Below the pieces are notes generated by a model. The model ran no database searches, was not told where the DNA came from, and saw only the letters and a list, made by a program, of their open reading frames with translations. Below are positions 1-64,000 of a DNA stretch of 64,000 bases, piece by piece (the stretch's first letter is position 1; every line of letters starts with the position of its first letter). The position numbers and the translations under genes are program-made. Source of the DNA: Lacinutrix jangbogonensis (lineage in GTDB: Bacteria; Bacteroidota; Bacteroidia; Flavobacteriales; Flavobacteriaceae); contig NZ_JSWF01000019.1 of assembly GCF_000797445.1 (NCBI RefSeq), positions 62,001 to 126,000 on the forward strand. The letters are read 5' to 3'.

Positions 1-570
1 AAAAAACAATCGAGCGCATAGGCAGCGGATATTTTACATAACGACTAATTATAGTACAAATTTGTAGTTCTGAAGATTCTCGTAATTCGTTAATTTAAAA
101 AATGTTCGGCAATTGTACAGAATATGAAAGTTATGACAAAGGTTCAATTGTACTTGTAACGAATGTTTAAAGACCCGACTTCAAACGTTTCTTATGAAAA
201 CAACACATATTTGGGATATTTTACATAATATTGAATTATAGCTATCATTTTTTTTATAAATAGAATGTGTAGTACTAAATATCATAATTTCGCCAACGCG
301 CCATCTGTGTTATAAATAGCTTCATCCACAGGATAAACCTATTTATAAAATGTACTATAATGTACACGCGTTATGTAAAGATGGGCTTTGGTTAAAAGCG
401 CATCTTTAAATTACAGTTTCTTTATTTTTTTCCTCTAAAATGTTTCTCTACGATTTTAATGAAATCGAGTTTACGAGATTCAAGAACTCCTCTAAAACAA
501 TATTTACCTTGTGATTAAACACTCTTTTTACGAAGCGATGATAGGAGCGTAGTGGAATTTGTGTGGAATG
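1..570 (+). repeat. Structured dispersed element, copy R1 (5' end cut by window)
   Basis: This is a non-coding stretch with no credible ORF. It shares long blocks with 14980-15512, 25360-25783 and 29940-30245. The paired parts visible are ACATAACG (36-43) with CGTTATGT (369-376), ATTATAGTACA (48-58) with TGTACTATAAT (351-361), and a hairpin AAAGATGGGC (377-386) with GCGCATCTTT (398-407). The last hairpin has a different sequence in the other copies but still pairs. The 3' tail with CACTCTTTTTACGAA and AGTGGAAT ends near 570. The left part of the element lies before the window. The sulfatase gene follows 87 bases later. Confidence 0.85.
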
Positions 571-656
571 ACATATAATATTCACTTAAAAAAAAGTAAA
601 TGAATTAAACCTTTTAAAAAATAAGTAGTCTCATACAAAACAAACCTAATTTACAA

Positions 657-3329
657 ATGAATAAATCATTTTACTTAAAGTTTCTAATTCTCTTTTGCTT
701 TAATCAAGTATCAGCCCAGTCACCAAATTTCGTGATTATTGTGGTTGACGATCAAGGTTGGACAGGGTCTTCTGTTCAAATGGATGCTAATATTTTAGGT
801 TCTAAAAGTGATTTCTACGTCACACCCGAAATGGAATCGATGTCTCAAGCAGGAATAACTTTTTCACAAGGATATGCTCCTGCACCTAAATGTGCACCTT
901 CTCGTGCTAGTATTTTAACAGGTAGAACAACTGCTCGGAACAATTTTACCAGTACAGATAATGATATTGCAACAGGGAAAATTCTGATTGAAGGGACTAC
1001 TGAAACAGCATTAGATGGCGCAGATATCACCTATGCTGAATGGTTAAAATCAACGGGTCTTAATTACAGGACAGCGCATTTTGGTAAATGGCATTTAGGA
1101 AGTGCAGCAACATCAAGCCCATCAAGTAATGGATTTGATTTTAACGATGGTAACACCAATAATAGTAATGGTAATCAAGGAGGTACAGTACAGACAGACC
1201 CAAAAAAGATATTTGATCTCACCAATAGATCTATTAGTTTTATCCAAGATGCTGTTACTGATGGAGTCCCTTTTTTACTTCAACTTTCACATTACGCAGT
1301 ACACAATAATATAGAGGCTAGACAAGAAACTATAGACCTTTATAATGATCCGTCTCAAAGACCTTTGGGGACTCTTCATACAAATATAGAGTATGGTGCT
1401 ATGACTGAGGATACAGATGATGGTATTGGTCAGTTATTAGCAGAAATAACAAATCTTGGACTTGATAGTAATACTTATATAATGTTAATTTCGGATAATG
1501 GTGGACAGTTAGGAAACCTTACCGACAACACTCCATTAGCTTTTGGTAAAACATTTTTATATGAAGGAGGAATACGAGTGCCTTTTATTATAAAAGGGCC
1601 AAATATTACTTCTAATAGTTATAATACAGAAGCAGTAGTTGAATATGATTTATTTCCAACCATAGCAGAATTAACAGGAAGTTCTCTAGCATTACCAGCT
1701 AATATTGATGGACAAAGTTTGGTTCCATTATTAACAGGAAATACATTTAATAGAACAGCACCTATTTATTTCCATTCGCCACATTATGATATCAACCCAA
1801 ATAAAACTCCTCGTTCTGCGGTTATAGATGGTCAATACAAACTCGTCGTAACATATGAAACAGGAAACATTTCTTTATATGATCTTTCAACTGACATTGG
1901 AGAAACCACTGATATATCTGCTTCTCAAGCTAGTATTGCCCAAGAGTTATGCATTAAATTGAGAGATCATTTAAAAGCAGTAAATGCTACAATGCCTACT
2001 TTAGATCCAACTAATGCATTGTTTTCAGGAGCAGAACCAGACGTAGATAATGACGGATTAGATGATGCTTGGGAATTTAGAGAATTACTTTCTTATACTT
2101 ATGGCCCAAACGATGATCCAGATAATGATGGAGATAATAACATTACTGAGTTTATGAACGGAACAGATCCGTATTCTTTAAACACTGATGTTGATACTTG
2201 TGATCCTTCAGCTATTTTTGCAAATGAAACAACAAATGCTGTTTGTTTTGATATTGTAGATCACGTTCGTAAATGTTATACAAACAATATTCCTGCACAT
2301 CAATATGGTCCATTTGGAGGAATGAATACAATTGCAGGACAAGACTTTGAATACTCTATGTGTTTATATCCAGAGTTAACAACTACAGCAACCGAAATAA
2401 TAGAAGATCCATCTTCTCAAGGCTGTGGTGGTGGCACTATTTTCGGAGTTTCTGATCAAGGTGTAAATTATTCTCCTTTTGCGCGTTTGTATTGGGTAAA
2501 TCCTAATACACAGGAAGAAAATTTGGATTGGCATGTTGAAGCAGATTTTACATTAAATATGGATTTAAATGGTGGGCACGTAAATAATGTAAGTCGTTAC
2601 CATTATCATAATATTCCAACAGATTATTTTAATAATGATTTGAATATTGATGGTTCTACGCATTCACCACTTTTAGGATATGCAGCTGATGGTTTTCCTA
2701 TTTATTATAAGTATTTGTATTCCGATCCAAATGATGTAAATAGTAATGTTTCTTCTTTTAACAGTAGCTTTCAGCTAAAGTCTGGTAGCAGACCAGGTGA
2801 TGGAATCACTGCGCCAAATGGAATCTATGATGGCAATTATGTAGAAGATTATGACTATAATAATGCCATATCAGAATTAGATGAATGTGGAGGTCGTTTT
2901 GGTGTAACACCAGACTATCCTGAAGGCACTTATTATTATGTACTCACAGATAATTGGCCTTACATTCCAAGATGTATGAAAGGAATGTATGTTGATAATT
3001 CTTTTAAAATCGGACCTAACTGTCCAGATTCAACTGCTGTAATAGATTGTAGTAACGTAGCGCTTTCTATTCAAGACTTATTGAATTCAAATATTGAACT
3101 CACTGTATATCCAAATCCTACTAACAATTACTTTAATATTAAATTAAGCAATGATTTAGATCAAACAAGAATTAAAGGAATTAGAATATTTAGTTCTAAT
3201 GCAAAAATGGTTTATTCTTCAGACACCTATCAAGAAACTATACAAGTAAATAATTATAGTAAAGGATTGTATTTTATTCAAATTGATTTTGATAATAATC
3301 AGATTACTAAAAAACTAATCATACACTAA
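657..3329 (+). CDS. Secreted type I sulfatase fused to a YHYH domain with a T9SS sorting tail
   Basis: Predicted extracellular or cell-surface sulfatase (890 residues) that hydrolyses sulfate esters, plausibly on algal polysaccharides. A signal peptide covers residues 1-20. The sulfatase domain follows, with metal-binding DD at 31-32 and the CAPSR motif at 79-83, whose Cys79 would become formylglycine, then GKWHLG and SDNGG. After about residue 460 comes an Asp-rich calcium-binding linker (DVDNDGLDD, DNDGDNN). A YHYH domain follows (YHYH near residue 647, then GYAADGFPIYY). The C-terminus from about 815 (VYPNPTNN) is a type A T9SS sorting domain. The sulfatase-YHYH fusion is unusual, and substrate specificity cannot be read from the sequence. 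The gene sits alone between R1 and R2 with the short gene at 3329, which overlaps its stop codon by one base. Confidence 0.93.
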   Translation: MNKSFYLKFLILFCFNQVSAQSPNFVIIVVDDQGWTGSSVQMDANILGSKSDFYVTPEMESMSQAGITFSQGYAPAPKCAPSRASILTGRTTARNNFTSTDNDIATGKILIEGTTETALDGADITYAEWLKSTGLNYRTAHFGKWHLGSAATSSPSSNGFDFNDGNTNNSNGNQGGTVQTDPKKIFDLTNRSISFIQDAVTDGVPFLLQLSHYAVHNNIEARQETIDLYNDPSQRPLGTLHTNIEYGAMTEDTDDGIGQLLAEITNLGLDSNTYIMLISDNGGQLGNLTDNTPLAFGKTFLYEGGIRVPFIIKGPNITSNSYNTEAVVEYDLFPTIAELTGSSLALPANIDGQSLVPLLTGNTFNRTAPIYFHSPHYDINPNKTPRSAVIDGQYKLVVTYETGNISLYDLSTDIGETTDISASQASIAQELCIKLRDHLKAVNATMPTLDPTNALFSGAEPDVDNDGLDDAWEFRELLSYTYGPNDDPDNDGDNNITEFMNGTDPYSLNTDVDTCDPSAIFANETTNAVCFDIVDHVRKCYTNNIPAHQYGPFGGMNTIAGQDFEYSMCLYPELTTTATEIIEDPSSQGCGGGTIFGVSDQGVNYSPFARLYWVNPNTQEENLDWHVEADFTLNMDLNGGHVNNVSRYHYHNIPTDYFNNDLNIDGSTHSPLLGYAADGFPIYYKYLYSDPNDVNSNVSSFNSSFQLKSGSRPGDGITAPNGIYDGNYVEDYDYNNAISELDECGGRFGVTPDYPEGTYYYVLTDNWPYIPRCMKGMYVDNSFKIGPNCPDSTAVIDCSNVALSIQDLLNSNIELTVYPNPTNNYFNIKLSNDLDQTRIKGIRIFSSNAKMVYSSDTYQETIQVNNYSKGLYFIQIDFDNNQITKKLIIH

Positions 3330-3841
3330 TGCAGACGATGAAAATACTATCTATCCTTTTATTTACAATGGCATTTTCATTTTTTCATGCCGAACATATA
3401 GCTGAGTATAGCTATCAACTAAGTAATGATCAATTAAGTTTAAAATTTGTGATTGATAAAACAGAAGTTGGCGGTTTTAATTTCAATTCAGTTTGTGATA
3501 TAAAACAAATGACAGCCTTATGTTTAACTAAATATATAAATGAAAAATCAGAAGTAAAAATTAATGGCAAAGCTGTAGAATTTATGTTAAACGATTCATA
3601 CACAGAAAAAGACCATTTGGTTATAAACTTAAGCGCTAATGTAACTTCAGATTCAATTACAGAATTAATTATCTCTAATAATTGCTTTTATGAGTTTAAT
3701 GCAAAGTTTAAAAACAGAGTAATACTTGATATAGCTCAATTTCAAAAATCTTACCTTTTAACAAAAAAAGAAAGGTATAATTCATTTGAAATAAAAAGAC
3801 TTTTATCTATACATTTTACTTGGCCTCAAAAACTTGACTAA
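3329..3841 (+). CDS. Small secreted hypothetical protein coupled to the sulfatase gene
   Basis: This 170-residue protein has an N-terminal hydrophobic segment that looks like a signal peptide ending near His20. The rest is a polar, beta-rich sequence with no catalytic motif I recognise. Its size and style recall the DUF6702 type of secreted Bacteroidetes proteins, but I cannot confirm that. Its ATG overlaps the sulfatase stop (TAATG), so the two genes are almost certainly translationally coupled and probably act in the same exported system. It could be a chaperone or partner of the sulfatase; that is inference only. The element R2 starts shortly after the stop codon. Confidence 0.75.
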   Translation: MQTMKILSILLFTMAFSFFHAEHIAEYSYQLSNDQLSLKFVIDKTEVGGFNFNSVCDIKQMTALCLTKYINEKSEVKINGKAVEFMLNDSYTEKDHLVINLSANVTSDSITELIISNNCFYEFNAKFKNRVILDIAQFQKSYLLTKKERYNSFEIKRLLSIHFTWPQKLD

Positions 3842-3904
3842 AACTTAAGAAGTTAAAATTAATTCCGAAAGAGAGTGGGAAGGGAAGGAGTAGATTTTTT
3901 AATT

Positions 3905-4720
3905 AAGACTAATGAATTGTTTTTACAATCATTAGATATAAATCGTATTTAACTAAAAATGTACTTTGGGTACATTTTCTTAACGCTAAATAGCTTAAAA
4001 TGTAGCGCAGAGAACCGTAATTGTTTCCAAAATTATATACTATTTTAAAGAATTGATTGAGTATCAATTTATAAAATACAATTACTAGTTCTATTTTACA
4101 TAATATATAGATAATTTATTAAAACTATTCAAATAGGACGTAAGAATATAATAAGTGCTTAGAATTTTATCCTTCATAAAATTTAAGCTCTTATGGCAAG
4201 TCTCTGAGAATCGCGTAGAAAAAAATATGTAGTACAATTTTTATAAATACCTCAAAATTTTAATGATTACTAAAACGTAGCTTTTATGTGCGGCTGGCAA
4301 GCGGCTGGAAATTGCATATAAAATAAATTACAATAGTAATTTGATTTTATCAACGCAATATGTGGTTGACAGCGGACATTTTACATAACGTCAAATTATA
4401 GGACTAATGCTTTTTTAGGTCTGCGAAGCAATCCGTTTCTAGTTTAATGCCCAAGTACTGCATATTAAAACCAATAGTAATAAAGCTTCTGGGATATTTT
4501 ACATAATATCATTATAGTTGACTAATGGTATGTTCTTAGTAAATAACAAGAATAGCATTTGTCCTATAATGGCCCGCGTTATGTAACTTTGCTTGGGTAA
4601 AGCAAAGTTTACTTACTATAATTTTACTTAAAAAAATCTCTAAAATGTTTCTTATACTATGTAATGGAACACTCTTTTTACGAAGTAACGTAGGAGCTTA
4701 GTGAAATGTGGGTGAAATGG
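3905..4720 (+). repeat. Structured dispersed element, copy R2
   Basis: This is a non-coding copy of the element seen at 1-570. It opens with hairpins CTAATGAATTGT/ACAATCATTAG (3909-3935) and AAAATGTAC/GTACATTTT (3956-3978). Further stems are GCTTAGAATTTTA (4157-4169) with TAAAATTTAAGC (4177-4188), AAATTAC/GTAATTT (4325-4342), ACATAACG (4383-4390) with CGTTATGT (4577-4584), ATTATAGGAC (4395-4404) with GTCCTATAAT (4561-4570), and AACTTTGC/GCAAAGTT (4585-4609). The GGAC/GTCC pair replaces GTAC/GTAC of the other copies, a double compensatory change. The conserved tail ends near 4720, just before the stop codon of the minus-strand gene. Confidence 0.87.
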
Positions 4721-4730
4721 TAAAACTAAT

Positions 4731-5078
4731 TTAATTTATTATTAAAGTATAATCTATATCATCTACTTGTAAATAAGTATGGCTATTCTGTTTTCCAAAA
4801 AGTGTCTGCAATGCTTTAATCTCCTGTCTATTGAATATTAAGACAAGGTTAGGTTGCAATGTAGGAATTGGTATTTTTCTTTTAATTTTAGGACACGCAT
4901 TTGTATGTTCCCAATAATCTATTTCAACTTCTAAAACATATTTTTTAAACTGTAAATACTGTTGACCATCAAATTCAAAATAGAAGTTTTTAAACTCTAA
5001 TTGGTAGTTATTACACGACTTACAAACGGTTAATTTTCCGTTGCTAACTTGCGATATTGTTTTTGTTTTATGACACAT
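4731..5078 (-). CDS. DUF6686-like small cysteine-containing protein
   Basis: A cytoplasmic-looking protein of 115 residues from the chosen start (MCHKTK). An upstream in-frame ATG at 5102 would add eight residues and overlap the reductase gene by ten bases. I prefer the internal ATG because the family, as I recall it, begins near this Met-Cys. The sequence has a CKSC pair that could bind metal and a WEH...C segment. The family is small and of unknown function in Bacteroidetes, and the name is from memory. It is the last gene of the five-gene minus-strand iron/heme run starting at 10282, so a role in iron handling is plausible. Confidence 0.75.
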   Translation of the reverse strand: MCHKTKTISQVSNGKLTVCKSCNNYQLEFKNFYFEFDGQQYLQFKKYVLEVEIDYWEHTNACPKIKRKIPIPTLQPNLVLIFNRQEIKALQTLFGKQNSHTYLQVDDIDYTLIIN

Positions 5079-5092
5079 TTTTTCTAATTTTA

Positions 5093-7291
5093 TTAATAGC
5101 AATCTGTTTTTAGTTGTTCATTATTTTCAAAATCACTTAAAGGTCGCTTTAATATATCTTTTGAAATTACTTCTAAAGTATCTAAAACACTATGTTTCAT
5201 GGCTAACGAACCGCAAATCATAATAATTCCGCCATCTTCCAAAACCTTAGAAACTAATGCTGATTCTTTAAAGAGTAAATCTTGTATATATTGCTTTTGT
5301 TCTTCTTGTGAATAAGCAATTTCCAACCTTACAAGTTTCTTTTTAGAAAGCATTTCAAAAACATGTTCTTGGTATAATTTGAAAGAGGCTTTTGTTCTTA
5401 ATCCTAGAAATAAATGTGTTGTTATTTTAGACTTATTTTCATCCAGCATACCCAAAAATGGAGCAATACCAGTTCCGTTGGCTATAAGTAAAATTTGAGA
5501 TGCTTTTTTAGGAAAATGAAAGTCATTATTGTCTTTTAAATAGCCACGTATCGTTTCATCTTTTTTAAGCGTACTTAAATATGAAGAACAAATACCTTTA
5601 TCATGCTTTTTTATACTTAACAGTATTGTGTTGTTGACTTTAGCAATAGAATACTGACGTTCTGTTGTTTCCTTTTTAGGTACAATAGTAATTAAATCAC
5701 CAGATTGAAATTTAACTTTTGTGCTAGGCTGTAGTTTTAATAAAAAGGTGTTATCGCTATTTAAATTACTTTGTCCTACAACTTTAAAAGTTCGTAATTT
5801 GCGTTTTTTAGTTTTAGTCTGTGGCAGTTTTAAATCTAAATATAAACCTGTAATTTGCGACCATTGCTTTACCCAACTATTAAATGCAATATTAGATTGT
5901 TCGTTTATTTTGGTTAAAAATAATATAGGCTTAAAATTAGAATGCATTTGTAACAGATTATCTACAGTTATACCAAAACGACAATATTCTGGGTAAAGTA
6001 AAGACCCAAAGCCAACAACAGAAAATTGCATAGTATTTACTGGTTTAATACTATTTAAAAGTGTTTTAAAATGGCGTGCATTACTTGGTGCATCACCAGC
6101 GCCATAAGTGGCTGTAAAAACAACTAGATGTTTTGCATTATTGTAAGTAGTATAGTCGTTTAAAGTTGAAAGAAATACTTTTTTATTTGCATGTATTAAT
6201 GCTTTACAAAAAGCTTCTGCAAAAATAAAAGTGCTACCAGTTTCTGAGCCAACTAAAACTATATATTCGCTATCATTTTTATTAGAAAAAGCAAGTTTTT
6301 GATTTTTATTTTTTCTTCTTTTTAAAGTCATAGAAAAGCCTGAGTAGATGAAAAACAAAATACTTATACCTGAAATTAATAACACTAAAGACCACAAAAC
6401 ACTGCTTTCTCCTGTGTGTAATTGCATACTTAACCGAGATGCTAATGTTGTAAAAGGATGGTTTACTTCACTTATAACTTCACCTGAATATTGATGTACT
6501 AAAAGTGATTTATTTTGTAATTCAATTTCAAAATAATCTTCTGAATCTTCAGAAAACGGAAAACTTAGTTTTCGTAATTCATCTAAATTAATATTTTTAA
6601 ATAACTCAAATTCTGAAAGCTCTTTTTTTGTAAATTCTTCTGAAACTTCAGGGCTCCAATTATGATTTATAGTCGTTTCTGGTAACAATGAAAATTTTTC
6701 TGCCGAAAGATAGACGCCTGAAACTGCAATTATAATAATTGGTATTAATAACCATCTTCCTAAAATAACGTGGTAACGTTGTTCTAAATTTGTTTCAATA
6801 ACCTTAGTATATAGCTTTAAAATCCCACCTTGTCTTTTTATAAGTAATAAGAAACCTGTGACTGCTATAAAGCATAATAACAGCGATACAAAACCAACAA
6901 AAAAGCGCCCAATTCCTTTTAAAAATAAAGACCTGTGCAAATTTGTTGACCAACTAAAGATTGGTGCTTTTTCTGCTACATTTCCTAATTTTTTTCCAGT
7001 TGAAGGATTAATATAAATACTTTCGCTTTCGCCATTTTTTGAAACTACAGAAGCCATTACAAAATCTGAAGCTGTAACTTCAAATTCTAAAACATCGCTA
7101 TATTCATTTTCTAATGCAGAAATGGTTTCTGCTACCGAAACGTTTTTAATATTTTTAATAGCATAAGGTTGTACAGCATTATTTATGGGCTCGAATGCTA
7201 ATATTATTCCAGTTATTGAAACTATTATAAGAAATATAGCAGAAGAAATAGCAAGTAATAAATGACTGTAGCGCCAAATGGAAAGTGTCAT
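5093..7291 (-). CDS. PepSY membrane protein fused to flavodoxin and ferredoxin-reductase-like modules
   Basis: A 732-residue inner-membrane flavoprotein. Residues 1-320 form a PepSY-TM region with about four membrane segments and a periplasmic loop. A flavodoxin domain follows at about 345-475, with the FMN loop GSETGST and later TATYGAGDAPSNA. The FAD domain (RQYSIA) and NAD(P)H domain (ANGTGIAPFLG, then ICGSLAMK near the end) complete a sulfite-reductase-flavoprotein-like tail. Such fusions in iron-uptake loci probably move electrons across the inner membrane to reduce ferric siderophore or heme iron; this role is inferred from family and context. It sits eleven bases after the DUF2271 gene in the same operon. 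Confidence 0.9.
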   Translation of the reverse strand: MTLSIWRYSHLLLAISSAIFLIIVSITGIILAFEPINNAVQPYAIKNIKNVSVAETISALENEYSDVLEFEVTASDFVMASVVSKNGESESIYINPSTGKKLGNVAEKAPIFSWSTNLHRSLFLKGIGRFFVGFVSLLLCFIAVTGFLLLIKRQGGILKLYTKVIETNLEQRYHVILGRWLLIPIIIIAVSGVYLSAEKFSLLPETTINHNWSPEVSEEFTKKELSEFELFKNINLDELRKLSFPFSEDSEDYFEIELQNKSLLVHQYSGEVISEVNHPFTTLASRLSMQLHTGESSVLWSLVLLISGISILFFIYSGFSMTLKRRKNKNQKLAFSNKNDSEYIVLVGSETGSTFIFAEAFCKALIHANKKVFLSTLNDYTTYNNAKHLVVFTATYGAGDAPSNARHFKTLLNSIKPVNTMQFSVVGFGSLLYPEYCRFGITVDNLLQMHSNFKPILFLTKINEQSNIAFNSWVKQWSQITGLYLDLKLPQTKTKKRKLRTFKVVGQSNLNSDNTFLLKLQPSTKVKFQSGDLITIVPKKETTERQYSIAKVNNTILLSIKKHDKGICSSYLSTLKKDETIRGYLKDNNDFHFPKKASQILLIANGTGIAPFLGMLDENKSKITTHLFLGLRTKASFKLYQEHVFEMLSKKKLVRLEIAYSQEEQKQYIQDLLFKESALVSKVLEDGGIIMICGSLAMKHSVLDTLEVISKDILKRPLSDFENNEQLKTDCY

Positions 7292-7301
7292 AAACTGTTA
7301 A

Positions 7302-7790
7302 TTATTGTGGCAGCATGCGTATGTAACGTATAAAACCTTTGCCTTCAACTTTGTTTTTAATACTTTTTGATGTTAATTCAAATTGCACATCATCTGTGTA
7401 ATATTCTTGATCTTCTACAGCTGTTTCAAACCGAATATTATAACCAGAATCTATTTTATCGTTAGCGATTTTTACTACGCTAATGGTGCGTTCTCCACCA
7501 CTAATGGTTGCTCCAGAAATAGCATCGATATTTGCTCTACGCTTTCCGTAGAATTTCCACCAGTCAGGTATTTCGCTATACCATTCGCTGTCTTTACCTT
7601 GAACATACAAGGTTTCTTCATATTTACCATCTGGGTTTATTAAAGAAATTACAACGTAAGCGCCTTCACCAGTGTAATTTGTCATTTGGATCATACATTT
7701 TACATTTGTACTTTTTGTTTGTGTTTTAAAAGCTAATAATGTAAATGCTGAAAGCAGGATTAATGGAAAAATTTTAAATATTAGTTTCAT
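7302..7790 (-). CDS. DUF2271 periplasmic protein
   Basis: A 162-residue exported protein with an N-terminal hydrophobic signal of about 20 residues. The body matches the DUF2271 pattern: a beta-sandwich-like sequence with a WYSEIPDWWKFY segment and the GATISGGER stretch, which is typical of that family. DUF2271 proteins are commonly found next to PepSY reductases in metal-uptake loci. Their molecular role is not known to me; a periplasmic partner of the adjacent PepSY-flavodoxin reductase is the natural guess. It lies between the ankyrin gene and the reductase gene. Confidence 0.88.
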   Translation of the reverse strand: MKLIFKIFPLILLSAFTLLAFKTQTKSTNVKCMIQMTNYTGEGAYVVISLINPDGKYEETLYVQGKDSEWYSEIPDWWKFYGKRRANIDAISGATISGGERTISVVKIANDKIDSGYNIRFETAVEDQEYYTDDVQFELTSKSIKNKVEGKGFIRYIRMLPQ

Positions 7791-7807
7791 AAATTTTCTA
7801 TTTTTTT

Positions 7808-7848
7808 AAAAGCCCTGCTTGTAAAATGAAAAAACGAGCAGGACTTTT
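7808..7848 (-). terminator. Intercistronic hairpin inside the iron operon
   Basis: An inverted repeat between the ankyrin gene and the DUF2271 gene: AAAAG (7808-7812) and CCTGCT (7814-7819) pair with AGCAGG (7837-7842) and CTTTT (7844-7848), with one C/A mismatch. On the minus strand there is no clean T-run after it. It may therefore be a partial attenuator or a 3' end stabiliser for the upstream mRNA segment rather than a full terminator. Confidence 0.5.
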
Positions 7849-7875
7849 ACTACCTTAAGTATATAGATTAATAGC

Positions 7876-9372
7876 TTATTTAAGGAAGTTTAAATTTTTG
7901 TTTTCTTTATTTAGTAATTCATTTTCATTTGCCAAATCAAACACCGTTTCATCAAACTCGGTTTTAATGGTTTTATCTGCACCTAAAGTCAATAAATATT
8001 TAAGTATTAAAGCATCTTGAGCTTTCATAGCAGCTATTTGTAAAGCTGTATAACCTTCTTTATTCTTCGTGTTTATAGCAATGCCAAAAGGTTTTAGACG
8101 TTTAATTAGCACTAAATTATTTCTTTGTGTAGCAATGTGTAATAATGTATTTCCATTATTCTGAATTTGATTTAATACCAAACCATTGTCTTGTAATAAT
8201 TTTAGTTTAGTTTCAAATTCTTTTGGCTTTTCAGCTTTAAAAGTATTTAATAAATAATACGCTAAAGAATTACCTTCTTTATCTATTGTTTTAATATCTG
8301 CTCCTTTTTTTAGCAAAAAACCTACAACATCTAATGTATTTCTGTTTACAGCCATAGCTAAAGCAGAACGTCCATTTTTATCTTTTACATTAAAATCGGT
8401 TATATATTTTGAAAGAAATTCTACTACTTTTAAGTTGTTACTATTTGCAGCATTCATAAAAGGAGAATCGCCACCATTATCTTTTATGTTAATAGCTACG
8501 CCTTTCTCAATAAAATAAGAAAACAAGTCTAAATTATCACTGCTGTAAGCAATAGCGTGTAATGGGTTGCGACCTCTGTCTCCAACAATATTAACTTTAA
8601 CACCTAAATTTTCTAAAAATTTATAGGTCTCTAAAGTGTTTTTCGAATTTCGTGTGCCTTGACTCGCATACAATATTGCGTTACCACCTTCTTTATTTGT
8701 GATTTTAGAATCGACATCTTTCTCAATAAGCAGTTTAAGAAATTCAATATTCCCATTTTTAGCTGCGTAGTTAAAAATGTTGTTTCCTTTAGGATCTTTA
8801 GTTTTAAGGTTGAATCCTTTACCAATAAAATAATCAAGCTCTTTTTCGTTATCTAAATAAGGAGCAATTAGTAACAATGCGTTAACACCATCTTCGTTTT
8901 TTTCTTCACTTAAAACCGCTCCGTTTTTCTCGAATAAATCGTAAACTGCTGTATTTTTTTGTCCAGTAGCAGCTGCAAAAGTTACAGGTGTGTTTCCATG
9001 ACTATCGGTTATATTAATTACTGCACCTTTATTAAAAAGGTGTTCCATTATTTTGGTATTACCTTTATAAGCTGCCCAAAAAATATAGGTTCTACTATCA
9101 TGTGTTTTTTTATTTACGCTATTCCCTTTTTGAGATAATAGAAATTCTATTGTTTTATTATCTGCTTTTTCTAGTAAAGCATACACAACAGCGTCAAAAG
9201 CATTTGCGTTAAGTTCGCTAGCATCGTTGCCAGCTTTCACATCGTTTTCTACTTTAGAAACTGATGGATGCGCTTTCCAATAATCTCGTGACAAAAAAAC
9301 GTTATTCTGTGCACTACTTTCAAGAGACAAAAATAGTGTTAGACTTAGTATAAATAGACCTTTTAATTTCAT
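7876..9372 (-). CDS. Exported ankyrin-repeat protein of the iron locus
   Basis: A 498-residue protein with an N-terminal signal peptide ending around SSAQ (residue 21), so it is expected in the periplasm. The rest is about a dozen ankyrin repeats, visible as recurring blocks such as GNTPVTFAAATGQ, GRSALAMAVNRN and GYTALQIAAMKAQ. Ankyrin repeats bind protein partners and have no catalysis of their own. It lies one base after the DUF6607 gene and upstream of DUF2271, all on the minus strand, so it is likely a scaffold in the heme/iron uptake system. Exported ankyrin proteins of this length are uncommon outside this kind of locus. Confidence 0.9.
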   Translation of the reverse strand: MKLKGLFILSLTLFLSLESSAQNNVFLSRDYWKAHPSVSKVENDVKAGNDASELNANAFDAVVYALLEKADNKTIEFLLSQKGNSVNKKTHDSRTYIFWAAYKGNTKIMEHLFNKGAVINITDSHGNTPVTFAAATGQKNTAVYDLFEKNGAVLSEEKNEDGVNALLLIAPYLDNEKELDYFIGKGFNLKTKDPKGNNIFNYAAKNGNIEFLKLLIEKDVDSKITNKEGGNAILYASQGTRNSKNTLETYKFLENLGVKVNIVGDRGRNPLHAIAYSSDNLDLFSYFIEKGVAINIKDNGGDSPFMNAANSNNLKVVEFLSKYITDFNVKDKNGRSALAMAVNRNTLDVVGFLLKKGADIKTIDKEGNSLAYYLLNTFKAEKPKEFETKLKLLQDNGLVLNQIQNNGNTLLHIATQRNNLVLIKRLKPFGIAINTKNKEGYTALQIAAMKAQDALILKYLLTLGADKTIKTEFDETVFDLANENELLNKENKNLNFLK

Positions 9373-9373
9373 A

Positions 9374-10282
9374 TTATGGCTTTTTTACAAAAGATTCAAC
9401 GATAGGTTCAATTTGTTCTTTTTTAGTTATTTCATCATCAAACAAATGCTTGTAAAGTGGTTTGTTATCAACTTTTTGTTCTAAGTTTAAATTGGTATTT
9501 CTAGCAAAAACTTCATCCCATTTTGAGCGAACCAATGCCCATTTTTCTTGATGGTCTGTCCACCATTTTGAAGCTACATCACAACGGCTGTCATCTACTT
9601 TTTTATAGGTGTTAAATCCTTTTTCTTTAGCAATAACAGTATCTTCTTTTCCGTCTTCTCTTATCACTTTTTCATTGTCTTGATCGTGAACCCAACCGTC
9701 TTTTGTTATTTCGTGACGATTACCTCTTATCGTTATATTATAATCGCTACGTTTAGTGTATTCTCGTCTTGGTAATGGTGCATTAGTCGTGTTTTCCCAA
9801 AAACTTTTCCCATCTACATGAACCCAAGTTGCAGAACCTTCGTAACGTGGACTGTCATCTACTTGATAAACCTTTTGCGTCCATTGTCCTTTAACTTCAT
9901 CTTCTGTTTTTTTCTTGTACTGCCAATTATTATCGCCATTATACATGTAAAAATTTTGATTTTCGTAAACCCAATCTTGTCTCCAATGCTTTACAATCAT
10001 TGGATCTGCTGGATTTCCTACTTGAAGAAGGTGTTGTATAGATACTTTTTCATCTTCATCTACTACTAATTGAGCCCATTCTAAAGCACTATCTATTTTT
10101 ATTTTAGATGGCTTGTATAAAGAGTCGTTTGTATAATTAAATGTTTCCGCAAAATTAAAGGTTACTTCATAGCAACCACACATACTTTTTATTGCTTTTT
10201 GGTCTTCATGTATTTTGGTTTGTCCAAATACAAATAATGGTATTGTGAAAATTAGTACTAATGATAATTGTAAATGCTTCAT
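9374..10282 (-). CDS. DUF6607 exported protein
   Basis: A 302-residue protein with a signal peptide (cleavage near FGQ, residue 21). The mature start contains AIKSMCGCYEVTFNFAETF, which I recognise as the hallmark of DUF6607 proteins in Bacteroidetes. It is rich in Trp and charged residues (WRQDWVY, KWWTDHQEKW). No enzyme motif is evident. It is the first gene of the minus-strand run and is transcribed divergently from the TonB receptor gene, with 105 bases between the two starts. Co-occurrence with heme/iron uptake genes suggests a role in processing or sensing the imported ligand; the function is unproven. Confidence 0.87.
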   Translation of the reverse strand: MKHLQLSLVLIFTIPLFVFGQTKIHEDQKAIKSMCGCYEVTFNFAETFNYTNDSLYKPSKIKIDSALEWAQLVVDEDEKVSIQHLLQVGNPADPMIVKHWRQDWVYENQNFYMYNGDNNWQYKKKTEDEVKGQWTQKVYQVDDSPRYEGSATWVHVDGKSFWENTTNAPLPRREYTKRSDYNITIRGNRHEITKDGWVHDQDNEKVIREDGKEDTVIAKEKGFNTYKKVDDSRCDVASKWWTDHQEKWALVRSKWDEVFARNTNLNLEQKVDNKPLYKHLFDDEITKKEQIEPIVESFVKKP

Positions 10283-10336
10283 TTCAAGTTGTTTATTTTA
10301 TAAAGTTAAATAAAAATAAAATTATTCTTATTCTTA

Positions 10337-10369
10337 TTTGGATTGAATAAAAATAAGGTTTTATATTTG
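10337..10369 (+). promoter_or_regulatory. Promoter of the TonB receptor gene with possible Fur site
   Basis: A TTTG (10337-10340) is followed after 21 bases by TATATTTG (10362-10369), matching the Bacteroidetes -33/-7 pattern TTTG...TAnnTTTG. The region between the divergent starts is made of AT-rich half-sites (TTATTCTTATTCTTATT, then AATAAAAATAAG) that could form a Fur operator over the promoter. A fur-family gene at 13825 fits this. No clear 7-1-7 palindrome is present, so the operator is tentative. Confidence 0.5.
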
Positions 10370-10387
10370 CAGCAAATTTAATCAAGA

Positions 10388-12520
10388 ATGATTCTAAATA
10401 GCAAACTTTTTTGCACTTATTTTTTAATTTCTTTTACTGGTTATTGTTTCTCTCAAAAAGTAAAACAGGATAGTATTAAAGTGAACACATTAGAAGAGGT
10501 AGTGGTTACAGGACAATACAATGCGCAATCAATTAAAAAATCTGTGCACAATGTTATTGTTATTAAAAGAGAACAAATTGATAACCAAGCGGCAAACAAT
10601 CTAGCAGATTTGCTAAATTTTAACCTAAATTTAAATGTAATTCCTAATGCTCAGAGTGGAAAATCTACCATTTCCTTTTTCGGATTAGATTCGCAGTACT
10701 TCAATATTTTAGTAGATAACGTGCCTTTAGTTAGTGATAATGGTTTAGGAAATAACATTGACCTTACGCAAATAAACTTAGATGATATTGAGCGTATAGA
10801 AATAGTAGAAGGTGCTATGGGTGTAGAGTATGGAGCAAATGCTGTTTCGGGTGTTATAAACATTATTACTAAAAAAGCCATAGATAAAAAATGGAACATA
10901 CAAACATTTGTACAAGAAGAAACCGTTAGCGATGAATATGCTTGGTTTAACGAAGGCAGACACATACAAGCTTTAAGTGTAAGTCACAACATTAACGAAA
11001 AATTATTTGCTAGAGTGGGTATAAACCGTAATCAATTTGCTGGTTTCTTCAACAATAGAGAAGGTCAAAGCTATTTTAAAAATGATGGTTTTAGAGGATA
11101 CGATTGGTTACCAAAAACACAACTTAATACCAATGCTTTTTTAAATTATAAGAAAGAAAAATTCACCATTTCTTATAAATTCGAATATTTTAACGAACTT
11201 ATAAATTACTACGATGTTTCCGTAAGAGCTAATATAGATACACAAGCACAAACTAGTAACCCATCTGCTACAGATAGAATTTTTACAACAAATAGGTTTG
11301 TAAATAATTTTAATATAATTGGAAATTTAGATTCTGGCGCAAATTATGAAGTTACTTTATCTTACCAACAGCAACAAAGAGATTTAAACGAATTTAATTA
11401 CTTTATTCTTACCCAAGAAAGAAGTAATGAAAAGGACGAAACCTACCAATCTAGCAAAGTGTTTTTTTCTAAAGGAGCCATTAATAACCTCGTAAAAAGT
11501 GATTTATACAATTTTCAAGTAGGTTACGAAACGCGTTTTATTAAAGGTTTTGATACGCAAGCTTCTGGAGAAATAACGAAACAAGACCAAGAGCAATCTC
11601 AAGAGAATTATGCTGTTTTTGGCTCTTCAGAAATAGATATAACCGATAAGTTTTCCTTTCGTCCAGGAGTACGCTTCGAGTATAACTCCATGTTTCATTC
11701 TAAATTAATTGGCGCACTAAGTGCACGTTATTTAATGAAAAATGGATTTGAATTAAGAGGAAACATTGGTTCTTCTTACAGAACCCCAAATTTTGAGGAG
11801 TTATACTATTATTTTGTAGATTCTAATCATGATGTTAGAGGTAATGAAAACCTGAGACCAGAAAATGGATTTACAGCATTTTTAAACTTAAAAAAACGGA
11901 GTTGGATAAACGACCTTTCCCTCTTAAATGCAATAAAACTAAGTTATATTGATGTAAGTGATAAAATAGATTTAGCTATTATAAATACGATCCCTTTACA
12001 ATACGAATATATTAATATTGATGCTTATAAGCTTTGGGGATTTACATCTGAAAATTCTATAAAATCTAATAAATGGACCTTTAATTTCGGCGCAACTTTT
12101 CAAGGTATTTCTAGAATTGTTAATAATGAACTAAATGCCCAAAACAACTTTCTATATTCTTATCAAATTAATACTAGCGGAACTTATAACATAGAAAAAT
12201 GGGACACCGCATTAACACTTTTATTAAAACACAATGGACAGCAACAAAACTATGTTGCCACAGGAATAGATGCTAATGGAGATTCTTTATTTTCTATTGC
12301 CACAACAGACGCTTTTAGTTGGCTAGATGCATCAATACAAAAATCTTTTTACAATAACAAAATACAAACCACATTAGGTGCTAGAAACCTACTAGATGTA
12401 ACCAATGTAGCAGTTACTAACTCAGATTCTGGAGGAATACATTCTGGAAATAATAGCTCACTTTTATTAGGCTATGGACGATCATATTACTTAAAACTAT
12501 TATATAATCTTAATTTTTAA
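10388..12520 (+). CDS. TonB-dependent outer-membrane receptor (heme/iron type)
   Basis: A 710-residue outer-membrane beta-barrel receptor with signal peptide (to about residue 22), a TonB-box-like EEVVVTG near residue 38, a plug domain at about 50-165 (ending in EYGANAVSGVINIITKK) and a C-terminal 22-strand barrel with RNLLDVTN and a final aromatic residue (NLNF). It would import a scarce ligand using TonB energy. The neighbouring HmuY gene and the divergent PepSY-reductase operon suggest heme or a ferric chelate. It lacks an N-terminal carboxypeptidase-like domain, so it is not a SusC. The HmuY gene follows after 11 bases, probably in the same transcript. Confidence 0.93.
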   Translation: MILNSKLFCTYFLISFTGYCFSQKVKQDSIKVNTLEEVVVTGQYNAQSIKKSVHNVIVIKREQIDNQAANNLADLLNFNLNLNVIPNAQSGKSTISFFGLDSQYFNILVDNVPLVSDNGLGNNIDLTQINLDDIERIEIVEGAMGVEYGANAVSGVINIITKKAIDKKWNIQTFVQEETVSDEYAWFNEGRHIQALSVSHNINEKLFARVGINRNQFAGFFNNREGQSYFKNDGFRGYDWLPKTQLNTNAFLNYKKEKFTISYKFEYFNELINYYDVSVRANIDTQAQTSNPSATDRIFTTNRFVNNFNIIGNLDSGANYEVTLSYQQQQRDLNEFNYFILTQERSNEKDETYQSSKVFFSKGAINNLVKSDLYNFQVGYETRFIKGFDTQASGEITKQDQEQSQENYAVFGSSEIDITDKFSFRPGVRFEYNSMFHSKLIGALSARYLMKNGFELRGNIGSSYRTPNFEELYYYFVDSNHDVRGNENLRPENGFTAFLNLKKRSWINDLSLLNAIKLSYIDVSDKIDLAIINTIPLQYEYINIDAYKLWGFTSENSIKSNKWTFNFGATFQGISRIVNNELNAQNNFLYSYQINTSGTYNIEKWDTALTLLLKHNGQQQNYVATGIDANGDSLFSIATTDAFSWLDASIQKSFYNNKIQTTLGARNLLDVTNVAVTNSDSGGIHSGNNSSLLLGYGRSYYLKLLYNLNF

Positions 12521-12531
12521 ATTTTATTACA

Positions 12532-13617
12532 ATGAAAAACAAATTTTTTACAACAATTTTATGTGCAGTAACATTAATATTCTCAAGCTGTAGTAATGAC
12601 GATGATGCACCAATGGAACCTATTCAAATTTTAATTGAAGGTGCTGCAGTTGCTCCAGAGGTTGGTGGGCCAAACCAGCCAAACCAAGTCTATATAGATT
12701 TAAGCACAAATACAGCAACAAGTGTACGAAGGGATTCTTGGGATTTAGGTTTTTATTCTGGGTCAGATTTTAGAGTTGTGCTTAATAGTTCTATTTTTAT
12801 GGCTGCGGCAGAGCTTTCGGAAACTGATATAGATGCAGTTAGTGCAAGTTCTACAGAAGTTCAAGGCTTACAGGGTCAAGTTGCGGTAGGAACTTTTGAT
12901 GCTGCAAATACTACTTATGTAGATGCCCCAGATGGTTCTTTCTCAAGTCCAGCAATAGCACAAGTATCTAATACAATTGCAAACAACAAAGTGTATTTAG
13001 TTAATTTGGGAGACGAAGTTGGAACAGACACACCATCTACAGGAAGTGTTGCCGTTTCAGGAGATTCTAGAGGCTGGAAAAAAATTAGAGTGCTAATTAG
13101 CGGAAATGATTATGTGTTGCAATATGCAGATTTAAATGCAACAACACATGAAGAAGTAATAATATCTAAAGATGCAGCATACAATTTTAATTTTTTTAGT
13201 TTTAATACTGAAGCAGAAGTAAATGTAGAACCAGAAAAATCTAAATGGGATTTAAATTTTACTGTTTTTACAAATGAAATTAATGGTTTTGGTTCTTATG
13301 GATTTACAGATTATGTATTGAATAATACCAAAACAAATGCAAAAACATACATGATAGATACTACTGTTGATGGATTAACTTACGATGATTTTGTATTAAC
13401 AGATGTTGTTGATACCAATTATACAAACGATCAGCGCAGTATAGGAAGCAGTTGGAGAAATGGTGGAGGACCAGGAAGTTTACCATCTTTAAAAGACGAT
13501 GTGTTTTATATAGTAAACGATGCAGATGGCAATCTTTACAAACTTAAATTCTTGGCGTTAACTAATGATGAAGGAGTTCGTGGTTATCCAGAATTTGTGT
13601 ATAGCTTATTACAATAA
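12532..13617 (+). CDS. hmuY: HmuY-family heme-binding lipoprotein
   Basis: A 361-residue lipoprotein: the signal ends in a lipobox FSSC (Cys20) followed by Asp residues. The body shows HmuY features: STNTATSVRRDSWDLGFYSG near residue 65, then KKIRVLISGNDYVLQYADL and KWDLNFTVFTNE. HmuY proteins of Bacteroidetes sit on the outer membrane and pass heme to a TonB receptor. This copy is longer than the Porphyromonas protein, as is common in Flavobacteria. I cannot assign the axial heme ligands from sequence alone. It is co-transcribed with the receptor upstream. Confidence 0.88.
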   Translation: MKNKFFTTILCAVTLIFSSCSNDDDAPMEPIQILIEGAAVAPEVGGPNQPNQVYIDLSTNTATSVRRDSWDLGFYSGSDFRVVLNSSIFMAAAELSETDIDAVSASSTEVQGLQGQVAVGTFDAANTTYVDAPDGSFSSPAIAQVSNTIANNKVYLVNLGDEVGTDTPSTGSVAVSGDSRGWKKIRVLISGNDYVLQYADLNATTHEEVIISKDAAYNFNFFSFNTEAEVNVEPEKSKWDLNFTVFTNEINGFGSYGFTDYVLNNTKTNAKTYMIDTTVDGLTYDDFVLTDVVDTNYTNDQRSIGSSWRNGGGPGSLPSLKDDVFYIVNDADGNLYKLKFLALTNDEGVRGYPEFVYSLLQ

Positions 13618-13634
13618 TTGAAAACTAAAACAGT

Positions 13635-13719
13635 GCTAGAAGTTAATGTTATTAAGCATTCAATTATGTTTTTTATCTAAAGTAGGAGACTCTTCACTTT
13701 AAATAGTTTTACTTCTAGC
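13635..13719 (+). terminator. Long stem-loop between hmuY and fur
   Basis: GCTAGAAGT (13635-13643) pairs with ACTTCTAGC (13711-13719). Inside lies a second hairpin, AAAGT (13679-13683) with ACTTT (13696-13700). There is no long T-run directly after the outer stem, so termination may be partial. It probably separates the receptor/HmuY transcript from the regulator gene or protects the mRNA end. Confidence 0.5.
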
Positions 13720-13824
13720 GTTGTTATAGTTTTTAAAAGGCTCTGATAATCAAATAGTAATAGCCTTTCATTAATATATTAATTAACACCAAATATCTGT
13801 AATAACCTTATTTAAAACAATATT

Positions 13825-14271
13825 ATGGCATGCACCAGTAGTTTCAATATTATTAAAGCAAGATTTACCGCTTTCTTAGAAGAAAATGGACATCGAAAGA
13901 CACCCGAACGTTATGCTATTCTAGAAGAAATATACAGCACAAATGAACATCTAGATATAGATAGTATTTTTGTTAAAATGGAAAATAATAATTATCGTGT
14001 TAGTAGAGCGACACTTTACAATACTATGGAGCTTTTAATAGAATCTCGATTAGTTCGTATGCATCAATTTGGTGATAAAGTAACACATTATGAAAAATCT
14101 TTTTTCGATGGGAAACACGACCATATTATATTAACAGATACAGGAGAAATACTAGAGTTTTCAGATCCAAGAATTCAAGAAATAAAGGAAACTATTGAAG
14201 ATGTTTTTAATATGAAAATTGACGATCACTCTTTATATTTTTATGCTACACGTAAAAAGAAATTAAAATAG
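13825..14271 (+). CDS. fur: Fur-family metal-dependent repressor
   Basis: A 148-residue regulator. The N-terminal winged helix (HRKTPERYAILEEIYSTNEHLDIDSIFVKM, written here as a region about 22-51) is followed by RVSRATLYNTMELL, the Fur recognition helix. The dimerisation half has HYE and the KHDHIILTDTGEILEF segment with metal-ligand histidines. No CxxC structural zinc motifs are present; the only Cys is residue 3. It would sense ferrous iron or heme status and repress the surrounding uptake genes. It has its own upstream region of about 200 bases. Zur or PerR function cannot be excluded from the sequence. Confidence 0.88.
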   Translation: MACTSSFNIIKARFTAFLEENGHRKTPERYAILEEIYSTNEHLDIDSIFVKMENNNYRVSRATLYNTMELLIESRLVRMHQFGDKVTHYEKSFFDGKHDHIILTDTGEILEFSDPRIQEIKETIEDVFNMKIDDHSLYFYATRKKKLK

Positions 14272-14394
14272 GATAATTCTTAAGTTTATTATATCCTTGA
14301 ATCTCACGAACCGAGAAACATATATTTGATGCTATCTGTGTACGCATCAAAACACAATAAGAAGGCAAAATATTGTATAGGAGTAGCGCGCTTT

Positions 14395-15512
14395 GACCTT
14401 GATGTAGCGTTGGTAAAAAGACCTCATAAAATTTTGGTAAAACAATAGGTGAGTCGAGCGTACATATTTTAGGCTATACGAATCCAATTATCCAGTGGAT
14501 GATTGGATTTGAATACAACACTCAACTAAAATCTTGCTTCAAACTGTATTTACCTAAAAATGTACTTTGGGTACATTTTCTTACCGCTAAATAGTCTAAA
14601 ATATAGCGTAATGAGCCGTAATTGTTTCCAAAAGTTTATGAAGTCTTGAATTTTTGTTTTAAGTATTTAGCTTTCGCTGAATAGTGTTTCAAGACACTAT
14701 TTTAAAGAATTGATTGAGTATCAATTATTAAAATACCTAATAATGAAAGAATAAAAAAAAGATTAATTGAAGTTCTAAATAGAATAAGTGCTTAGAATTT
14801 TATTTTTCTTAAAATTTAAGCTCTTACAAAAAGCTACGAGAATCACGTAATTTTTTTTGTTACATAATATTAATGAATCTTCAAATTTTCTAACGAAGCA
14901 AAAGTCTAGCTTTTAAATCGCGCTGGCATGCGGTTGGAAATTGTGTTTTAAATAAATTGCCAGAGCAATTTGATTTAATAAAACAATCGAGCGCATAGGC
15001 AGCGGATATTTTACATAACGACTAATTATAGTACAAAAATGAAATTCTGAATAGTCTCGTAATTCGTTTATTTAAAAAATGTTGTACAATTGTACAGAAT
15101 ATGAAAGTTATGACAAATGTTTAATTGTACTTGTAACGAATGTTTAAAGACCCGACTACAAACGTTTCCTATGAAAACAACACATTGTGGGATATTTTAC
15201 ATAATAGAGAATTATAGTTACACAATTAAAAGTATTCTAACGAAGCCACAATTAGCTTTACATAATTATTCGATATAATCCTAAAGGCGTTATATCATTA
15301 ATTATGTAAAATATCGCCCAAAAGCGCTATTACGCTAATTGTTATAAAATGTACTATAATGTTCTGCGTTATGTAACTTTGCTTTGGTAAAAGCGAAGTT
15401 AAATTACTACTTTTTCTTATTTTTTTCTTCTCAAATCTTTCTCTACGATGTTAAAGGAACACGCTTTGCCCGAAGCGACCATAGGAGTGAAGTGGGAATG
15501 TGTATGGAATGG
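14395..15512 (+). repeat. Structured dispersed element, copy R3 (longest, about 1.1 kb)
   Basis: The most complete copy, with no ORF. In order: a block shared with 28445-28503; hairpin AATCCAAT..ATTGGATT (14481-14509); hairpin AAAATGTAC/GTACATTTT (14557-14579); stem GCTTAGAATTTTA/TAAAATTTAAGC (14790-14821); hairpin AAATTGC-CAGA-GCAATTT (14954-14971); long-range stems ACATAACG (15013-15020) with CGTTATGT (15367-15374) and ATTATAGTACA (15025-15035) with TGTACTATAAT (15350-15360); hairpin AACTTTGC/GCGAAGTT (15375-15400); and the conserved tail ending near 15512. Inside the big loop, an extra inverted pair around GATATTTTACATAAT (from 15193) matches ATTATGTAAAATATC (15301-15315). The 123 bases before it (14272-14394) hold nothing I recognise. 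Confidence 0.88.
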
Positions 15513-15534
15513 AAATAATTACTAAATACATAAA

Positions 15535-15553
15535 AGAGTACTCTATATTTTTG
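15535..15553 (+). promoter_or_regulatory. ParDE promoter and palindromic operator
   Basis: A perfect palindrome AGAGTACTCT (15535-15544) directly precedes a -7 box TATTTTTG (15546-15553) that fits TAnnTTTG. It lies just after the conserved tail of R3 and 60 bases before parD. ParD-type antitoxins autoregulate by binding such palindromes, so this is the likely operator. No convincing -33 box is visible. Confidence 0.55.
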
Positions 15554-15613
15554 TAGTATTCAATCTAATATATTAATTTGCATCAATAGTATGATTATTT
15601 AAGCACAAGATAT

Positions 15614-15871
15614 ATGTCTACAATTAGAAAAACAATAACATTTACAGAGAAACAAGATAAATGGATAAAATCACGAATTACAATTGGAGAGTTTACTAAT
15701 GATAGTGAATATCTTCGGGATTTAGTTAGGCGAGATCAAACAAAAAACGCTAAATTCTCAGCACTTAAAGCAGCTATAACGGAAGGTATGGATAGTGGTA
15801 TTAGTGATAAATCTGTTCCAGATATTATGAAAGAAGTTGAAGAACGTATGCAAGCAGATGGGCGTTTATAA
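15614..15871 (+). CDS. parD: ParD-family antitoxin
   Basis: An 85-residue ribbon-helix-helix antitoxin. The N-terminus (RKTITFTEKQDKWIKSRI) gives the DNA-binding strand and first helix, and TNDSEYLRDLVRRDQ is the typical ParD second helix. The acidic, flexible C-terminus (IMKEVEERMQADGRL) would wrap the toxin. It neutralises ParE and represses the operon from the palindrome at 15535. It overlaps parE by 14 bases. The pair sits alone between elements R3 and R4, which is typical of stabilising modules in mobile arrays. Confidence 0.92.
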   Translation: MSTIRKTITFTEKQDKWIKSRITIGEFTNDSEYLRDLVRRDQTKNAKFSALKAAITEGMDSGISDKSVPDIMKEVEERMQADGRL

Positions 15872-16148
15872 ACTCTCCCGAAAAGCCGAAACTGACCTTT
15901 CTAAAATGTATGAATACGGAATCGAAACATTTGAATTAAAACAAGCAAAAATATATTTATTAGGTACTCATGACCTTTTTCAAATATTAGCAGATAACGT
16001 AAACCTTGGACGTGATGCATCAGAGTTTGTCTTTTCACTAAAGCGATTCTCATATAAATCGCACACTATTTTTTATTTAACTACAGATATTGATATTTTG
16101 ATTGTGCGTATATTAAACCAAAGTATAGATTATGATAATAATTTATAG
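15858..16148 (+). CDS. parE: ParE/RelE-fold toxin
   Basis: A 96-residue toxin from the ATG at 15858 (MGVYKLSRKAETDL), which is the usual start of ParE proteins. A TTG at 15837 would extend it by seven residues and seems less likely. The sequence shows the family pattern: KAETDLSKMYEYGIETF, a central LGRDASEFVFSLKRFSYKSHTIFY and IDILIVRILNQSIDY at the end. ParE toxins poison DNA gyrase and related RelE members cleave mRNA; the first is more likely because of the ParD partner. The gene is translationally coupled to parD. Confidence 0.92.
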   Translation: MGVYKLSRKAETDLSKMYEYGIETFELKQAKIYLLGTHDLFQILADNVNLGRDASEFVFSLKRFSYKSHTIFYLTTDIDILIVRILNQSIDYDNNL

Positions 16149-16204
16149 GTAGAGGTTTTTCTACACGAGATTACAATAAAACTAACATTTTTACTGTTAT
16201 AAAG

Positions 16205-16403
16205 ACATTTTATATAACGTCTGATTATAACTTTTTTTTGAATTATAATGTACCGCGTTATGTTACTTTGCTTTGGCAAAAGCGAAGTAATAATAACAAA
16301 TCTTCTTTAATTTTTTTCTTTCTAAAAGTTTCTTCTTCAATGTTAATGAAACACTCTTTTCACGAAACGACGATAGGAGAGTAGTGGTATGTGTGTGGAA
16401 TGG
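16205..16403 (+). repeat. Structured dispersed element, copy R4 (minimal)
   Basis: The shortest copy, about 200 bases. ATATAACG (16212-16219) pairs with CGTTATGT (16256-16263) with one wobble. ATTATAA (16224-16230) pairs with TTATAAT (16243-16249) and replaces ATTATAG/CTATAAT of the other copies. The 300-base loop of the long copies is reduced to a 12-base loop. The following hairpin is TTACTTTGC (16263-16271) with GCGAAGTAA (16282-16290), again a covarying version. The tail with CACTCTTTTCACGAA and GAGAGTAGTGG ends near 16403. This copy defines the core of the element. Confidence 0.87.
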
Positions 16404-16488
16404 TATTATCAAAAAGAATTTATTTTTTATTACTGAGATTCTCAAAGTAACAACTCACACTCAAAATATATATTTAAATTTCAACAAC

Positions 16489-18555
16489 TTATAGTAGTTT
16501 TTCTTTTTCTAAAGTTTCTTTAATTTTTTTATGTTTTTCCCAAAACTGTAATTCTATTTTCTCAATAGTTTCCTCGTATTTTGGATGATTTTGCAATCGT
16601 TTCAATAAAGGATCTTCTTCGAAAAACAAAATCACCCAATATTGGAAACCATCTTGTAAACTAAATTTATTGTAAGCTTCTATGGCTTTATCTGGCATGT
16701 TTTCATAAAGATAAAGCATCGCTAAACTTCCCTCTCTGTAAATTGACTCATCTTTTTCCAAGTAGTCTTTATATTTACTTAGGTATTGTTCAGCTTTATT
16801 AGAAAACCCCATTTTATTGAAAGTGTAAGCAATTTTTATATTCTCTTCAGGATATAGATCAATTTTATTGGCAGAAAGTATATCAATATATTTTTCATAA
16901 TAAAATAATGCATTATTATAATCTTCTTGAAAATAATACATTTTGGCTAAATCTTGAGTAATATCAATCCGTGTAGTATCTTTTTTCCATTCTATTAGCA
17001 TTTTATTTGTTAAGGATTTTAAATCTTTGGTATTAGCATAATCTATAAAGTTTTTTAAATATGGAGCGTAAGGATTACTAGGATTATATTTCAAAGATTC
17101 TTCAATGTATTTTGAGGCTTCTTTAGCAAACCCATTTTGGACTAAGGCATTGCTCAAATTTAGATAGATAAAGCTTTTAGATACAGAGTCGTTAGCTTCA
17201 ATATTCAATTTAATTCCTTTTAATGCATTCGTGAGGTATTTATTTGTGTCTGGAACAGCTCGAGCATATAAATTAGATAAAATTAATACTGCAGAAGAAG
17301 CATTTGGGTTGTAATCTAGTGCTTTTTCCAAGTAAGGTATCGCTAACTTAAACTCGTTTGTATTTATATAATATAGAGCTTTTGCAATCAGAGGTAATTC
17401 AGAAGTAGAATCATACAACAAGGCATTATCTGCATACTCATTTAATTTGTCTAAATATTTTTTTTCAATTTTATTTAAATCTAAATAATAATAACAAATA
17501 GCAATCTGAGCATAAGCGTTAGCGTATTTTGAATCTTGTTGAATCGCTTTTTCAAAATAAGCAATAGCTTCATTTAAGTCAGCCTTATTCCCTTGTTGAT
17601 ACTCTAGACCTTTTAAATAATAATCATAGGCAATAATATTGTCTGTTGGCTTTTTTTCAATAAGCGCCAATTCTTTTGGTGTTACATTCGCTTCTATTGC
17701 GAAGGCGATCTTTTTTGCAATGATATTTTGAAGCTCAAAAACATTGTCAAGTTTGTATTTGTATTGTTCAGACCAAATAGGACTATCATCATTGGCATCT
17801 ATCAGTTGAATACTTAGAAGTACTTCATTTCCTATTTTTTGTCCACTTCCCTCTATTAAATAGCTCACACCTAGTTCCTCGGCAATTTGAGAAACGGTTT
17901 TAGGATTGTTTCTATATTTTTCTGTGGAGGTTCTACTGATCACTCGTAAATCTTTAATTTTTTGAAGATTATTGAGTGAAGATTCCATAACACCATTGAT
18001 AAAATACAAATTAGAATTGTCTTCACTTAGGTTCTTAAAAGGTAAAAACGCAACCGACTTTTCCTTAATTGCTTTTGATTCATTTGAAGTGAATTGGTCT
18101 TTAAAAAAGTACGTAATAGCAATGATTGATATCATTGTGATTGCTATAATATATCTATTTACATTTCTGTTTTTTGTGACAGGCTTTTTCGTTTCTTCTT
18201 CTTCTTCTTCTTCTTCTTCTTTTCTGGTTTTAGTTTCACCAGGAGGATAGCCATAATATTCGCGATAGCATTTTGTAAAATAGGAAGGATTACGAAAGCC
18301 AACTTTAAATGCAATTTCTGAGGCGGTTTGTTCAGTTTCTAATAATAACTCTGCCGCTTTCTGTAAACGTATTTCTCGGATAAACTGACTGGCGGACAAA
18401 TTGGTTTGCTTTTTAATTTTTCTAAGCAAATTAGAACGACTCATATTCATCAAGTCTGCCAATTCTGAAACTCCAAAATTTTCATTAGAGATATTATCTA
18501 TAATAAACGATTCAGCTTGTTCGATAAATTTTCCTTGATACGAGATATTAGACAT
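16489..18555 (-). CDS. AraC-type HTH regulator with membrane segment, FlgO/TolB-like domain and TPRs
   Basis: A one-component regulator of about 688 residues from the ATG at 18555 (MSNISYQ). A longer in-frame ORF reaches 18630 but adds an unlikely N-terminus. An AraC helix-turn-helix pair comes first (GFRNPSYFTKCYREYYGYPPG). A nine-glutamate run, one transmembrane helix, a FlgO-like domain (SVAFLPFKNLSEDNSNLYFINGV and SYLIEGSGQKIG) and then eight or so TPR units follow. This architecture is common in Flavobacteria, where the sensor half is periplasmic and DNA binding cytoplasmic. It is divergent from the ankyrin gene at 18792, its probable target together with the genes after it. The ligand is unknown. 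Confidence 0.9.
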   Translation of the reverse strand: MSNISYQGKFIEQAESFIIDNISNENFGVSELADLMNMSRSNLLRKIKKQTNLSASQFIREIRLQKAAELLLETEQTASEIAFKVGFRNPSYFTKCYREYYGYPPGETKTRKEEEEEEEEETKKPVTKNRNVNRYIIAITMISIIAITYFFKDQFTSNESKAIKEKSVAFLPFKNLSEDNSNLYFINGVMESSLNNLQKIKDLRVISRTSTEKYRNNPKTVSQIAEELGVSYLIEGSGQKIGNEVLLSIQLIDANDDSPIWSEQYKYKLDNVFELQNIIAKKIAFAIEANVTPKELALIEKKPTDNIIAYDYYLKGLEYQQGNKADLNEAIAYFEKAIQQDSKYANAYAQIAICYYYLDLNKIEKKYLDKLNEYADNALLYDSTSELPLIAKALYYINTNEFKLAIPYLEKALDYNPNASSAVLILSNLYARAVPDTNKYLTNALKGIKLNIEANDSVSKSFIYLNLSNALVQNGFAKEASKYIEESLKYNPSNPYAPYLKNFIDYANTKDLKSLTNKMLIEWKKDTTRIDITQDLAKMYYFQEDYNNALFYYEKYIDILSANKIDLYPEENIKIAYTFNKMGFSNKAEQYLSKYKDYLEKDESIYREGSLAMLYLYENMPDKAIEAYNKFSLQDGFQYWVILFFEEDPLLKRLQNHPKYEETIEKIELQFWEKHKKIKETLEKEKLL

Positions 18556-18791
18556 GCAGCTTTTTATATTAACAAATGTATTAATTTTTATTAAAACAAA
18601 AATGGTTCTGAATTCAAAGTTTTCTAACAAAAAATAGTCGTTTGCGTCATAATTTATATAGCTGCGTCATAATTTTCATTCTATCATTAAATTTTATACA
18701 ATAGGCTGCATAAGGGTTAGAGAGAATATTACTTCTTGTCAGATATTTGTAGAAACAAAAATCAAGTTATTAATCAATATAAATTTAAATT

Positions 18792-19385
18792 ATGAAAACA
18801 TTTCAAATTACTTCAATCAAGATAACAATTCAAATGTTATTCTTTACCCTTTTATTAACAAGCTCATGCGCACAATCTGACAAGAAAACAAGCTCAGATA
18901 GTGCTGTTCAAACAACAAGAACAGTAAACAAACCAAGTATAGATATTCATGGTGCTGTATTAACCGGAAATTTGGAAGCAGTTAAGCAGCATATTGAAGC
19001 AGGAACTGATATTAATCAAAAAGAGGCTATGTCTGGATCTACACCTTTAATGTCGGCAGCTACATTTAATAAAACTGAAATTGCTAAAGTACTTATCAAT
19101 GCAAAAGCAGATTTGTCTTTAATAAATAATGATGGAGGAACTGCACTGCATACAGCAGCTTTCTTTGGTCGTTTAGAAATTGTACAATTACTTATAGATG
19201 CAAAAGCAGACAAAACCATTCGTAATAATTTTGGAGCTACACCAAGGGAAACTGTTATGGTAGATTTCGCTCAAATGAAACCAATTTATGAAATGCTAAC
19301 GCAACAATTAAAACCAATGGGGTTTACATTAGATCTTAATGAATTACAAAAAGCACGTCCTGTTGTGGCAATGATGTTAAAATAA
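18792..19385 (+). CDS. Ankyrin-repeat lipoprotein
   Basis: A 197-residue exported protein with a lipobox (LLLTSSC, Cys near residue 26), so it is anchored in a membrane facing the periplasm. Three to four ankyrin repeats follow (DIHGAVLTGNLEAVKQHIEAG, STPLMSAATFNKTEIAKVL, GGTALHTAAFFGRLEIVQLL; each given separately). It starts 237 bases from the divergent AraC-TPR regulator and is followed after 12 bases by the acyltransferase gene, so it is the first gene of a probable operon. It would bind a partner protein; the partner cannot be named. Confidence 0.88.
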   Translation: MKTFQITSIKITIQMLFFTLLLTSSCAQSDKKTSSDSAVQTTRTVNKPSIDIHGAVLTGNLEAVKQHIEAGTDINQKEAMSGSTPLMSAATFNKTEIAKVLINAKADLSLINNDGGTALHTAAFFGRLEIVQLLIDAKADKTIRNNFGATPRETVMVDFAQMKPIYEMLTQQLKPMGFTLDLNELQKARPVVAMMLK

Positions 19386-19397
19386 ACATAAAATAAG

Positions 19398-20480
19398 ATG
19401 ACAACAGAAAGAAGATACGATATAGATTGGCTAAGAGTAATTGCCATTGGTTTACTACTAATTTATCATATAGCTATTATATTTCAGCCTTGGGCAATGT
19501 TTATAGGTTTTATGAGAAGTGAAGAAGCTTTAGAAGGACTTTGGAAACCAATGACTATGTTGAATGTTTGGAGAATACCATTATTGTTTTTTGTATCAGG
19601 AATGGGGCTATATTTTGCAATGAAAAAAAGAAATTGGAAACAGCTATTTTTTGAACGTGGTAAAAGAATTCTCTTGCCCTTTGTTTTTGGCTATTTTGCG
19701 ATTACACCTATACATGTGTATATTTTTCAGGCTCATTATAACATGTCTTTAAGTTACTATTCAAGCAGTGGGCATTTGTGGTTTTTAGGTAACATTTTTG
19801 TATACGTTCTATTGTTGTCTCCTCTTTTTTTCTATTTACAAAAAAATGATAATGGAAGATTCAAAAAGATCATTTCAAAAGTTATGAGTTATGCCTTTGG
19901 GCCAATATCCATATCTGCTTTTTTTATGTTGGAAGTGGTTTTAATAAAACCACAACTATTTGAAATGTATGCACAAAATTGGCATGGATTTTTTATTGGC
20001 TTACTTGCTTTCTTTTTTGGATTTATTTTTGTCTACAGTGGAACTACTTTTTGGCAAACAGTTTCTAAATGGAAGTGGTTATATATTAGTTTAGCAACTA
20101 TCCTTTTCATAATTCGTTTTACTGGGTTTGAGTCTATATCAAACATGTATTTTACGGCTATAGAATCTGTTTCTTGGATATTAGGTGTTTTTGGAATTGG
20201 GTATAGTTACCTTAATAAATCAAGTAGAATATTAAGCTATTTAAGTGCAGCTGTTTATCCTGTTTATATCATTCATATGTTTGTTTTATATGCAGTGGCA
20301 TTATTAATACTTCCATTAGATATTCACCCTATGTTAAAGTTTATAGGAATAACCATATTTACTTTTATCGTTTGTTTTCTTATTTATGAATTCATTCTAA
20401 AAAGAATTGCATTTATAAGACCTTTATTTGGGTTAAAATGGAAATTTAATAGAAATGTAAAGACGTTAAGTGAAAAGTAA
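19398..20480 (+). CDS. Acyltransferase-3 family membrane protein
   Basis: A 360-residue inner-membrane protein with about ten hydrophobic helices. The start RRYDIDWLRVIAIGLLLIYH carries the Acyltransferase-3 signature, with the catalytic His near residue 23. FFVSGMGLYFAMKKRNWKQL with the following Arg-rich loop and the SGHLWFLGN segment are also typical. Members transfer acyl or succinyl groups to periplasmic glycans or exopolysaccharide (OpgC/OafA-like); the acceptor here is unknown. It is the second gene of the run from 18792. Confidence 0.9.
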   Translation: MTTERRYDIDWLRVIAIGLLLIYHIAIIFQPWAMFIGFMRSEEALEGLWKPMTMLNVWRIPLLFFVSGMGLYFAMKKRNWKQLFFERGKRILLPFVFGYFAITPIHVYIFQAHYNMSLSYYSSSGHLWFLGNIFVYVLLLSPLFFYLQKNDNGRFKKIISKVMSYAFGPISISAFFMLEVVLIKPQLFEMYAQNWHGFFIGLLAFFFGFIFVYSGTTFWQTVSKWKWLYISLATILFIIRFTGFESISNMYFTAIESVSWILGVFGIGYSYLNKSSRILSYLSAAVYPVYIIHMFVLYAVALLILPLDIHPMLKFIGITIFTFIVCFLIYEFILKRIAFIRPLFGLKWKFNRNVKTLSEK

Positions 20481-20503
20481 AAAACTTTGTAATTCAATAA
20501 GTT

Positions 20504-21211
20504 ATGATAAAATTATTTAGAAAAAATAGACTAAAAATGATCACTCAGAATAAATTTGGAGTCTATTTAGCCTATGCAACAGGAGAAATTATTTTGGTTA
20601 TAGTAGGTATCCTTATTGCATTAGCTATCAATGAACATTCAAATAGTGAAAAAAAAGTAGAGCTGCGTAACTCATACATTATTCAATTAAATGACGAAGC
20701 AGATCGTAATTTAAAAAAGTTAACCTTTTTAGATAACGAGGCTAAGCAAATGCTCAAAGAGTTAAATACGATATTCAAATTATTATTAAATAAAGAATAT
20801 GATAACCCAAAATTATCGACTAAATCTTTTTTCCTAATTGTTTCTAAAAAGTTTTATCCAGTAATGATAACCTATGAAAATTTGAAATTTTCTGGTGATT
20901 TAAAACTATTTGATAATTTAAATTTACGTAACGCTATCTCTGAAACATACGAAACATTCAATCCTATTGAAAAATTGGAGTCTTCAGAACAACAAGCAAT
21001 TGAAGCCTATTACGAGAATTTTTTAATGCCAAAAGTTAAATTTAGAACTATGGGTGTTTCTTCTGAAAACTATGGAAAAGATATTTATTTTGAAAATATG
21101 GTTTTGACCAGAATGACGACTATAGCACAAAACCAAGAGGCGTATACAAATGCTATTGAATCAATTGAAAGATTGAAAAAAACTTTTACTGAATTACAAA
21201 ACACAAATTAA
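20504..21211 (+). CDS. DUF6090 membrane protein
   Basis: A 235-residue protein with the DUF6090 hallmark: a short basic start (MIKLFRKNRLKMITQNKF), then one transmembrane helix in YATGEIILVIVGILIALAIN. The remainder is a long, mostly helical extracytoplasmic region with coiled-coil character (NDEADRNLKKLTFLDNEAKQ). DUF6090 proteins are abundant and multi-copy in Flavobacteria with no assigned role. It follows the acyltransferase gene by 23 bases and is probably co-transcribed. Confidence 0.87.
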   Translation: MIKLFRKNRLKMITQNKFGVYLAYATGEIILVIVGILIALAINEHSNSEKKVELRNSYIIQLNDEADRNLKKLTFLDNEAKQMLKELNTIFKLLLNKEYDNPKLSTKSFFLIVSKKFYPVMITYENLKFSGDLKLFDNLNLRNAISETYETFNPIEKLESSEQQAIEAYYENFLMPKVKFRTMGVSSENYGKDIYFENMVLTRMTTIAQNQEAYTNAIESIERLKKTFTELQNTN

Positions 21212-21327
21212 AATAATGCTTGATTTTAGAGGAATGTATTGTTTTACTTTTGATGTACTTAAGAAGTGTATTGTAGCCTGAAAAAAGAAAATCACAATAA
21301 GTAAAACAATCTAAAAACTATCATATC

Positions 21328-22368
21328 ATGACAAAAAAACGAACAAAACAGATGCTTAAATTACTATTTATTCTTGCCAGCATATTTTCTTTAACATTCG
21401 TTCCATGGACTTTAGTAAAAGCTTGGGGACTGCCACTACCAAATTCAGTTCAGGAACAATTAGATGAGGCGATTACTAATTATGATTTCGAGGGAATGAT
21501 TGTTTATGTAGACCAATCAGATCAAGAACCTCAATATTTTGCTTCCGGTTGGCATAATCGCGAATCTAAAATACCGGCTAAACCTGAAGCGCTTTTTAAA
21601 ATAGCGAGTATTAGTAAGTTGTACGATGCTGTTGCTGTTACCAAATTGGTAAGTAACGGGAGACTTTCTTTAGATAAAACAGTTGCAGATTATTTTCCAG
21701 AACTAGTAGGTGTTATCGATAATGCAGAGAAGATTACGTTACGGGTAATGATTCAGCATAAAAGCGGAATGCCAAACTTTACAGATGCGCCTAATTTTTG
21801 GGCAAACCCAACAGAAAATTTTGATGAAAGTATTGCATTAATTAAAGGCAAACCTGCCAATTTTGAACCTGGTGAAGGTTATGAATATTGCAACACTAAC
21901 TACTTGTTAATCAATAAAATAATGGACAATGTGTTAGGCTATAAAAATTTTCAATACATTCAAGAAAAAGTACTAATTCCGTTGAACCTTAACAACACTT
22001 TTGGTTCTTTAAAAGAAGTAAATCTAGAGCATGTAATGAGTGGTTATCATGTAGGGCATATAGATGATTTAAAAACAGATGATCATGGAATGCTTGCTAC
22101 TGCAGAAGACGTCGGTATTTTCCTTAGAGCTTTAAATGATGGATCTGTGTTTGATGATGATGAGCAAGAAATCTATTCCTCCATTTACCAGTATGAACAT
22201 TCTGGTTGGGTTCCAGGATACCAGAGTTTTGCAAAATATTACAAGGATATTGGTGCTGTAATTGTTGCTTTCTACAACACTACTGATCCTAAACTTTACA
22301 ATTGGAACTTATCAGAAATCATTAATAAAAGAATGTATAAAATATTAAAAAAACAAAAAAATGAATAA
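21328..22368 (+). CDS. Serine hydrolase of the beta-lactamase/PBP class C family
   Basis: A 346-residue exported enzyme with an N-terminal signal or anchor helix (residues 9-31). The active-site SxxK is seen in KIASISKLYDAV (Ser near residue 95), and the second motif is Tyr-x-Asn in YEYCNTNYL. The last third is shorter than usual for the family and HSGWVPGYQSF probably supplies the third motif (HxG-like). It could hydrolyse D-amino-acid peptides or esters in the periplasm; the substrate is not readable. The thioredoxin gene overlaps its 3' end by eight bases, so both are coupled. Confidence 0.88.
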   Translation: MTKKRTKQMLKLLFILASIFSLTFVPWTLVKAWGLPLPNSVQEQLDEAITNYDFEGMIVYVDQSDQEPQYFASGWHNRESKIPAKPEALFKIASISKLYDAVAVTKLVSNGRLSLDKTVADYFPELVGVIDNAEKITLRVMIQHKSGMPNFTDAPNFWANPTENFDESIALIKGKPANFEPGEGYEYCNTNYLLINKIMDNVLGYKNFQYIQEKVLIPLNLNNTFGSLKEVNLEHVMSGYHVGHIDDLKTDDHGMLATAEDVGIFLRALNDGSVFDDDEQEIYSSIYQYEHSGWVPGYQSFAKYYKDIGAVIVAFYNTTDPKLYNWNLSEIINKRMYKILKKQKNE

Positions 22369-22834
22369 TAAAAAAAACAGTTCTAAAAAGAAATCGCATC
22401 CTTTTTGGCGATTTTTCTGGCTTACCTTTCTTGTAGTTTCTCTTTGGTTTGCATGGTACTCATTTTATGCACCCTCAAATGATATTACTTGGACAAATGA
22501 CATTAAATCTGCTCAAAGACTTACCAACAATTCTGACAAAAACATTATGGTATTCTTTACTGCGGAATGGTGTTCACCTTGTCGCATTATGAAGCGTAAA
22601 GTTTTTGCTGATAACGAAATTATGAAAGCTATTAATTCGAAAGTTGTATCAGTTGAGATTAATATTGATAACCCGAATTCTGAAGCACTAGTAAAACAAT
22701 ATAATATTGGTGCAACACCAACAACCATTTTTATTAATCCTGAAGGAAAAGTAATTGATTACGCTATTGGAAAAGTGGAGAAAACAAAATTCCTTGAAAT
22801 GCTTGAAAATCAAAAAAGGTTTTCAGAAAAGTAA
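22361..22834 (+). CDS. Membrane-anchored thioredoxin-family protein
   Basis: A 157-residue protein. A basic start and one transmembrane helix (FWRFFWLTFLVVSLWFAWYSF) place the thioredoxin domain in the periplasm. The active site is WCSPCR (Cys near residues 71 and 74), and the cis-proline region is GATPTTIFINPEG. It should act as a periplasmic dithiol oxidoreductase. It overlaps the end of the serine hydrolase gene by eight bases, and the hydrolase or the DUF6090 product could be a substrate. Length and fold are normal for the family. Confidence 0.91.
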   Translation: MNNKKNSSKKKSHPFWRFFWLTFLVVSLWFAWYSFYAPSNDITWTNDIKSAQRLTNNSDKNIMVFFTAEWCSPCRIMKRKVFADNEIMKAINSKVVSVEINIDNPNSEALVKQYNIGATPTTIFINPEGKVIDYAIGKVEKTKFLEMLENQKRFSEK

Positions 22835-22906
22835 AAAAACAGAAATAACAAAAAATTTAATATAGAAAAGTAAACATCAATTTAAACAATCAAAAAACGA
22901 ACAATT

Positions 22907-23524
22907 ATGAAATCAATTAAAATGAAAACAGTCAAAAAACAAATTTTATTAAGAGTGGCTTGTGTAGCTTTTACATTATTATCTACTATAACATATGCAC
23001 AAAACACAAATACAGAAACAACAACACAAAGAGATGGTTTTATCTTTGAATTTGTTGTAGGTGGAGGTGTTATAGGTCTAGAAGATAGTGCAGGTATTCA
23101 AACCTTCGACACATCTCAAGGAACGTTCGTTTTTCCAGATTTAAAGTTAGGCTATATGCTAAATGAAAAGTTCGCTATTACTGTTTCTATGCCAGGAAAT
23201 ATATACGAATTTCAGGATAACGACAGACATTTTGGAGGTATAATTCCATCTGTTTAATATTGGGTAAAAGATAGTTGGTAGATTCATGGCGGACTTGGCT
23301 TAGCAATAGATTCGCCAGCACTATATGATATTAAAGACAATGTAAATGATGATTGGAACCTTGGTTTCGCTGTTATGGCAAGTACAGGTTACGAAATTTA
23401 CAAAAAGAAAAACTTTGTTCTTAATGTTCAATCCAAATTAGTTATTGGTCGTGCGTTATTAGATGGAGATGCACATAGAGATGCAACAATCTTTAATGTA
23501 GGATTAGGATTTAGCTGGTTTTAA
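22907..23524 (+). pseudogene. Outer-membrane beta-barrel protein broken by two in-frame stops
   Basis: One frame runs for 206 codons with a signal peptide (to about TYAQ, residue 31) and a beta-barrel pattern ending in GLGFSWF. It contains two internal stops: TAA at 23255-23257 after FGGIIPSV and TAG at 23291-23293 after YWVKDSW. The sequence after each stop continues in the same frame as good barrel strands (IHGGLGLAIDSPALYD), so these are nonsense changes, not frameshifts. The intact part before the first stop is only 116 residues. It probably was a porin-like OMP and is now decayed. Confidence 0.8.
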
Positions 23525-23567
23525 GCTTTAATATAAATTATGAATAATAATATTTAAACTGAGAATC

Positions 23568-24137
23568 ATGAAAAAAACCTTATTGACCTTACTTTTGTGC
23601 GGACTAACTTTAATCGCCAAATCTCAAAACACAAGTGTAGAAAAATCAACATACGGATTACAAACTGGAGTTTTAGGAATCTGGGCATATAATGAAGTAA
23701 AACTATCAAATACCATAGCATTAAGAATAGAGATTGGTTTTGATTTTGGTATATGGGAAACTACTTTTTATGATGATTATGATTCTCCATTTCTGCTGGC
23801 TCCTGTTATACTTGTTGAGCCAAGATTCTATTACAACCTCAAAAAACGTTCAGAGAACTCAAAACGAATTGATGGAAATAGTGGCAATTTTATTGCTTTA
23901 AAAATGGGGTATCATCCAGATTGGTTTGTCCTGTTCAATACTGACAATGCTCCTGTAGTAAGTGATTTCTCTATAATACCAACTTGGGGAATTAGAAGAA
24001 ATTTAGGAGAACATTTTAATTTTGAAGCAGGTCTTGGTGCAGGATTTAGTCACACATTTGCTAAACGAGCTGGTTATTCAAAGGACAAAAGTGAATTCGA
24101 ATTAAATATGCACTTACGAATAGGGTATAGATTTTAA
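23568..24137 (+). CDS. Predicted outer-membrane beta-barrel protein
   Basis: A 189-residue protein with a signal peptide (cleavage near KSQ, residue 20) and alternating hydrophobic/polar strands. It ends in the aromatic residue expected of a barrel (LRIGYRF). The sequence resembles small eight-stranded OmpW/OmpA-barrel type proteins of Bacteroidetes (LAPVILVEPRFYYNLKKR). No binding function can be assigned. It follows the broken OMP gene by 43 bases and may share its original transcript. Confidence 0.8.
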   Translation: MKKTLLTLLLCGLTLIAKSQNTSVEKSTYGLQTGVLGIWAYNEVKLSNTIALRIEIGFDFGIWETTFYDDYDSPFLLAPVILVEPRFYYNLKKRSENSKRIDGNSGNFIALKMGYHPDWFVLFNTDNAPVVSDFSIIPTWGIRRNLGEHFNFEAGLGAGFSHTFAKRAGYSKDKSEFELNMHLRIGYRF

Positions 24138-24234
24138 CATAAAGAAAAACGGTTCTCTATGCTTTGAACAAAATTGTATACGTTGTTGGCATTCATTACG
24201 AAACCTGAACAAATCAACTAACTTAGAATTAAAG

Positions 24235-24429
24235 ATGAGATTTATATTTATACTCTTTTTACTAATAACAATCTCTTGTACAAACAAGAACAAATCAAAA
24301 CAAACCGAAACAAGTATTGATAGTACTGAAAATTTTATTGCAGTTTTAGACACTATTTGGGAAACAGAACAAACACCAATAAGATTAAGAGATTCATTAA
24401 TGAGAATCTACGGAGCAGAATCAAAATGA
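24235..24429 (+). pseudogene. N-terminal fragment of a small lipoprotein
   Basis: A 64-residue ORF with a lipoprotein signal (LLITISC, Cys15) and a polar region with DSTENFIAVLDTIWETEQ and RLRDSLMRIYGAES. The latter resembles the start of DUF6624-type lipoproteins, which are normally two to three times longer. The frame ends right where sequence from an unrelated gene begins (from about 24404-24446). I read it as the head of a gene cut by a recombination or deletion joint. The family name is from memory and uncertain. Confidence 0.6.
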
Positions 24430-24445
24430 AAGTGGGAGAGAAGCA

Positions 24446-24769
24446 GTGGACTTTAATAACAAGACTAATAATAGCAAACAGTATCAATTATTCTTTAAAT
24501 CTATTGATTTCGATAAAGAAAGAAATATCAAAATTCCAAAACAAGATTTAGGCGAACTAAAAGAAAACCTTTTAATTGGTTTAGTTCTTTTAATTGAGAG
24601 CGAAGCGAAAGTTTTATATCTAATTCCATCAACAGTCTTTTTAAACCCAAATACTATATTTATTAGTAATGACGTAATGTTAGCGCATTTATCTAATTGG
24701 GAAATTAGTGTATTTACAAATGCAATACCAGAATTGAGCAAGTATGCTTTAGAAAATGTAAAGCTTTAG
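24446..24769 (+). pseudogene. 5'-truncated copy of the hypothetical gene at 28858
   Basis: This frame matches the C-terminal two-thirds of the 165-residue protein at 28858-29355 closely: both contain YQLFFKSIDFD, KQDLGEL, LYLIPSTVFLNPNTIFISND and LSNWEISVFTNAIPELSKYA. The first about 50 residues are missing, and the frame fuses upstream to the end of the lipoprotein fragment; the only start is a GTG. It is a truncated duplicate. Like the full copy, it lies shortly upstream of a structured element (R5 here, R6 there). Confidence 0.75.
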
Positions 24770-24771
24770 TT

Positions 24772-25099
24772 ATGAAAAGTATATTATTTGTTTGTTCCGC
24801 TAATAAAGACCGTTCAAAGACTGCTGACGATTATTTTAGTAAACATTATCCTGATTTATCTTTTGATTCTGCTGGAACTAATAAGAAACGTGTAATAAGC
24901 TTGGAACAAACTATATAAGCGAAGAACAATTGGATTTAGCATCAACGTGTTTGTTATGGAAAACAAGCATTTAAAAGCTATTAAAGCCCTTTTTGGTAAT
25001 AAGTATTATAATAAAGTAACTGTCCTAAATATTAATGACATCTATAAATATGGTTCTAAAGAATTGATTGAAATTCTAAAGACTAAAATTATTATGTAA
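24772..25099 (+). pseudogene. Frameshifted low-molecular-weight phosphatase-like gene
   Basis: The start encodes MKSILFVCSANKDRSKTADD, the phosphate-binding loop region (Cys8...Arg14) of a small Bacteroidetes protein-tyrosine-phosphatase-like family. The frame stops after about 47 codons. A second frame resumes the family pattern: FVMENKHLKAIKALFGNKYYNK, given here as two parts, then YKYGSKELIEILK. At least one frameshift or small deletion separates them near 24900-24950. The final stop codon lies inside ATTATGTAAAATAG, a motif shared with the structured elements. The gene is inactive as it stands. Confidence 0.8.
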
Positions 25100-25129
25100 A
25101 ATAGAATTTCTAATGAAAACAGAAATAAA

Positions 25130-25783
25130 ACATTAAAAGGAGTTCTAAATAGAACAAGTGCTTAGAATTTTTATTTTCAAAAATTTAAGTTCTTGTGGCA
25201 ATTCACGAGAATCTCGTAGAAAAAAATATCACCTATAAACATCAAGCTACGAGAATTATGATAACATCTAAAAACTAGCTTTTTTTTGGCGCTGGCAATG
25301 CGGTTGGAAATTGTGTTTAAAATAAATGCCATAGCATTTAAATTTTAAAAAGCAATCGAGCGCAATTGCAGTGGCAATTTTACATAACGACTAATTATAG
25401 TACAAATTCGCTAGTTCTGAAGCTTCTTTAGAATCGCGAATTTGAAAAAACTTGAACAATTGTACAGAATATTAAAATTACGCAAAAGATTAAATTGTAA
25501 CAATAAGTAAAATGATAATGTTAAAACACCCAAGTTCTATAGCTACTTATGAAAACAAAAACACTTTGGGATATTTTACATAATATTTAATTATAGCTAT
25601 CACAATTAATGAAATGAATTTGTACTATAATGTTCTGCGTTATGTAACTTTGCTTTGGTAAAAGCGAAGTTAAATTTCTACATTTTCTTTATTTTTTTCT
25701 TCTAAATTGTTTTTATACGATGTTAATGGAACACTCTTTTTACGAAACGACGATAGGAGAGTAGTGGAATGTGTGTGGAATGG
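25130..25783 (+). repeat. Structured dispersed element, copy R5
   Basis: A full-length copy, non-coding. It opens with hairpin GTTCT-AAAT-AGAAC (25142-25155). Stem GCTTAGAATTTTT (25160-25172) pairs with AAAAATTTAAGT (25179-25190). Hairpin AAATGC-CATA-GCATTT (25324-25339) sits inside GCGCT...AGCGC. Long-range stems are ACATAACG (25382-25389) with CGTTATGT (25638-25645) and ATTATAGTAC (25394-25403) with GTACTATAAT (25622-25631). Hairpin AACTTTGC/GCGAAGTT (25646-25671) and the tail ending at 25783 follow. Bases 25191-25318 are identical to 29776-29903 in R6, so these two copies separated recently. Confidence 0.88.
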
Positions 25784-25817
25784 ATATATGTGTTAAGTTT
25801 TTTGTTAATTATTTAAT

Positions 25818-25852
25818 ATAAGTTCTCGTTTTGAGAACTTATTGTATATTTG
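25818..25852 (+). promoter_or_regulatory. HigBA operon promoter with perfect operator palindrome
   Basis: ATAAGTTCTC (25818-25827) and GAGAACTTAT (25833-25842) form a perfect ten-base inverted repeat with a five-base spacer. A canonical -7 box TATATTTG (25845-25852) follows directly. A TTC 19 bases before the -7 box falls inside the palindrome, so a bound repressor would cover the -33 region. The HigA antitoxin is the obvious ligand, giving autoregulation of the three-gene operon that starts at 25871. Confidence 0.7.
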
Positions 25853-25870
25853 TCAAAACCATGAGAGCGA

Positions 25871-26227
25871 ATGATTCATATTATTTCCGTTAGACACTTG
25901 GCGGAATTTTTAAAAGGAAACCCTCAGTATAAAAAAGCAATTGAAGCATGGGCTACAATCGTAAAACAATGTGACTGGACTAAACCTCTTGATATAGTTG
26001 AAGAATTTGGAACTAAAGCTATCGATATTCTTCCAAATTTTAAAGGTGAATCATGTGAAAGAGTAGTTTTTGATATAAGAGGTAATAATTTAAGAATAAT
26101 AGCAAAATATCGATTTCATCCAAAACTAAAAAAAACAAGACTATATCTCTGTTGGATAGGAACTCATAAAGACTATGACAAAATATGCCTAACTAATAAA
26201 CAATATACAATAAACAATTTCTTATAA
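25871..26227 (+). CDS. higB: HigB-family mRNA interferase toxin
   Basis: A 118-residue toxin that matches the HigB family common in Bacteroidetes: RHLAEFLKGNPQYKKAIEAW at the N-terminus, ANN-type middle region with FDIRGNNLRIIAKYRF and the C-terminal LYLCWIGTHKDYDKI, where His and Lys/Asp lie in the RelE-fold active site. It would cleave mRNA on the ribosome. Toxin-first order is usual for HigBA. The gene begins 88 bases after the tail of R5 and its antitoxin follows after 12 bases. Confidence 0.93.
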   Translation: MIHIISVRHLAEFLKGNPQYKKAIEAWATIVKQCDWTKPLDIVEEFGTKAIDILPNFKGESCERVVFDIRGNNLRIIAKYRFHPKLKKTRLYLCWIGTHKDYDKICLTNKQYTINNFL

Positions 26228-26239
26228 AACCAGTTGACC

Positions 26240-26746
26240 ATGGCTATCAAATTAATAAAATCAGAAAAAGAATATCAAGAAGCAATCTTACAGTTGGAAA
26301 AAACTGGAGATAATCCTGATTTTGAAAATGATGAAAATTTAATAGATGAATTTGAATTATTAGAAAAACTTATCACAGATTATGAAACTGAAAATTACCA
26401 ATTAGACAAAGGAGATCCAATTGAAATAATTAAATTAAAAATGAATTATATGGATTTAATACAAAAAGATCTAATTGATATTATTGGAAGTAAAGGTGTT
26501 GTTTCAGAAGTATTAAATAAAAAGAGAGGATTATCAAAAGTAATGATTCGAAATCTATCAAAATTTTTAGGTATAAATCAAGATATTCTAAACACACATT
26601 ATGAGTTGTTAAAAGAAGAAAAGGTTATAATAAAAAAAACTGAATTATATCAATTTGATTTTAATGATGCTATTACACAATGTATTGATTTATACTCAAA
26701 TAGAGTAAGAAATAATGGTATGGTATTAAATGTACAATTAAGTTAA
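26240..26746 (+). CDS. higA: HigA-like antitoxin with helix-turn-helix
   Basis: A protein of 168 residues starting at the ATG at 26240; a TTG at 26234 is an alternative. The N-terminal half is acidic and helical (DNPDFENDENLIDEFELLEKL). The HTH region reads DLIDIIGSKGVVSEVLNKKR then LSKVMIRNLSKFLGI, typical of HigA. The last about 45 residues (from VIIKKTELYQFD) are an extension beyond the usual HigA end and might contact the ATPase encoded next. It should neutralise HigB and repress from the palindrome at 25818. The ATPase gene starts two bases after the stop codon. Confidence 0.9.
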   Translation: MAIKLIKSEKEYQEAILQLEKTGDNPDFENDENLIDEFELLEKLITDYETENYQLDKGDPIEIIKLKMNYMDLIQKDLIDIIGSKGVVSEVLNKKRGLSKVMIRNLSKFLGINQDILNTHYELLKEEKVIIKKTELYQFDFNDAITQCIDLYSNRVRNNGMVLNVQLS

Positions 26747-26748
26747 AG

Positions 26749-28425
26749 ATGAAAACAATAACATTTTATTCTTATAAAGGTGGAGTTGGTAGAACACTTG
26801 CTTTGTCTAATATAGCTAAAAGACTTTCTGAATTTGGTAAAAAAGTTTGTTTGTTAGATTTCGATTTAGAAGCTCCTGGATTACATCATAAATTCAGAAA
26901 AAGTATTCAAAACCCAATTATTAAAAAAGGGATTGTTGATTATATATATGAATTTTCGGAATTTAATTCTCGTCCAGAAACTTTATTGGATTATGTTACT
27001 AAAGTTAAATTTCAAAATATAAATTTACAAGACATAGACTTAATTGCAGCAGGAAATACTGAATCAAAAGAATATTGGAGAAAACTTTCATCAATTAAAT
27101 GGAACGAGCTTTTTTATGAGGAAAACAGTCAGGGAATTGCTTTATTTATTGATTTGAAAGAAAGAATAAAAAAAGAGCTTAATCCGGATTTTCTTTTAAT
27201 TGATTCTAGAACAGGAATAACCGATATCTCTGGCATAACAATGTCTGTACTAGCTGATGAAGTGGTATTGATGGCTGCTAACAATAAAGAAAATTTAGAA
27301 GGAACAAAACAGATAATTAATACATTAACAATTCCAGAAAACACCTTTATTCAAGGTATTCCAAAATTAAATGTCGTTTTATCAAGAGTTCCATATTCTT
27401 CGGAACCAAAAGAAAAATTCAGAGTACAGAATGCTAAAAACCATGCTTTTAGAGAGATAAACAATTACTTAAAGATTAATAAAAATAGTAATTTTAAACT
27501 TGAAAAAATATTTTTAATCCATTCAGACCCAGAATTGGAGCTTGAAGAGAAGTTTAAGATAGGTTACGAGCATGATAAGCAAAATTTGGACAGTAATAAA
27601 CCTCCGATTGCAATAGATTATCTAGAATTATTTCAAGAGTTGACTAGAGATGTATTGTCTGAAACGGAAAGAGAAAAGTTTAGTACATTAAGAAAAACAA
27701 AAGTTCTAATCGAACAAGCTAGAGTTACCTCAAATAAATCGACAAAGATTAAATTACTTAAAAATGCAATTGAATTAAACCCTAAGTCTAATCAGGCTTA
27801 TTTTGATTTAGCCAATGTTTATTTTGACAATGGAGATTATCAAAAATGCCTTTCTACTATTAAGAAAGCTTTAAAAATAAACCCAAGCAATTTGGATTAT
27901 TTATATTTAAAAGGTTTAACCTACAAAAATATTGACCAACTTGATGAAGCAGAGATTATATTTTTAGATATTTTGAAAAAGAATAAGAAACATTTAGGTT
28001 CTTTAATTCAAATGGGATTAATTTATCATAATAATGATAAATTAGGTGTCGCTTTGAAATATGAGAAAGATTTAATTAAATTTCATCCTGATTATGATAA
28101 TGGATATAACTCTATTTCAGATTCATATAGAAAAATGGGGAAATATGATATAGCTCTTGATTATATTTACAAAGCTCTTGAAATAAACCCTCAAAGTTTC
28201 TCATCTACTACTACTTTAGCTGAAATACATGTACATTTAGGAAATAAACGAGAGTTTTATAAGAATTTAGAACTTGCATTTACTTTTGGGTTAAATAGTG
28301 AAGTGTTTCAAGAAGTTATTGATGATGATGAAGAATGCATTTATGCAGAGTTTTATAAAGATAAAAAGTTTTTAGAAATTTTGGATAAGTATAATATTAA
28401 AATTGATTTTCCAGAGAAAGAATAA
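26749..28425 (+). CDS. KGGVGR-type MinD/ParA-like ATPase fused to TPR repeats
   Basis: A 558-residue cytoplasmic protein. Residues 7-14 (YKGGVGRT) are a deviant Walker A in which the usual KGGVGK lysine is Arg, a known variant class. DFDLEAPGLHH near residue 38 is Walker A', and IDSRTGITDISGIT near residue 155 is the Walker B/switch region. From about residue 320 TPR units follow (AYFDLANVYFDNGDYQKCL, GYNSISDSYRKMGKYDIAL). Such ATPases are often encoded in defence or conflict loci, with TPRs as the binding arm. Its tight coupling to HigBA makes a three-part toxin-antitoxin or guard system likely. It is not a plasmid ParA: no ParB gene or centromere-like repeats are seen. Confidence 0.85.
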   Translation: MKTITFYSYKGGVGRTLALSNIAKRLSEFGKKVCLLDFDLEAPGLHHKFRKSIQNPIIKKGIVDYIYEFSEFNSRPETLLDYVTKVKFQNINLQDIDLIAAGNTESKEYWRKLSSIKWNELFYEENSQGIALFIDLKERIKKELNPDFLLIDSRTGITDISGITMSVLADEVVLMAANNKENLEGTKQIINTLTIPENTFIQGIPKLNVVLSRVPYSSEPKEKFRVQNAKNHAFREINNYLKINKNSNFKLEKIFLIHSDPELELEEKFKIGYEHDKQNLDSNKPPIAIDYLELFQELTRDVLSETEREKFSTLRKTKVLIEQARVTSNKSTKIKLLKNAIELNPKSNQAYFDLANVYFDNGDYQKCLSTIKKALKINPSNLDYLYLKGLTYKNIDQLDEAEIIFLDILKKNKKHLGSLIQMGLIYHNNDKLGVALKYEKDLIKFHPDYDNGYNSISDSYRKMGKYDIALDYIYKALEINPQSFSSTTTLAEIHVHLGNKREFYKNLELAFTFGLNSEVFQEVIDDDEECIYAEFYKDKKFLEILDKYNIKIDFPEKE

Positions 28426-28444
28426 TTCTCAATAGTATTCGCGA

Positions 28445-28645
28445 ATTTGACCTCATAGAATTTTGGTAAAACAATAGGTGAGTGGAGCGTACATATTTTA
28501 GGGGTTTAGCAATAAAGCCTCTTAAAAGTTGAGAATATAAAATAACTTCAAAGCAATTTTAATCAGTTCAGAACTTTCCTAAAATATAGCGTAACGAGCC
28601 GTAATTGTTTCCAAAACTATGTGAAGTCTTGATTTTTTTGTTTCT
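28445..28645 (+). repeat. Partial structured element (5' modules only)
   Basis: Bases 28445-28503 match 14404-14463 of R3 (GGTAAAACAATAGGTGAG then GAGCGTACATATTTTAGG), and 28570-28630 match 14598-14650 (AAAATATAGCG, GAGCCGTAATTGTTTCC, GAAGTCTTGA). The long-range stems and tail are missing here and are found instead in R6 after 29690. An insertion of the 28711-29589 gene group into one element could explain the split. No ORF is present. Confidence 0.7.
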
Positions 28646-28660
28646 TTTTTTATCAAGAAA

Positions 28661-28690
28661 AAAAGATAAGCGTTTTTCTACTTATCTTTT
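28661..28690 (-). terminator. Minus-strand intrinsic terminator
   Basis: AAAAGATAAG (28661-28670) pairs with CTTATCTTTT (28681-28690), a perfect ten-base stem. On the minus strand the stem is followed by a long T-rich run (TTTTTTTCTTG), so it would stop transcription coming from the small ORF at 28711-28815. Confidence 0.65.
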
Positions 28691-28710
28691 AATCCTTGAT
28701 TTTCAATTAC

Positions 28711-28815
28711 TTAGTTTAGTATTGAAATAATTTTTAATATGATTAAAATTAATTCTAGTATAGATTTAATTAAATCAACCGTTTTTTTTGAGTTATCTAA
28801 TTTAGTATTATCCAA
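28711..28815 (-). CDS. Possible 34-residue hydrophobic peptide
   Basis: A short frame from a TTG at 28815, with no ATG. The first half is polar (LDNTKLDNSKKTVD) and the second half is a strongly hydrophobic helix (LIKSILELILIILKIISILN). It ends 20 bases before a good minus-strand terminator, which supports a real transcript. Its centre (KSILELI) matches the end of the 42-residue peptide encoded at 29461-29589. It resembles small membrane toxins of type I systems, but this is a guess from composition. Confidence 0.35.
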   Translation of the reverse strand: MDNTKLDNSKKTVDLIKSILELILIILKIISILN

Positions 28816-28857
28816 TTGTTTGATAATTTAGATTATTAGGCTGGTACATCTGTTACG

Positions 28858-29355
28858 ATGTCAAAAATTACCACTAAGGTTTTATTACAATTAAAAGGTT
28901 CCAAACATAAAACCTTATATTGTCAACTTATGAAACTAGTTAATAGAAATACTTTAGAATTTATGAAATCAGAGCTTTTAAAAGCTCAAATTAAAGTTTC
29001 AGACAATAAAAGCGGGAGTGAAGGCGAAGACTTTATTATAGAGTCTTTAAAAGGTAATACTTATCAATTATTTTTTAAATCAATTGATTTTGATACAGAA
29101 AGAAGTATTAAAATTTTAAAACAAGATTTAGGCGAATTAAATAATAAACTTTTAATTGGTTTAATTCTTTTAATTGAGATCAAAGTGAAAGTTTTATATC
29201 TAATTCCATCAACAGTATTTTTAAACCCTAATACTATATTTATAAGTAATGACGTAATGTTAGCGCATTTATCTAATTGGGAAATAAGCGTATTTACAAA
29301 TGCAATTCCAGAGTTAAGTAAATATGCTTTAGAGAATATTATTGACAATCTTTAA
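28858..29355 (+). CDS. Hypothetical protein, full-length copy of a duplicated family
   Basis: A 165-residue protein I do not recognise. The N-terminus is basic (KVLLQLKGSKHKTLYCQLMK). A mixed alpha/beta core follows with YQLFFKSIDFD, LLIGLILLIE, VKVLYLIPSTVFLNPNTI and a C-terminal helix. There is no signal peptide or metal motif. A truncated copy is at 24446. Two small hydrophobic ORFs on the opposite strand flank it, and a two-way terminator follows. Its place beside element R6 and the HigBA-ATPase operon suggests a cargo gene. A restriction-like or regulatory role cannot be told from the sequence. Confidence 0.75.
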   Translation: MSKITTKVLLQLKGSKHKTLYCQLMKLVNRNTLEFMKSELLKAQIKVSDNKSGSEGEDFIIESLKGNTYQLFFKSIDFDTERSIKILKQDLGELNNKLLIGLILLIEIKVKVLYLIPSTVFLNPNTIFISNDVMLAHLSNWEISVFTNAIPELSKYALENIIDNL

Positions 29356-29410
29356 TTGTTAGTTCTAAACATTATGTAAAATAGAGCATCAGAAAAATTA
29401 ATTTAAATAA

Positions 29411-29439
29411 AAACACCACTCTTTAAAAGAATGGTGTTT
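29411..29439. terminator. Bidirectional terminator
   Basis: AAACACCA (29411-29418) pairs with TGGTGTTT (29432-29439), and the inner TCTTT pairs with AAAGA. A-rich sequence before and T-rich sequence after make it work in both directions: for the gene ending at 29355 and for the minus-strand peptide gene whose stop is at 29461. Confidence 0.75.
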
Positions 29440-29460
29440 TTATCTAAAATTAGATATCTA

Positions 29461-29589
29461 TTACTCTTTATTAATTAATTCGAGGATAGATTTTGTTGCT
29501 TGTAAAACTTCGTTAAGTACTTCTAGAATTGCTTTCACAATTTTCAACGTACCTAAAAGCAATACAATAATTGAAATTATTGTGCTCAT
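29461..29589 (-). CDS. 42-residue small hydrophobic peptide
   Basis: An ATG-started frame on the minus strand. It has a hydrophobic N-terminal helix (MSTIISIIVLLLGTL) followed by an amphipathic helix (KIVKAILEVLNEVLQATKS) and ends ELINKE. It is convergent to the gene at 28858, and the bidirectional terminator lies 22 bases past its stop. Size and profile suit a membrane-active peptide such as a type I toxin or a small membrane regulator. No antisense RNA can be shown. It shares the KSILELI stretch with the ORF at 28711. Confidence 0.5.
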   Translation of the reverse strand: MSTIISIIVLLLGTLKIVKAILEVLNEVLQATKSILELINKE

Positions 29590-29689
29590 ATTGTGTTTAG
29601 GTCGTCGCTAGTTATACTTTTTACTAAAGCTTGCTTTTCAAGCTATAATATAATATAGTAAAAATAATCAAGAAAATAAAATATAATAG

Positions 29690-30245
29690 ATAAAATAGAA
29701 CAAGTGTATAGATTATTTAAAATCGATTATCCAGTGGATGATTGGTTTTAAATACATTCCTTTAAATAATTATACTCTTGTGGCAATTCACGAGAATCTC
29801 GTAGAAAAAAATATCACCTATAAACATCAAGCTACGAGAATTATGATAACATCTAAAAACTAGCTTTTTTTTGGCGCTGGCAATGCGGTTGGAAATTGTG
29901 TTTTTAAAAATTTAATGCGATAGCATAAATTATTTAAAAAAAGCAATCGAGCGCAAAGGCAGCGGCAATTTTACATAACGACTAATTATAGTACAAATTC
30001 GCTAGTTATGATGTTTGTTGAGAATCGCGAATTTGAAAAATGTTGAACCATTGTACAGAATATTAAAATTACAGAAAAGGTTAAATTGTAACAATAAGTA
30101 AAATAATAATGTTAAAACACCCAAGTTCTATTGCTACTTATGAAAACAAAAACACTTTGGGATATTTTACATAATATTTAATTATAGATACCAAATTATA
30201 TAACATGTAATTTGTACTATAATTAATATTATGTAAAATAGAATA
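29690..30245 (+). repeat. Structured dispersed element, copy R6 (tail missing)
   Basis: A non-coding copy. Stem GTATAGATTATTTAAA (29706-29721) pairs with TTTAAATAATTATAC (29761-29775); it occupies the position of GCTTAGAATTTTA/TAAAATTTAAGC in other copies and keeps the same bulged G although nearly every pair differs. Its loop holds hairpin ATCC-AGT-GGAT. Hairpin ATGC-GATA-GCAT is at 29915-29926. ACATAA (29973-29978) and ATTATAGTACAAATT (from 29985) pair with AATTTGTACTATAAT and TTATGT (30209-30234). The AACTTTGC hairpin and the tail are absent. The 128 bases 29776-29903 equal 25191-25318. Confidence 0.85.
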
Positions 30246-30635
30246 TTTTAAATCACCACTACTTAATGTAAATTATAAAACAATGTATTCAATTCTATTA
30301 AGCATTGGTTTAACAATTCCATAGTAGCTTCTAACATATCATTGCATGACAATAGAAAAATAAATTACAAATAACACTAGCGTTCGATTACCAATTACTT
30401 TTCTCGTTCTTCCAAAGATTTCCCTTAGGTTTTTTCGGATATCTCGTATAAGCCTTTGTATTCATAACTTTTTTTTGCATTTTATAAATCGTAAATCTAA
30501 TAAAATATAGATTGCGTTGCTCTACATCTATTTATAATGTTTTACTAATAATGCCCTTCATTTAATACGGATCAAGTATTATAATAATCGCGATTACCAC
30601 TATCTTTACGAGATAAATTAAAATGGAATAAATTA
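30246..30635. other. Intergenic stretch with one doubtful short ORF
   Basis: 390 bases between R6 and the DUF2237 gene. The only candidate is a minus-strand 30-residue frame (30388-30480) that starts MQKKVMNTKAYTRYP and ends LWKNEKSNW. It is basic and has no recognisable family; it may be a gene remnant. No clear promoter or terminator was seen. Confidence 0.4.
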
Positions 30636-31001
30636 ATGTCAAAAGCCACACTAAACGTTCTAGGCGAACCTCTAGAAAATTGTTCTTGTAATCCTATGAC
30701 TGGTTATTTACGAGATGGATTTTGTAATACAACTCCCGACGATTTTGGTACTCATGTTGTTTGTGCTGTTGTAACTGAAGCATTTTTAAACTATTCTTTA
30801 TCTAAAGGAAATAATTTGATAACTGCAATACCACAATGGAATTTTCCAGGCCTTAAACCTGGTGATAAATGGTGTTTATGTGTTTCACGGTGGAAAGAAG
30901 CCGAAAAAGCAAATGTAGCTCCTCCAATAGATTTAAACGCCACGCATGCCATTGCTTTAGACTATGTATCATTAGCACTTTTAAAAGAATATGCCGTTTA
31001 G
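30636..31001 (+). CDS. DUF2237 protein
   Basis: A 121-residue cytoplasmic protein that matches DUF2237 along its whole length: NVLGEPLENCSCNPMTGYLR, GFCNTTPDDFGTHVVCAVVT, the SKGNNLITAIPQWNFPGL stretch and GDKWCLCVSRWKEA. The conserved cysteines and the NCS/TGY/RDG pattern are all present. The biochemical function of the family is unknown. It is convergent with the FAD oxidoreductase gene, with a four-base overlap of the 3' ends. It marks the return to ordinary chromosomal content. Confidence 0.93.
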   Translation: MSKATLNVLGEPLENCSCNPMTGYLRDGFCNTTPDDFGTHVVCAVVTEAFLNYSLSKGNNLITAIPQWNFPGLKPGDKWCLCVSRWKEAEKANVAPPIDLNATHAIALDYVSLALLKEYAV

Positions 31002-32236
31002 TTAAACTTAGATACTATCTGTTTTACAACGTCTTCTCCACTCGTCATTGCCGCGTTTAACGATCCATTTAAAGTGTGATCTCCTGCTAAATAAATAGTT
31101 TCAGAATGTTTTAAAGCTTTGCCATCTGTTGCATATTTAACCGACTTTAAATTCGGTAACGCACGTTTAATTTGATAGCGTTTTATAAATTGTTTCGTTT
31201 TAATGCTGCAAATGGTATCAAGCTCTAGTGTTACTTTTTTTATGAGTTCTTTTTCGGTTAAATCATGACTTTTAACAATAGTAACCGATAACACAGCGTC
31301 TTTATTTGTGTTATTATTTTTTATACTTGTTGTAAAAAAGATGTTGTTAATTATACTACTAGCGTCTGCTAGTAAACCAATAATAGGTTTCTTTAGTGTA
31401 TCATTTTCAACAGTGAAATATAAAGTGTCACAAGATTTCCAGTCTATTGTAGTATTAGTATGCAATAGTTTAGCGCTTTCGGTAGCAATTACGGTAATAT
31501 CGCTTTCAATGACAGTACCATCGTTTAGTATAATGCGTTTCTCCTCTACCTTATTTACTGGCGAATTGAATAAGAAAGTCGTGTTTTTTAATTTTGCTTT
31601 TAGCTGATTTGGTATCGCTTGAATACCGTCTTTTGGAATAACAGCTAAACCTTCGCCAAACATTTTATAGATAAACTCAAATAGTTTACTTGGTGTCTGC
31701 AGTTCTGTTTCTAAAAAGATACCAGCAAAAAAGGGTCTAAAAAAATGATTTATAATAGTATCAGAGAATCCTTTGGTTTTTAAATATTCTAAAGTTGTAG
31801 TGTTATTCTTGTCATTAAAAATAGCATCAATAGTTTTTTTCTTTAGGGCTAAATTCAATTTATAAATGGATAATTTATCTTTTATAGAACCAACATTAGA
31901 GGTTAAAGTTGGTAATAACAATGCTAGATTACGCAAGGGATCACCAATAGTTTGTTGCTTTCCATTACTATAAATAACAGCACCAGGCACTAACTCTTGT
32001 AAGTCTAAATCAGTATAATCTAAATGCTTAATAGCCTTTGGGTAAGACTCCAATAATACTTGAAAACCACGATCTAGCACATAACCATTAATAGTTTCTG
32101 TTTTTACGCGTCCACCAACAGAAGCACTAGCTTCAATAATAGTTGGACTAAAGCCAGCTTTCTCTAGTTCTAAAGCAGTAATTAAACCGCTTATTCCAGC
32201 GCCAATTATGTATATGTTTTTAGAATTTTTACTCAT
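30998..32236 (-). CDS. FAD-dependent amine oxidase/desaturase-like oxidoreductase
   Basis: A 412-residue flavoprotein. The N-terminal dinucleotide fold is IYIIGAGISGLITALELEKAG, and the FAD signature GGRVKTETINGYVLDRGFQ follows. The C-terminal ATDG...IYLAGDHTLNGSLNAAMTSG is the second FAD-binding motif. It belongs to the large group containing protoporphyrinogen oxidases, phytoene desaturases and amine oxidases. The substrate cannot be fixed from the sequence; the plant-type NAD(P)-binding PPO-like relatives in Flavobacteria are uncharacterised. No partner gene is adjacent. Confidence 0.88.
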   Translation of the reverse strand: MSKNSKNIYIIGAGISGLITALELEKAGFSPTIIEASASVGGRVKTETINGYVLDRGFQVLLESYPKAIKHLDYTDLDLQELVPGAVIYSNGKQQTIGDPLRNLALLLPTLTSNVGSIKDKLSIYKLNLALKKKTIDAIFNDKNNTTTLEYLKTKGFSDTIINHFFRPFFAGIFLETELQTPSKLFEFIYKMFGEGLAVIPKDGIQAIPNQLKAKLKNTTFLFNSPVNKVEEKRIILNDGTVIESDITVIATESAKLLHTNTTIDWKSCDTLYFTVENDTLKKPIIGLLADASSIINNIFFTTSIKNNNTNKDAVLSVTIVKSHDLTEKELIKKVTLELDTICSIKTKQFIKRYQIKRALPNLKSVKYATDGKALKHSETIYLAGDHTLNGSLNAAMTSGEDVVKQIVSKFN

Positions 32237-32590
32237 TTCTAATTCAGTATTAATCGTTTAAGAAGCTGAAACAAAATTACAATTTTAAGATCTAAAAAAT
32301 TTGAATTAATACGCAATTATTAATAGCAGTGAATTTAATTTTTCAAATGACCTAGTGATCTAATTATTTTTTATTTTTAAATACGTTAAAATAGGAATGA
32401 CTATAGATATCGAAAACCAGTTTATTATCCATTGATAGTTAGATTATTATCAGGTTTTATATATGAAACAGATATAATAACACAAAGAAATTATTTTTTA
32501 GATTTGGAATTAAATTTATAATTTTAGGTTAAAATTATTCTATTTATTACAGTTTTTTGTATCTTTAAGTACAACTTAAAACATTAATAT
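32237..32590. other. AT-rich intergenic region between divergent genes
   Basis: 354 bases upstream of both the FAD oxidoreductase (minus) and the ribosome hibernation factor (plus). A possible -7 box TATCTTTA lies at 32560-32567, 24 bases before the HPF start. No repeats, hairpins or small ORFs of note were seen. Confidence 0.4.
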
Positions 32591-32893
32591 ATGACAGTGA
32601 ACTATGAATACGATGGCGTAACAGCAAGTCAAGAATTGGAAACTTACGTTAAAGGAAAACTAGATAAATTATTTAATAAATACGAATTTATAGTGCGTGC
32701 AGACGTTTTTTTAAAAACAGAAAACACTGCAACTAGAAATTCAAAAATGAAAACCTCAATTAGACTTAGTGCTCCTGGACCTAGATTGTTTGCCGAAACA
32801 ACAAGCGATTCTTTCCATAAAAGCGCAGCTGAAGTCATTACTGCACTAGAAAGACAATTAGAAAAACGAAAAAGCACAATGCAAACACACTAA
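32591..32893 (+). CDS. hpf: HPF/RaiA ribosome hibernation factor (short form)
   Basis: A 100-residue protein with the S30AE domain: VNYEYDGVTASQELETYVKG, then KLDKLFNKYEFIVRADVFLK and the RLSAPGPRLFAETTSDSFHKS stretch, ending in a basic tail. It binds the 30S subunit near the decoding centre and stabilises inactive ribosomes under stress or starvation. It lacks the C-terminal dimerisation domain of long HPF, as is normal for this size. An intrinsic terminator follows. Confidence 0.9.
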   Translation: MTVNYEYDGVTASQELETYVKGKLDKLFNKYEFIVRADVFLKTENTATRNSKMKTSIRLSAPGPRLFAETTSDSFHKSAAEVITALERQLEKRKSTMQTH

Positions 32894-32919
32894 TTAAGAT
32901 AAATAAAAAACATTGAATT

Positions 32920-32946
32920 AAAGCTGCTCTACCGAGTGGCTTTTTT
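32920..32946 (+). terminator. Intrinsic terminator of the HPF gene
   Basis: AAAGC (32920-32924) and CTC pair with GAG and GCTTT (32939-32943), interrupted by a TG/TG internal loop, and a run of six T follows. The remaining bases to 33201 contain no gene; a weak inverted repeat AGTTTA/TAAACT is present near 33069-33095. Confidence 0.7.
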
Positions 32947-33201
32947 CTTGTTCGTAATTGTCTAATGGAATAATAGTCATGACGAGCTTTTTCATTAAAA
33001 AAAAGCGTGGTAATCTGTTCAATTTTATCTCAATTCAGGAAAGTTCCTCCTTCACACAATGTCGCTAGAGTTTAGCCTCTTTCTTTAAACTGAAGGACGA
33101 TGAGATTTATTAAAGAAAAATTGGGATGATTTACGTTAATCGCGAAGCTCCTTTTTATAAGTTTGAGTACAACTGAACAGCGCAAACTGAATATTGCCTA
33201 C

Positions 33202-34443
33202 TTACTTATTACCATCAAAGCGATAATAACCACATTTTAAATACGCGCCTTCAGGAAAACCAATAGGGTGATCGCTATCATGATACGTTTTTAAGATACA
33301 TTCTGACGTTCGACTACTTTCATTTAAAACCTGAGTATTAATATCGAAAAAGGTGTCCGCTAAAACACGCGAAGAGCACGAAGCTAAAACCAGTAAACCT
33401 TTTTTAGCAGTAAGTTTTACTCCTAATTGGGCTAATTGCGCATATTTCTTTTTTGCTAATTCTATTTCACTTTGTTGTTTTGCAAAACTTGGTGGATCGA
33501 TAACCACAACATCAAAGGTTTGTTTGTCTTTAATCATCTGCTTCATAACAACAAATGCATCATCTGCAATCGTTTTATGTGTTCCAGAATAGGGATTCAA
33601 CTTTCCATTTAAAACGGCTATTTGCAAGGCCTGTTTGCTAATATCTAAACTGGTAACCTCTTTTGCGCCGTTTGCAAGCGCATGAACCGAAAATCCGCCA
33701 GCATAACTAAAGACATCTAATACTGTTTTTCCTTTACTCCACGCGCCTACTTGTTTTCTATTGGCTCTGTGATCTAGAAAATATCCAGTTTTATGACCTT
33801 TAATAACATTTGCCGAAAAGTTAACGTCATGTTCTACAAACTCAACAACTTCAGTCTTAAGAATGCCATAAACAACTTCTCCATTCTGTAGCTTATGAAG
33901 TTTTGACTGTTCTAAACTTCTACTCAGTCTAATAACTATAGTTTCAGCATTAGAAACCGTCTGTAAGCTTTCTAAAATAGATTCTAAATATGGAATCCAG
34001 ATTTCAGAATATATTTTTACCACTAATACATGCGCATACACATCTGCAATGAGTCCAGGAAAACCATCGTTTTCACCAAATAAAAGGCGGTAACTATTCG
34101 TGTTTGTTTGCAGTAAAGTTTCGCGTTTAGCAAAAGCTACTTCAATTTTAGTGTTAAAGAATTCAGCATTTATAGTTGCAGCAGTATTTCCGCTATGTAG
34201 CATTTTTATACGAATAGGAGAATTTCCATCATATAAACCAAGACCAATAACTTTGTTTTTATTTTTTCCGAAGATAATTGCTAAATCACCACTTTTAGCC
34301 GCCTCATTAATTTTAGTAATATTATCACTAAACAACCAGGGATGCCCTTGTAAAACAAACTGTTCTCCCTTAGCGTTTAACTTGGTTGCTAAGCGTTTAG
34401 GCGTGTAATTTGAAGTGATACTTTCAGTAAACTGAGACATCAT
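33202..34443 (-). CDS. rlmI: Class I SAM-dependent rRNA cytosine methyltransferase (RlmI-like)
   Basis: A 413-residue enzyme. A PUA RNA-binding domain comes first (GEQFVLQGHPWLFSDNI), and the Rossmann methyltransferase domain follows: SAM loop VLDVFSYAGGFSVHALANGA, acidic motif VTSLDIS, catalytic region VVIDPPSFAKQ and the second-motif LLVLASCSSRV with Cys. RlmI makes m5C1962 in 23S rRNA of E. coli; the same target is likely but unproven here. The double ATG at the start leaves a three-base ambiguity. The DEAD-box helicase gene lies two bases upstream in the same direction, so they form an RNA-metabolism operon. Confidence 0.9.
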   Translation of the reverse strand: MMSQFTESITSNYTPKRLATKLNAKGEQFVLQGHPWLFSDNITKINEAAKSGDLAIIFGKNKNKVIGLGLYDGNSPIRIKMLHSGNTAATINAEFFNTKIEVAFAKRETLLQTNTNSYRLLFGENDGFPGLIADVYAHVLVVKIYSEIWIPYLESILESLQTVSNAETIVIRLSRSLEQSKLHKLQNGEVVYGILKTEVVEFVEHDVNFSANVIKGHKTGYFLDHRANRKQVGAWSKGKTVLDVFSYAGGFSVHALANGAKEVTSLDISKQALQIAVLNGKLNPYSGTHKTIADDAFVVMKQMIKDKQTFDVVVIDPPSFAKQQSEIELAKKKYAQLAQLGVKLTAKKGLLVLASCSSRVLADTFFDINTQVLNESSRTSECILKTYHDSDHPIGFPEGAYLKCGYYRFDGNK

Positions 34444-34445
34444 AA

Positions 34446-35564
34446 TTATAGCGTAAGTTCCTTGATTTTAATACCCAAAGCCTTTTCTACATCAGCCACT
34501 TTTTGAAGCTCACTTGGTAGTACTAAAGCAATAGATTGTCCTTTTTTACCCGCTCTAGCAGTTCGGCCACTTCTGTGTGTGTAATATTCTATGTGCTCTG
34601 GCAATTGGTGGTGTATAATAAAAGCTAAATTATTAACGTCTATACCACGAGCAGAAACATCTGTAGAGATTAATATCTGTAGATTAGTATTCTTAAAAGC
34701 ACGCATTACTTTGTCGCGTTCTTTCTGTGTCATGTCACCTTCTAGGGCATCTACATTAAAGTTTTCCTTTTGTAACTGCTGCTTTAAAGCTTGTGTTCCT
34801 GCTTTTGTTCTACAGAAAATAATACCACGTTCCTCTTCTCTATCTTCTAATAAACGCATAACCGTATGTGCTTTATCTACAATAGATGATTTAACAAAAT
34901 GATGCGAAATATTAGCATTTACAATACTCTCTCTGTCAATTTCTACGCGAGCAGCATCTTTAGAAATATAGCGAGATACAATGTTTTTAAGATCGTCTGG
35001 CATCGTTGCAGAAAACAACCACGTATTACGAGCGCTTTTAGTAGTAGCATCCAAAATAAGATTTAAATCTTTTTTAAAACCCATACTTAGCATCTCATCT
35101 GCTTCGTCTAAAATTAAAGTATTAATATGTGTTAAATCAATGATTTTTTTATCTAATAAATCAACTAAACGACCGGGAGTTGCAACTATAATGTGTGTTG
35201 GGCGCTTTAAATTACGAATTTGAATGTCAATTTTTTCACCGCCATAAACACCTTCAACAAATATCTTTTTGGTATTGTATTTCGTGAACTTAAAGAGTTG
35301 CTTTTTAATTTGCTGCACTAACTCACGTGTTGGAGCTATAATAAGTCCTTGAACTGCGTTTTTACTAGCATCTACTTTATGTAAAGCTGGTAGGCCATAA
35401 GCAGCAGTTTTTCCAGTTCCTGTTTGCGCTAAGCCTACAAAGTCTGTTTTAGATTTTATTAATACAGGAATCGCTTGTTCTTGAATATCAGTTGGTGTTT
35501 TAATCCCTAATTCCTTAAGCGACTTTATATAATCGTTATGTAATCCTAAGTCTTTGAAAGTCAT
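34446..35564 (-). CDS. DEAD-box ATP-dependent RNA helicase
   Basis: A 372-residue core helicase without a long C-terminal tail. Motifs visible: Q motif (GIKTPTDIQEQAIPVL), I (AQTGTGKT), Ia (PTRELVQQ), II (DEADEML), III (SAT), IV (GIIFCRTKAGT), V (STDVSARGIDV) and VI (HRSGRTARAGK). It resembles RhlE-type enzymes that help ribosome assembly or RNA turnover. It is next to the rRNA methyltransferase gene, which supports a ribosome role. Confidence 0.93.
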   Translation of the reverse strand: MTFKDLGLHNDYIKSLKELGIKTPTDIQEQAIPVLIKSKTDFVGLAQTGTGKTAAYGLPALHKVDASKNAVQGLIIAPTRELVQQIKKQLFKFTKYNTKKIFVEGVYGGEKIDIQIRNLKRPTHIIVATPGRLVDLLDKKIIDLTHINTLILDEADEMLSMGFKKDLNLILDATTKSARNTWLFSATMPDDLKNIVSRYISKDAARVEIDRESIVNANISHHFVKSSIVDKAHTVMRLLEDREEERGIIFCRTKAGTQALKQQLQKENFNVDALEGDMTQKERDKVMRAFKNTNLQILISTDVSARGIDVNNLAFIIHHQLPEHIEYYTHRSGRTARAGKKGQSIALVLPSELQKVADVEKALGIKIKELTL

Positions 35565-35721
35565 ATTAGTCTCTAGTTTATAGTCGTTAGACTTTAGTTT
35601 GTTATGCGCTTGAGTAAGCTAATGCATACTTAAGACTGTTCACGGCCTACTTTATTTTTTTAACTGAATCACATTCGAGTAAGCAACTCCTACTGAAGAC
35701 TGAATACTGCCAAATTTATTA

Positions 35722-37275
35722 CTATTCCTCAGGTGGAAATCCATTAATTTCCTCGAAAACTTCATCAAAATTAGTACGTAAATAGGCGTTCAATTTCTTT
35801 TTATAATCGTCTTTTAACCATTCTACAAAGTTAAACGTACTTTTACTAATACACTTTGTATACCGTTGTATGCGATAATCTATGTCGTCTTTTAGCATCT
35901 TAGCCAAACCTAAAGCATCCCATAAATCTTCACTATTCTCAATACATATTTTTGCATGGTGAACAATAGAACGTTCTAATATTACTTTAGACGAATCTCC
36001 TTCTCTTACCGATTGAATATACATGGCCTTAATGTTGAAATAGACATCTTCAGATTTTGCAAACTCTGCACGAAGCTCGTCTGGCATTTCGTATCTAAAG
36101 TTTTCTTCTAAATCTTCATCACTTAAAATACCATCAAGGTAAAAGTTTGGAGATCTAAATATTTTGTGCCAATCTAAGTCACTTCCCCAAGGTCCAAAAC
36201 GATGCAGGTTGTTTCCTAAATCTATAACAGTAAATTTATTCTTACTTTTTAAAATACGCGATCCACGACCAATCATTTGGTAATATAAAGTCAGTGATTT
36301 CGTGGCTCTATTTAATATAATACAATCTACTGTTGGCTCATCGAAACCAGTAGTTAAAATACTTACCGAAGTTAAGATGGCATCAGGTGTTTCTTTAAAC
36401 CATTTTAAAATGGCTTTACGCTCTTTTTTAGTGTTATTATTATCTAAGTGAGCTACAGGGTATCCTGCGCGTCTAAAGGTGTCGTAAACATGTAAAGACG
36501 TGTTAATACCATTATTAAATATTAATGTTTTTCTGCCTTTACAACGCTCTTCGTAAGACTGAACAAGCTTGGTAAGCATGTCTGTATTTGTATATAAATC
36601 TTCAGAAGATTTTACAGTATAATCACCATTTGCTCCAACAATTAAAGAGGTTAAACCTACATTGTAAGAATACACTTCTGCACGTGCTAAAAACTCATTT
36701 TCAATTAAAGAATGTATCGTTTCACCAACTATTAACTCGTTGTAATTGTCCTTCATTGGAAGGTTTATATTACTACTTAAAGGTGTTGCCGTTACGCCTA
36801 AAATAAAAGATTTTTCAAAGAATTTAAATAATTTCGTAAATGAGTTGTAATGCGCTTCATCAATAATTATTAAACCAATATCACTAATATCAAGCTTATT
36901 ATCAGTTAAACGGTTATTAAGCGTTTCTACCATGGCAACAAAGCAATTAAAATCACCTTGATCACTTAAATCTGCTTTAGAATCTACAATTTTATTGGTA
37001 ACTCCAAATTCAGAAAGCATATTAGAGGTTTGCTTACAAAGCTCAATTCTATGTGTCATCACCAACACTTGCTTTTTGTGATGCTTTAAATATTGACGAA
37101 CAATTTCGGAGAAAATAACCGTTTTCCCACCACCAGTTGGTAGTTGATAAAGTAAATGATAATCTTCTGGAGCATCTTCAAAACACGTAAAAATCTTATC
37201 AATTGCGCCTTTTTGGTAGCTATATAAACTCTTGCCTTCTTGTCTTTCTTCTAATTCTAAAGCTGTAACCTTCAT
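35722..37275 (-). CDS. Superfamily 2 DEAD/DEAH-box helicase (DNA repair type)
   Basis: A 517-residue helicase: SYQKGAIDKIF as the Q-like start, Walker A in LPTGGGKTVIF, Walker B in IIIDEAHYN, motif III VTATPL, and motif VI QMIGRGSR. The type III restriction-like helicase fold resembles the SSL2/XPB class found in Bacteroidetes. The last about 150 residues are a helical region without known motif. No methylase or nuclease gene is next to it, so it is not an obvious restriction subunit. The TACTGAAGACTG repeat lies in the short gap downstream. Confidence 0.88.
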   Translation of the reverse strand: MKVTALELEERQEGKSLYSYQKGAIDKIFTCFEDAPEDYHLLYQLPTGGGKTVIFSEIVRQYLKHHKKQVLVMTHRIELCKQTSNMLSEFGVTNKIVDSKADLSDQGDFNCFVAMVETLNNRLTDNKLDISDIGLIIIDEAHYNSFTKLFKFFEKSFILGVTATPLSSNINLPMKDNYNELIVGETIHSLIENEFLARAEVYSYNVGLTSLIVGANGDYTVKSSEDLYTNTDMLTKLVQSYEERCKGRKTLIFNNGINTSLHVYDTFRRAGYPVAHLDNNNTKKERKAILKWFKETPDAILTSVSILTTGFDEPTVDCIILNRATKSLTLYYQMIGRGSRILKSKNKFTVIDLGNNLHRFGPWGSDLDWHKIFRSPNFYLDGILSDEDLEENFRYEMPDELRAEFAKSEDVYFNIKAMYIQSVREGDSSKVILERSIVHHAKICIENSEDLWDALGLAKMLKDDIDYRIQRYTKCISKSTFNFVEWLKDDYKKKLNAYLRTNFDEVFEEINGFPPEE

Positions 37276-37377
37276 TAACTTGTTTTCAAATTTGCGATGT
37301 GCAAAAATACAACGAATTAAAGGCTTTCTACGAATAATATTTAAAAATTTTTGAAATGATTACTTTCGCGTTTCAAT

Positions 37378-38190
37378 ATGAAAGATATCTCAGATAATTT
37401 ACAAGCGCAATTTGGCGGATTCTACAATACACCACATCTATTTCTAGAGCCTGTTTTAGAAATGCAACCTCTATTAATTCCTAAGCAAAACACTCCTGTT
37501 TTTGACGGTTTAGGATTAGAAAGAATACGACTTGGACAACGTGTGGAACGTTTTGTTACGACTGAGCTCATTCAAAATGAGAACATTACCATTTTATGCG
37601 AAAATCCACAAATACAAACTGAAACTAATCAAACCCTTGGAGAATTGGACTGTTTATATTTAGATGGAGAACAGCCTGTACATTTAGAAATACAATTTAA
37701 ATTTTACTTGTACGATGAATCGCTTGGCGAAACCGAAATTGACCATTGCATTGGACCAATGCGTCGTGATAGTTTAATCGAAAAACTTAAAAAGCTCAAA
37801 AAAAAGCAATTACCACTACTCTTTGCTAACGAAACGAAGCCTTTATTGGATGGTTTAAATTTAAAGGCTGACGACTGTATCCAAAAAATATATTTTAAAG
37901 GACAGATTTTTGTGCCTTACGGTAAGACTATTCAACTTAAAACATTAAACCCAGAATGTATTTATGGCTTTTATTTTAAGTATTCTGAATTGGCAAATTT
38001 TAAAGATTTCAAATTTTATAAACCAAAAAAAACAGATTGGTTATTAGATGTGACTCCAAATGTAAACTGGAAAACACATGATGAAATACTACCGGAACTC
38101 TCTATTTTTAGAGCTGAAGGCTATTCTCCAATGTTATGGTTAAAGAATGATAATGGTGAGATTACTAAATGTTTTATTGTGACTTTATGA
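37378..38190 (+). CDS. DUF1853 protein
   Basis: A 270-residue cytoplasmic protein that matches DUF1853: GLGLERIRLGQRVERFVTTE, LGELDCLYLDGEQPVHLEIQ and KFYLYDE with GPMRRDSLIEKLKKLKKKQL. The pattern GELD...HLEIQFKFYL has the Asp and Glu-x-Gln/Lys spacing of PD-(D/E)xK nucleases, so a nuclease-like fold is possible, but no activity is known to me. It stands alone, divergent from the helicase. Confidence 0.9.
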   Translation: MKDISDNLQAQFGGFYNTPHLFLEPVLEMQPLLIPKQNTPVFDGLGLERIRLGQRVERFVTTELIQNENITILCENPQIQTETNQTLGELDCLYLDGEQPVHLEIQFKFYLYDESLGETEIDHCIGPMRRDSLIEKLKKLKKKQLPLLFANETKPLLDGLNLKADDCIQKIYFKGQIFVPYGKTIQLKTLNPECIYGFYFKYSELANFKDFKFYKPKKTDWLLDVTPNVNWKTHDEILPELSIFRAEGYSPMLWLKNDNGEITKCFIVTL

Positions 38191-38278
38191 TTATAATTTT
38201 CTATAAAACAACAACGAATAATTAAGATTATTTACGTGTATAATCTTAATTTATGCAAAATAGAAAATGCAACTACTT

Positions 38279-40882
38279 TTATATTGTCATGGTTATTGGG
38301 ATATAATTATCTATCTTTTTAAGTAAGCTTTCCTTTTTAATCGGTTTTGTTAGATAATCGTTAAAACCTAAACTGATAAGTTTTTCTTTATCATTGTTTA
38401 AAGCATGAGCTGTTTGTGCAATAATAATTAAATTTTTATCAAACTTTCTAATGGCAGTCACTGCTTCGTAACCATTTAATTCTGGCATATTAACATCCAT
38501 TAACACAAGGTCTATGTCTTTGTGTAGTTTACATAATTCTATAGCTTCTTTACCGTTTCTAGCAATAAGAATCTCACGACTATAGTTTTTAACTAAAAGA
38601 GTTATCAATAATTCAGAAATCTTATCATCTTCAGCAATTAAAAACTTTAGTTTCCCTCTTTTATTATCCTCTCTATCTTTATAAATAATGACGTCTAAAT
38701 TATTAATTTCTTTTGGTAGTACAGATAGGTTAGGAATTGTAAAAGAAGCTGTTATTCCTTTCTTTTTGTTGCTATTTACCCATATTTTTCCACCAAGCAT
38801 ATTAACATAAGCCTTAGAAATTGGTAAACCTAAACCAGCGCCTTGAACGGCCATTATATTTGCATTGCTTTCCCTTATAAACCGTTCAAAAACGGCTTTA
38901 TGATTTTTGTTATCAATTCCAATACCTTGATCTTTAACAAAAAACGCTATAGATTCGTCTATTAAAGTATAACCAAATGATATTGTTCCTTCGTCACTAT
39001 ACTTTATCGCATTATTAACAAGATTAGTAAAAACAGCATAGACTTTCTCTTTGTCGGTATTTACTATAAGAGGATAGACTGCATCTTTTTTTATGAGCTT
39101 AATTTTAAGTTTCTTTTCCTTAGCTAATGGCTTAAAAAATGTTAGTATAAACTTTAAAAGACTGTTTATATCTGTAGGTGTTTTAGTAACAGACATCTGT
39201 CCAGATTCTATTTTTGAAATATCAATAATATCGTTTATTATACTAAGCATTCGTTTTCCACTCTGGTCAATAATTCTTAGATAATTTTGTTGTTCTTCAA
39301 TGGATATTTCAGGTTCTTTTAAAAGATCAGAGAAACCAATAATACCGTTCATTGGTGTTCTAATTTCGTGGCTCATATTGGCTAAAAAAGCGGACTTTAA
39401 ACGGTTGCTTTCTTCTGCTTTTTCTTTTGCTAAAACCAGGCTTTTAGCCATTTCACTTCGCTCTATAGCAATACCAGTAATATTGGCTAGAAACTCTATC
39501 TTTTTTATATCGTAAATACTAGGTTTACTGGGTTCAGACTTATAAATAGCAAATGTTCCTAAAACAATGCCCTTAGTACTTATAATAGGTTGCGACCAAC
39601 AAGAATGTAAATTTGCTTTTAAAGTAATCGCTTTATAGGGTTCCCAAAAAGGATCTGTTTGTAGATTCTCAGATATAACCATAGCTCCTCTATGAGCAGA
39701 AGTACCACAGCTACCAATACCTTCTCCTATAGGAGTTCCTTCTACAATTTTATTTATATAATCTGGAAAACTAGGAGCGGCTCCTATTGTTAAACTTTTA
39801 CTGTCCTCATTAACCAATAAAATACTACAAAAATGACCTTCATTTTCTCGTTCAACATTATTTACTATATATTCTAAAAGGTGATCTAATGGTGTGTTTT
39901 GGGTAATTTTATCTAGAATTTTTGTTCTTGAGATTTCTCGTTCTTTAAGCCATTGTTTTTCCGAAATGTCTCTAACTAAAGAATAAAAAAGCAAATCACC
40001 AGGAATGTTTTTTAATATCGTTATAGTAACTTCTGAGTAAATTAGTTTTCCATTCGATTTTTCATGAACATATTCAAAATTATGTACACCCTTAGAAAAA
40101 GCTAATGCAATCATTCTTTGCGCTTTCACTGAGGATAATTCGCCATCAGGCTGATATTTTGGAGAGATTAATTCTAAACCGGGACCAATTAATTGGTCTT
40201 GAATATCGTATCCAAAATAATCTAAAGCCGATTGATTTACATTTATAAAGTTGTTGTTTTTAACAATACAAATGGCATCATTAGATTTTTCAAAAACTTT
40301 TCTAAATCTCAACTCATTTTCCTCTGCCTTATCATTTGCCTTCTTTAATTCAGCTATTTGTAATTCCTGACCTTTCTCAAAAATATCTCTTTCTAGTAGT
40401 TGAGACACCTTCATTGCTACCGTTTTTAAGACTAACTTTATTGTGTTTATATGAGTTACATCAATTGGTTTAGAATCTAAAATCGCTATAAATCCAATTC
40501 TGTTTTGTGAAGAATCAAATAATGGAATTCCCAAATAACTGTCAGCATTCATATCGAACAGCATTTTATCCTTAGGAAAAAGAAGCTGTACACCTTCAGG
40601 GTACGCACAACAATCTTCTGAATAAATCACGTTTTGACAAGGTGTATTTTCTAAACCATATTCAACATTAGGAAGTATGCCTTTTTCTAGGTTGTAAAGC
40701 GCTTTTGTTCTGGTTTGCTTTGGATTTTCTTCTAAGTATTCATTAATTATAACATAATTAGATTGAAATAACTCACCAATAAAGATCACTATTTTTTCTA
40801 AAAAAACAGCACGATCTTGATGCTGTGTTTTTTTTGTAAAAAACTCTAATGTTTTTTCAATATAAGTCTCTTGAAACGCCAT
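38279..40882 (-). CDS. Hybrid sensor histidine kinase (GAF-PAS-GAF-HisKA-HATPase-REC)
   Basis: An 867-residue soluble kinase with no transmembrane segment. In order: GAF-like domain (about 20-165), PAS (about 190-310), a second GAF (about 330-465), HisKA with LANMSHEIRTPMNGIIGFSD (phospho-His), an ATPase domain (NLVNNAIKYSDEG, GIGIDNKNH, GAGLGLPISK) and a receiver domain with phospho-acceptor in LVLMDVNMPELNGYE. It senses an intracellular signal and relays phosphate to its own receiver. No response regulator or HPt gene is nearby, so the output is unknown. Confidence 0.93.
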   Translation of the reverse strand: MAFQETYIEKTLEFFTKKTQHQDRAVFLEKIVIFIGELFQSNYVIINEYLEENPKQTRTKALYNLEKGILPNVEYGLENTPCQNVIYSEDCCAYPEGVQLLFPKDKMLFDMNADSYLGIPLFDSSQNRIGFIAILDSKPIDVTHINTIKLVLKTVAMKVSQLLERDIFEKGQELQIAELKKANDKAEENELRFRKVFEKSNDAICIVKNNNFINVNQSALDYFGYDIQDQLIGPGLELISPKYQPDGELSSVKAQRMIALAFSKGVHNFEYVHEKSNGKLIYSEVTITILKNIPGDLLFYSLVRDISEKQWLKEREISRTKILDKITQNTPLDHLLEYIVNNVERENEGHFCSILLVNEDSKSLTIGAAPSFPDYINKIVEGTPIGEGIGSCGTSAHRGAMVISENLQTDPFWEPYKAITLKANLHSCWSQPIISTKGIVLGTFAIYKSEPSKPSIYDIKKIEFLANITGIAIERSEMAKSLVLAKEKAEESNRLKSAFLANMSHEIRTPMNGIIGFSDLLKEPEISIEEQQNYLRIIDQSGKRMLSIINDIIDISKIESGQMSVTKTPTDINSLLKFILTFFKPLAKEKKLKIKLIKKDAVYPLIVNTDKEKVYAVFTNLVNNAIKYSDEGTISFGYTLIDESIAFFVKDQGIGIDNKNHKAVFERFIRESNANIMAVQGAGLGLPISKAYVNMLGGKIWVNSNKKKGITASFTIPNLSVLPKEINNLDVIIYKDREDNKRGKLKFLIAEDDKISELLITLLVKNYSREILIARNGKEAIELCKLHKDIDLVLMDVNMPELNGYEAVTAIRKFDKNLIIIAQTAHALNNDKEKLISLGFNDYLTKPIKKESLLKKIDNYIPITMTI

Positions 40883-41135
40883 AAATAAATATTAACTTCA
40901 ATTTTTATTTTACTAATTTATTAAAACTAGCTTTTAAATATATTAATTAATCAATTATTTTTTTAATTTTAAGTAAAAACTTATAAAAGATTAGTTAGAG
41001 GTAATTGAAAATAAAAATAATTTGGGAGTGAATAGTAACGTAAATAATAGGTCATTGCGAACTTTAAAGTATTATTTTTCTATTGAATTAAAAAGATAAT
41101 ATTGGAATATCTTGATCGCTAAAAGATCATTTTAG
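40883..41135. other. AT-rich intergenic stretch without gene
   Basis: About 250 bases between the divergent kinase gene and the promoter of the membrane protein at 41185. It holds homopolymeric A and T tracts and a weak inverted repeat GATCGCTAAAAGATC near 41114-41128. No small ORF or repeat relative was found. Confidence 0.4.
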
Positions 41136-41166
41136 TTTGCAAAGATAAATTCGAATAGTATCTTCG
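41136..41166 (+). promoter_or_regulatory. Promoter of the 41185 gene
   Basis: TTTG (41136-41139), a 19-base spacer and TATCTTCG (41159-41166) match the Bacteroidetes promoter pattern TTTG-N19-TAnnTTTG with one change. The start codon lies 18 bases downstream, leaving a short leader. Confidence 0.6.
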
Positions 41167-41184
41167 TTATCGAAACAAACTATA

Positions 41185-41733
41185 ATGAAACTCTTCTTTT
41201 TTACGCTAGTATTACTGCAACTCAATTTCAATACAAGTGCACTAGTTCCTTGCTTTGTTTCGGTACAAAATAGTAGTAGTCAACACATTCAAAACACATC
41301 AAATAATTTAGTATCTCAAGACGAAGTCTATGAAGACGACTTCGCTCCTATGCTATTGTTCCTTGTAATTTTCGCTCTTGTTTGTATTGGAGCTGGAATT
41401 GTATTGACTGCTCTAGTATTATTAATCATTTTTGTACTCATTGGTGCTGGAATACTTTCAGCATCTATTTTAGTAGGTTTAAATAATAAGTCTTTCTCAA
41501 AAGGGTTTAAAACCTTTTTGGTATCAACATCAGCAGTGGTTGGATTAACAGTTGGCCTTTCCTTTTTTTATGCAATTCATGAAACTATGAAAATTTGGAC
41601 GCTAAGTACAGCATTAATTTCTGGTGGTCTTTCTGGAATTATAGCAGGAATAGGATTTGGTTTTTTTGCTTTTTATGTCATTCAAAAATTAACTTCTTTT
41701 TTTAAGGTTAAGTTAAATAAGGCACTAAATTAA
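41185..41733 (+). CDS. Membrane protein of unknown function
   Basis: A 182-residue protein. An N-terminal signal-like segment is followed by a polar stretch with QDEVYEDDFAP. Then come about four transmembrane helices (LLFLVIFALVCIGAGIVL, ALVLLIIFVLIGAGILSASI, TFLVSTSAVVGLTVGLSFFY, LSGIIAGIGFGFFAFYVI). No catalytic or transport motif is seen. It has its own promoter and no obvious operon partner. Confidence 0.75.
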   Translation: MKLFFFTLVLLQLNFNTSALVPCFVSVQNSSSQHIQNTSNNLVSQDEVYEDDFAPMLLFLVIFALVCIGAGIVLTALVLLIIFVLIGAGILSASILVGLNNKSFSKGFKTFLVSTSAVVGLTVGLSFFYAIHETMKIWTLSTALISGGLSGIIAGIGFGFFAFYVIQKLTSFFKVKLNKALN

Positions 41734-41954
41734 TGGTTTGACTTTGTGAAAAGTATCACTTAATTCCGTGGAATTTAGGATTTTTTATATGAGTCCCTTT
41801 ATTTTTTGTCTACAAATTGATTAACAAGTCTAAAAAAAATTAACCTTTGGAAAGGAATTGAAAGCATGAAGTTTAAAATAAACGATGCTTTAAAATCATA
41901 AATACTATGTTTTAAAGTTAATGTTTAAAGCACCTATAATACTATCTAAGCGTT

Positions 41955-42221
41955 TTGAATAAAGGCATCTATCACACTTTAATATATTACATTGTTATTT
42001 TAATAATGTATTTATTCTTAATGACCTTTTTTGATAATGAGAACTATGAAATAGTTAAGTTCAAATTAGTTTTTTGGTTCATAACTATAATCATAGCATT
42101 AATTGTTGTGTTTATTAATGCTTTCGCTATTCTGTTGATAAAGAACAGGAAATGGAATGAAGGTTCATTAATTATTCATTCTATAGTTGTCTTTTTTTAT
42201 ATGATTAATTTTTATTGTTAA
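41955..42221 (+). CDS. Small three-helix membrane protein
   Basis: 88 residues from a TTG start, or 71 from the in-frame ATG at 42006. It consists almost entirely of three hydrophobic helices (HTLIYYIVILIMYLFLM, LVFWFITIIIALIVVFINAF, SLIIHSIVVFFYMI). I know no family for it. It lies between another small membrane protein and the topoisomerase gene. Expression is unproven. Confidence 0.5.
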   Translation: MNKGIYHTLIYYIVILIMYLFLMTFFDNENYEIVKFKLVFWFITIIIALIVVFINAFAILLIKNRKWNEGSLIIHSIVVFFYMINFYC

Positions 42222-42302
42222 TCGGTTAATAACTCTCTACAACTTCACACTAAACAAACGTTTGGATTTCCTATTTTGCATTCCTAATTTAAAGTATATA
42301 TA

Positions 42303-44609
42303 GTGAAAGTCTGCATCGCCGAAAAACCATCTGTAGCAAGAGAAATTGCTGCTGTTCTTGGAGCCACTACTAAACGTGATGGCTACTACGAAGGCAATGG
42401 TTATGCTGTAACTTATACTTTTGGGCACCTTTGCACACTTAAAGAACCAAACGATTACAAGCCGTATTGGAAAAGTTGGGATTTAAACAATTTACCAATG
42501 CTTCCAGAGCGTTTTGAAACGAAAGTTTCTAAAGACGCTGGTATTAGAAAACAGTTTAAAATTGTAAAGAGTTTATTCGATAAAGCAGATGTTGTAATAA
42601 ATTGTGGTGATGCAGGACAAGAAGGAGAACTCATACAACGCTGGGTTTTAAACCAAGCGAATTATAAAGGTAAGGTTGAAAGACTTTGGATCTCATCGCT
42701 TACAACAGAAGCTATTAAAGAAGGTTTTAAAAATCTAAAACCATCTGCAGATTATGATAATTTATATTACGCAGGTTTTTCTCGTGCCATTGGAGATTGG
42801 CTTTTAGGTATGAATGCAACACGCTTATATACCGTAAAACATGGTGGCTACAAACAAGTACTGTCTGTTGGTCGTGTGCAAACGCCTACTCTAGCTATGT
42901 TGGTCAATCGTTTTAAAGACATTGAAAACTTTAAACCACAACCGTATTGGGAATTACAAACCTTATACCGCGAAACTTTATTTAGTTTTGAAGAAGGTCG
43001 TTTTCTTAAAGTTGAAGATGGAGAGAAATTAGCAACCATTGTAAAAGAACATGATTTCGAAATTGTTTCTACTACAAAAAAAGCAGGAAATGAATATGCG
43101 CCAAGATTGTTTGATTTAACAGGGTTACAAGTCTACTGTAATACAAAATTTGGATTCTCTGCAGATGAAACTTTAAAGATCGTTCAAAAATTATACGAGC
43201 AAAAAGTAGTTACTTATCCAAGAGTAGATACTACTTTTTTACCAAACGATGTGTATCCAAAAATTCCTGGAATATTAAAGAATTTAACGAAGTATGCTGC
43301 TTTAACACAGCCACTGCAAGGACAAAAATTAAAGAAAACTAAAAAGGTATTCGATGATAGTAAAGTAACAGATCACCATGCTATTATTCCAACTGGACAG
43401 CAAATGAATTTGCAATACAATCAACAACAGGTTTACGATATTATTGTGCGTCGTTTTATTGCTGTGTTTTATCCAGATTGTAAAGTCTCGAATACCACTG
43501 TTATTGGTAAAGCCGAAAAAGTAAAGTTTAAAACTACAGGAAAAGAGATTTTAGAAAAAGGATGGCGTATTGTTTTTGAAACGCCTAACTCTTCATCTAA
43601 GGAAGCAGGAATGTTACCAACATTCGAGAAAGGCGAAAAAGGGCCACACCAACCTTCATTTTTAGAAAAACAAACCAAGCCACCAAACCAATTTACAGAA
43701 GCCACGCTCCTACGCGCTATGGAAACTGCAGGAAAACAGGTTGATGACGATGAGCTTCGTGAGATTATGAAAGAAAACGGTATTGGTCGCCCTTCTACAC
43801 GAGCAAATATTATTGAAACTTTATTCCGAAGAAAATATATAAAAAGGAATAAAAAGCAGGTGATCCCAACGGTTACAGGAATTCTGTTAATTGACACCAT
43901 TCAAAATGAATTACTAAAATCTGCCGAACTTACAGGGAAATGGGAAAAGCAGTTAAAAGACATTGAAAAAGGCATGTTTAGTGCCGGAAGTTTTATTAAG
44001 CAGATGAAACAAATGGTAGACCGTTTGGTTTATGAAGTTAGAAGTGAAACTAAGAAAGCTAATATTTCGGCAGTAAATAATAAACCAATTAATTCTAAAA
44101 AAAAGACAACTAAAAAAGTAACAAAAATTACTTCAGGAATTACCTCTGAGAAATGCCCGAAATGTAATAATGGTTCAATTCTAAAAGGCAAATCGGCTTA
44201 TGGTTGTTCAGAATTTAAAAAGACTTGCGACTTTGTGATTCCATTTAAATTTGAAGGTAAAACTATTTCCGAAAAACAATATATAAGGCTATTTCAAAAA
44301 GGTTCGACAGTAAATTTAAAAGGATTTAATATTAATAACACTTCTGCTGAAGGACTGGTTAGATTCGATACGGATTTCAAACTAAAATTTGAACCAAAAA
44401 AAGGTAAAGTTGAAACACAGAGTGCTTCCAAAGACAATAGTTGCCCGAAATGTAATAAAGGAACCGTAATCAAAGGGAAAACAGCGTATGGTTGTAGTGA
44501 ATATAAAGCAGGTTGCGACTTTAGGTTTAGTTATGATGCTGTTCGAGAAAAAGCTAACGGACAAACACTAACAAAGGATTTGGTTTTTAAAATATTAAGA
44601 GATAACTAA
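42303..44609 (+). CDS. topB: DNA topoisomerase III (type IA)
   Basis: A 768-residue enzyme starting at GTG (VKVCIAEKPSVAREIAAVLG). The Toprim acidic motif is NCGDAGQEGELIQRW. The active-site tyrosine lies in VTYPRVDTTFLP near residue 306. GIGRPSTRANIIETL is also characteristic. The C-terminus carries two repeated zinc-finger-like units, CPKCNNGSILKGKSAYGC and CPKCNKGTVIKGKTAYGC, near residues 618 and 715. It decatenates DNA by single-strand passage. The domain order and length agree with Bacteroidetes TopB, and nothing suggests the plasmid-type variant. Confidence 0.95.
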   Translation: MKVCIAEKPSVAREIAAVLGATTKRDGYYEGNGYAVTYTFGHLCTLKEPNDYKPYWKSWDLNNLPMLPERFETKVSKDAGIRKQFKIVKSLFDKADVVINCGDAGQEGELIQRWVLNQANYKGKVERLWISSLTTEAIKEGFKNLKPSADYDNLYYAGFSRAIGDWLLGMNATRLYTVKHGGYKQVLSVGRVQTPTLAMLVNRFKDIENFKPQPYWELQTLYRETLFSFEEGRFLKVEDGEKLATIVKEHDFEIVSTTKKAGNEYAPRLFDLTGLQVYCNTKFGFSADETLKIVQKLYEQKVVTYPRVDTTFLPNDVYPKIPGILKNLTKYAALTQPLQGQKLKKTKKVFDDSKVTDHHAIIPTGQQMNLQYNQQQVYDIIVRRFIAVFYPDCKVSNTTVIGKAEKVKFKTTGKEILEKGWRIVFETPNSSSKEAGMLPTFEKGEKGPHQPSFLEKQTKPPNQFTEATLLRAMETAGKQVDDDELREIMKENGIGRPSTRANIIETLFRRKYIKRNKKQVIPTVTGILLIDTIQNELLKSAELTGKWEKQLKDIEKGMFSAGSFIKQMKQMVDRLVYEVRSETKKANISAVNNKPINSKKKTTKKVTKITSGITSEKCPKCNNGSILKGKSAYGCSEFKKTCDFVIPFKFEGKTISEKQYIRLFQKGSTVNLKGFNINNTSAEGLVRFDTDFKLKFEPKKGKVETQSASKDNSCPKCNKGTVIKGKTAYGCSEYKAGCDFRFSYDAVREKANGQTLTKDLVFKILRDN

Positions 44610-44617
44610 TTTCTTTT

Positions 44618-44734
44618 GTCACTTCGAGTGATTCTGAAGTATCAGGAATAGTATCGAGAATCAGGTTAAATAAAAATATAAAATAATAGTTCTCGATACA
44701 ATTTGTTAGTGCCTAACAAATCACTCGAACTGAC
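44618..44734. repeat. Long imperfect palindrome of the flavobacterial REP-like type
   Basis: GTCACTTCGAGTGATT (44618-44633) pairs with AATCACTCGAACTGAC (44719-44734), and inside TATCGAGAA (44652-44660) pairs with TTCTCGATA (44690-44698). The arm sequence is a familiar intergenic repeat of Flavobacteria. It lies between two same-direction genes and may act as an mRNA end. Related fragments occur at 63467-63484. Confidence 0.8.
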
Positions 44735-44750
44735 AATAAGTAAAATATAA

Positions 44751-45314
44751 TTGCACCAACATTTTAAAATATACAAACCTTACGGAATGCTAAGTCAATT
44801 TGCTAGTAATGCTAACAAGCAAAAACGCAAACGTTTTTTAGGGGAGTTAGGTCAATTTCCAGCAGGCACAATGCCTATAGGTAGACTAGACGAAAAAAGT
44901 GAAGGTTTACTATTACTAACTACAGATGGAAAATTGAGTAATCATATTAACTCAAGTGGTATTGAAAAAGAATACTACGCCTTAGTCGATGGAGATATTT
45001 CTGATGACAAAATATTAGAACTTCAAAAAGGTGTAGAAATAGGATTCGATGGTAAGAAATACCAAACTAAAGCATGCAAGGTTTATAAATTAAATGAAGT
45101 ACCAAACTTCCCTGAGCGCTCAAAAAAAATTCGAGATATGCGTCATGGTCCAATCTCTTGGGTTTCTATTACACTTACCGAAGGCAAATTTAGACAAGTA
45201 CGAAAAATGACATCTGCCGTTGGTTTTCCAACATTACGCTTAGTGAGAGTTAGGGTTGGAGATATCCTTTTGGAGAATTTACAAGTTGGAGATGTTAATT
45301 CGATTGCTATGTAA
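44751..45314 (+). CDS. rluE: rRNA large-subunit pseudouridine synthase, RluE-like
   Basis: A 187-residue enzyme read from a TTG start; the next ATG (residue 13) would remove the conserved FKIYKPYGMLSQF region. The catalytic aspartate is in GRLDEKSEGLLLLT, and the C-terminal GKFRQVRKMTSAVGFPTLRLVRVRVG is typical of the RsuA/RluB/RluE group. No S4 domain is present, in agreement with RluE. It should modify a uridine of 23S rRNA. Confidence 0.9.
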   Translation: MHQHFKIYKPYGMLSQFASNANKQKRKRFLGELGQFPAGTMPIGRLDEKSEGLLLLTTDGKLSNHINSSGIEKEYYALVDGDISDDKILELQKGVEIGFDGKKYQTKACKVYKLNEVPNFPERSKKIRDMRHGPISWVSITLTEGKFRQVRKMTSAVGFPTLRLVRVRVGDILLENLQVGDVNSIAM

Positions 45315-45389
45315 ACTATCTTAAATAATTATTATTTAGTCTATAAATTGGTTTAATCGCTTTAGCTTTGCAAACAAACTATTTATAAT

Positions 45390-46634
45390 ATGAACCGAAT
45401 TACACACTGGTTTTACAACTATTTTTTATCCATTGGAATCACTGAAATTGCTGCCAAATACCTAAACATGCTGGCACTACTATTAGTCGTGCTAATTGTT
45501 GTTTTTATTATAGATTTTATATTAAGGCGCGTCTTATTAAATGTGTTTAGTTCTTTTGCTGAACGCTCTAAGTCTAATTTTGATGATATACTTGTAAAAA
45601 ATAAAGTTCCAAGAAATATAGCACATATTATTCCTCTTATTGTTGCACTTAAGGCAACTACAACTGTCTTTTTTGATTTTCCTGGTGCAGAAAACGCTGT
45701 AGAAAAAGCATTAAAAGTATTTAGTATAATGCTGGCATTATGGATTGCTAGAAGTGTACTTAACACTTTAAAAGATTTCTTTAAAACCATACCAAGACTA
45801 AATGACAAGCCAATAGATAGTTACATACAGGTTTTTATGATATTTGTTTGGGTAGCAGGATTCATTTTAGCCTTTGCTATTATAACAGATATGTCTGTAT
45901 GGAAATTTATGACTGGTCTTGGTGCTATTTCTGCAGTTATCATTCTTGTATTTAAAGATACAATACTTGGTTTTGTAGCAAGTATTCAAGTTTCTATAAA
46001 CGATATGGTTCGTATTGGTGATTGGATCACATTTGAGAAATATGGTGCAGATGGTGATGTTGTTGAAATAAATCTAGCAACTGTAAAAGTCCAGAATTTT
46101 GATAAAACGATTACTACCATTCCAACTTATGCTTTAATTTCCGATTCCTTCAAGAATTGGAGAGGCATGACTAATTCTGATGGGAGACGAATTAAAAGGG
46201 CGCTTTTAATAAAACAAAATAGTATCAAATACCTTACGCCAGATAAGGTAGAAGCGCTTCAAAATATTGGTTTAATTTCTGACTATTTACAAAGTCAACA
46301 AGAAAAAATAGTAGCTTCTAATTTTGAATACAACATAGATAAAACTAAACTCTTAAATGGCAGAAATCTTACCAACATTGGAGTTTTTAGAAAGTATATT
46401 GATGCTTATGTTAACCAGCACACGGGTATAAATAAAGATATGATGATAATGGTTAGACAATTACCTCCAACAACTCAAGGCTTGCCAATAGAAATTTATG
46501 CTTTTAGTGCAGATAAACGTTGGGAAAACTACGAGTACATTATGGCAGATATTTTTGATCATATTTTGGCTGCTGTGCCCTATTTTGAACTTGAAATTTT
46601 TGAATTCCCTAATTCTACTAATTTTAAAGTATAA
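45390..46634 (+). CDS. MscS-family mechanosensitive channel
   Basis: A 414-residue inner-membrane channel with five or six transmembrane helices. The pore helix and beta domain are seen in MTGLGAISAVIILVFKDTILGFVASIQV, given here as a region about residues 173-200, and in MVRIGDWITFEKYGADGDVV followed by TTIPTYALISDSFKNWRGM. The long insertion after that is typical of YbdG/MscM-like members. It protects against hypo-osmotic shock. A -7-like box TAGCTTTG is at 45363-45370. Confidence 0.92.
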   Translation: MNRITHWFYNYFLSIGITEIAAKYLNMLALLLVVLIVVFIIDFILRRVLLNVFSSFAERSKSNFDDILVKNKVPRNIAHIIPLIVALKATTTVFFDFPGAENAVEKALKVFSIMLALWIARSVLNTLKDFFKTIPRLNDKPIDSYIQVFMIFVWVAGFILAFAIITDMSVWKFMTGLGAISAVIILVFKDTILGFVASIQVSINDMVRIGDWITFEKYGADGDVVEINLATVKVQNFDKTITTIPTYALISDSFKNWRGMTNSDGRRIKRALLIKQNSIKYLTPDKVEALQNIGLISDYLQSQQEKIVASNFEYNIDKTKLLNGRNLTNIGVFRKYIDAYVNQHTGINKDMMIMVRQLPPTTQGLPIEIYAFSADKRWENYEYIMADIFDHILAAVPYFELEIFEFPNSTNFKV

Positions 46635-46700
46635 TTATTCTTTAAAATGTTTTCCTATTTTTAAATAAAAGTTAATTATTAGTTAATTTCTTTCCTGTGT

Positions 46701-46723
46701 TAATAGTATTACTATTATATTTG
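46701..46723 (+). promoter_or_regulatory. Promoter and palindromic operator of the export operon
   Basis: A perfect 17-base palindrome, TAATAGTA-T-TACTATTA (46701-46717), overlaps the first base pairs of a -7 box TATATTTG (46716-46723). The start codon of the TetR-type gene is 17 bases further. A TetR dimer bound here would block transcription, so the operon is probably autoregulated. Confidence 0.7.
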
Positions 46724-46740
46724 CAATTAAATTTATTAAT

Positions 46741-47418
46741 ATGAAATATTTACTTTCAAACATTAAAATTAATATCAATGACAAAATCTATTTAAAAGAT
46801 CCTGAATCTTCAGATTTGGGAAAGCGTATTATCGAGCATAGTATTCTTTTAATAGACGATATTGGTTTCGATGCTTTTACATTTAAAAAATTAGGTGTAA
46901 AAATTGGTTCTAACGAAAGTTCTATTTATCGTTATTTCGAAAGTAAACACATGCTACTACTCTACCTAACGTCATGGTATTGGACATGGTTAGAATACCA
47001 ATTAGTTTTATCAACAAATAGTTTGGAAGACAAAAAGGTGAAATTAGAGAAGGCTATTACTGTACTTACCCAAACGACAACATTAGATTCTTCATTTAGT
47101 CATATTGACGAAGTGGTTTTAAAGCGTATTGTAATAAATGAGCATTCTAAATCTTACCTAACAAAAGAGGTTGATAGCGAAAATAAAGAAGGCTATTTCT
47201 CGGTTTACAAAAGATTAGTAAACAGATTAAAAGATATGGTTTCGGAGTTTGACGTTTCATATAAATATCCTTTAACATTAGCGAGTACAGTTATTGAAGG
47301 TGCAATGCATCAACATTTTTTAAAAGATCATTTTCAATCTATTACAGAATGTAGTGACGTTTTGCAACCCAAAGATTTTTTTAAGGATTTAGTGTTTAAT
47401 GTTTTAATAAGTAAATAA
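46741..47418 (+). CDS. TetR/AcrR-family regulator
   Basis: A 225-residue repressor. The DNA-binding region is GKRIIEHSILLIDDIGFDAF then FKKLGVKIGSNESSIYRYFE, the TetR helix-turn-helix. The remaining helical half would bind an unknown ligand. Its stop is directly followed by the ATG of the ABC gene, so the regulator is the first gene of the ABC/HlyD/TolC operon and likely controls it from the palindrome at 46701. Confidence 0.9.
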   Translation: MKYLLSNIKININDKIYLKDPESSDLGKRIIEHSILLIDDIGFDAFTFKKLGVKIGSNESSIYRYFESKHMLLLYLTSWYWTWLEYQLVLSTNSLEDKKVKLEKAITVLTQTTTLDSSFSHIDEVVLKRIVINEHSKSYLTKEVDSENKEGYFSVYKRLVNRLKDMVSEFDVSYKYPLTLASTVIEGAMHQHFLKDHFQSITECSDVLQPKDFFKDLVFNVLISK

Positions 47419-49089
47419 ATGGCAAAAAATGTTATTAATGCTTGGCAGCGTTTCGTAAGACTATTAAAATTAGACAAAAAAGATATTAGACAAATTTTCT
47501 TTTATGCCATTTTTGCTGGATTAGTAAGTTTATCGCTTCCATTAGGTATTCAGGCAATTATTAACCTTTTACAAAGCGCACAAATAACTACCTCTTGGAT
47601 GGTGTTAGTAGGCTTAGTAACCTTAGGTGTAGTATTTGTTGGTGTTCTACAACTCATGCAAATACGTATTATTGAGAACGTACAGCAAAAAATATTTACA
47701 AGATCATCGTTTGAATTTGCTTATCGTTTTCCAAAAATGAAAATGAGTGGTTTAACGGGTTATTATCCGCCAGAATTAGTGAATAGGTTTTTCGATACTT
47801 TAACGGTTCAAAAAGGACTATCAAAGGTATTAATAGATTTTCCTGCCGCATTATTACAAATTATTTTTGGTTTGATTCTACTGTCTTTTTATCATCCATT
47901 CTTTATCATTTATGGTTTCTTTCTATTAATACTTATGTATGTGGTGTTTAAGTTTACAGCACAGAAAGGGTTAGAAACAAGCTTAGGAGAATCTGACAGT
48001 AAATACAAAGTTGTACACTGGTTACAAGAAATTGCACGCTCAATTTTAAGCTTCAAACTATCAGGAAATACGAGTTTAGCAATGGATAAAAACGATAAAC
48101 TAGTAGCAGATTATTTAGAAGCTAGAGAAAGTCATTTTAGAATTTTGGTAATTCAATTTATTCAGCTTATTGGTTTTAAACTTTTGGTAACAGCTGGTTT
48201 ACTTATTATTGGTGGTTTATTGGTTTTAAATCAGCAAATGAATATTGGGCAGTTTGTAGCTGCAGAAATTATTATTCTTTTAGTTATCGCCTCTGTTGAA
48301 AAACTAATTCTAGGTCTAGAAACTATTTACGATGTATTAACATCTATAGAGAAATTAGGAAAAATTGTAGATAAACCATTAGAATCTCAAGAAGGAGAAA
48401 TATTAGAAGTTAATAATGATGAAGATTTATTAGTGGAGTTAGATGATATTACGTTTAAAGTTTCAGATCGCGATACTCCAATTATAGATAACGTCTCTAT
48501 AAACTTAGAACCAAAGCAAACGGTCTTAATTACAGGAGAAAGTGGCTCTGGTAAATCAAGTTTATTAAAACTTATCGCTGGTTTAATATCACCAACTAAA
48601 GGAAAAATTTATGTAAACAATAAATCTTTGATTGGTATTAATTTAAACTCATACCGTTCGCACCTTGGGCAAACACTCTCTGAAGAAACAACTTTTGAAG
48701 GTACACTATTGGAGAATATAACCTTTGGGAATAAATTAATTACAATAGACCAAGTCAATGAAGCTATTAAAGTGGTGGGATTAAAGGGGTTTTTAAAATC
48801 CTTACCATTAGGATTAAAAACGACTTTATACCCTGAAGGCAAAGGCATCTCTTTTACTATTTCTAAAAAAATTATGTTAGCAAGAAGTATTGTAAAGCAA
48901 CCAAAAATATTACTACTAAAAGAGCCTTTGGATCAATTTGAAGATAAAGAAGCAATTCGTATTATCGATTTTTTAACAGACGAGAGGCATAATTGGTCTT
49001 TAGTAGTTGTTAGTCAAAGTAGTCTATGGAGAAACAGAGCAAATAAAATCGTTACTATGAGTAATGGTAGAATAATTAACACCAAATAG
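47419..49089 (+). CDS. ABC exporter subunit with a degenerate ATPase domain
   Basis: A 556-residue fused membrane/ATPase protein of the type I secretion class. About six membrane helices occupy residues 15-310. Walker A is intact (GESGSGKSS from residue 373). The signature LSGGQ is replaced by an ISFTISKK region near 477-484. The Walker B aspartate is Lys501 (LLLKEP; the catalytic Glu502 is kept). The H-loop histidine is Gln533 (VVVSQS). The half-site is thus expected to be weak or inactive unless it pairs with another subunit. There is no N-terminal C39 peptidase. It is coupled to TetR upstream and HlyD downstream. Confidence 0.9.
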   Translation: MAKNVINAWQRFVRLLKLDKKDIRQIFFYAIFAGLVSLSLPLGIQAIINLLQSAQITTSWMVLVGLVTLGVVFVGVLQLMQIRIIENVQQKIFTRSSFEFAYRFPKMKMSGLTGYYPPELVNRFFDTLTVQKGLSKVLIDFPAALLQIIFGLILLSFYHPFFIIYGFFLLILMYVVFKFTAQKGLETSLGESDSKYKVVHWLQEIARSILSFKLSGNTSLAMDKNDKLVADYLEARESHFRILVIQFIQLIGFKLLVTAGLLIIGGLLVLNQQMNIGQFVAAEIIILLVIASVEKLILGLETIYDVLTSIEKLGKIVDKPLESQEGEILEVNNDEDLLVELDDITFKVSDRDTPIIDNVSINLEPKQTVLITGESGSGKSSLLKLIAGLISPTKGKIYVNNKSLIGINLNSYRSHLGQTLSEETTFEGTLLENITFGNKLITIDQVNEAIKVVGLKGFLKSLPLGLKTTLYPEGKGISFTISKKIMLARSIVKQPKILLLKEPLDQFEDKEAIRIIDFLTDERHNWSLVVVSQSSLWRNRANKIVTMSNGRIINTK

Positions 49090-49090
49090 C

Positions 49091-50440
49091 ATGTTAAATA
49101 TTTCAGAAAACAAACTAAATACTAAAGTTGATATTTCCGCTTCGGAGTCTTATAAAAAGGCTTTTGGTAAATCTCATTATAAGCAGTTTAATAGATTACT
49201 TATTGTGTTTGCAATTGCGGGTGTTATTATTCTCTTTCTGCCATGGACACAAAATATTAGTGCTGCTGGAGCCGTAACAACCTTAACACCTGGTCAAAGA
49301 CCACAAAGCATCCAATCTAACATTCCGGGAAGAATAGAAAGTTGGTTTGTTCGTGAAGGCGATTTTGTTAAGAAAGGAGATACTATTTTATTTATTTCAG
49401 AAGTAAAAAGTGATTATTTCGATCCTAACCTTGTACAAAGAACAGGCCAGCAAATTGATGCAAAAAGTGCTTCAGTAAAGAGTTACGGTTTTAAGGTAAA
49501 TGCTTTAAATAATCAAATTGGAGCACTTGGTAATGAGCGGGAATTAAAATTACAGCAAGCCGAAAATAAACTACTACAGAGTATACTTAAAGTAAAAAGT
49601 GATAGTATAGATTTTGAGGCTTCTAAAACCAATTTAAAAATTGCAGAAAAACAATTTATACGTGCTGAAACTTTACAAAAGGAAGGTTTAAAACCGTTAA
49701 CCGATGTTGAGCAAAAACGATTAAAATTACAAGAAACTCAGGCGAAATTAATTTCACATGAAAATAAATATTTAGTAGCTCAAAATGAAGTCATAAATGC
49801 TAGAGTAGAAATAACTCGAATAAAGGCAATGTATATTGATAAAATTAGTAAAGCACAAAGTGATAAATTTACTGCAGAATCGAATCAATTTGATGCTGAA
49901 GCTCAGGTTTCTAAACTAGAAAATAACCGTTCTAACTACGAAATTAGAAGCAACATGTTGCACATTAAAGCGCCTTTAGATGGTTATATTAATAAAGCCA
50001 TAAAAACAGGTATTGGTGAAAGCTTTAAAGCCGGTGAAAGACTAGTTGGAATTATGCCTGCTAATTATGACATTGCTGTAGAAACCTATATAAACCCAAT
50101 AGATTTACCTTTAGTGCATATTGGAGAAACTTTTAGAATTCAGTTCGATGGTTGGCCTGCAATTGTATTTAGTGGCTGGCCAAATGTGTCTTATGGAACT
50201 TACGGTGCAAAGGTTGTTGCTATTGAAAGTTTTATAAGTGAAAACGGCAAATTTAGAATTTTATTAGCACCAGATAAAGAGGATTATGCCTGGCCAAGTG
50301 CTATTAGAGTAGGTTCTGGTATTAAAGCAATGGGTTTGTTGGAAGACGTGCCAATTTGGTTTGAGTTATGGAGACAGCTAAATGGCTTCCCTCCTAACTA
50401 TTATCAACCAATAACGTCTAATAGTAAAGTAAAAAAATAA
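49091..50440 (+). CDS. HlyD-type membrane-fusion (periplasmic adaptor) protein
   Basis: A 449-residue adaptor. One transmembrane helix (LLIVFAIAGVIILFLPW) anchors it in the inner membrane. A biotinyl-lipoyl-like half motif (PGRIESWFVREGDFVKKGDT) is followed by long coiled coils (about residues 115-285) and the second half (LHIKAPLDGYINKAIKTGIG). A beta-barrel domain follows with VETYINPIDLPLVHIGE. It links the ABC protein to the TolC-like channel. It starts one base after the ABC stop codon. Confidence 0.92.
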   Translation: MLNISENKLNTKVDISASESYKKAFGKSHYKQFNRLLIVFAIAGVIILFLPWTQNISAAGAVTTLTPGQRPQSIQSNIPGRIESWFVREGDFVKKGDTILFISEVKSDYFDPNLVQRTGQQIDAKSASVKSYGFKVNALNNQIGALGNERELKLQQAENKLLQSILKVKSDSIDFEASKTNLKIAEKQFIRAETLQKEGLKPLTDVEQKRLKLQETQAKLISHENKYLVAQNEVINARVEITRIKAMYIDKISKAQSDKFTAESNQFDAEAQVSKLENNRSNYEIRSNMLHIKAPLDGYINKAIKTGIGESFKAGERLVGIMPANYDIAVETYINPIDLPLVHIGETFRIQFDGWPAIVFSGWPNVSYGTYGAKVVAIESFISENGKFRILLAPDKEDYAWPSAIRVGSGIKAMGLLEDVPIWFELWRQLNGFPPNYYQPITSNSKVKK

Positions 50441-50445
50441 GTAAT

Positions 50446-51837
50446 ATGAAAAACTATTTTTTATTATTTTTAATCCTAGTCTCATTTTACAGTTTTGCTC
50501 AGATTGATGATAAGCTTGAGCTCACTTTTGAAGAATATCTGGGTTATGTTAAACAGTTTCATCCTATTGCAAAACAAGCCGATTTAAAGTTAGAAGAAGG
50601 TCAGGCTAATTTAATTAAGGCACGTGGTGGTTTTGATCCTAAATTAGAGGTAGATTATAATAGAAAAGACTTTAAAAATAAAGATTATTACAATTTATTT
50701 AATGCAACATTTAAAGTACCTACTTGGTATGGAATTGATGTAAAAGCTAATTTTGAAGAAAATAGTGGTAACTTTTTAAATCCGCAAAACAATGTACCAA
50801 ACAACGGATTGTTTACAGCTGGAATTTCGGCATCTTTAGGACAAGGTTTGTTTATTAACCAACGTATGGCAACATTAAAAAAGGCTAAATTTTTTAATAT
50901 ACAAACAAAGGCTGAACGCGATTTAATGGCAAATAATATTGTCTATCAAGCCTCTTTATCATATTTCAATTGGCTTCAAGCCTATAATGAAACCGAAATG
51001 TTTAAACGTTTTCTTGCCAATGCAAAAACACGTTATAATGGTGTAAGAGAAAGTGTCCTTGCTGGAGATAAAGCTGGTATAGATAGCTTAGAAGCAAACA
51101 TAAATATTAATAATCGTGCATTGGCTTTAGAGCAGTCTAAAGTGAAATTAATAAAAAAGAGATTGATGGTTTCTAACTTCTTATGGTTGGATAATGAGGT
51201 GCCTTTGGAAATAAATCCAAATGTAAAGCCTGTGTTATTAGTTAATGAAGAAGTTGATAGCGTTTTAAAGTTAGATGAAGCCCTAAGCTTTAATGTAGAA
51301 ACCCATCCTAAATTAAGAGCATTAGATAGTAAAATTAGTGGTTTAAATGTAGATCGTAGGTTAAAAGCAAATAAACTATTACCCAAAGTAGATGTACAGT
51401 ATAATTTTATAACTCAAGACCCAGACATTAGTAATAGCTTTAATACCTCAAATTATAAGGCTGGATTAAATGTAGCTTTTCCATTATTTTTAAGAAAAGA
51501 ACGTGGAGATTTAAGATTAGCAAAACTAAAGATACAGGATTCTAAATTTGAGCGGTCAAATACCGCTTTAAGCTTAAATAATAAAGTTGAAGCACTAAAA
51601 CGTGAATTAGAGTCTTATGTTACACAAAATAATATTATTGCTCAAGTTGTAAAAGATTATGAAACGCTTTTGGCTGCCGAAGAACGTAAATTTAGTTTTG
51701 GAGAAAGCTCAGTATTCTTAATAAACTATCGCGAGTCTAGCTTAATTGATGCACAATTAAAACAAATAAAACTAACCAATAAGTTCTACGAAACAAAAGC
51801 AAAACTATTTAATAGCTTAGGAACTGTTTTAAATTAA
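50446..51837 (+). CDS. TolC-family outer-membrane efflux/secretion channel
   Basis: A 463-residue protein with signal peptide (cleavage near FAQ, residue 19). The two repeats of long helices and strands typical of OEP proteins are seen (LEEGQANLIKARGGFDPKLE, ANNIVYQASLSYFNWLQAYNE and, in the second half, ALKRELESYVTQNNIIAQ). It completes the tripartite exporter with the ABC and HlyD genes. The cargo is unknown; no peptide precursor gene is adjacent in this operon. Confidence 0.92.
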   Translation: MKNYFLLFLILVSFYSFAQIDDKLELTFEEYLGYVKQFHPIAKQADLKLEEGQANLIKARGGFDPKLEVDYNRKDFKNKDYYNLFNATFKVPTWYGIDVKANFEENSGNFLNPQNNVPNNGLFTAGISASLGQGLFINQRMATLKKAKFFNIQTKAERDLMANNIVYQASLSYFNWLQAYNETEMFKRFLANAKTRYNGVRESVLAGDKAGIDSLEANININNRALALEQSKVKLIKKRLMVSNFLWLDNEVPLEINPNVKPVLLVNEEVDSVLKLDEALSFNVETHPKLRALDSKISGLNVDRRLKANKLLPKVDVQYNFITQDPDISNSFNTSNYKAGLNVAFPLFLRKERGDLRLAKLKIQDSKFERSNTALSLNNKVEALKRELESYVTQNNIIAQVVKDYETLLAAEERKFSFGESSVFLINYRESSLIDAQLKQIKLTNKFYETKAKLFNSLGTVLN

Positions 51838-51896
51838 GTTTAAAAACCTATGCACTACATGTTCGAATAATACATTTTTTATAAAAAAAAATACAG

Positions 51897-52793
51897 ATGA
51901 ATAAAGCTAAGATTATCGACATTATAAAAGAATATTCACAGATTTTATTAGCTATTCTTTTAGCAAGTATTGGTTTAAAAGCATTTTTATTACCAAACAA
52001 CTTTTTAGATGGTGGTGCAACAGGAATTGCAATATTAATTAGTAAAACAAGTACAATAGATATTTCTATTATACTGCTATTGGTAAGTATCCCATTTTTA
52101 ATTATTGGCGCTTATACTGTTTCTAGACGCATTTTAATTAAATCTATTATTTCTATCATATTGCTATCTATTTCTATAAGTCTAGAAACTTTTCCAACAA
52201 TAACAGAAGACAAACTTCTTATTTCCTTTTTTGGAGGTTTGTTTTTAGGTTCAGGCATTGGTTTAGCCATTAGAAATGGTTCTGTTTTAGATGGTTCTGA
52301 GATTTTAGGAATTTTTATTTACGATAGATTTGGAATTTCAATTGGTAAAACAATTTTATTTTTTAATATTATTCTATTCTGTATTACAGCAATGGTGTTA
52401 ACTACCGAAATTGCGATGTATTCTATACTAACCTATGTTATTACAGCGAAAGTTATTGATCTTATAATAGAAGGTTTTGAAGATTTTGTAGGATTTACAA
52501 TTGTCTCAAGAAAAGCAGAAGCTATTGAAAATGCATTACTTTATGATATGGGAGTTGGAGTTACTATTTATAAAGGCGCATCAGGTTATGGTAGTTCTGG
52601 TATACAAGAAGAAACACGATTAATCCATACGGTTATTAATCGTATAGATATTAGAAAAACGTATCGTCTTATAAATGCAATAGATGAAGATGCTTTTATT
52701 ATAGAGTTTGATATAAATAACGTAAAAGGTGGTGTTTTAAGACGTTATTTCAATACGAAGGAAGGTAAAAATTTAGATTTATCCAAAGCATAA
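51897..52793 (+). CDS. YitT-family membrane protein (DUF161-DUF2179)
   Basis: A 298-residue protein. Five or six membrane helices occupy the first about 200 residues (AFLLPNNFLDGGATGIAILI is the family motif), and the cytosolic DUF2179 domain follows (FTIVSRKAEAIENALLYDMG, GVTIYKGASGYG). The function is unknown; a transport role is usually assumed. It stands alone, with the minus-strand cold-shock gene facing it. Confidence 0.92.
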   Translation: MNKAKIIDIIKEYSQILLAILLASIGLKAFLLPNNFLDGGATGIAILISKTSTIDISIILLLVSIPFLIIGAYTVSRRILIKSIISIILLSISISLETFPTITEDKLLISFFGGLFLGSGIGLAIRNGSVLDGSEILGIFIYDRFGISIGKTILFFNIILFCITAMVLTTEIAMYSILTYVITAKVIDLIIEGFEDFVGFTIVSRKAEAIENALLYDMGVGVTIYKGASGYGSSGIQEETRLIHTVINRIDIRKTYRLINAIDEDAFIIEFDINNVKGGVLRRYFNTKEGKNLDLSKA

Positions 52794-52813
52794 AATGAGT
52801 ATAACATAAAAAA

Positions 52814-52837
52814 GCCTTGATTATTTCTAATCAAGGC
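52814..52837 (-). terminator. Terminator of the cold-shock gene
   Basis: GCCTTGATTA (52814-52823), loop TTTC, TAATCAAGGC (52828-52837): a perfect ten-base stem. The A-run before it on the plus strand is a T-run on the minus strand, so it mainly serves the gene at 52867-53319 and may also stop transcripts from the YitT gene. Confidence 0.8.
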
Positions 52838-52866
52838 CAACATGTTTATTACACGTTAATAGAATG

Positions 52867-53319
52867 TTATATTTTCTTTACACGTACAGCATTTAAGCCT
52901 TTCATGCCTTTTTCTAATTCAAATTGTACTTTGTCGTTTTCTGTAATTTCATCAATTAAACCACTAACGTGGCAGAAATATTTTTCTGAATCTTCGGCAT
53001 CAATAATAAAACCGAAACCTTTAGAAGAATCGTAGAATGACACTTTACCTTTTCTAATAGGATCTACTTCTGGTAAATCTTCTTTTTTAGGCACGCCTAA
53101 TACAATATTATCAGCTTTTATTTTGATTTTATCTTCTGGATCTGGTGGAGTATCTACAAGATTTCCATTGAAATCTACGTAGGCAAACTGGATACCTTGT
53201 GAACCATTCTCTGCTGATTCAGCCTTTCGAGCCTCCATCTTCTTTCTTTTGTCTTCACGTTTTTTAAGACGCTTTTTCTCTTTTTCTAATTTGTTAAATG
53301 TCTGTTGCGACTTTGCCAT
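52867..53319 (-). CDS. Cold-shock domain protein with basic N-terminal extension
   Basis: A 150-residue nucleic-acid-binding protein. The first about 35 residues are a very basic coiled helix (KEKKRLKKREDKRKKMEARK). The C-terminal 60 residues are a cold-shock domain with GKVSFYDSSKGFGFIIDAED and YFCHVSGL. The RNP1 (KGFGFI) is intact, and RNP2 is the variant FCHVS. The arrangement is common in Flavobacteria. It probably acts as an RNA chaperone. Confidence 0.9.
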   Translation of the reverse strand: MAKSQQTFNKLEKEKKRLKKREDKRKKMEARKAESAENGSQGIQFAYVDFNGNLVDTPPDPEDKIKIKADNIVLGVPKKEDLPEVDPIRKGKVSFYDSSKGFGFIIDAEDSEKYFCHVSGLIDEITENDKVQFELEKGMKGLNAVRVKKI

Positions 53320-53416
53320 TCTTCTTCTGTGTAATGTTAATGATTAGCTGAAATGCTAAATATTTTTGTAAAAATACGATTTTCAATTGGGAAATTAAAG
53401 GAAATAGTAAAGTTTA

Positions 53417-54117
53417 CTATTCTTCGTCTTTTGCTTTAATCACTGTTATGGTTGCTTTTACTCCTGTAGCTAAATTCCATTGATTGGTAACAATTGGATT
53501 TCCATAATCGTCTAGTACTTGAAATTCTGCCGTATTTGGACCACTTGTTCCTTGATTTAAAGCTTCAAATTCTATAATATTATCTCCAGGAGACAATGTT
53601 AAAAAGAAACCTTTACTATGGTTTTGTAATAGTACGCGAGATTGGGCAATATTCCCATTTACATGCACACGAATTAAATCGCCATCTTCTGCTTGATGGT
53701 CTCTATATATAATATTTACGCGTTTTGATTTTGTACTATATTCACCCAAATGCTGCGTAACTTCGCTTCCATTATGTCTGCGTTCGTCGTCCTTTTTTAA
53801 CTTTAAAGCACGTCTTAATTGCTTTTCATATAACTCTGCGGGATTTCTAAACTTGTTTTCTTTAATCATTGAAAACTCTTTGCGTTGTGCAACAGGAAGT
53901 GCTTCTGTTTTTGGCAAAACTATTTCGTTTTTTGTTTCGTCGTCCGGAACTGCACTGTTTTTTTTTCAGGCATTATAATAAGTTCATTATCTTCTTTCGG
54001 ATCTTCAACGTCTTCAGCTGGAATTATTATAGACTTATTCTCATTATCGATTTGAGCGCTTGCACAGAGCACTAAAAAGAATGTAAAAAGAAAAAACAAG
54101 TTAAACTTCATGTTCAT
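53417..54117 (-). pseudogene. Exported protein gene split by a frameshift in a nine-A run
   Basis: Two adjacent minus-strand frames form one gene. The first (from 54117) gives a signal peptide (LCASAQ, residue 22) and ends KTVQFRTTKQKTK at 53920. The second (53417-53917) continues MPKTEALPVAQRKEF and carries a beta-sandwich-like C-terminal part with DGDLIRVHVNGNIAQSRV and FLTLSPGDNIIEFEA. Adding one A to the run of nine A (53958-53966) restores an unbroken frame reading EKKNSAVPDDETKNEIVLPK across the joint. The cause may be mutation, sequencing error or slippage. The function is unknown. Confidence 0.8.
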
Positions 54118-54239
54118 ATAAATCTATTTTACGAAAATAATACAAAAACTATACCTAAGTATTAAATTTTTATTAATCTCTTAAAACATTTGCAGTTTGA
54201 AACAAAAAAAAAGTAATTCTTCACCTTCTACTCTCTTAA

Positions 54240-54360
54240 AGCGCTAATTAATAGTTAAAATATGTTAAAATAGTACTTTGTTTTACATAGTACTGTAACA
54301 AAGATAGTTTTCTGTCGTCTTTCTAGTATAACAAAATAATTAGCAACCAAAATTAAAACC
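54240..54360 (+). promoter_or_regulatory. Leader A of the microprotein array
   Basis: About 105 bases repeated almost exactly at 54855-54960. It contains GTTAAAATATGTTAAAAT, then AGTACT (54272-54277), 11 bases, AGTACT (54289-54294), then GTAACAAA and CTGTCGTCTT with TAGTATAACAAAA. The paired self-complementary AGTACT boxes look like an operator for a dimeric regulator placed over a promoter. It ends nine bases before the first microprotein start. Confidence 0.65.
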
Positions 54361-54368
54361 ATAATAAC

Positions 54369-54455
54369 ATGAGAACTTTAAACAACAACGAATTAACAGG
54401 AACATTAAAAGGCACTAAAAGTAATACTTGGAATACAAGAAGACGTTTTAGATAA
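54369..54455 (+). CDS. Microprotein 1 of a paralogous 28-residue family
   Basis: 28 codons: MRTLNNNELTGTLKG then TKSNTWNTRRRFR. The peptide is Asn/Thr-rich and ends in a strongly basic tail (RRRFR). It has no signal peptide and no hydrophobic helix. I know no family for it. Four paralogs follow with silent codon differences (for instance GGC/GGA, AAT/AAC, CGT/CGC), so the peptide itself is under selection. A possible hairpin AATACC/GGTATT stands in the gap after it. The tail could bind nucleic acid or be a processed peptide; this is speculation. Confidence 0.75.
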   Translation: MRTLNNNELTGTLKGTKSNTWNTRRRFR

Positions 54456-54531
54456 TTTTAGAATCATCAATCAATACCTAAATTATTTGGTATTAAGCAA
54501 ACAAATCAATCAAATCAAAAATCACAATATT

Positions 54532-54618
54532 ATGAGAACCTTAAACAACAACCAATTAACAGGAACATTAAAAGGCACTAAAAGTAACACTTGGAATACA
54601 AGAAGACGCTTTAGATAG
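54532..54618 (+). CDS. Microprotein 2
   Basis: 28 codons: MRTLNNNQLTGTLKG then TKSNTWNTRRRFR. It differs from microprotein 1 by Glu-to-Gln at position 8 and by several silent changes (CTT/TTA region and CGC for CGT). The gap before it is 76 bases, and the gap after it only 35 bases, unlike the others. It has no known function. It is part of the first block of three genes behind leader A. Confidence 0.75.
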   Translation: MRTLNNNQLTGTLKGTKSNTWNTRRRFR

Positions 54619-54653
54619 AAACAGAATTAGCAATCAATTAAAATTAATATAAT

Positions 54654-54740
54654 ATGACAACTTTAAGTAATAATAATTTAGCAGGAACATTAAAAGGAAC
54701 AAAAAGTAATATTTGGAATACAAGAAGACGTTACAGATAA
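54654..54740 (+). CDS. Microprotein 3 (second subtype)
   Basis: 28 codons: MTTLSNNNLAGTLKG then TKSNIWNTRRRYR. This subtype has Thr2, Ile at position 20 and a terminal RRRYR; it recurs as microprotein 5. The change of F to Y and T to I in the same pair of genes shows two subfamilies that were duplicated together. It is the last gene of block one and is followed by a hairpin-forming stretch (TACTGAA/TTTGGTA). Confidence 0.75.
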   Translation: MTTLSNNNLAGTLKGTKSNIWNTRRRYR

Positions 54741-54854
54741 TTTTGGAATCATCAATACATACTGAAATTCTTTGGTAGCAATCATAAATTTTAATTTGAT
54801 TTTTTAAAAAAAAATAACATGCGTCCGCTACTACTCTTCAAAAGTCACCACTAA

Positions 54855-54960
54855 TTAGTTAAAATATGTTAAAATTATACTTTGTTATGCATAGTACTGT
54901 AACAAATTTTATTTTCTGTCGTCTTACTAGTATAACAAAACAATTAGCAATCAAATTTAA
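54855..54960 (+). promoter_or_regulatory. Leader B of the microprotein array
   Basis: A second copy of the leader at 54240-54360: AGTTAAAATATGTTAAAAT, a changed first box (ATACT), 11 bases, AGTACT (54893-54898), then GTAACAAA, CTGTCGTCTT and TAGTATAACAAAA. It ends about 11 bases before microprotein 4. The conservation of the whole leader indicates that it was duplicated together with the genes or is under selection. Confidence 0.65.
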
Positions 54961-54971
54961 ACCACAATATT

Positions 54972-55058
54972 ATGAGAACTTTAAGCAACAATCAATTAAC
55001 AGGAACATTAAAAGGAACAAAAAGTAACACTTGGAATACAAGAAGACGTTTTAGATAA
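54972..55058 (+). CDS. Microprotein 4
   Basis: 28 codons: MRTLSNNQLTGTLKG then TKSNTWNTRRRFR, the F subtype, with Ser5 in place of Asn. It is the first gene behind leader B. It is followed by a hairpin (TACTGAA/TTCGGTA) in the 61-base gap. Gene order leader-F-subtype-Y-subtype is the same as in block one, where the F subtype is doubled. Confidence 0.75.
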   Translation: MRTLSNNQLTGTLKGTKSNTWNTRRRFR

Positions 55059-55119
55059 TTTTAGAATCATCAATCAATACTGAAGTTATTCGGTAACAAT
55101 CAAATTAAATCAATATAGT

Positions 55120-55206
55120 ATGACAACTTTAAGCAACAATAAATTAACAGGAACATTAAAAGGCACCAAAAGTAACATTTGGAATACAAGAAGACGTTAC
55201 AGATAA
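55120..55206 (+). CDS. Microprotein 5 (second subtype)
   Basis: 28 codons: MTTLSNNKLTGTLKG then TKSNIWNTRRRYR, the Y subtype like microprotein 3. Lys8 replaces the Asn of copy 3, and Thr10 the Ala. The invariant parts across all five copies are NN, L, GTLKGTKSN, WNTRRR and the terminal Arg. It is followed by the hairpin TACTTAA/TTTGGTA and then by the longer relative at 55276. Confidence 0.75.
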   Translation: MTTLSNNKLTGTLKGTKSNIWNTRRRYR

Positions 55207-55275
55207 TTTTAGAATCATCAATCAATACTTAAGTTATTTGGTATTAATCAAACAAATCAATAAAAGACTAATATT

Positions 55276-55410
55276 ATGAAAGCAATTATTAACACCTTAA
55301 GAAAAACAAATTGTATTACTGAAGAACGTTTACATGTTAGTAGAGAAATCTTTAAATTCAGTAACACAAAAGACGGATTATGGAGCGGAGCTAAACGCTA
55401 TGCACATTAA
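55276..55410 (+). CDS. 44-residue small protein ending the microprotein array
   Basis: 44 codons: MKAIINTLRKTNCITEERLH, then VSREIFKFSNTKDGLWSGAK and RYAH. Its C-terminal part (SNT...W...KR) recalls the SNTWNTRRR end of the 28-residue peptides, so it may be a distant relative or a partner. It has a single Cys. It shares the transcript direction and precedes the terminator at 55434 by 23 bases, so it is the last gene of the operon. The function is unknown. Confidence 0.7.
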   Translation: MKAIINTLRKTNCITEERLHVSREIFKFSNTKDGLWSGAKRYAH

Positions 55411-55433
55411 TAATTGCTCGATTAATTTAAAAG

Positions 55434-55469
55434 AAAGCCAGTGAATTAAAGTTCACTGGCTTTTTTTTT
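55434..55469 (+). terminator. Strong intrinsic terminator of the microprotein operon
   Basis: AAAGCCAGTGAA (55434-55445), loop TTAAAG, TTCACTGGCTTT (55452-55463), followed by further T to 55469: a perfect 12-base stem with U-tract. It shows that a plus-strand transcript really ends after the 44-residue gene. Confidence 0.9.
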
Positions 55470-55513
55470 GTTCTAGTTTTTGTAACTTCACACTGTTAAT
55501 CAATATTATAAAA

Positions 55514-56839
55514 ATGAAAATAATTGTACTTAGTCTTTGTTTTGTCACTCTCCTAATCTCTTGTAATACAGAAATCAAACCAGAAACCGAAGAACAATTA
55601 TTAGCGCGAGCAAAAGCGATCCACGAGCGTGTGATTACTTTAGATACACATTGCGATATTAATGTGAAGAACTTCACAGATTCTTTAAATTATACACAAG
55701 AATTAGATACACAAATCACATTACCTAAAATGAAAGCTGGTGGCCTCGATGTTGCTTGGTTAATAGTTTATACTGGTCAAGACTCTTTAACAGATAAAGG
55801 ATATAAAAACGCTTACGAAAATGCAATGGCTAAATTTGATGCTATCCATAAATTAACTACAGAAATAGCTCCAAACGACATCGAATTAGCCGTAAGTTCT
55901 AGTGATGTTGAACGTATTACTAAATCGGGAAAAAAGGTAGCTATGATTGGGATAGAAAATGGTTATCCTATTGGTTTAGATATTAAAAATGTTGAAAAAT
56001 TTTATAATCTTGGAGCACGCTATATGTCTTTATCTCATAATGGTCACAGCCAATTATGTGATAGTAATACAGGTGAAGAAAAAAACGATTGGTTACACGA
56101 TGGTTTAAGTGATTTAGGAAAAGAGGTGGTTTTAGAAATGAATCGGCTTGGTATGATGATAGACGTTTCACATCCTTCTAAAGAGTCTATGAGACAAATG
56201 ATAGAATTGAGTAAAGCGCCAATTATAGCCTCACATTCTTCAGCTAGAGCCTTATGTAATCACAGTAGGAATTTAGATGATGAGCAGTTACAATGGTTAA
56301 AAGAAAATGGTGGTGTTGTGCAAACCGTGGCTTTTAAAAGCTATTTGAATACTAAAAAGGAAGACATCTATCAAAAAGAAAGAAAAAAATTATTAGAAAA
56401 AATTGGAGATTCTATTCATGAGAGCGGCAATAATTTATTTGTTAAAAAGTGGTATTCTGAAGGGCATTGGAACACATTAACAAAAGCTGAAAAACAAGAA
56501 ATTAATGATGGCGCAGCGCTTAAAGTACTCCTAAATTTATTTGAAAAGAAATCTAAGACTATAGCTAACTTTCCAGAGAATGTAAGCGTTACCGACTTTG
56601 TAAACCATATCGATTACTTAGTAGAAAAAATGGGAATTGATTACGTTGGTATTAGTAGCGATTTTGATGGTGGTGGTGGCATTGAAGGTTGGAAAGATGC
56701 CAGTGAAACCTTTAATGTTACTTTAGAATTGGTAAAACGTGGGTATACAGAATCTGATATCGAGCAGCTTTGGAGTGTTAATTTACTTAGAGTTTTAGAT
56801 GAAGTTGAGGCTGTGGCTTATGAGATTCAAAAAAGCTAA
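55514..56839 (+). CDS. Membrane dipeptidase (peptidase M19) lipoprotein
   Basis: A 441-residue exported zinc peptidase with lipobox LLISC (Cys17). The metal ligands are seen in TLDTHCDIN (His and Asp), GIENGYPIG (Glu), and the two His in DVSHPSKES and IASHSSARALCNHSRNLDD. The C-terminal part VGISSDFDGGGG is typical of the family. It cleaves dipeptides (renal-dipeptidase type) in the periplasm. It is a normal length for Bacteroidetes M19. The CDF gene converges on its end with a one-base gap. Confidence 0.93.
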   Translation: MKIIVLSLCFVTLLISCNTEIKPETEEQLLARAKAIHERVITLDTHCDINVKNFTDSLNYTQELDTQITLPKMKAGGLDVAWLIVYTGQDSLTDKGYKNAYENAMAKFDAIHKLTTEIAPNDIELAVSSSDVERITKSGKKVAMIGIENGYPIGLDIKNVEKFYNLGARYMSLSHNGHSQLCDSNTGEEKNDWLHDGLSDLGKEVVLEMNRLGMMIDVSHPSKESMRQMIELSKAPIIASHSSARALCNHSRNLDDEQLQWLKENGGVVQTVAFKSYLNTKKEDIYQKERKKLLEKIGDSIHESGNNLFVKKWYSEGHWNTLTKAEKQEINDGAALKVLLNLFEKKSKTIANFPENVSVTDFVNHIDYLVEKMGIDYVGISSDFDGGGGIEGWKDASETFNVTLELVKRGYTESDIEQLWSVNLLRVLDEVEAVAYEIQKS

Positions 56840-56840
56840 T

Positions 56841-57635
56841 TTATTTACTAAGTTTCAAAATACGATAAGCACCTTGTAGAACTAATACAAAAACGATTAC
56901 TCCAATAATTAAATCTGGTGTATTAGAACTTAGAAAATTGACTAATATTCCTGCCGCAATGACTCCTAAATTTATAATGACATCATTAGATGTAAAAATC
57001 ATACTAGCTTTCATATGCGCTTCTTTTTTACTTTTAGATTTTTGTAAAATATAAAGACAAACGCTATTTGCAATTAAAGCAAAAATAGAGACGATGATCA
57101 TCGTTTGAAAGTCTGGAAGTTTTTCTGAACTTAAAAACCGTCTTAAAATTTCTAAAAAGCCAATAAGAGCAAGCACTATTTGAAAATATCCAGCAATTTT
57201 TGCAATCTTTTTCTTCTTTATTAAACTTCCTCCAACAGCAAAAAGACTTATTCCATAAACAAAACTATCAGCCAGCATATCTAAACTGTCAGCTACAAGT
57301 CCCATCGATTTTGAAATTAGACCTGTAGTCATTTCAATAATAAAAAACAGAAAATTGATGATAAGAACAGACCACAATAGTTTATACTGGTTTTTATCTT
57401 CTTTAAAGAGTGTTTGATTTGTTTGTTCTGTAGAAACCTTTTGTCCACCTAAATTAAGTTCTAAAATAGAAGCTTCAATTTGGGTTATTTCGCCATCATG
57501 AAATACGGTTAATGCTCTATTGGGGATATCAAAATCAAGATTTTTTATACTGGAAATACCATCTAATTTTATTCTAATTAGATTTTCTTCCGAAGGACAA
57601 TCCATTTTAGTGATCTTAAATACCGTTTTTTGCAT
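56841..57635 (-). CDS. Cation diffusion facilitator with N-terminal metal-binding-like domain
   Basis: A 264-residue membrane transporter. Residues 1-75 resemble a heavy-metal-associated domain (FKITKMDCPSEENLIRIKLD), but only one Cys is present. About five to six membrane helices follow with the CDF metal site in SMGLVADSLDMLADSFVYG (DSxDMxxD). The second metal motif is weaker (FTSNDVIINLGV). The usual cytoplasmic C-terminal domain is missing, so it is short for CDF. It likely exports a divalent metal such as zinc or cobalt. Confidence 0.87.
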   Translation of the reverse strand: MQKTVFKITKMDCPSEENLIRIKLDGISSIKNLDFDIPNRALTVFHDGEITQIEASILELNLGGQKVSTEQTNQTLFKEDKNQYKLLWSVLIINFLFFIIEMTTGLISKSMGLVADSLDMLADSFVYGISLFAVGGSLIKKKKIAKIAGYFQIVLALIGFLEILRRFLSSEKLPDFQTMIIVSIFALIANSVCLYILQKSKSKKEAHMKASMIFTSNDVIINLGVIAAGILVNFLSSNTPDLIIGVIVFVLVLQGAYRILKLSK

Positions 57636-57695
57636 TTAATGATTTATTAATAGTGTTTTAGCTGTGTCTTATTACTATTGAAAAAGTTTAAATTG

Positions 57696-58076
57696 TTATT
57701 TATTCAATTTAGATTTAAGTAAAATCACAAACTCTTTAGAAGACATAGGGATTTCACTTTGAGTGATAACAATCTCTGCTTCGGTATGGTTTAAGAATGA
57801 TTCAGATAATTTTTGATTGAAAGCATTCATTTTGTATTTAAAAGATGTTTTATTTTTATCTTTGATACCTATTGAAACACATTCCTGATTAAATAAATTA
57901 CAAGTATTTATAAAAGCTATCCAATCACAATTTATTATTCCAATGTTGCCCAGTCTTGAATTATAATAGAAATAATTATCATCTATAATAAAAATTTCTT
58001 TCTGCTTTTTAATAAGACCAAAAAGTGATGATAATCCTTTTCGTTGTTTTAAAATATAAATTGCATCATCAGACAT
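57696..58076 (-). CDS. Hypothetical protein
   Basis: 126 residues that I do not recognise. The sequence alternates strands and loops like a PH-like or bacterial stress-sensing domain (KEIFIIDDNYFYYNSRLGNI, CDWIAFINTCNLFNQECVSI) and ends in a helix SSKEFVILLKSK. It has no signal peptide. It is 19 bases upstream... in the reading direction downstream of the E1 fusion gene, so it could be its last operon member. Confidence 0.7.
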   Translation of the reverse strand: MSDDAIYILKQRKGLSSLFGLIKKQKEIFIIDDNYFYYNSRLGNIGIINCDWIAFINTCNLFNQECVSIGIKDKNKTSFKYKMNAFNQKLSESFLNHTEAEIVITQSEIPMSSKEFVILLKSKLNK

Positions 58077-58095
58077 TATCAGTTATATTTTAAAT

Positions 58096-60072
58096 TTAAT
58101 AGGCCATCAACTCCAACAACTCACCTTCAAACTTATCACGCGATAAATATTGGTCTTCTAATTGATTTATAAAAGGGATTGGTGTTTCTAAACTCGCCAC
58201 ACGTTTAACAGGAGCGTCTAAAAACTCAAAACAGTTTTCCATAATTAACGCAGAAACATCACTGGCAATACCACCAAATAAAGAATCTTCTTGTAAAATA
58301 ATTACTTTACCAGTTTTTTTAGCAGAAGCGTAAATAGTTTCAGTATCTAGTGGCTGTAATGAGCGCAAATCTATTAAATCGGCATCAATATCTGGATGCT
58401 TGTCTAAAGTATGCATTGCCCAATGCACAGCTTGACCATAAGCAATAACTGTAATCTGTTCTCCAGTTCTTAAAGTTGCCGCTTTTCCAAAAGGAATAGT
58501 ATAATAATCTGTTGGTACGTCTTGGCGAATACTTCTATACAATGCTTTGTGTTCGAAAAATAACACAGGATTAGGATCGTTAATTGCAGTGGCTAATAAA
58601 CCTTTTGCATCTTTAGGAAACGCAGGATAAACCACTTTTAAACCTGGTGTTTTTGTAAACCAAGCTTCGTTAGTTTGACTGTGAAAAGGTCCAGCAGCAA
58701 CACCAGCTCCACAAGGCATACGTAATACTACGTCTGCATTTTGATTCCAACGGTAATGCGATTTTGCTAAATAATTAACCACAGGATTAAAACCAGACGT
58801 TACAAAGTCGCCAAACTGCAACTCTACAATACTTTTAATTCCTGAAATACTTAAGCCCATTGCAGACTCTATAATGGCAGACTCACAAATTGGTGTGTTT
58901 CTTACTCTGTCTTTTCCAAAGGCTTCAACAAAACCATCTGTAATTTTAAAAACACCACCATATTCGGCAACATCTTGTCCCATAATTACTAAATCGTCAT
59001 GCCTTTCCATAGACTGTTTTAAGCCTTCATGAATAGCATCAACTAAACGCAACTCTTCAGTGTTTTTGTTTTCTTTAACCTCTTTATAGTCAAACTCTTG
59101 AAAAACATCATTTAACTCATTACTTATTGTTGAAGTTATTTTTTCTTCAGCATCAGTTCTAGCTAAATGTTCATTAATTTCATGAACAATTTCAGTTTTA
59201 AACTTAACCTCCATCTCTTCCGTTAAGATACCTTCGTTTTTTAAATAGGCTTGATAATTTTCTATAGGATCTTTCTTTGCCCAAGCATCTAATAAATCTT
59301 GAGGCACGTATTTTGTACCACTGGCTTCTTCATGACCACGCATTCTAAAGGTTTTAAACTCTATTAAAACAGGACGTGGATTGTGTCGCATGTCTTCTGT
59401 GATTTCAGAAATTTTAGTATAAACTTCTAAAATGTTATTGCCATCGATTATATGCGATTCCATGCCATAACCTAAAGCACGATCTGCTAAATCTTTGCAA
59501 TTATACTGTTCTGAGGTTGGTGTCGAAAGTCCATAACCATTATTCTCAATACAGAACAATACTGGTAATTGCCATACAGAAGCTACGTTTAAAGCTTCAT
59601 GAATATCGCCTTCACTCGTTCCGCCTTCTCCTGTAAACACTGCTGTAACTTGCTTTTTGTTTTTCAGTTTACTTGCTAAAGCAATACCATCTGCAACACC
59701 AAATTGTGGTCCCAAATGCGATATCATACCAACAATATTAAACTCTTGTGTACCAAAGTGAAACGAACGGTCACGACCTTTTGTAAAACCATTGGCTTTA
59801 CCTTGCCATTGACTAAAAAGTCTATATAATGGAATCTCACGCGTTGTAAATACGCCTAAGTTTCTATGCATTGGTAATATGTATTCTTCAGGTTGCATAC
59901 TCATAGTTACGCCAACAGAAATTGCCTCTTGTCCTATACCAGAAAACCACTTACTAATTCTACCTTGACGTAGTAATATAAGCATCTTCTCCTCTATTAA
60001 ACGAGGTTTAAGCATGGCTCTATAAAGCGCGATTTTTGTCTCAGGACTTAACTTTGTTTTGTTGTATTTCAT
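58096..60072 (-). CDS. Fused alpha-beta E1 component of a branched-chain-type 2-oxoacid dehydrogenase
   Basis: A 658-residue thiamin-diphosphate enzyme. The alpha half (residues 1-330) has the TPP motif GEGGTSEGDIHEALNVASVW ending at NN, and RHNPRPVLIEFKTFRMRGHEE. The beta half (from about 340) has GQDVAEYGGVFKITDGF, ELQFGDF and MPCGAGVAAGPFHSQ, and ends with LETPIPFINQLEDQYL. It decarboxylates branched-chain 2-oxoacids and passes the acyl group to an E2, probably for iso-fatty acid synthesis. E2 and E3 genes are not adjacent. The fusion is common in Bacteroidetes. Confidence 0.93.
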   Translation of the reverse strand: MKYNKTKLSPETKIALYRAMLKPRLIEEKMLILLRQGRISKWFSGIGQEAISVGVTMSMQPEEYILPMHRNLGVFTTREIPLYRLFSQWQGKANGFTKGRDRSFHFGTQEFNIVGMISHLGPQFGVADGIALASKLKNKKQVTAVFTGEGGTSEGDIHEALNVASVWQLPVLFCIENNGYGLSTPTSEQYNCKDLADRALGYGMESHIIDGNNILEVYTKISEITEDMRHNPRPVLIEFKTFRMRGHEEASGTKYVPQDLLDAWAKKDPIENYQAYLKNEGILTEEMEVKFKTEIVHEINEHLARTDAEEKITSTISNELNDVFQEFDYKEVKENKNTEELRLVDAIHEGLKQSMERHDDLVIMGQDVAEYGGVFKITDGFVEAFGKDRVRNTPICESAIIESAMGLSISGIKSIVELQFGDFVTSGFNPVVNYLAKSHYRWNQNADVVLRMPCGAGVAAGPFHSQTNEAWFTKTPGLKVVYPAFPKDAKGLLATAINDPNPVLFFEHKALYRSIRQDVPTDYYTIPFGKAATLRTGEQITVIAYGQAVHWAMHTLDKHPDIDADLIDLRSLQPLDTETIYASAKKTGKVIILQEDSLFGGIASDVSALIMENCFEFLDAPVKRVASLETPIPFINQLEDQYLSRDKFEGELLELMAY

Positions 60073-60217
60073 AAGTGTTTTAAATATCCCAAATAAGGTT
60101 TGTCAAATATAACATTATTGCATAAAAATCGTTTATTGAAGCAAAGAATTATTGATTATTAATTCTCCAATCTTTTCTTTACATTTGTATATACATGATA
60201 AATAAATTTTAGTAAAG

Positions 60218-61165
60218 ATGACGAGCATTCCAAGTGTTAATTTAGAAGATTTTCTTTCTGAAGATCCAAAGAGAAAACAAAAATTTATAGATGAAATAGG
60301 AAAAGCCTATCAAGACATTGGTTTTGTAGCTTTAAAAGGTCATTTTTTAGATGAAAAACTAGTCAATAGTTTGTATTCTGAAATTAAGAACTTTTTCACT
60401 TTACCTGTTGAAGACAAACGCAAGTACGAGATTCCTGGTATTGGCGGCCAACGTGGTTATGTGTCTTTTGGTAAAGAAAGTGCGAAAGGCAAGAAAGAAG
60501 GCGATTTAAAAGAGTTTTGGCATTTTGGACAATATGTTGAGGATGATCCTGAACGTGCTAAAGAATATCCTGAAAATGTTGATGTAAATGAATTGCCAGC
60601 ATTTAATGCAGTAGGAAAAGAAACCTACCAAATGCTGGAAAAAACGGCAAAGTATGTATTAAGAGCGTTAGCACTTCATTTAAATTTAGACGAGACGTAT
60701 TTCGATAATTATATCCATAATGGTAATTCTATTTTAAGACCAATACATTATCCGCCAATTAGTGAAGAACCTAAAGCTGCCGAACGTGCTGCGGCTCATG
60801 GTGATATAAATTTAATCACTTTATTAATGGGAGCTCAAGGTCGAGGTTTGCAAGTGCAAAACCATGAAGGCGAATGGTTAGATGCTATTGCAGAACCAGA
60901 CGAATTGATGATTAATGTTGGAGATATGTTATCAAGACATACCAATAATAAATTAAAATCTACAATACATCGCGTAATCAATCCACCTAGAGAGCTTTGG
61001 GGAACTAGCCGCTATTCTATTCCGTTTTTTATGCATCCTATAAGTGAAATGAAATTAGATGTTTTAGACAGTTGTATTGATGCTGAAAACCCAAAACAAT
61101 TTGACGATATTTCTGCTGGCGCATTTTTAGACCAACGTTTAATAGAATTAGGACTTAAAAAGTAG
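60218..61165 (+). CDS. Isopenicillin N synthase-family Fe(II)/2-oxoglutarate dioxygenase
   Basis: A 315-residue non-heme iron oxygenase. The iron-binding triad is His and Asp in AAAHGDINLITLL and His in LKSTIHRVINPP; Arg-x-Ser in SRYSIPFF binds 2-oxoglutarate. The N-terminal PSVNLEDFLSEDPKRKQKFI and IGFVALKGH are typical of the family. The substrate is unknown, since no biosynthetic cluster is present. A -7-like TACATTTG is at 60180-60187. Confidence 0.92.
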   Translation: MTSIPSVNLEDFLSEDPKRKQKFIDEIGKAYQDIGFVALKGHFLDEKLVNSLYSEIKNFFTLPVEDKRKYEIPGIGGQRGYVSFGKESAKGKKEGDLKEFWHFGQYVEDDPERAKEYPENVDVNELPAFNAVGKETYQMLEKTAKYVLRALALHLNLDETYFDNYIHNGNSILRPIHYPPISEEPKAAERAAAHGDINLITLLMGAQGRGLQVQNHEGEWLDAIAEPDELMINVGDMLSRHTNNKLKSTIHRVINPPRELWGTSRYSIPFFMHPISEMKLDVLDSCIDAENPKQFDDISAGAFLDQRLIELGLKK

Positions 61166-61209
61166 GCAGTCTACAGCCTTTAGTTGGCAGTCGTAATCAT
61201 TACGAACTG

Positions 61210-61235
61210 ACTGAAGACTGCGTACTGAAGACTGC
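61210..61235 (+). repeat. Short tandem intergenic repeat
   Basis: ACTGAAGACTGC occurs twice (61210-61221 and 61224-61235) with a two-base gap. The same unit is found as ACTGAAGACTG at 35692-35702, so it is a small dispersed intergenic repeat. The meaning is unknown. Confidence 0.6.
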
Positions 61236-61248
61236 AAACTAAAAGAAG

Positions 61249-61575
61249 ATGGATTTAAAAGATCAACTAAAAAACCTTTTTCCCGAGCACGAAGAAAAGA
61301 CTATTGAACCTTCAAAAGAAGCATCTTCTCTGTGGTTACAAGACGATCCTATTATTTGTAAATACGAAAAACGAAAAGGGAAACCTATTACCATTTTAGA
61401 AGGGTATACTGGTGCTACAGAAGATTTTAAAGCCTTAGCTAAAGAGTTGAAGCAAAAACTGAGTGTTGGTGGAAGTTTTAAAGATGAAAAAATAATTATT
61501 CAAGGTGATTATCGCGATAAAATAATGGCAATGTTGAAAGAAAAAGGCTTTAATGTAAAACGCGTTGGAGGCTAG
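61249..61575 (+). CDS. SUI1/YciH-like translation initiation factor
   Basis: A 108-residue protein of the eIF1/SUI1 family. The first 40 residues are an acidic, flexible start (LFPEHEEKTIEPSKEASSLW). The SUI1 fold follows with RKGKPITILEGYTGATEDF, KELKQKLSVGGSFKDEKIII and QGDYRDKIMAMLKEKGF. Bacterial YciH proteins affect start-codon choice or subunit hibernation. It precedes the DUF1835 gene by five bases and is probably in one operon with it. Confidence 0.92.
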   Translation: MDLKDQLKNLFPEHEEKTIEPSKEASSLWLQDDPIICKYEKRKGKPITILEGYTGATEDFKALAKELKQKLSVGGSFKDEKIIIQGDYRDKIMAMLKEKGFNVKRVGG

Positions 61576-61580
61576 ATTTT

Positions 61581-62522
61581 ATGACTAAAAAGACGCTAAA
61601 TATTACTAATGGTAGAAGCCTTACTAATTATCTTGAAAAAGAAAACTATGAAGGAGATATTTTAACTTGGCACGAAATGCTATGTGAAGGACCAACTGAA
61701 AAAGAAATAGATACCACTTCTTTTTTCGAAAAGCGAAAAGTCTTTTTAGAATCGGTTTACAATGCAGAGTACGATATTTTAAAAGTGCAATCGGAAATAA
61801 GAAAAACAAACAATATTAACGACTACCAAGAAGTCATACTTTGGTTTGAGTACGATTTGTTTTGCCATATAAACCTTATTGCTGCTATTAGTTTACTAAA
61901 ACAAAAAGGAATAAGAATCCCTATTTTTTTAGTGTGTAGTGGTCGTATTGAAGGTGAAATAGGTTTAAAAGGATTAGCAGAGTTAACTCCAGAACAATTA
62001 AGTACCCATTATAAAGACAAAATTGAACTCAGTATAGACGATATTGCATTAGCACAAAAAGCTTGGCGTATTTACTGCGACCATGACCATAATTTATTAA
62101 AACCCTTAATTACACGACCATCAAATTTTAAATACTTAAGTATTTGCTTAAAAGCACATTTAAAACGCTTTCCAGATACTCGAAGTGGTTTAAGTACTTT
62201 GCAGTATAATATCTTAAAATTAATTGGGGAACATAAAATAAAATCGCGTCATCATTTGGTTGGTTACGTATTACATTACCAAGGCTATTATGGGTTTGGA
62301 GACATGCAAATTGTACGATTAATAGACGAATTAGAAATATTATATACTGAAACTGAAGATACGCTAACATTAAATAGAGATGGGTATTTAGCTTTAGAGC
62401 ACCAAAGAAATTTCCGTAAAGCATTGGATTGTAATATTGTTTTTGGAGGTGTTAATAAACGAGAATTTCAGTTTGATAAAAAAACAAATAAATTGATTAA
62501 AAATACTGTGAATGCTAATTAA
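61581..62522 (+). CDS. DUF1835 protein
   Basis: A 313-residue cytoplasmic protein. The N-terminus matches DUF1835 (LNITNGRSLTNYLEKENYEG, DILTWHEMLCEGPT) and includes VILWFEYDLFCHINLIAAIS. The C-terminal half has a winged-helix-like part ending in EHQRNFRKALDCNIVFGGV. The function is unknown. It overlaps the nucleoside phosphorylase gene by 11 bases, so the two are translationally coupled. Confidence 0.9.
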   Translation: MTKKTLNITNGRSLTNYLEKENYEGDILTWHEMLCEGPTEKEIDTTSFFEKRKVFLESVYNAEYDILKVQSEIRKTNNINDYQEVILWFEYDLFCHINLIAAISLLKQKGIRIPIFLVCSGRIEGEIGLKGLAELTPEQLSTHYKDKIELSIDDIALAQKAWRIYCDHDHNLLKPLITRPSNFKYLSICLKAHLKRFPDTRSGLSTLQYNILKLIGEHKIKSRHHLVGYVLHYQGYYGFGDMQIVRLIDELEILYTETEDTLTLNRDGYLALEHQRNFRKALDCNIVFGGVNKREFQFDKKTNKLIKNTVNAN

Positions 62523-63384
62523 AGAATCAGAACTTATATTAAATCCAGATGGTAGTGTTTATCATTTAAATTTAAAACCAGAAAACATTGCAGATACCAT
62601 CATTTTTGTTGGCGATCAAGATCGTGTAGAAAAAATTACTAAACATTTTGATAGTGTAGAATTTTCTACTCAAAAACGAGAGTTTAAAACGCAAACAGGT
62701 ATTTATAAAGGTAAAAAATTAACAGTACTATCTACTGGTATTGGTCCAGATAATATAGATATTGTTTTAAACGAGTTAGATGCATTAGTTAATATTAATT
62801 TAGAGACGAGAAAGCCTAAAGAAAAGCTAACATCCCTAAATATAGTGCGCGTTGGTACTTCTGGCTCGCTTCAAAAAGATATACCAGTAGACTCATTTGT
62901 AATGAGTACGCAGGGTTTAGATTTAAATGGCATGCTTCACTTCTATCAAATTGATGCGATTTGTAATACCGAAGTTGAAAATGCCTTTATAGAATATACC
63001 AATTGGGATATTAACAAAGCGAGACCAATAATTATTAATAATAGTAAGACATTAGAAGCTCATTTTGATGGTCCATTAATGCACAAAGGAATGACTGCTA
63101 CAGCAGGAGGTTTTTATGGCCCTCAAGGTCGTGTTTTAAGATTGCCGCTATTTGATGCCACTTTGAACGAGATAATGGATACGTTTTCTTATAAAGAGTT
63201 CAGGATTACTAATTTTGAAATGGAAACTTCTGCTATTTATGGCTTATCAAAATTATTAGGTCATAACGCATTATCATTAAATGCAATTATTGCTAATAGA
63301 CCAAATGGAACGTTTAGTAAAAACCCTAAAAAAGTAGTTGAGGATTTAATTCTACATGCTTTAAATAAATTAGTAGAATTATAA
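62512..63384 (+). CDS. Nucleoside phosphorylase (uridine phosphorylase-like)
   Basis: A 290-residue enzyme of the PNP/UDP family. The phosphate- and ribose-binding motifs are IIFVGDQDRVEKI, VLSTGIGPDNIDIVLNELDA and IVRVGTSGSLQKDIPVDSFV; NFEMETSAIYGLSKLLGHNA has the Glu-Met-Glu nucleoside motif. It cleaves a nucleoside with phosphate; uridine is the best guess from the similarity. It starts inside the end of the DUF1835 gene. Confidence 0.92.
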   Translation: MLIKESELILNPDGSVYHLNLKPENIADTIIFVGDQDRVEKITKHFDSVEFSTQKREFKTQTGIYKGKKLTVLSTGIGPDNIDIVLNELDALVNINLETRKPKEKLTSLNIVRVGTSGSLQKDIPVDSFVMSTQGLDLNGMLHFYQIDAICNTEVENAFIEYTNWDINKARPIIINNSKTLEAHFDGPLMHKGMTATAGGFYGPQGRVLRLPLFDATLNEIMDTFSYKEFRITNFEMETSAIYGLSKLLGHNALSLNAIIANRPNGTFSKNPKKVVEDLILHALNKLVEL

Positions 63385-63498
63385 TCGAATTGTTTAAGTT
63401 AAGCTTGATTAGTTTTTAACTTTCCAAATTCGATTTTATAAAAGAGACAGTATCGCTAAAGTTACTCTTGAGCGCAGTCGAAAGACTAAAAACAAATT

Positions 63499-64000
63499 AT
63501 GAAACAAATAAACATTGGAGGTGTTCCAGAACATTTCAATCTTGCTTGGTATTTAGGACTTAAAAATGCTGAATATAAAGATGCAGATATTAACCTACGT
63601 TGGAAAGACTATTTTGATGGTACCGGAGCAATGTGCAAAGGGCTTCGAGATGGAGATATTGACATGGCTGTTATTTTAACTGAAGGTATTATTAAAGATA
63701 TTATAGAAGGAAACAAATCAAAGATTGTTCAGGTATTTGTAGAAACACCGCTTATTTGGGGCATTCATGTTGCTGCAAAATCAAAATACAAAACCATAGA
63801 AGATGTTAAAGGCACGAAAGCTGCCATAAGTCGTTATGGTTCAGGTTCTCATTTAATGGCCTATATAAATGCTCAGAATAATGGTTGGAATTTAGAAGAA
63901 GACCTAGAGTTTGAGGTTATAGAAAATCTAGATGGTGCCGTTAAGGGTTTAACTGAAGGTAAAGCTGATTATTTTATGTGGGAGAAATTTACCACAAAAC
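63499..64000 (+). CDS. ABC-type substrate-binding protein (3' end beyond window)
   Basis: The first 167 residues are visible: MKQINIGGVPEHFNLAWYLG, then DYFDGTGAMCKGLRDGDIDM and a region with TPLIWGIHVAAKSKYKTIED and SRYGSGSHLMAYINA. This is the type 2 periplasmic-binding fold of the SsuA/TauA/ThiY group. It has no signal peptide, so it may be a cytoplasmic or solo member, as is frequent in Bacteroidetes. The gap before it (63385-63498) holds a fragment of the REP-like repeat (63467-63484). Confidence 0.85.
   Translation, partial: MKQINIGGVPEHFNLAWYLGLKNAEYKDADINLRWKDYFDGTGAMCKGLRDGDIDMAVILTEGIIKDIIEGNKSKIVQVFVETPLIWGIHVAAKSKYKTIEDVKGTKAAISRYGSGSHLMAYINAQNNGWNLEEDLEFEVIENLDGAVKGLTEGKADYFMWEKFTTK

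Follow-up and report, generated by a model that had tools for sequence, protein, structure and literature searches.

Duplicated leaders of a microprotein array in Lacinutrix jangbogonensis carry ECF-type promoter anatomy below a conserved upstream block

Analysis of the window, the whole 64,000-nt stretch of Lacinutrix jangbogonensis DNA considered here (contig NZ_JSWF01000019.1, positions 62,001 to 126,000), revealed two similar leaders, A and B, each located ahead of a block of microprotein genes. Both leaders contain TGTAACA, a 16-nt spacer, and CGTCT, which is the anatomy of an ECF-sigma promoter, below approximately 50 bp of conserved upstream sequence. On this anatomy, the assignment of leaders A and B to the ECF type of promoter is highly probable. 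Judged from the DNA, the fuller explanation is also a probable one: the promoters would be served by a stress- or starvation-responsive sigma factor once it is freed, most likely a member of the GFO_1088 family, and would be combined with an upstream block dedicated to microproteins. The features of the leaders and the array are as follows.

54254-54258 and 54264-54268, + strand: GTTAA repeats of leader A, 10 nt apart, 40 and 30 nt upstream of the -35
54272-54277, + strand: left AGTACT box of leader A, overlapping TACTTTGT (54274-54281), a fit to the SM5 promoter element TAnnTTGY of F. psychrophilum
54286-54299, + strand: conserved core CATAGTACTGTAAC of leader A, containing the right AGTACT box (54289-54294) and the predicted -35 TGTAAC (54294-54299)
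54316-54320, + strand: predicted ECF -10 CGTCT of leader A, 16 nt past the -35; putative transcription start at about 54327-54331
54369-54455, + strand: 28-aa microprotein 1 (MRTLNNNELTGTLKGTKSNTWNTRRRFR), family match; pN/pS 0.21 across the five copies
54532-54618, + strand: 28-aa microprotein 2, family match
54654-54740, + strand: 28-aa microprotein 3, MTTL subtype, family match
54858-54862 and 54868-54872, + strand: GTTAA repeats of leader B, read from the sequence
54876-54881, + strand: changed left box TATACT of leader B, overlapping TACTTTGT (54878-54885)
54890-54903, + strand: conserved core CATAGTACTGTAAC of leader B, with the right AGTACT box (54893-54898) and the predicted -35 TGTAAC (54898-54903)
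54920-54924, + strand: predicted ECF -10 CGTCT of leader B; putative transcription start at about 54931-54935
54972-55058, + strand: 28-aa microprotein 4, family match
55120-55206, + strand: 28-aa microprotein 5, MTTL subtype, family match
55276-55410, + strand: 44-aa microprotein of a second class, ending in GLWSGAKRYAH; 12-member alignment, relatives behind the same promoter type
55429-55468, + strand: predicted intrinsic terminator closing the array; two terminator-like sites, one per strand, against a shuffle mean of 0.2

Alignment placed the two leaders in one 106-nt direct-repeat family (leader A, 54252-54357; leader B, 54856-54961) with 89% identity and 604 nt apart, in agreement with the near-identity stated in the original prediction. 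The two AGTACT boxes 17 nt apart that had been described in leader A were located at 54272 and 54289, and the change of one box noted in leader B was borne out as well, with AGTACT at 54893 and TATACT as the hexamer 17 nt upstream. The box pair alone is only mildly unusual: AGTACT-N11-AGTACT with at most one mismatch occurs once in the window, with 0.15 expected, and 14 of 100 shuffles contained at least one. The right AGTACT box is part of a longer core, CATAGTACTGTAACA, which ends in the -35 TGTAAC, and the last T of the box is common to the -35. The boxes had been proposed to overlap a probable promoter region, and the ECF-type -35/-10 anatomy confirmed this for a predicted promoter of a specialised kind. 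The housekeeping element TAnnTTTG had no + strand match in 54200-54370 or 54800-54975, and the matches of a sigma-70 scan were only to a consensus that this phylum is not expected to use. The adjacent regulator gene was likewise absent, as had been stated, with none recognised by eye among the ORFs at 48-62 kb.

Three 28-aa ORFs follow leader A, and two 28-aa ORFs and one 44-aa ORF follow leader B. The five 28-aa copies of the window gave a pN/pS of 0.21. For 165 related coding sequences, chosen by a pattern fixing several residues, 2987 sampled pairs gave 0.44; because of this substitution pattern, the 28-aa ORFs look like real genes. Comparison of representative microproteins with Pfam, NCBIfam, and PHROGs gave nothing at the curated cut-off; the 44- and 47-aa proteins alone had stray matches (E 0.08-0.33). 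A model of the 44-aa peptide, built from a 12-sequence alignment, showed one long helix (mean pLDDT 73.3, pTM 0.29) and was set aside as too weak to use. Literature searches with promoter strings, peptide strings, and flavobacterial microproteins found nothing on this array, and the two microprotein peptide strings tried were absent from the accessible part of the main text of PMC11683478. The spacers that separate the microprotein ORFs (54456-54531 and others) contain short inverted repeats, for example AATACC...GGTATT. The secreted-protein gene adjoining the array (window 53417-54117) is split across two frames near a T run, and full-length relatives of this gene occur in other genomes of the family.

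The 18-base core (CATAGTACTGTAAC-N15-17-CGTC) was found at 72 sites in 64 of 199 family genomes, with none in the reversed control, and the spacer was 16 nt at 71 sites and 17 nt at one. In a sample of the order, six of 296 genomes held the core, all among the 50 genomes of the same family and none among the 246 outside it, and the reversed control gave one match in the 296. The promoter element is widespread and not universal, because the genus with the most genomes in the order sample (g146) has no core site. At least 117 stretches of a named collection contain the core, among them records of Winogradskyella, Maribacter, Aequorivita, and Algibacter; the named scan overlaps the 199-genome sample, and its count is therefore not independent of that of the sample. 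Among the matches listed, the spacer was 16 nt at 80 of 80 named sites (15-17 allowed), and 10 of the 80 were dropped for short flanks, leaving 70 named leaders. Microprotein arrays lie behind 67 of these 70 sites among the matches listed, and behind 29 of the 30 loci in another set, as judged by eye. The arrays comprise Arg/Lys-rich microproteins of three classes, namely 28-aa proteins ending in WN.KRR.R, 37-aa proteins with SKR..W, and roughly 44-aa proteins with W and basic residues towards the C-terminus, according to class patterns that were written after viewing the sequences and have no matched null set. The non-array exceptions among the matches listed are L199 and L242, which precede a secreted-looking protein, and L196, which precedes no recognised microprotein. 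At L076, the same promoter type stands ahead of a secreted-looking 188-aa protein instead of an array.

With E values of at most 0.1, the 28-aa protein had matches in 20 of 60 related genomes; the one in G030 falls within a 753-aa frame and is probably due to chance. A profile matched 67 of the 199 family genomes with E no higher than 1e-5. The exact core is located upstream at 46 of the 84 loci with 28-aa microproteins found by the profile, the others having diverged cores or other promoters; conversely, a 28-aa match lies no more than 400 nt from 47 of the 72 core sites. The leader subtype tracks the array class, since a second GTTAA is present in 35 of 41 leaders of 28-aa arrays and absent in 19 of 21 leaders of 37-aa arrays, with 8 of the 70 leaders falling in neither class or in both (all among the matches listed). 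One secreted-protein family (245 aa in L134) neighbours the array in 22 of 41 compared neighbourhoods, the window's own included, and this recurrence indicates that the array position is old.

Comparison of 22 leaders revealed a spacer of 16 nt in all 22 (15-17 allowed), TATA starting 6 nt past CGTCT in 21 of them, and upstream GTTAA repeats; the leaders were chosen by the -35/-10 pattern, and only the spacer, flanks, and upstream block are independent observations. Five loci with other promoters (L033, L034, L035, L038, and L043) were excluded beforehand, and the 22 leaders come from 21 of the 23 loci that entered, the other two being L042, which yielded no row, and L019, a variant. In the named leaders, TATA lies within 16 nt of CGTCT in 43 of the 70 among the matches listed, and, of the same 70, 62 have GTTAA at -40/-41 and 39 have it at -30. 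A matrix built from 69 named leaders among the matches listed, one Winogradskyella leader being omitted as possible kin, scored 89.1 for leader A and 79.4 for leader B, with -29.0 as the next best score in the 64-kb window. With the 18 core bases masked, leaders A and B still scored 53.2 and 43.4, followed by their own opposite strand (11.8 and 8.9) and then by 0.1.

The genome (4.0 Mb, 46 contigs) gave 25 sigma-like matches, 21 of them above the cut-off; one was taken as the primary sigma, and about 20 are ECF genes. A scan upstream of 20 of the 25 matches found two genes with an exact TGTAAC/CGTC element on their own strand. One encodes a 169-aa ECF on another contig (C25), a member of the GFO_1088 family (NF058625, sigma_PG0214; GFO_1090/DUF4252) with 234.6 bits against a cut-off of 130, and is followed by genes for an anti-sigma-like protein and a DUF4252 protein. 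The promoter of this sigma gene shares the -35 and the spacer with the leaders: the spacer is 16 nt in 28 of 30 relatives, and the promoter reads TGTAACA...CGTCGTAA. Its own -10 is CGTCG in 28 of 28 matched relatives, compared with CGTCT in the leaders. The other gene encodes a 218-aa ECF beside a DUF6249 gene (C14), and its promoter has TGTAACC, CGTC, and a spacer of 17 nt in 26 of 30 relatives, which are all 26 of the exact cases. GFO_1088-type sigma factors are present in 173 of the 199 family genomes and, matched by eye, in 63 of the 64 site holders, the sole exception being G114, which is 81% complete. The C14-type ECF was found at E 1e-30 in 88 of the 199 genomes, with 40 of the 64 site holders against 48 of the 135 others. 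Fisher tests, uncorrected for relatedness or genome size, gave p 0.0005 (odds 14.3) for the GFO_1088 type and p 0.0004 (odds 3.0) for the C14 type. The C14 218-aa ECF, the first candidate, was demoted by spacer and co-occurrence. Relatives of this C14-type family, whose member in the own genome has the DUF6249 neighbour, have their own strongly conserved promoter (L317-L346). A one-mismatch element, TGTAAC-N17-CGTA, was seen upstream of a 292-aa sigma frame, apparently the primary sigma gene (L105, C44).

Analysis of the whole genome for TGTAACA-N15-CGTC yielded 11 sites, with none in the reversed control. None lies inside a same-strand frame of at least 80 aa; ten have an ATG no more than 60 nt away, and the remaining one is 62 nt before a TTG-started ABC ATPase frame. 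Leaders A and B are among the sites, as are those of the C25 sigma gene and of two tandem 84-aa paralogues. The other genes, judged by eye, apparently encode an ABC ATPase, small membrane proteins (YqaE/Pmp3-, DUF4870-, and DUF456-like), a rhodanese-like protein, and a secreted protein of ankyrin-like appearance. The tandem paralogues (L355 and L356, C36:28913 and 29306) each have their own spacer-16 ECF-type promoter, which makes them another duplicated leader. They carry CGTCGTAATA and CGTCTTATTAGTATAAC, so that the CGTCG and CGTCT forms of the -10 are adjacent, and this suggests that one sigma factor may read both forms. The spacer, the -35, and the 84-aa paralogue pair favour the C25 sigma, while the base after CGTC (G versus T) speaks against it; on balance, the GFO_1088-type sigma is reasonably likely to be the partner of the leaders. 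No paper that links this family to microprotein promoters was found among those listed by the literature searches.

The upstream block distinguishes the microprotein leaders from the other sites. The flank CATAGTAC occurs in 0 of 30 promoters of GFO_1088-type sigma genes. Among the nine other own-genome sites, AGTAC is near the -35 only at the YqaE-like gene (offset -7), the sigma gene having AGTAC at -43, and a single GTTAA is found at three. The block is thus absent or partial at the sigma-gene promoters and the nine other own sites, and in its complete form it is a property of the microprotein leaders of many genera. At L354 (C34:13635), ATAGTACTT directly precedes the TGTAACA of a 52-aa gene, presumably YqaE/Pmp3-like, and is a near-match to the microprotein core.

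The AGTACT boxes had originally been read as suiting a dimeric regulator, with the array probably induced by a specific signal; on such a model, the regulator alone would control an ordinary promoter. Parts of this reading stood: the boxes, 17 nt apart in leader A, overlap the promoter, and a weak pair is retained through A.TAC[CT] at the left box in 58 of the 70 named leaders among the matches listed. The exact left AGTACT, however, is found in just 9 of those 70, and no AGTACT-pair regulon was found among the exact pairs of the genome. A genome search for exact pairs at N9 to N13 returned only one other pair, with a differing spacing of N9 and located in an open frame 1007 codons long or longer, and the regulon was rejected on this result. 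The TAnnTTTG missing from the + strand of both leaders is also found in 0 of the 70 named leaders (among the matches listed) in the 50 bp upstream of the core, and loci L039-L041 of G017 are without boxes yet keep TGTAACA-N15-CGTCT and the GTTAA repeats. The fixed -35/-10 geometry accounts for more of the conservation, and sole control by a dimeric regulator is very unlikely; a dimeric factor reading the degenerate pair is possible as an addition to the sigma factor, not as its replacement. The same stretch could instead be a second promoter of the SM5 type (TAnnTTGY), in which the left box would be the -7 element and tandem promoters would take the place of an activator site. TACTTTGT fits TAnnTTGY in both window leaders (54274 and 54878), the element recurs at the same position in 29 of the 70 named leaders among the matches listed and in 13 of the 22 other leaders, and tandem alternative-sigma promoters have been shown for the remFG-sprCDBF operon of F. 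psychrophilum (PMC9723704, accessible part). The element is nevertheless absent in 41 of the 70 named leaders, with TACCTTT there in 28 of the 70 (among the matches listed), no TTG lies at one fixed upstream distance, and the CATAGTAC flank, which is downstream of the SM5-like element, is left unexplained. A second promoter is unlikely in our view, and the SM5-like element at the left box lowers the odds for a dedicated activator, for the two-input module proposed below, and for the explanation by ECF and GFO_1088 factors. An activator site is the preferred reading of the upstream block; contact with RNA polymerase or, in some leaders, a second promoter would look alike, and a dedicated further factor acting at the block is a tentative proposal with a little less than an even chance.

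Conserved bases extend past the -10 to the TATA 6 nt after CGTCT, and the F. psychrophilum RNA Rfp11, predicted to be strongly structured, sits behind an SM6 promoter in the accessible part of the published account; the leader might accordingly act as an RNA (riboswitch, attenuator, or small RNA), with conservation reflecting RNA structure. Most of the conserved bases, however, are upstream of the predicted start, a search of 52000-57500 against Rfam at E up to 1 matched nothing in leaders A and B (four weak matches, all at 55406-55517 around the terminator), and the ORFs are under coding selection by the pN/pS values of the window and the sampled pairs (0.21 and 0.44), which makes an RNA role highly improbable. 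A more serious contender keeps the promoter anatomy and assigns it to another cognate ECF, such as the C14 218-aa protein, or to several ECFs sharing the promoter. The C14 gene has an upstream TGTAAC/CGTC element of its own and an association with the site, the true partner could be one of the roughly 20 ECF genes that does not regulate itself, GFO_1088 sigmas are present in most family genomes anyway, and PMC9723704, in its accessible part, warns that several ECFs may share SM6. The C14 promoter nevertheless differs from the leaders by its 17-nt spacer and TGTAACC, and the C14-type ECF was not found (E 1e-30) in 24 of the 64 site holders, for example G029 with its two sites. We consider a different or shared ECF rather unlikely.

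Under the preferred explanation, by an ECF sigma of the GFO_1088 family and a dedicated upstream block, a stress or starvation signal would free an alternative sigma factor, most likely the C25 sigma, and each leader would then fire. The sigma factor would recognise the -35 TGTAACA, the 16-nt spacer, and the -10 CGTCT, with transcription predicted to start some 8-12 nt further on and to give an untranslated leader of about 40 nt. The approximately 50 bp upstream, comprising the two GTTAA, A.TAC[CT], and the stretch through CATAGTAC into the -35, would most likely serve an added activator or RNA polymerase contact dedicated to microprotein arrays. The two leader copies would provide two predicted starts for one array, which runs through five 28-aa and one 44-aa basic microproteins to the terminator. 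By analogy, the microproteins may serve as small stress regulators with RNA or proteins as their binding partners. DUF1127 proteins are an arginine-rich, stress-induced class. Three DUF1127 proteins of Agrobacterium have been reported to act via the sensor kinase PhoR (PMC12501420 and PMC11707872, accessible parts). The likeness lies in tiny size and is an analogy only: at E up to 1, the DUF1127 Pfam model matched none of 22 28-aa members and none of the 37-, 44-, and 47-aa members tried.

The closest mapped counterpart of the promoter is SM6 of F. psychrophilum, an ECF motif with a CGT -10 box that is induced in low nutrients; genes for an ABC ATPase, a rhodanese-related protein, and an ECF/anti-sigma pair are among its targets (PMC9723704, accessible part). 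The 11 own-genome sites likewise include an ECF sigma gene and, by eye, an ABC ATPase-like and a rhodanese-like gene. In contrast, T9SS genes are prominent in the accessible SM6 list and none was recognised among the 11 sites, and neither a CATAGTAC/GTTAA block nor microprotein arrays were found in that part of the SM6 account (PMC9723704).

Further 28-aa copies are encoded elsewhere in the genome, on contigs C14 (three), C33 (two), C30 (one), and C29 (one), under other apparent control. The C14 set (L130) lies behind a perfect sigma-54 element at 8244-8259, TGGCACATCGATTGCT, the one match in 18 kb with 0.02 expected; the set adjoins a divergent NtrC-like response-regulator gene and a kinase gene (by eye) and precedes an efflux-type operon of membrane-fusion, ABC, and permease genes. 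A palindrome-like TGTTCGATAACGAACA was noted upstream of this sigma-54 element. The C33 copies lie ahead of an ABC transporter, the C29 copy ahead of a sensor kinase and response regulator, and the C30 copy within a gene run below a TetR-like gene, as judged by eye. These positions suggest that the microproteins may be a shared output of several stress circuits. A family-wide module, in which an ECF sigma and a dedicated activator would act on one promoter (GTTAA/A.TAC...AGTAC) for arrays of 28-44-aa proteins, with members recruited to sigma-54, two-component, and transporter operons, is a speculative extension that we hold to be possible and nearer to doubtful than to likely; no description of such a two-input module was found in the literature searched.

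Exact matches to the 18-base core, found in 64 of 199 genomes that nearly all belong to different genera, mark out a class of microproteins that is widespread and whose tested members have no Pfam or NCBIfam match. If the link to GFO_1088 is right, the arrays would be a conserved output for an ECF factor present in 173 of the 199 family genomes, and the role of this response would become testable. The conserved block atop an ECF promoter would also be a good place to seek a co-activator of ECF transcription in this phylum. If the two-input module is true, one class of microproteins would be the common output of several envelope-stress circuits.
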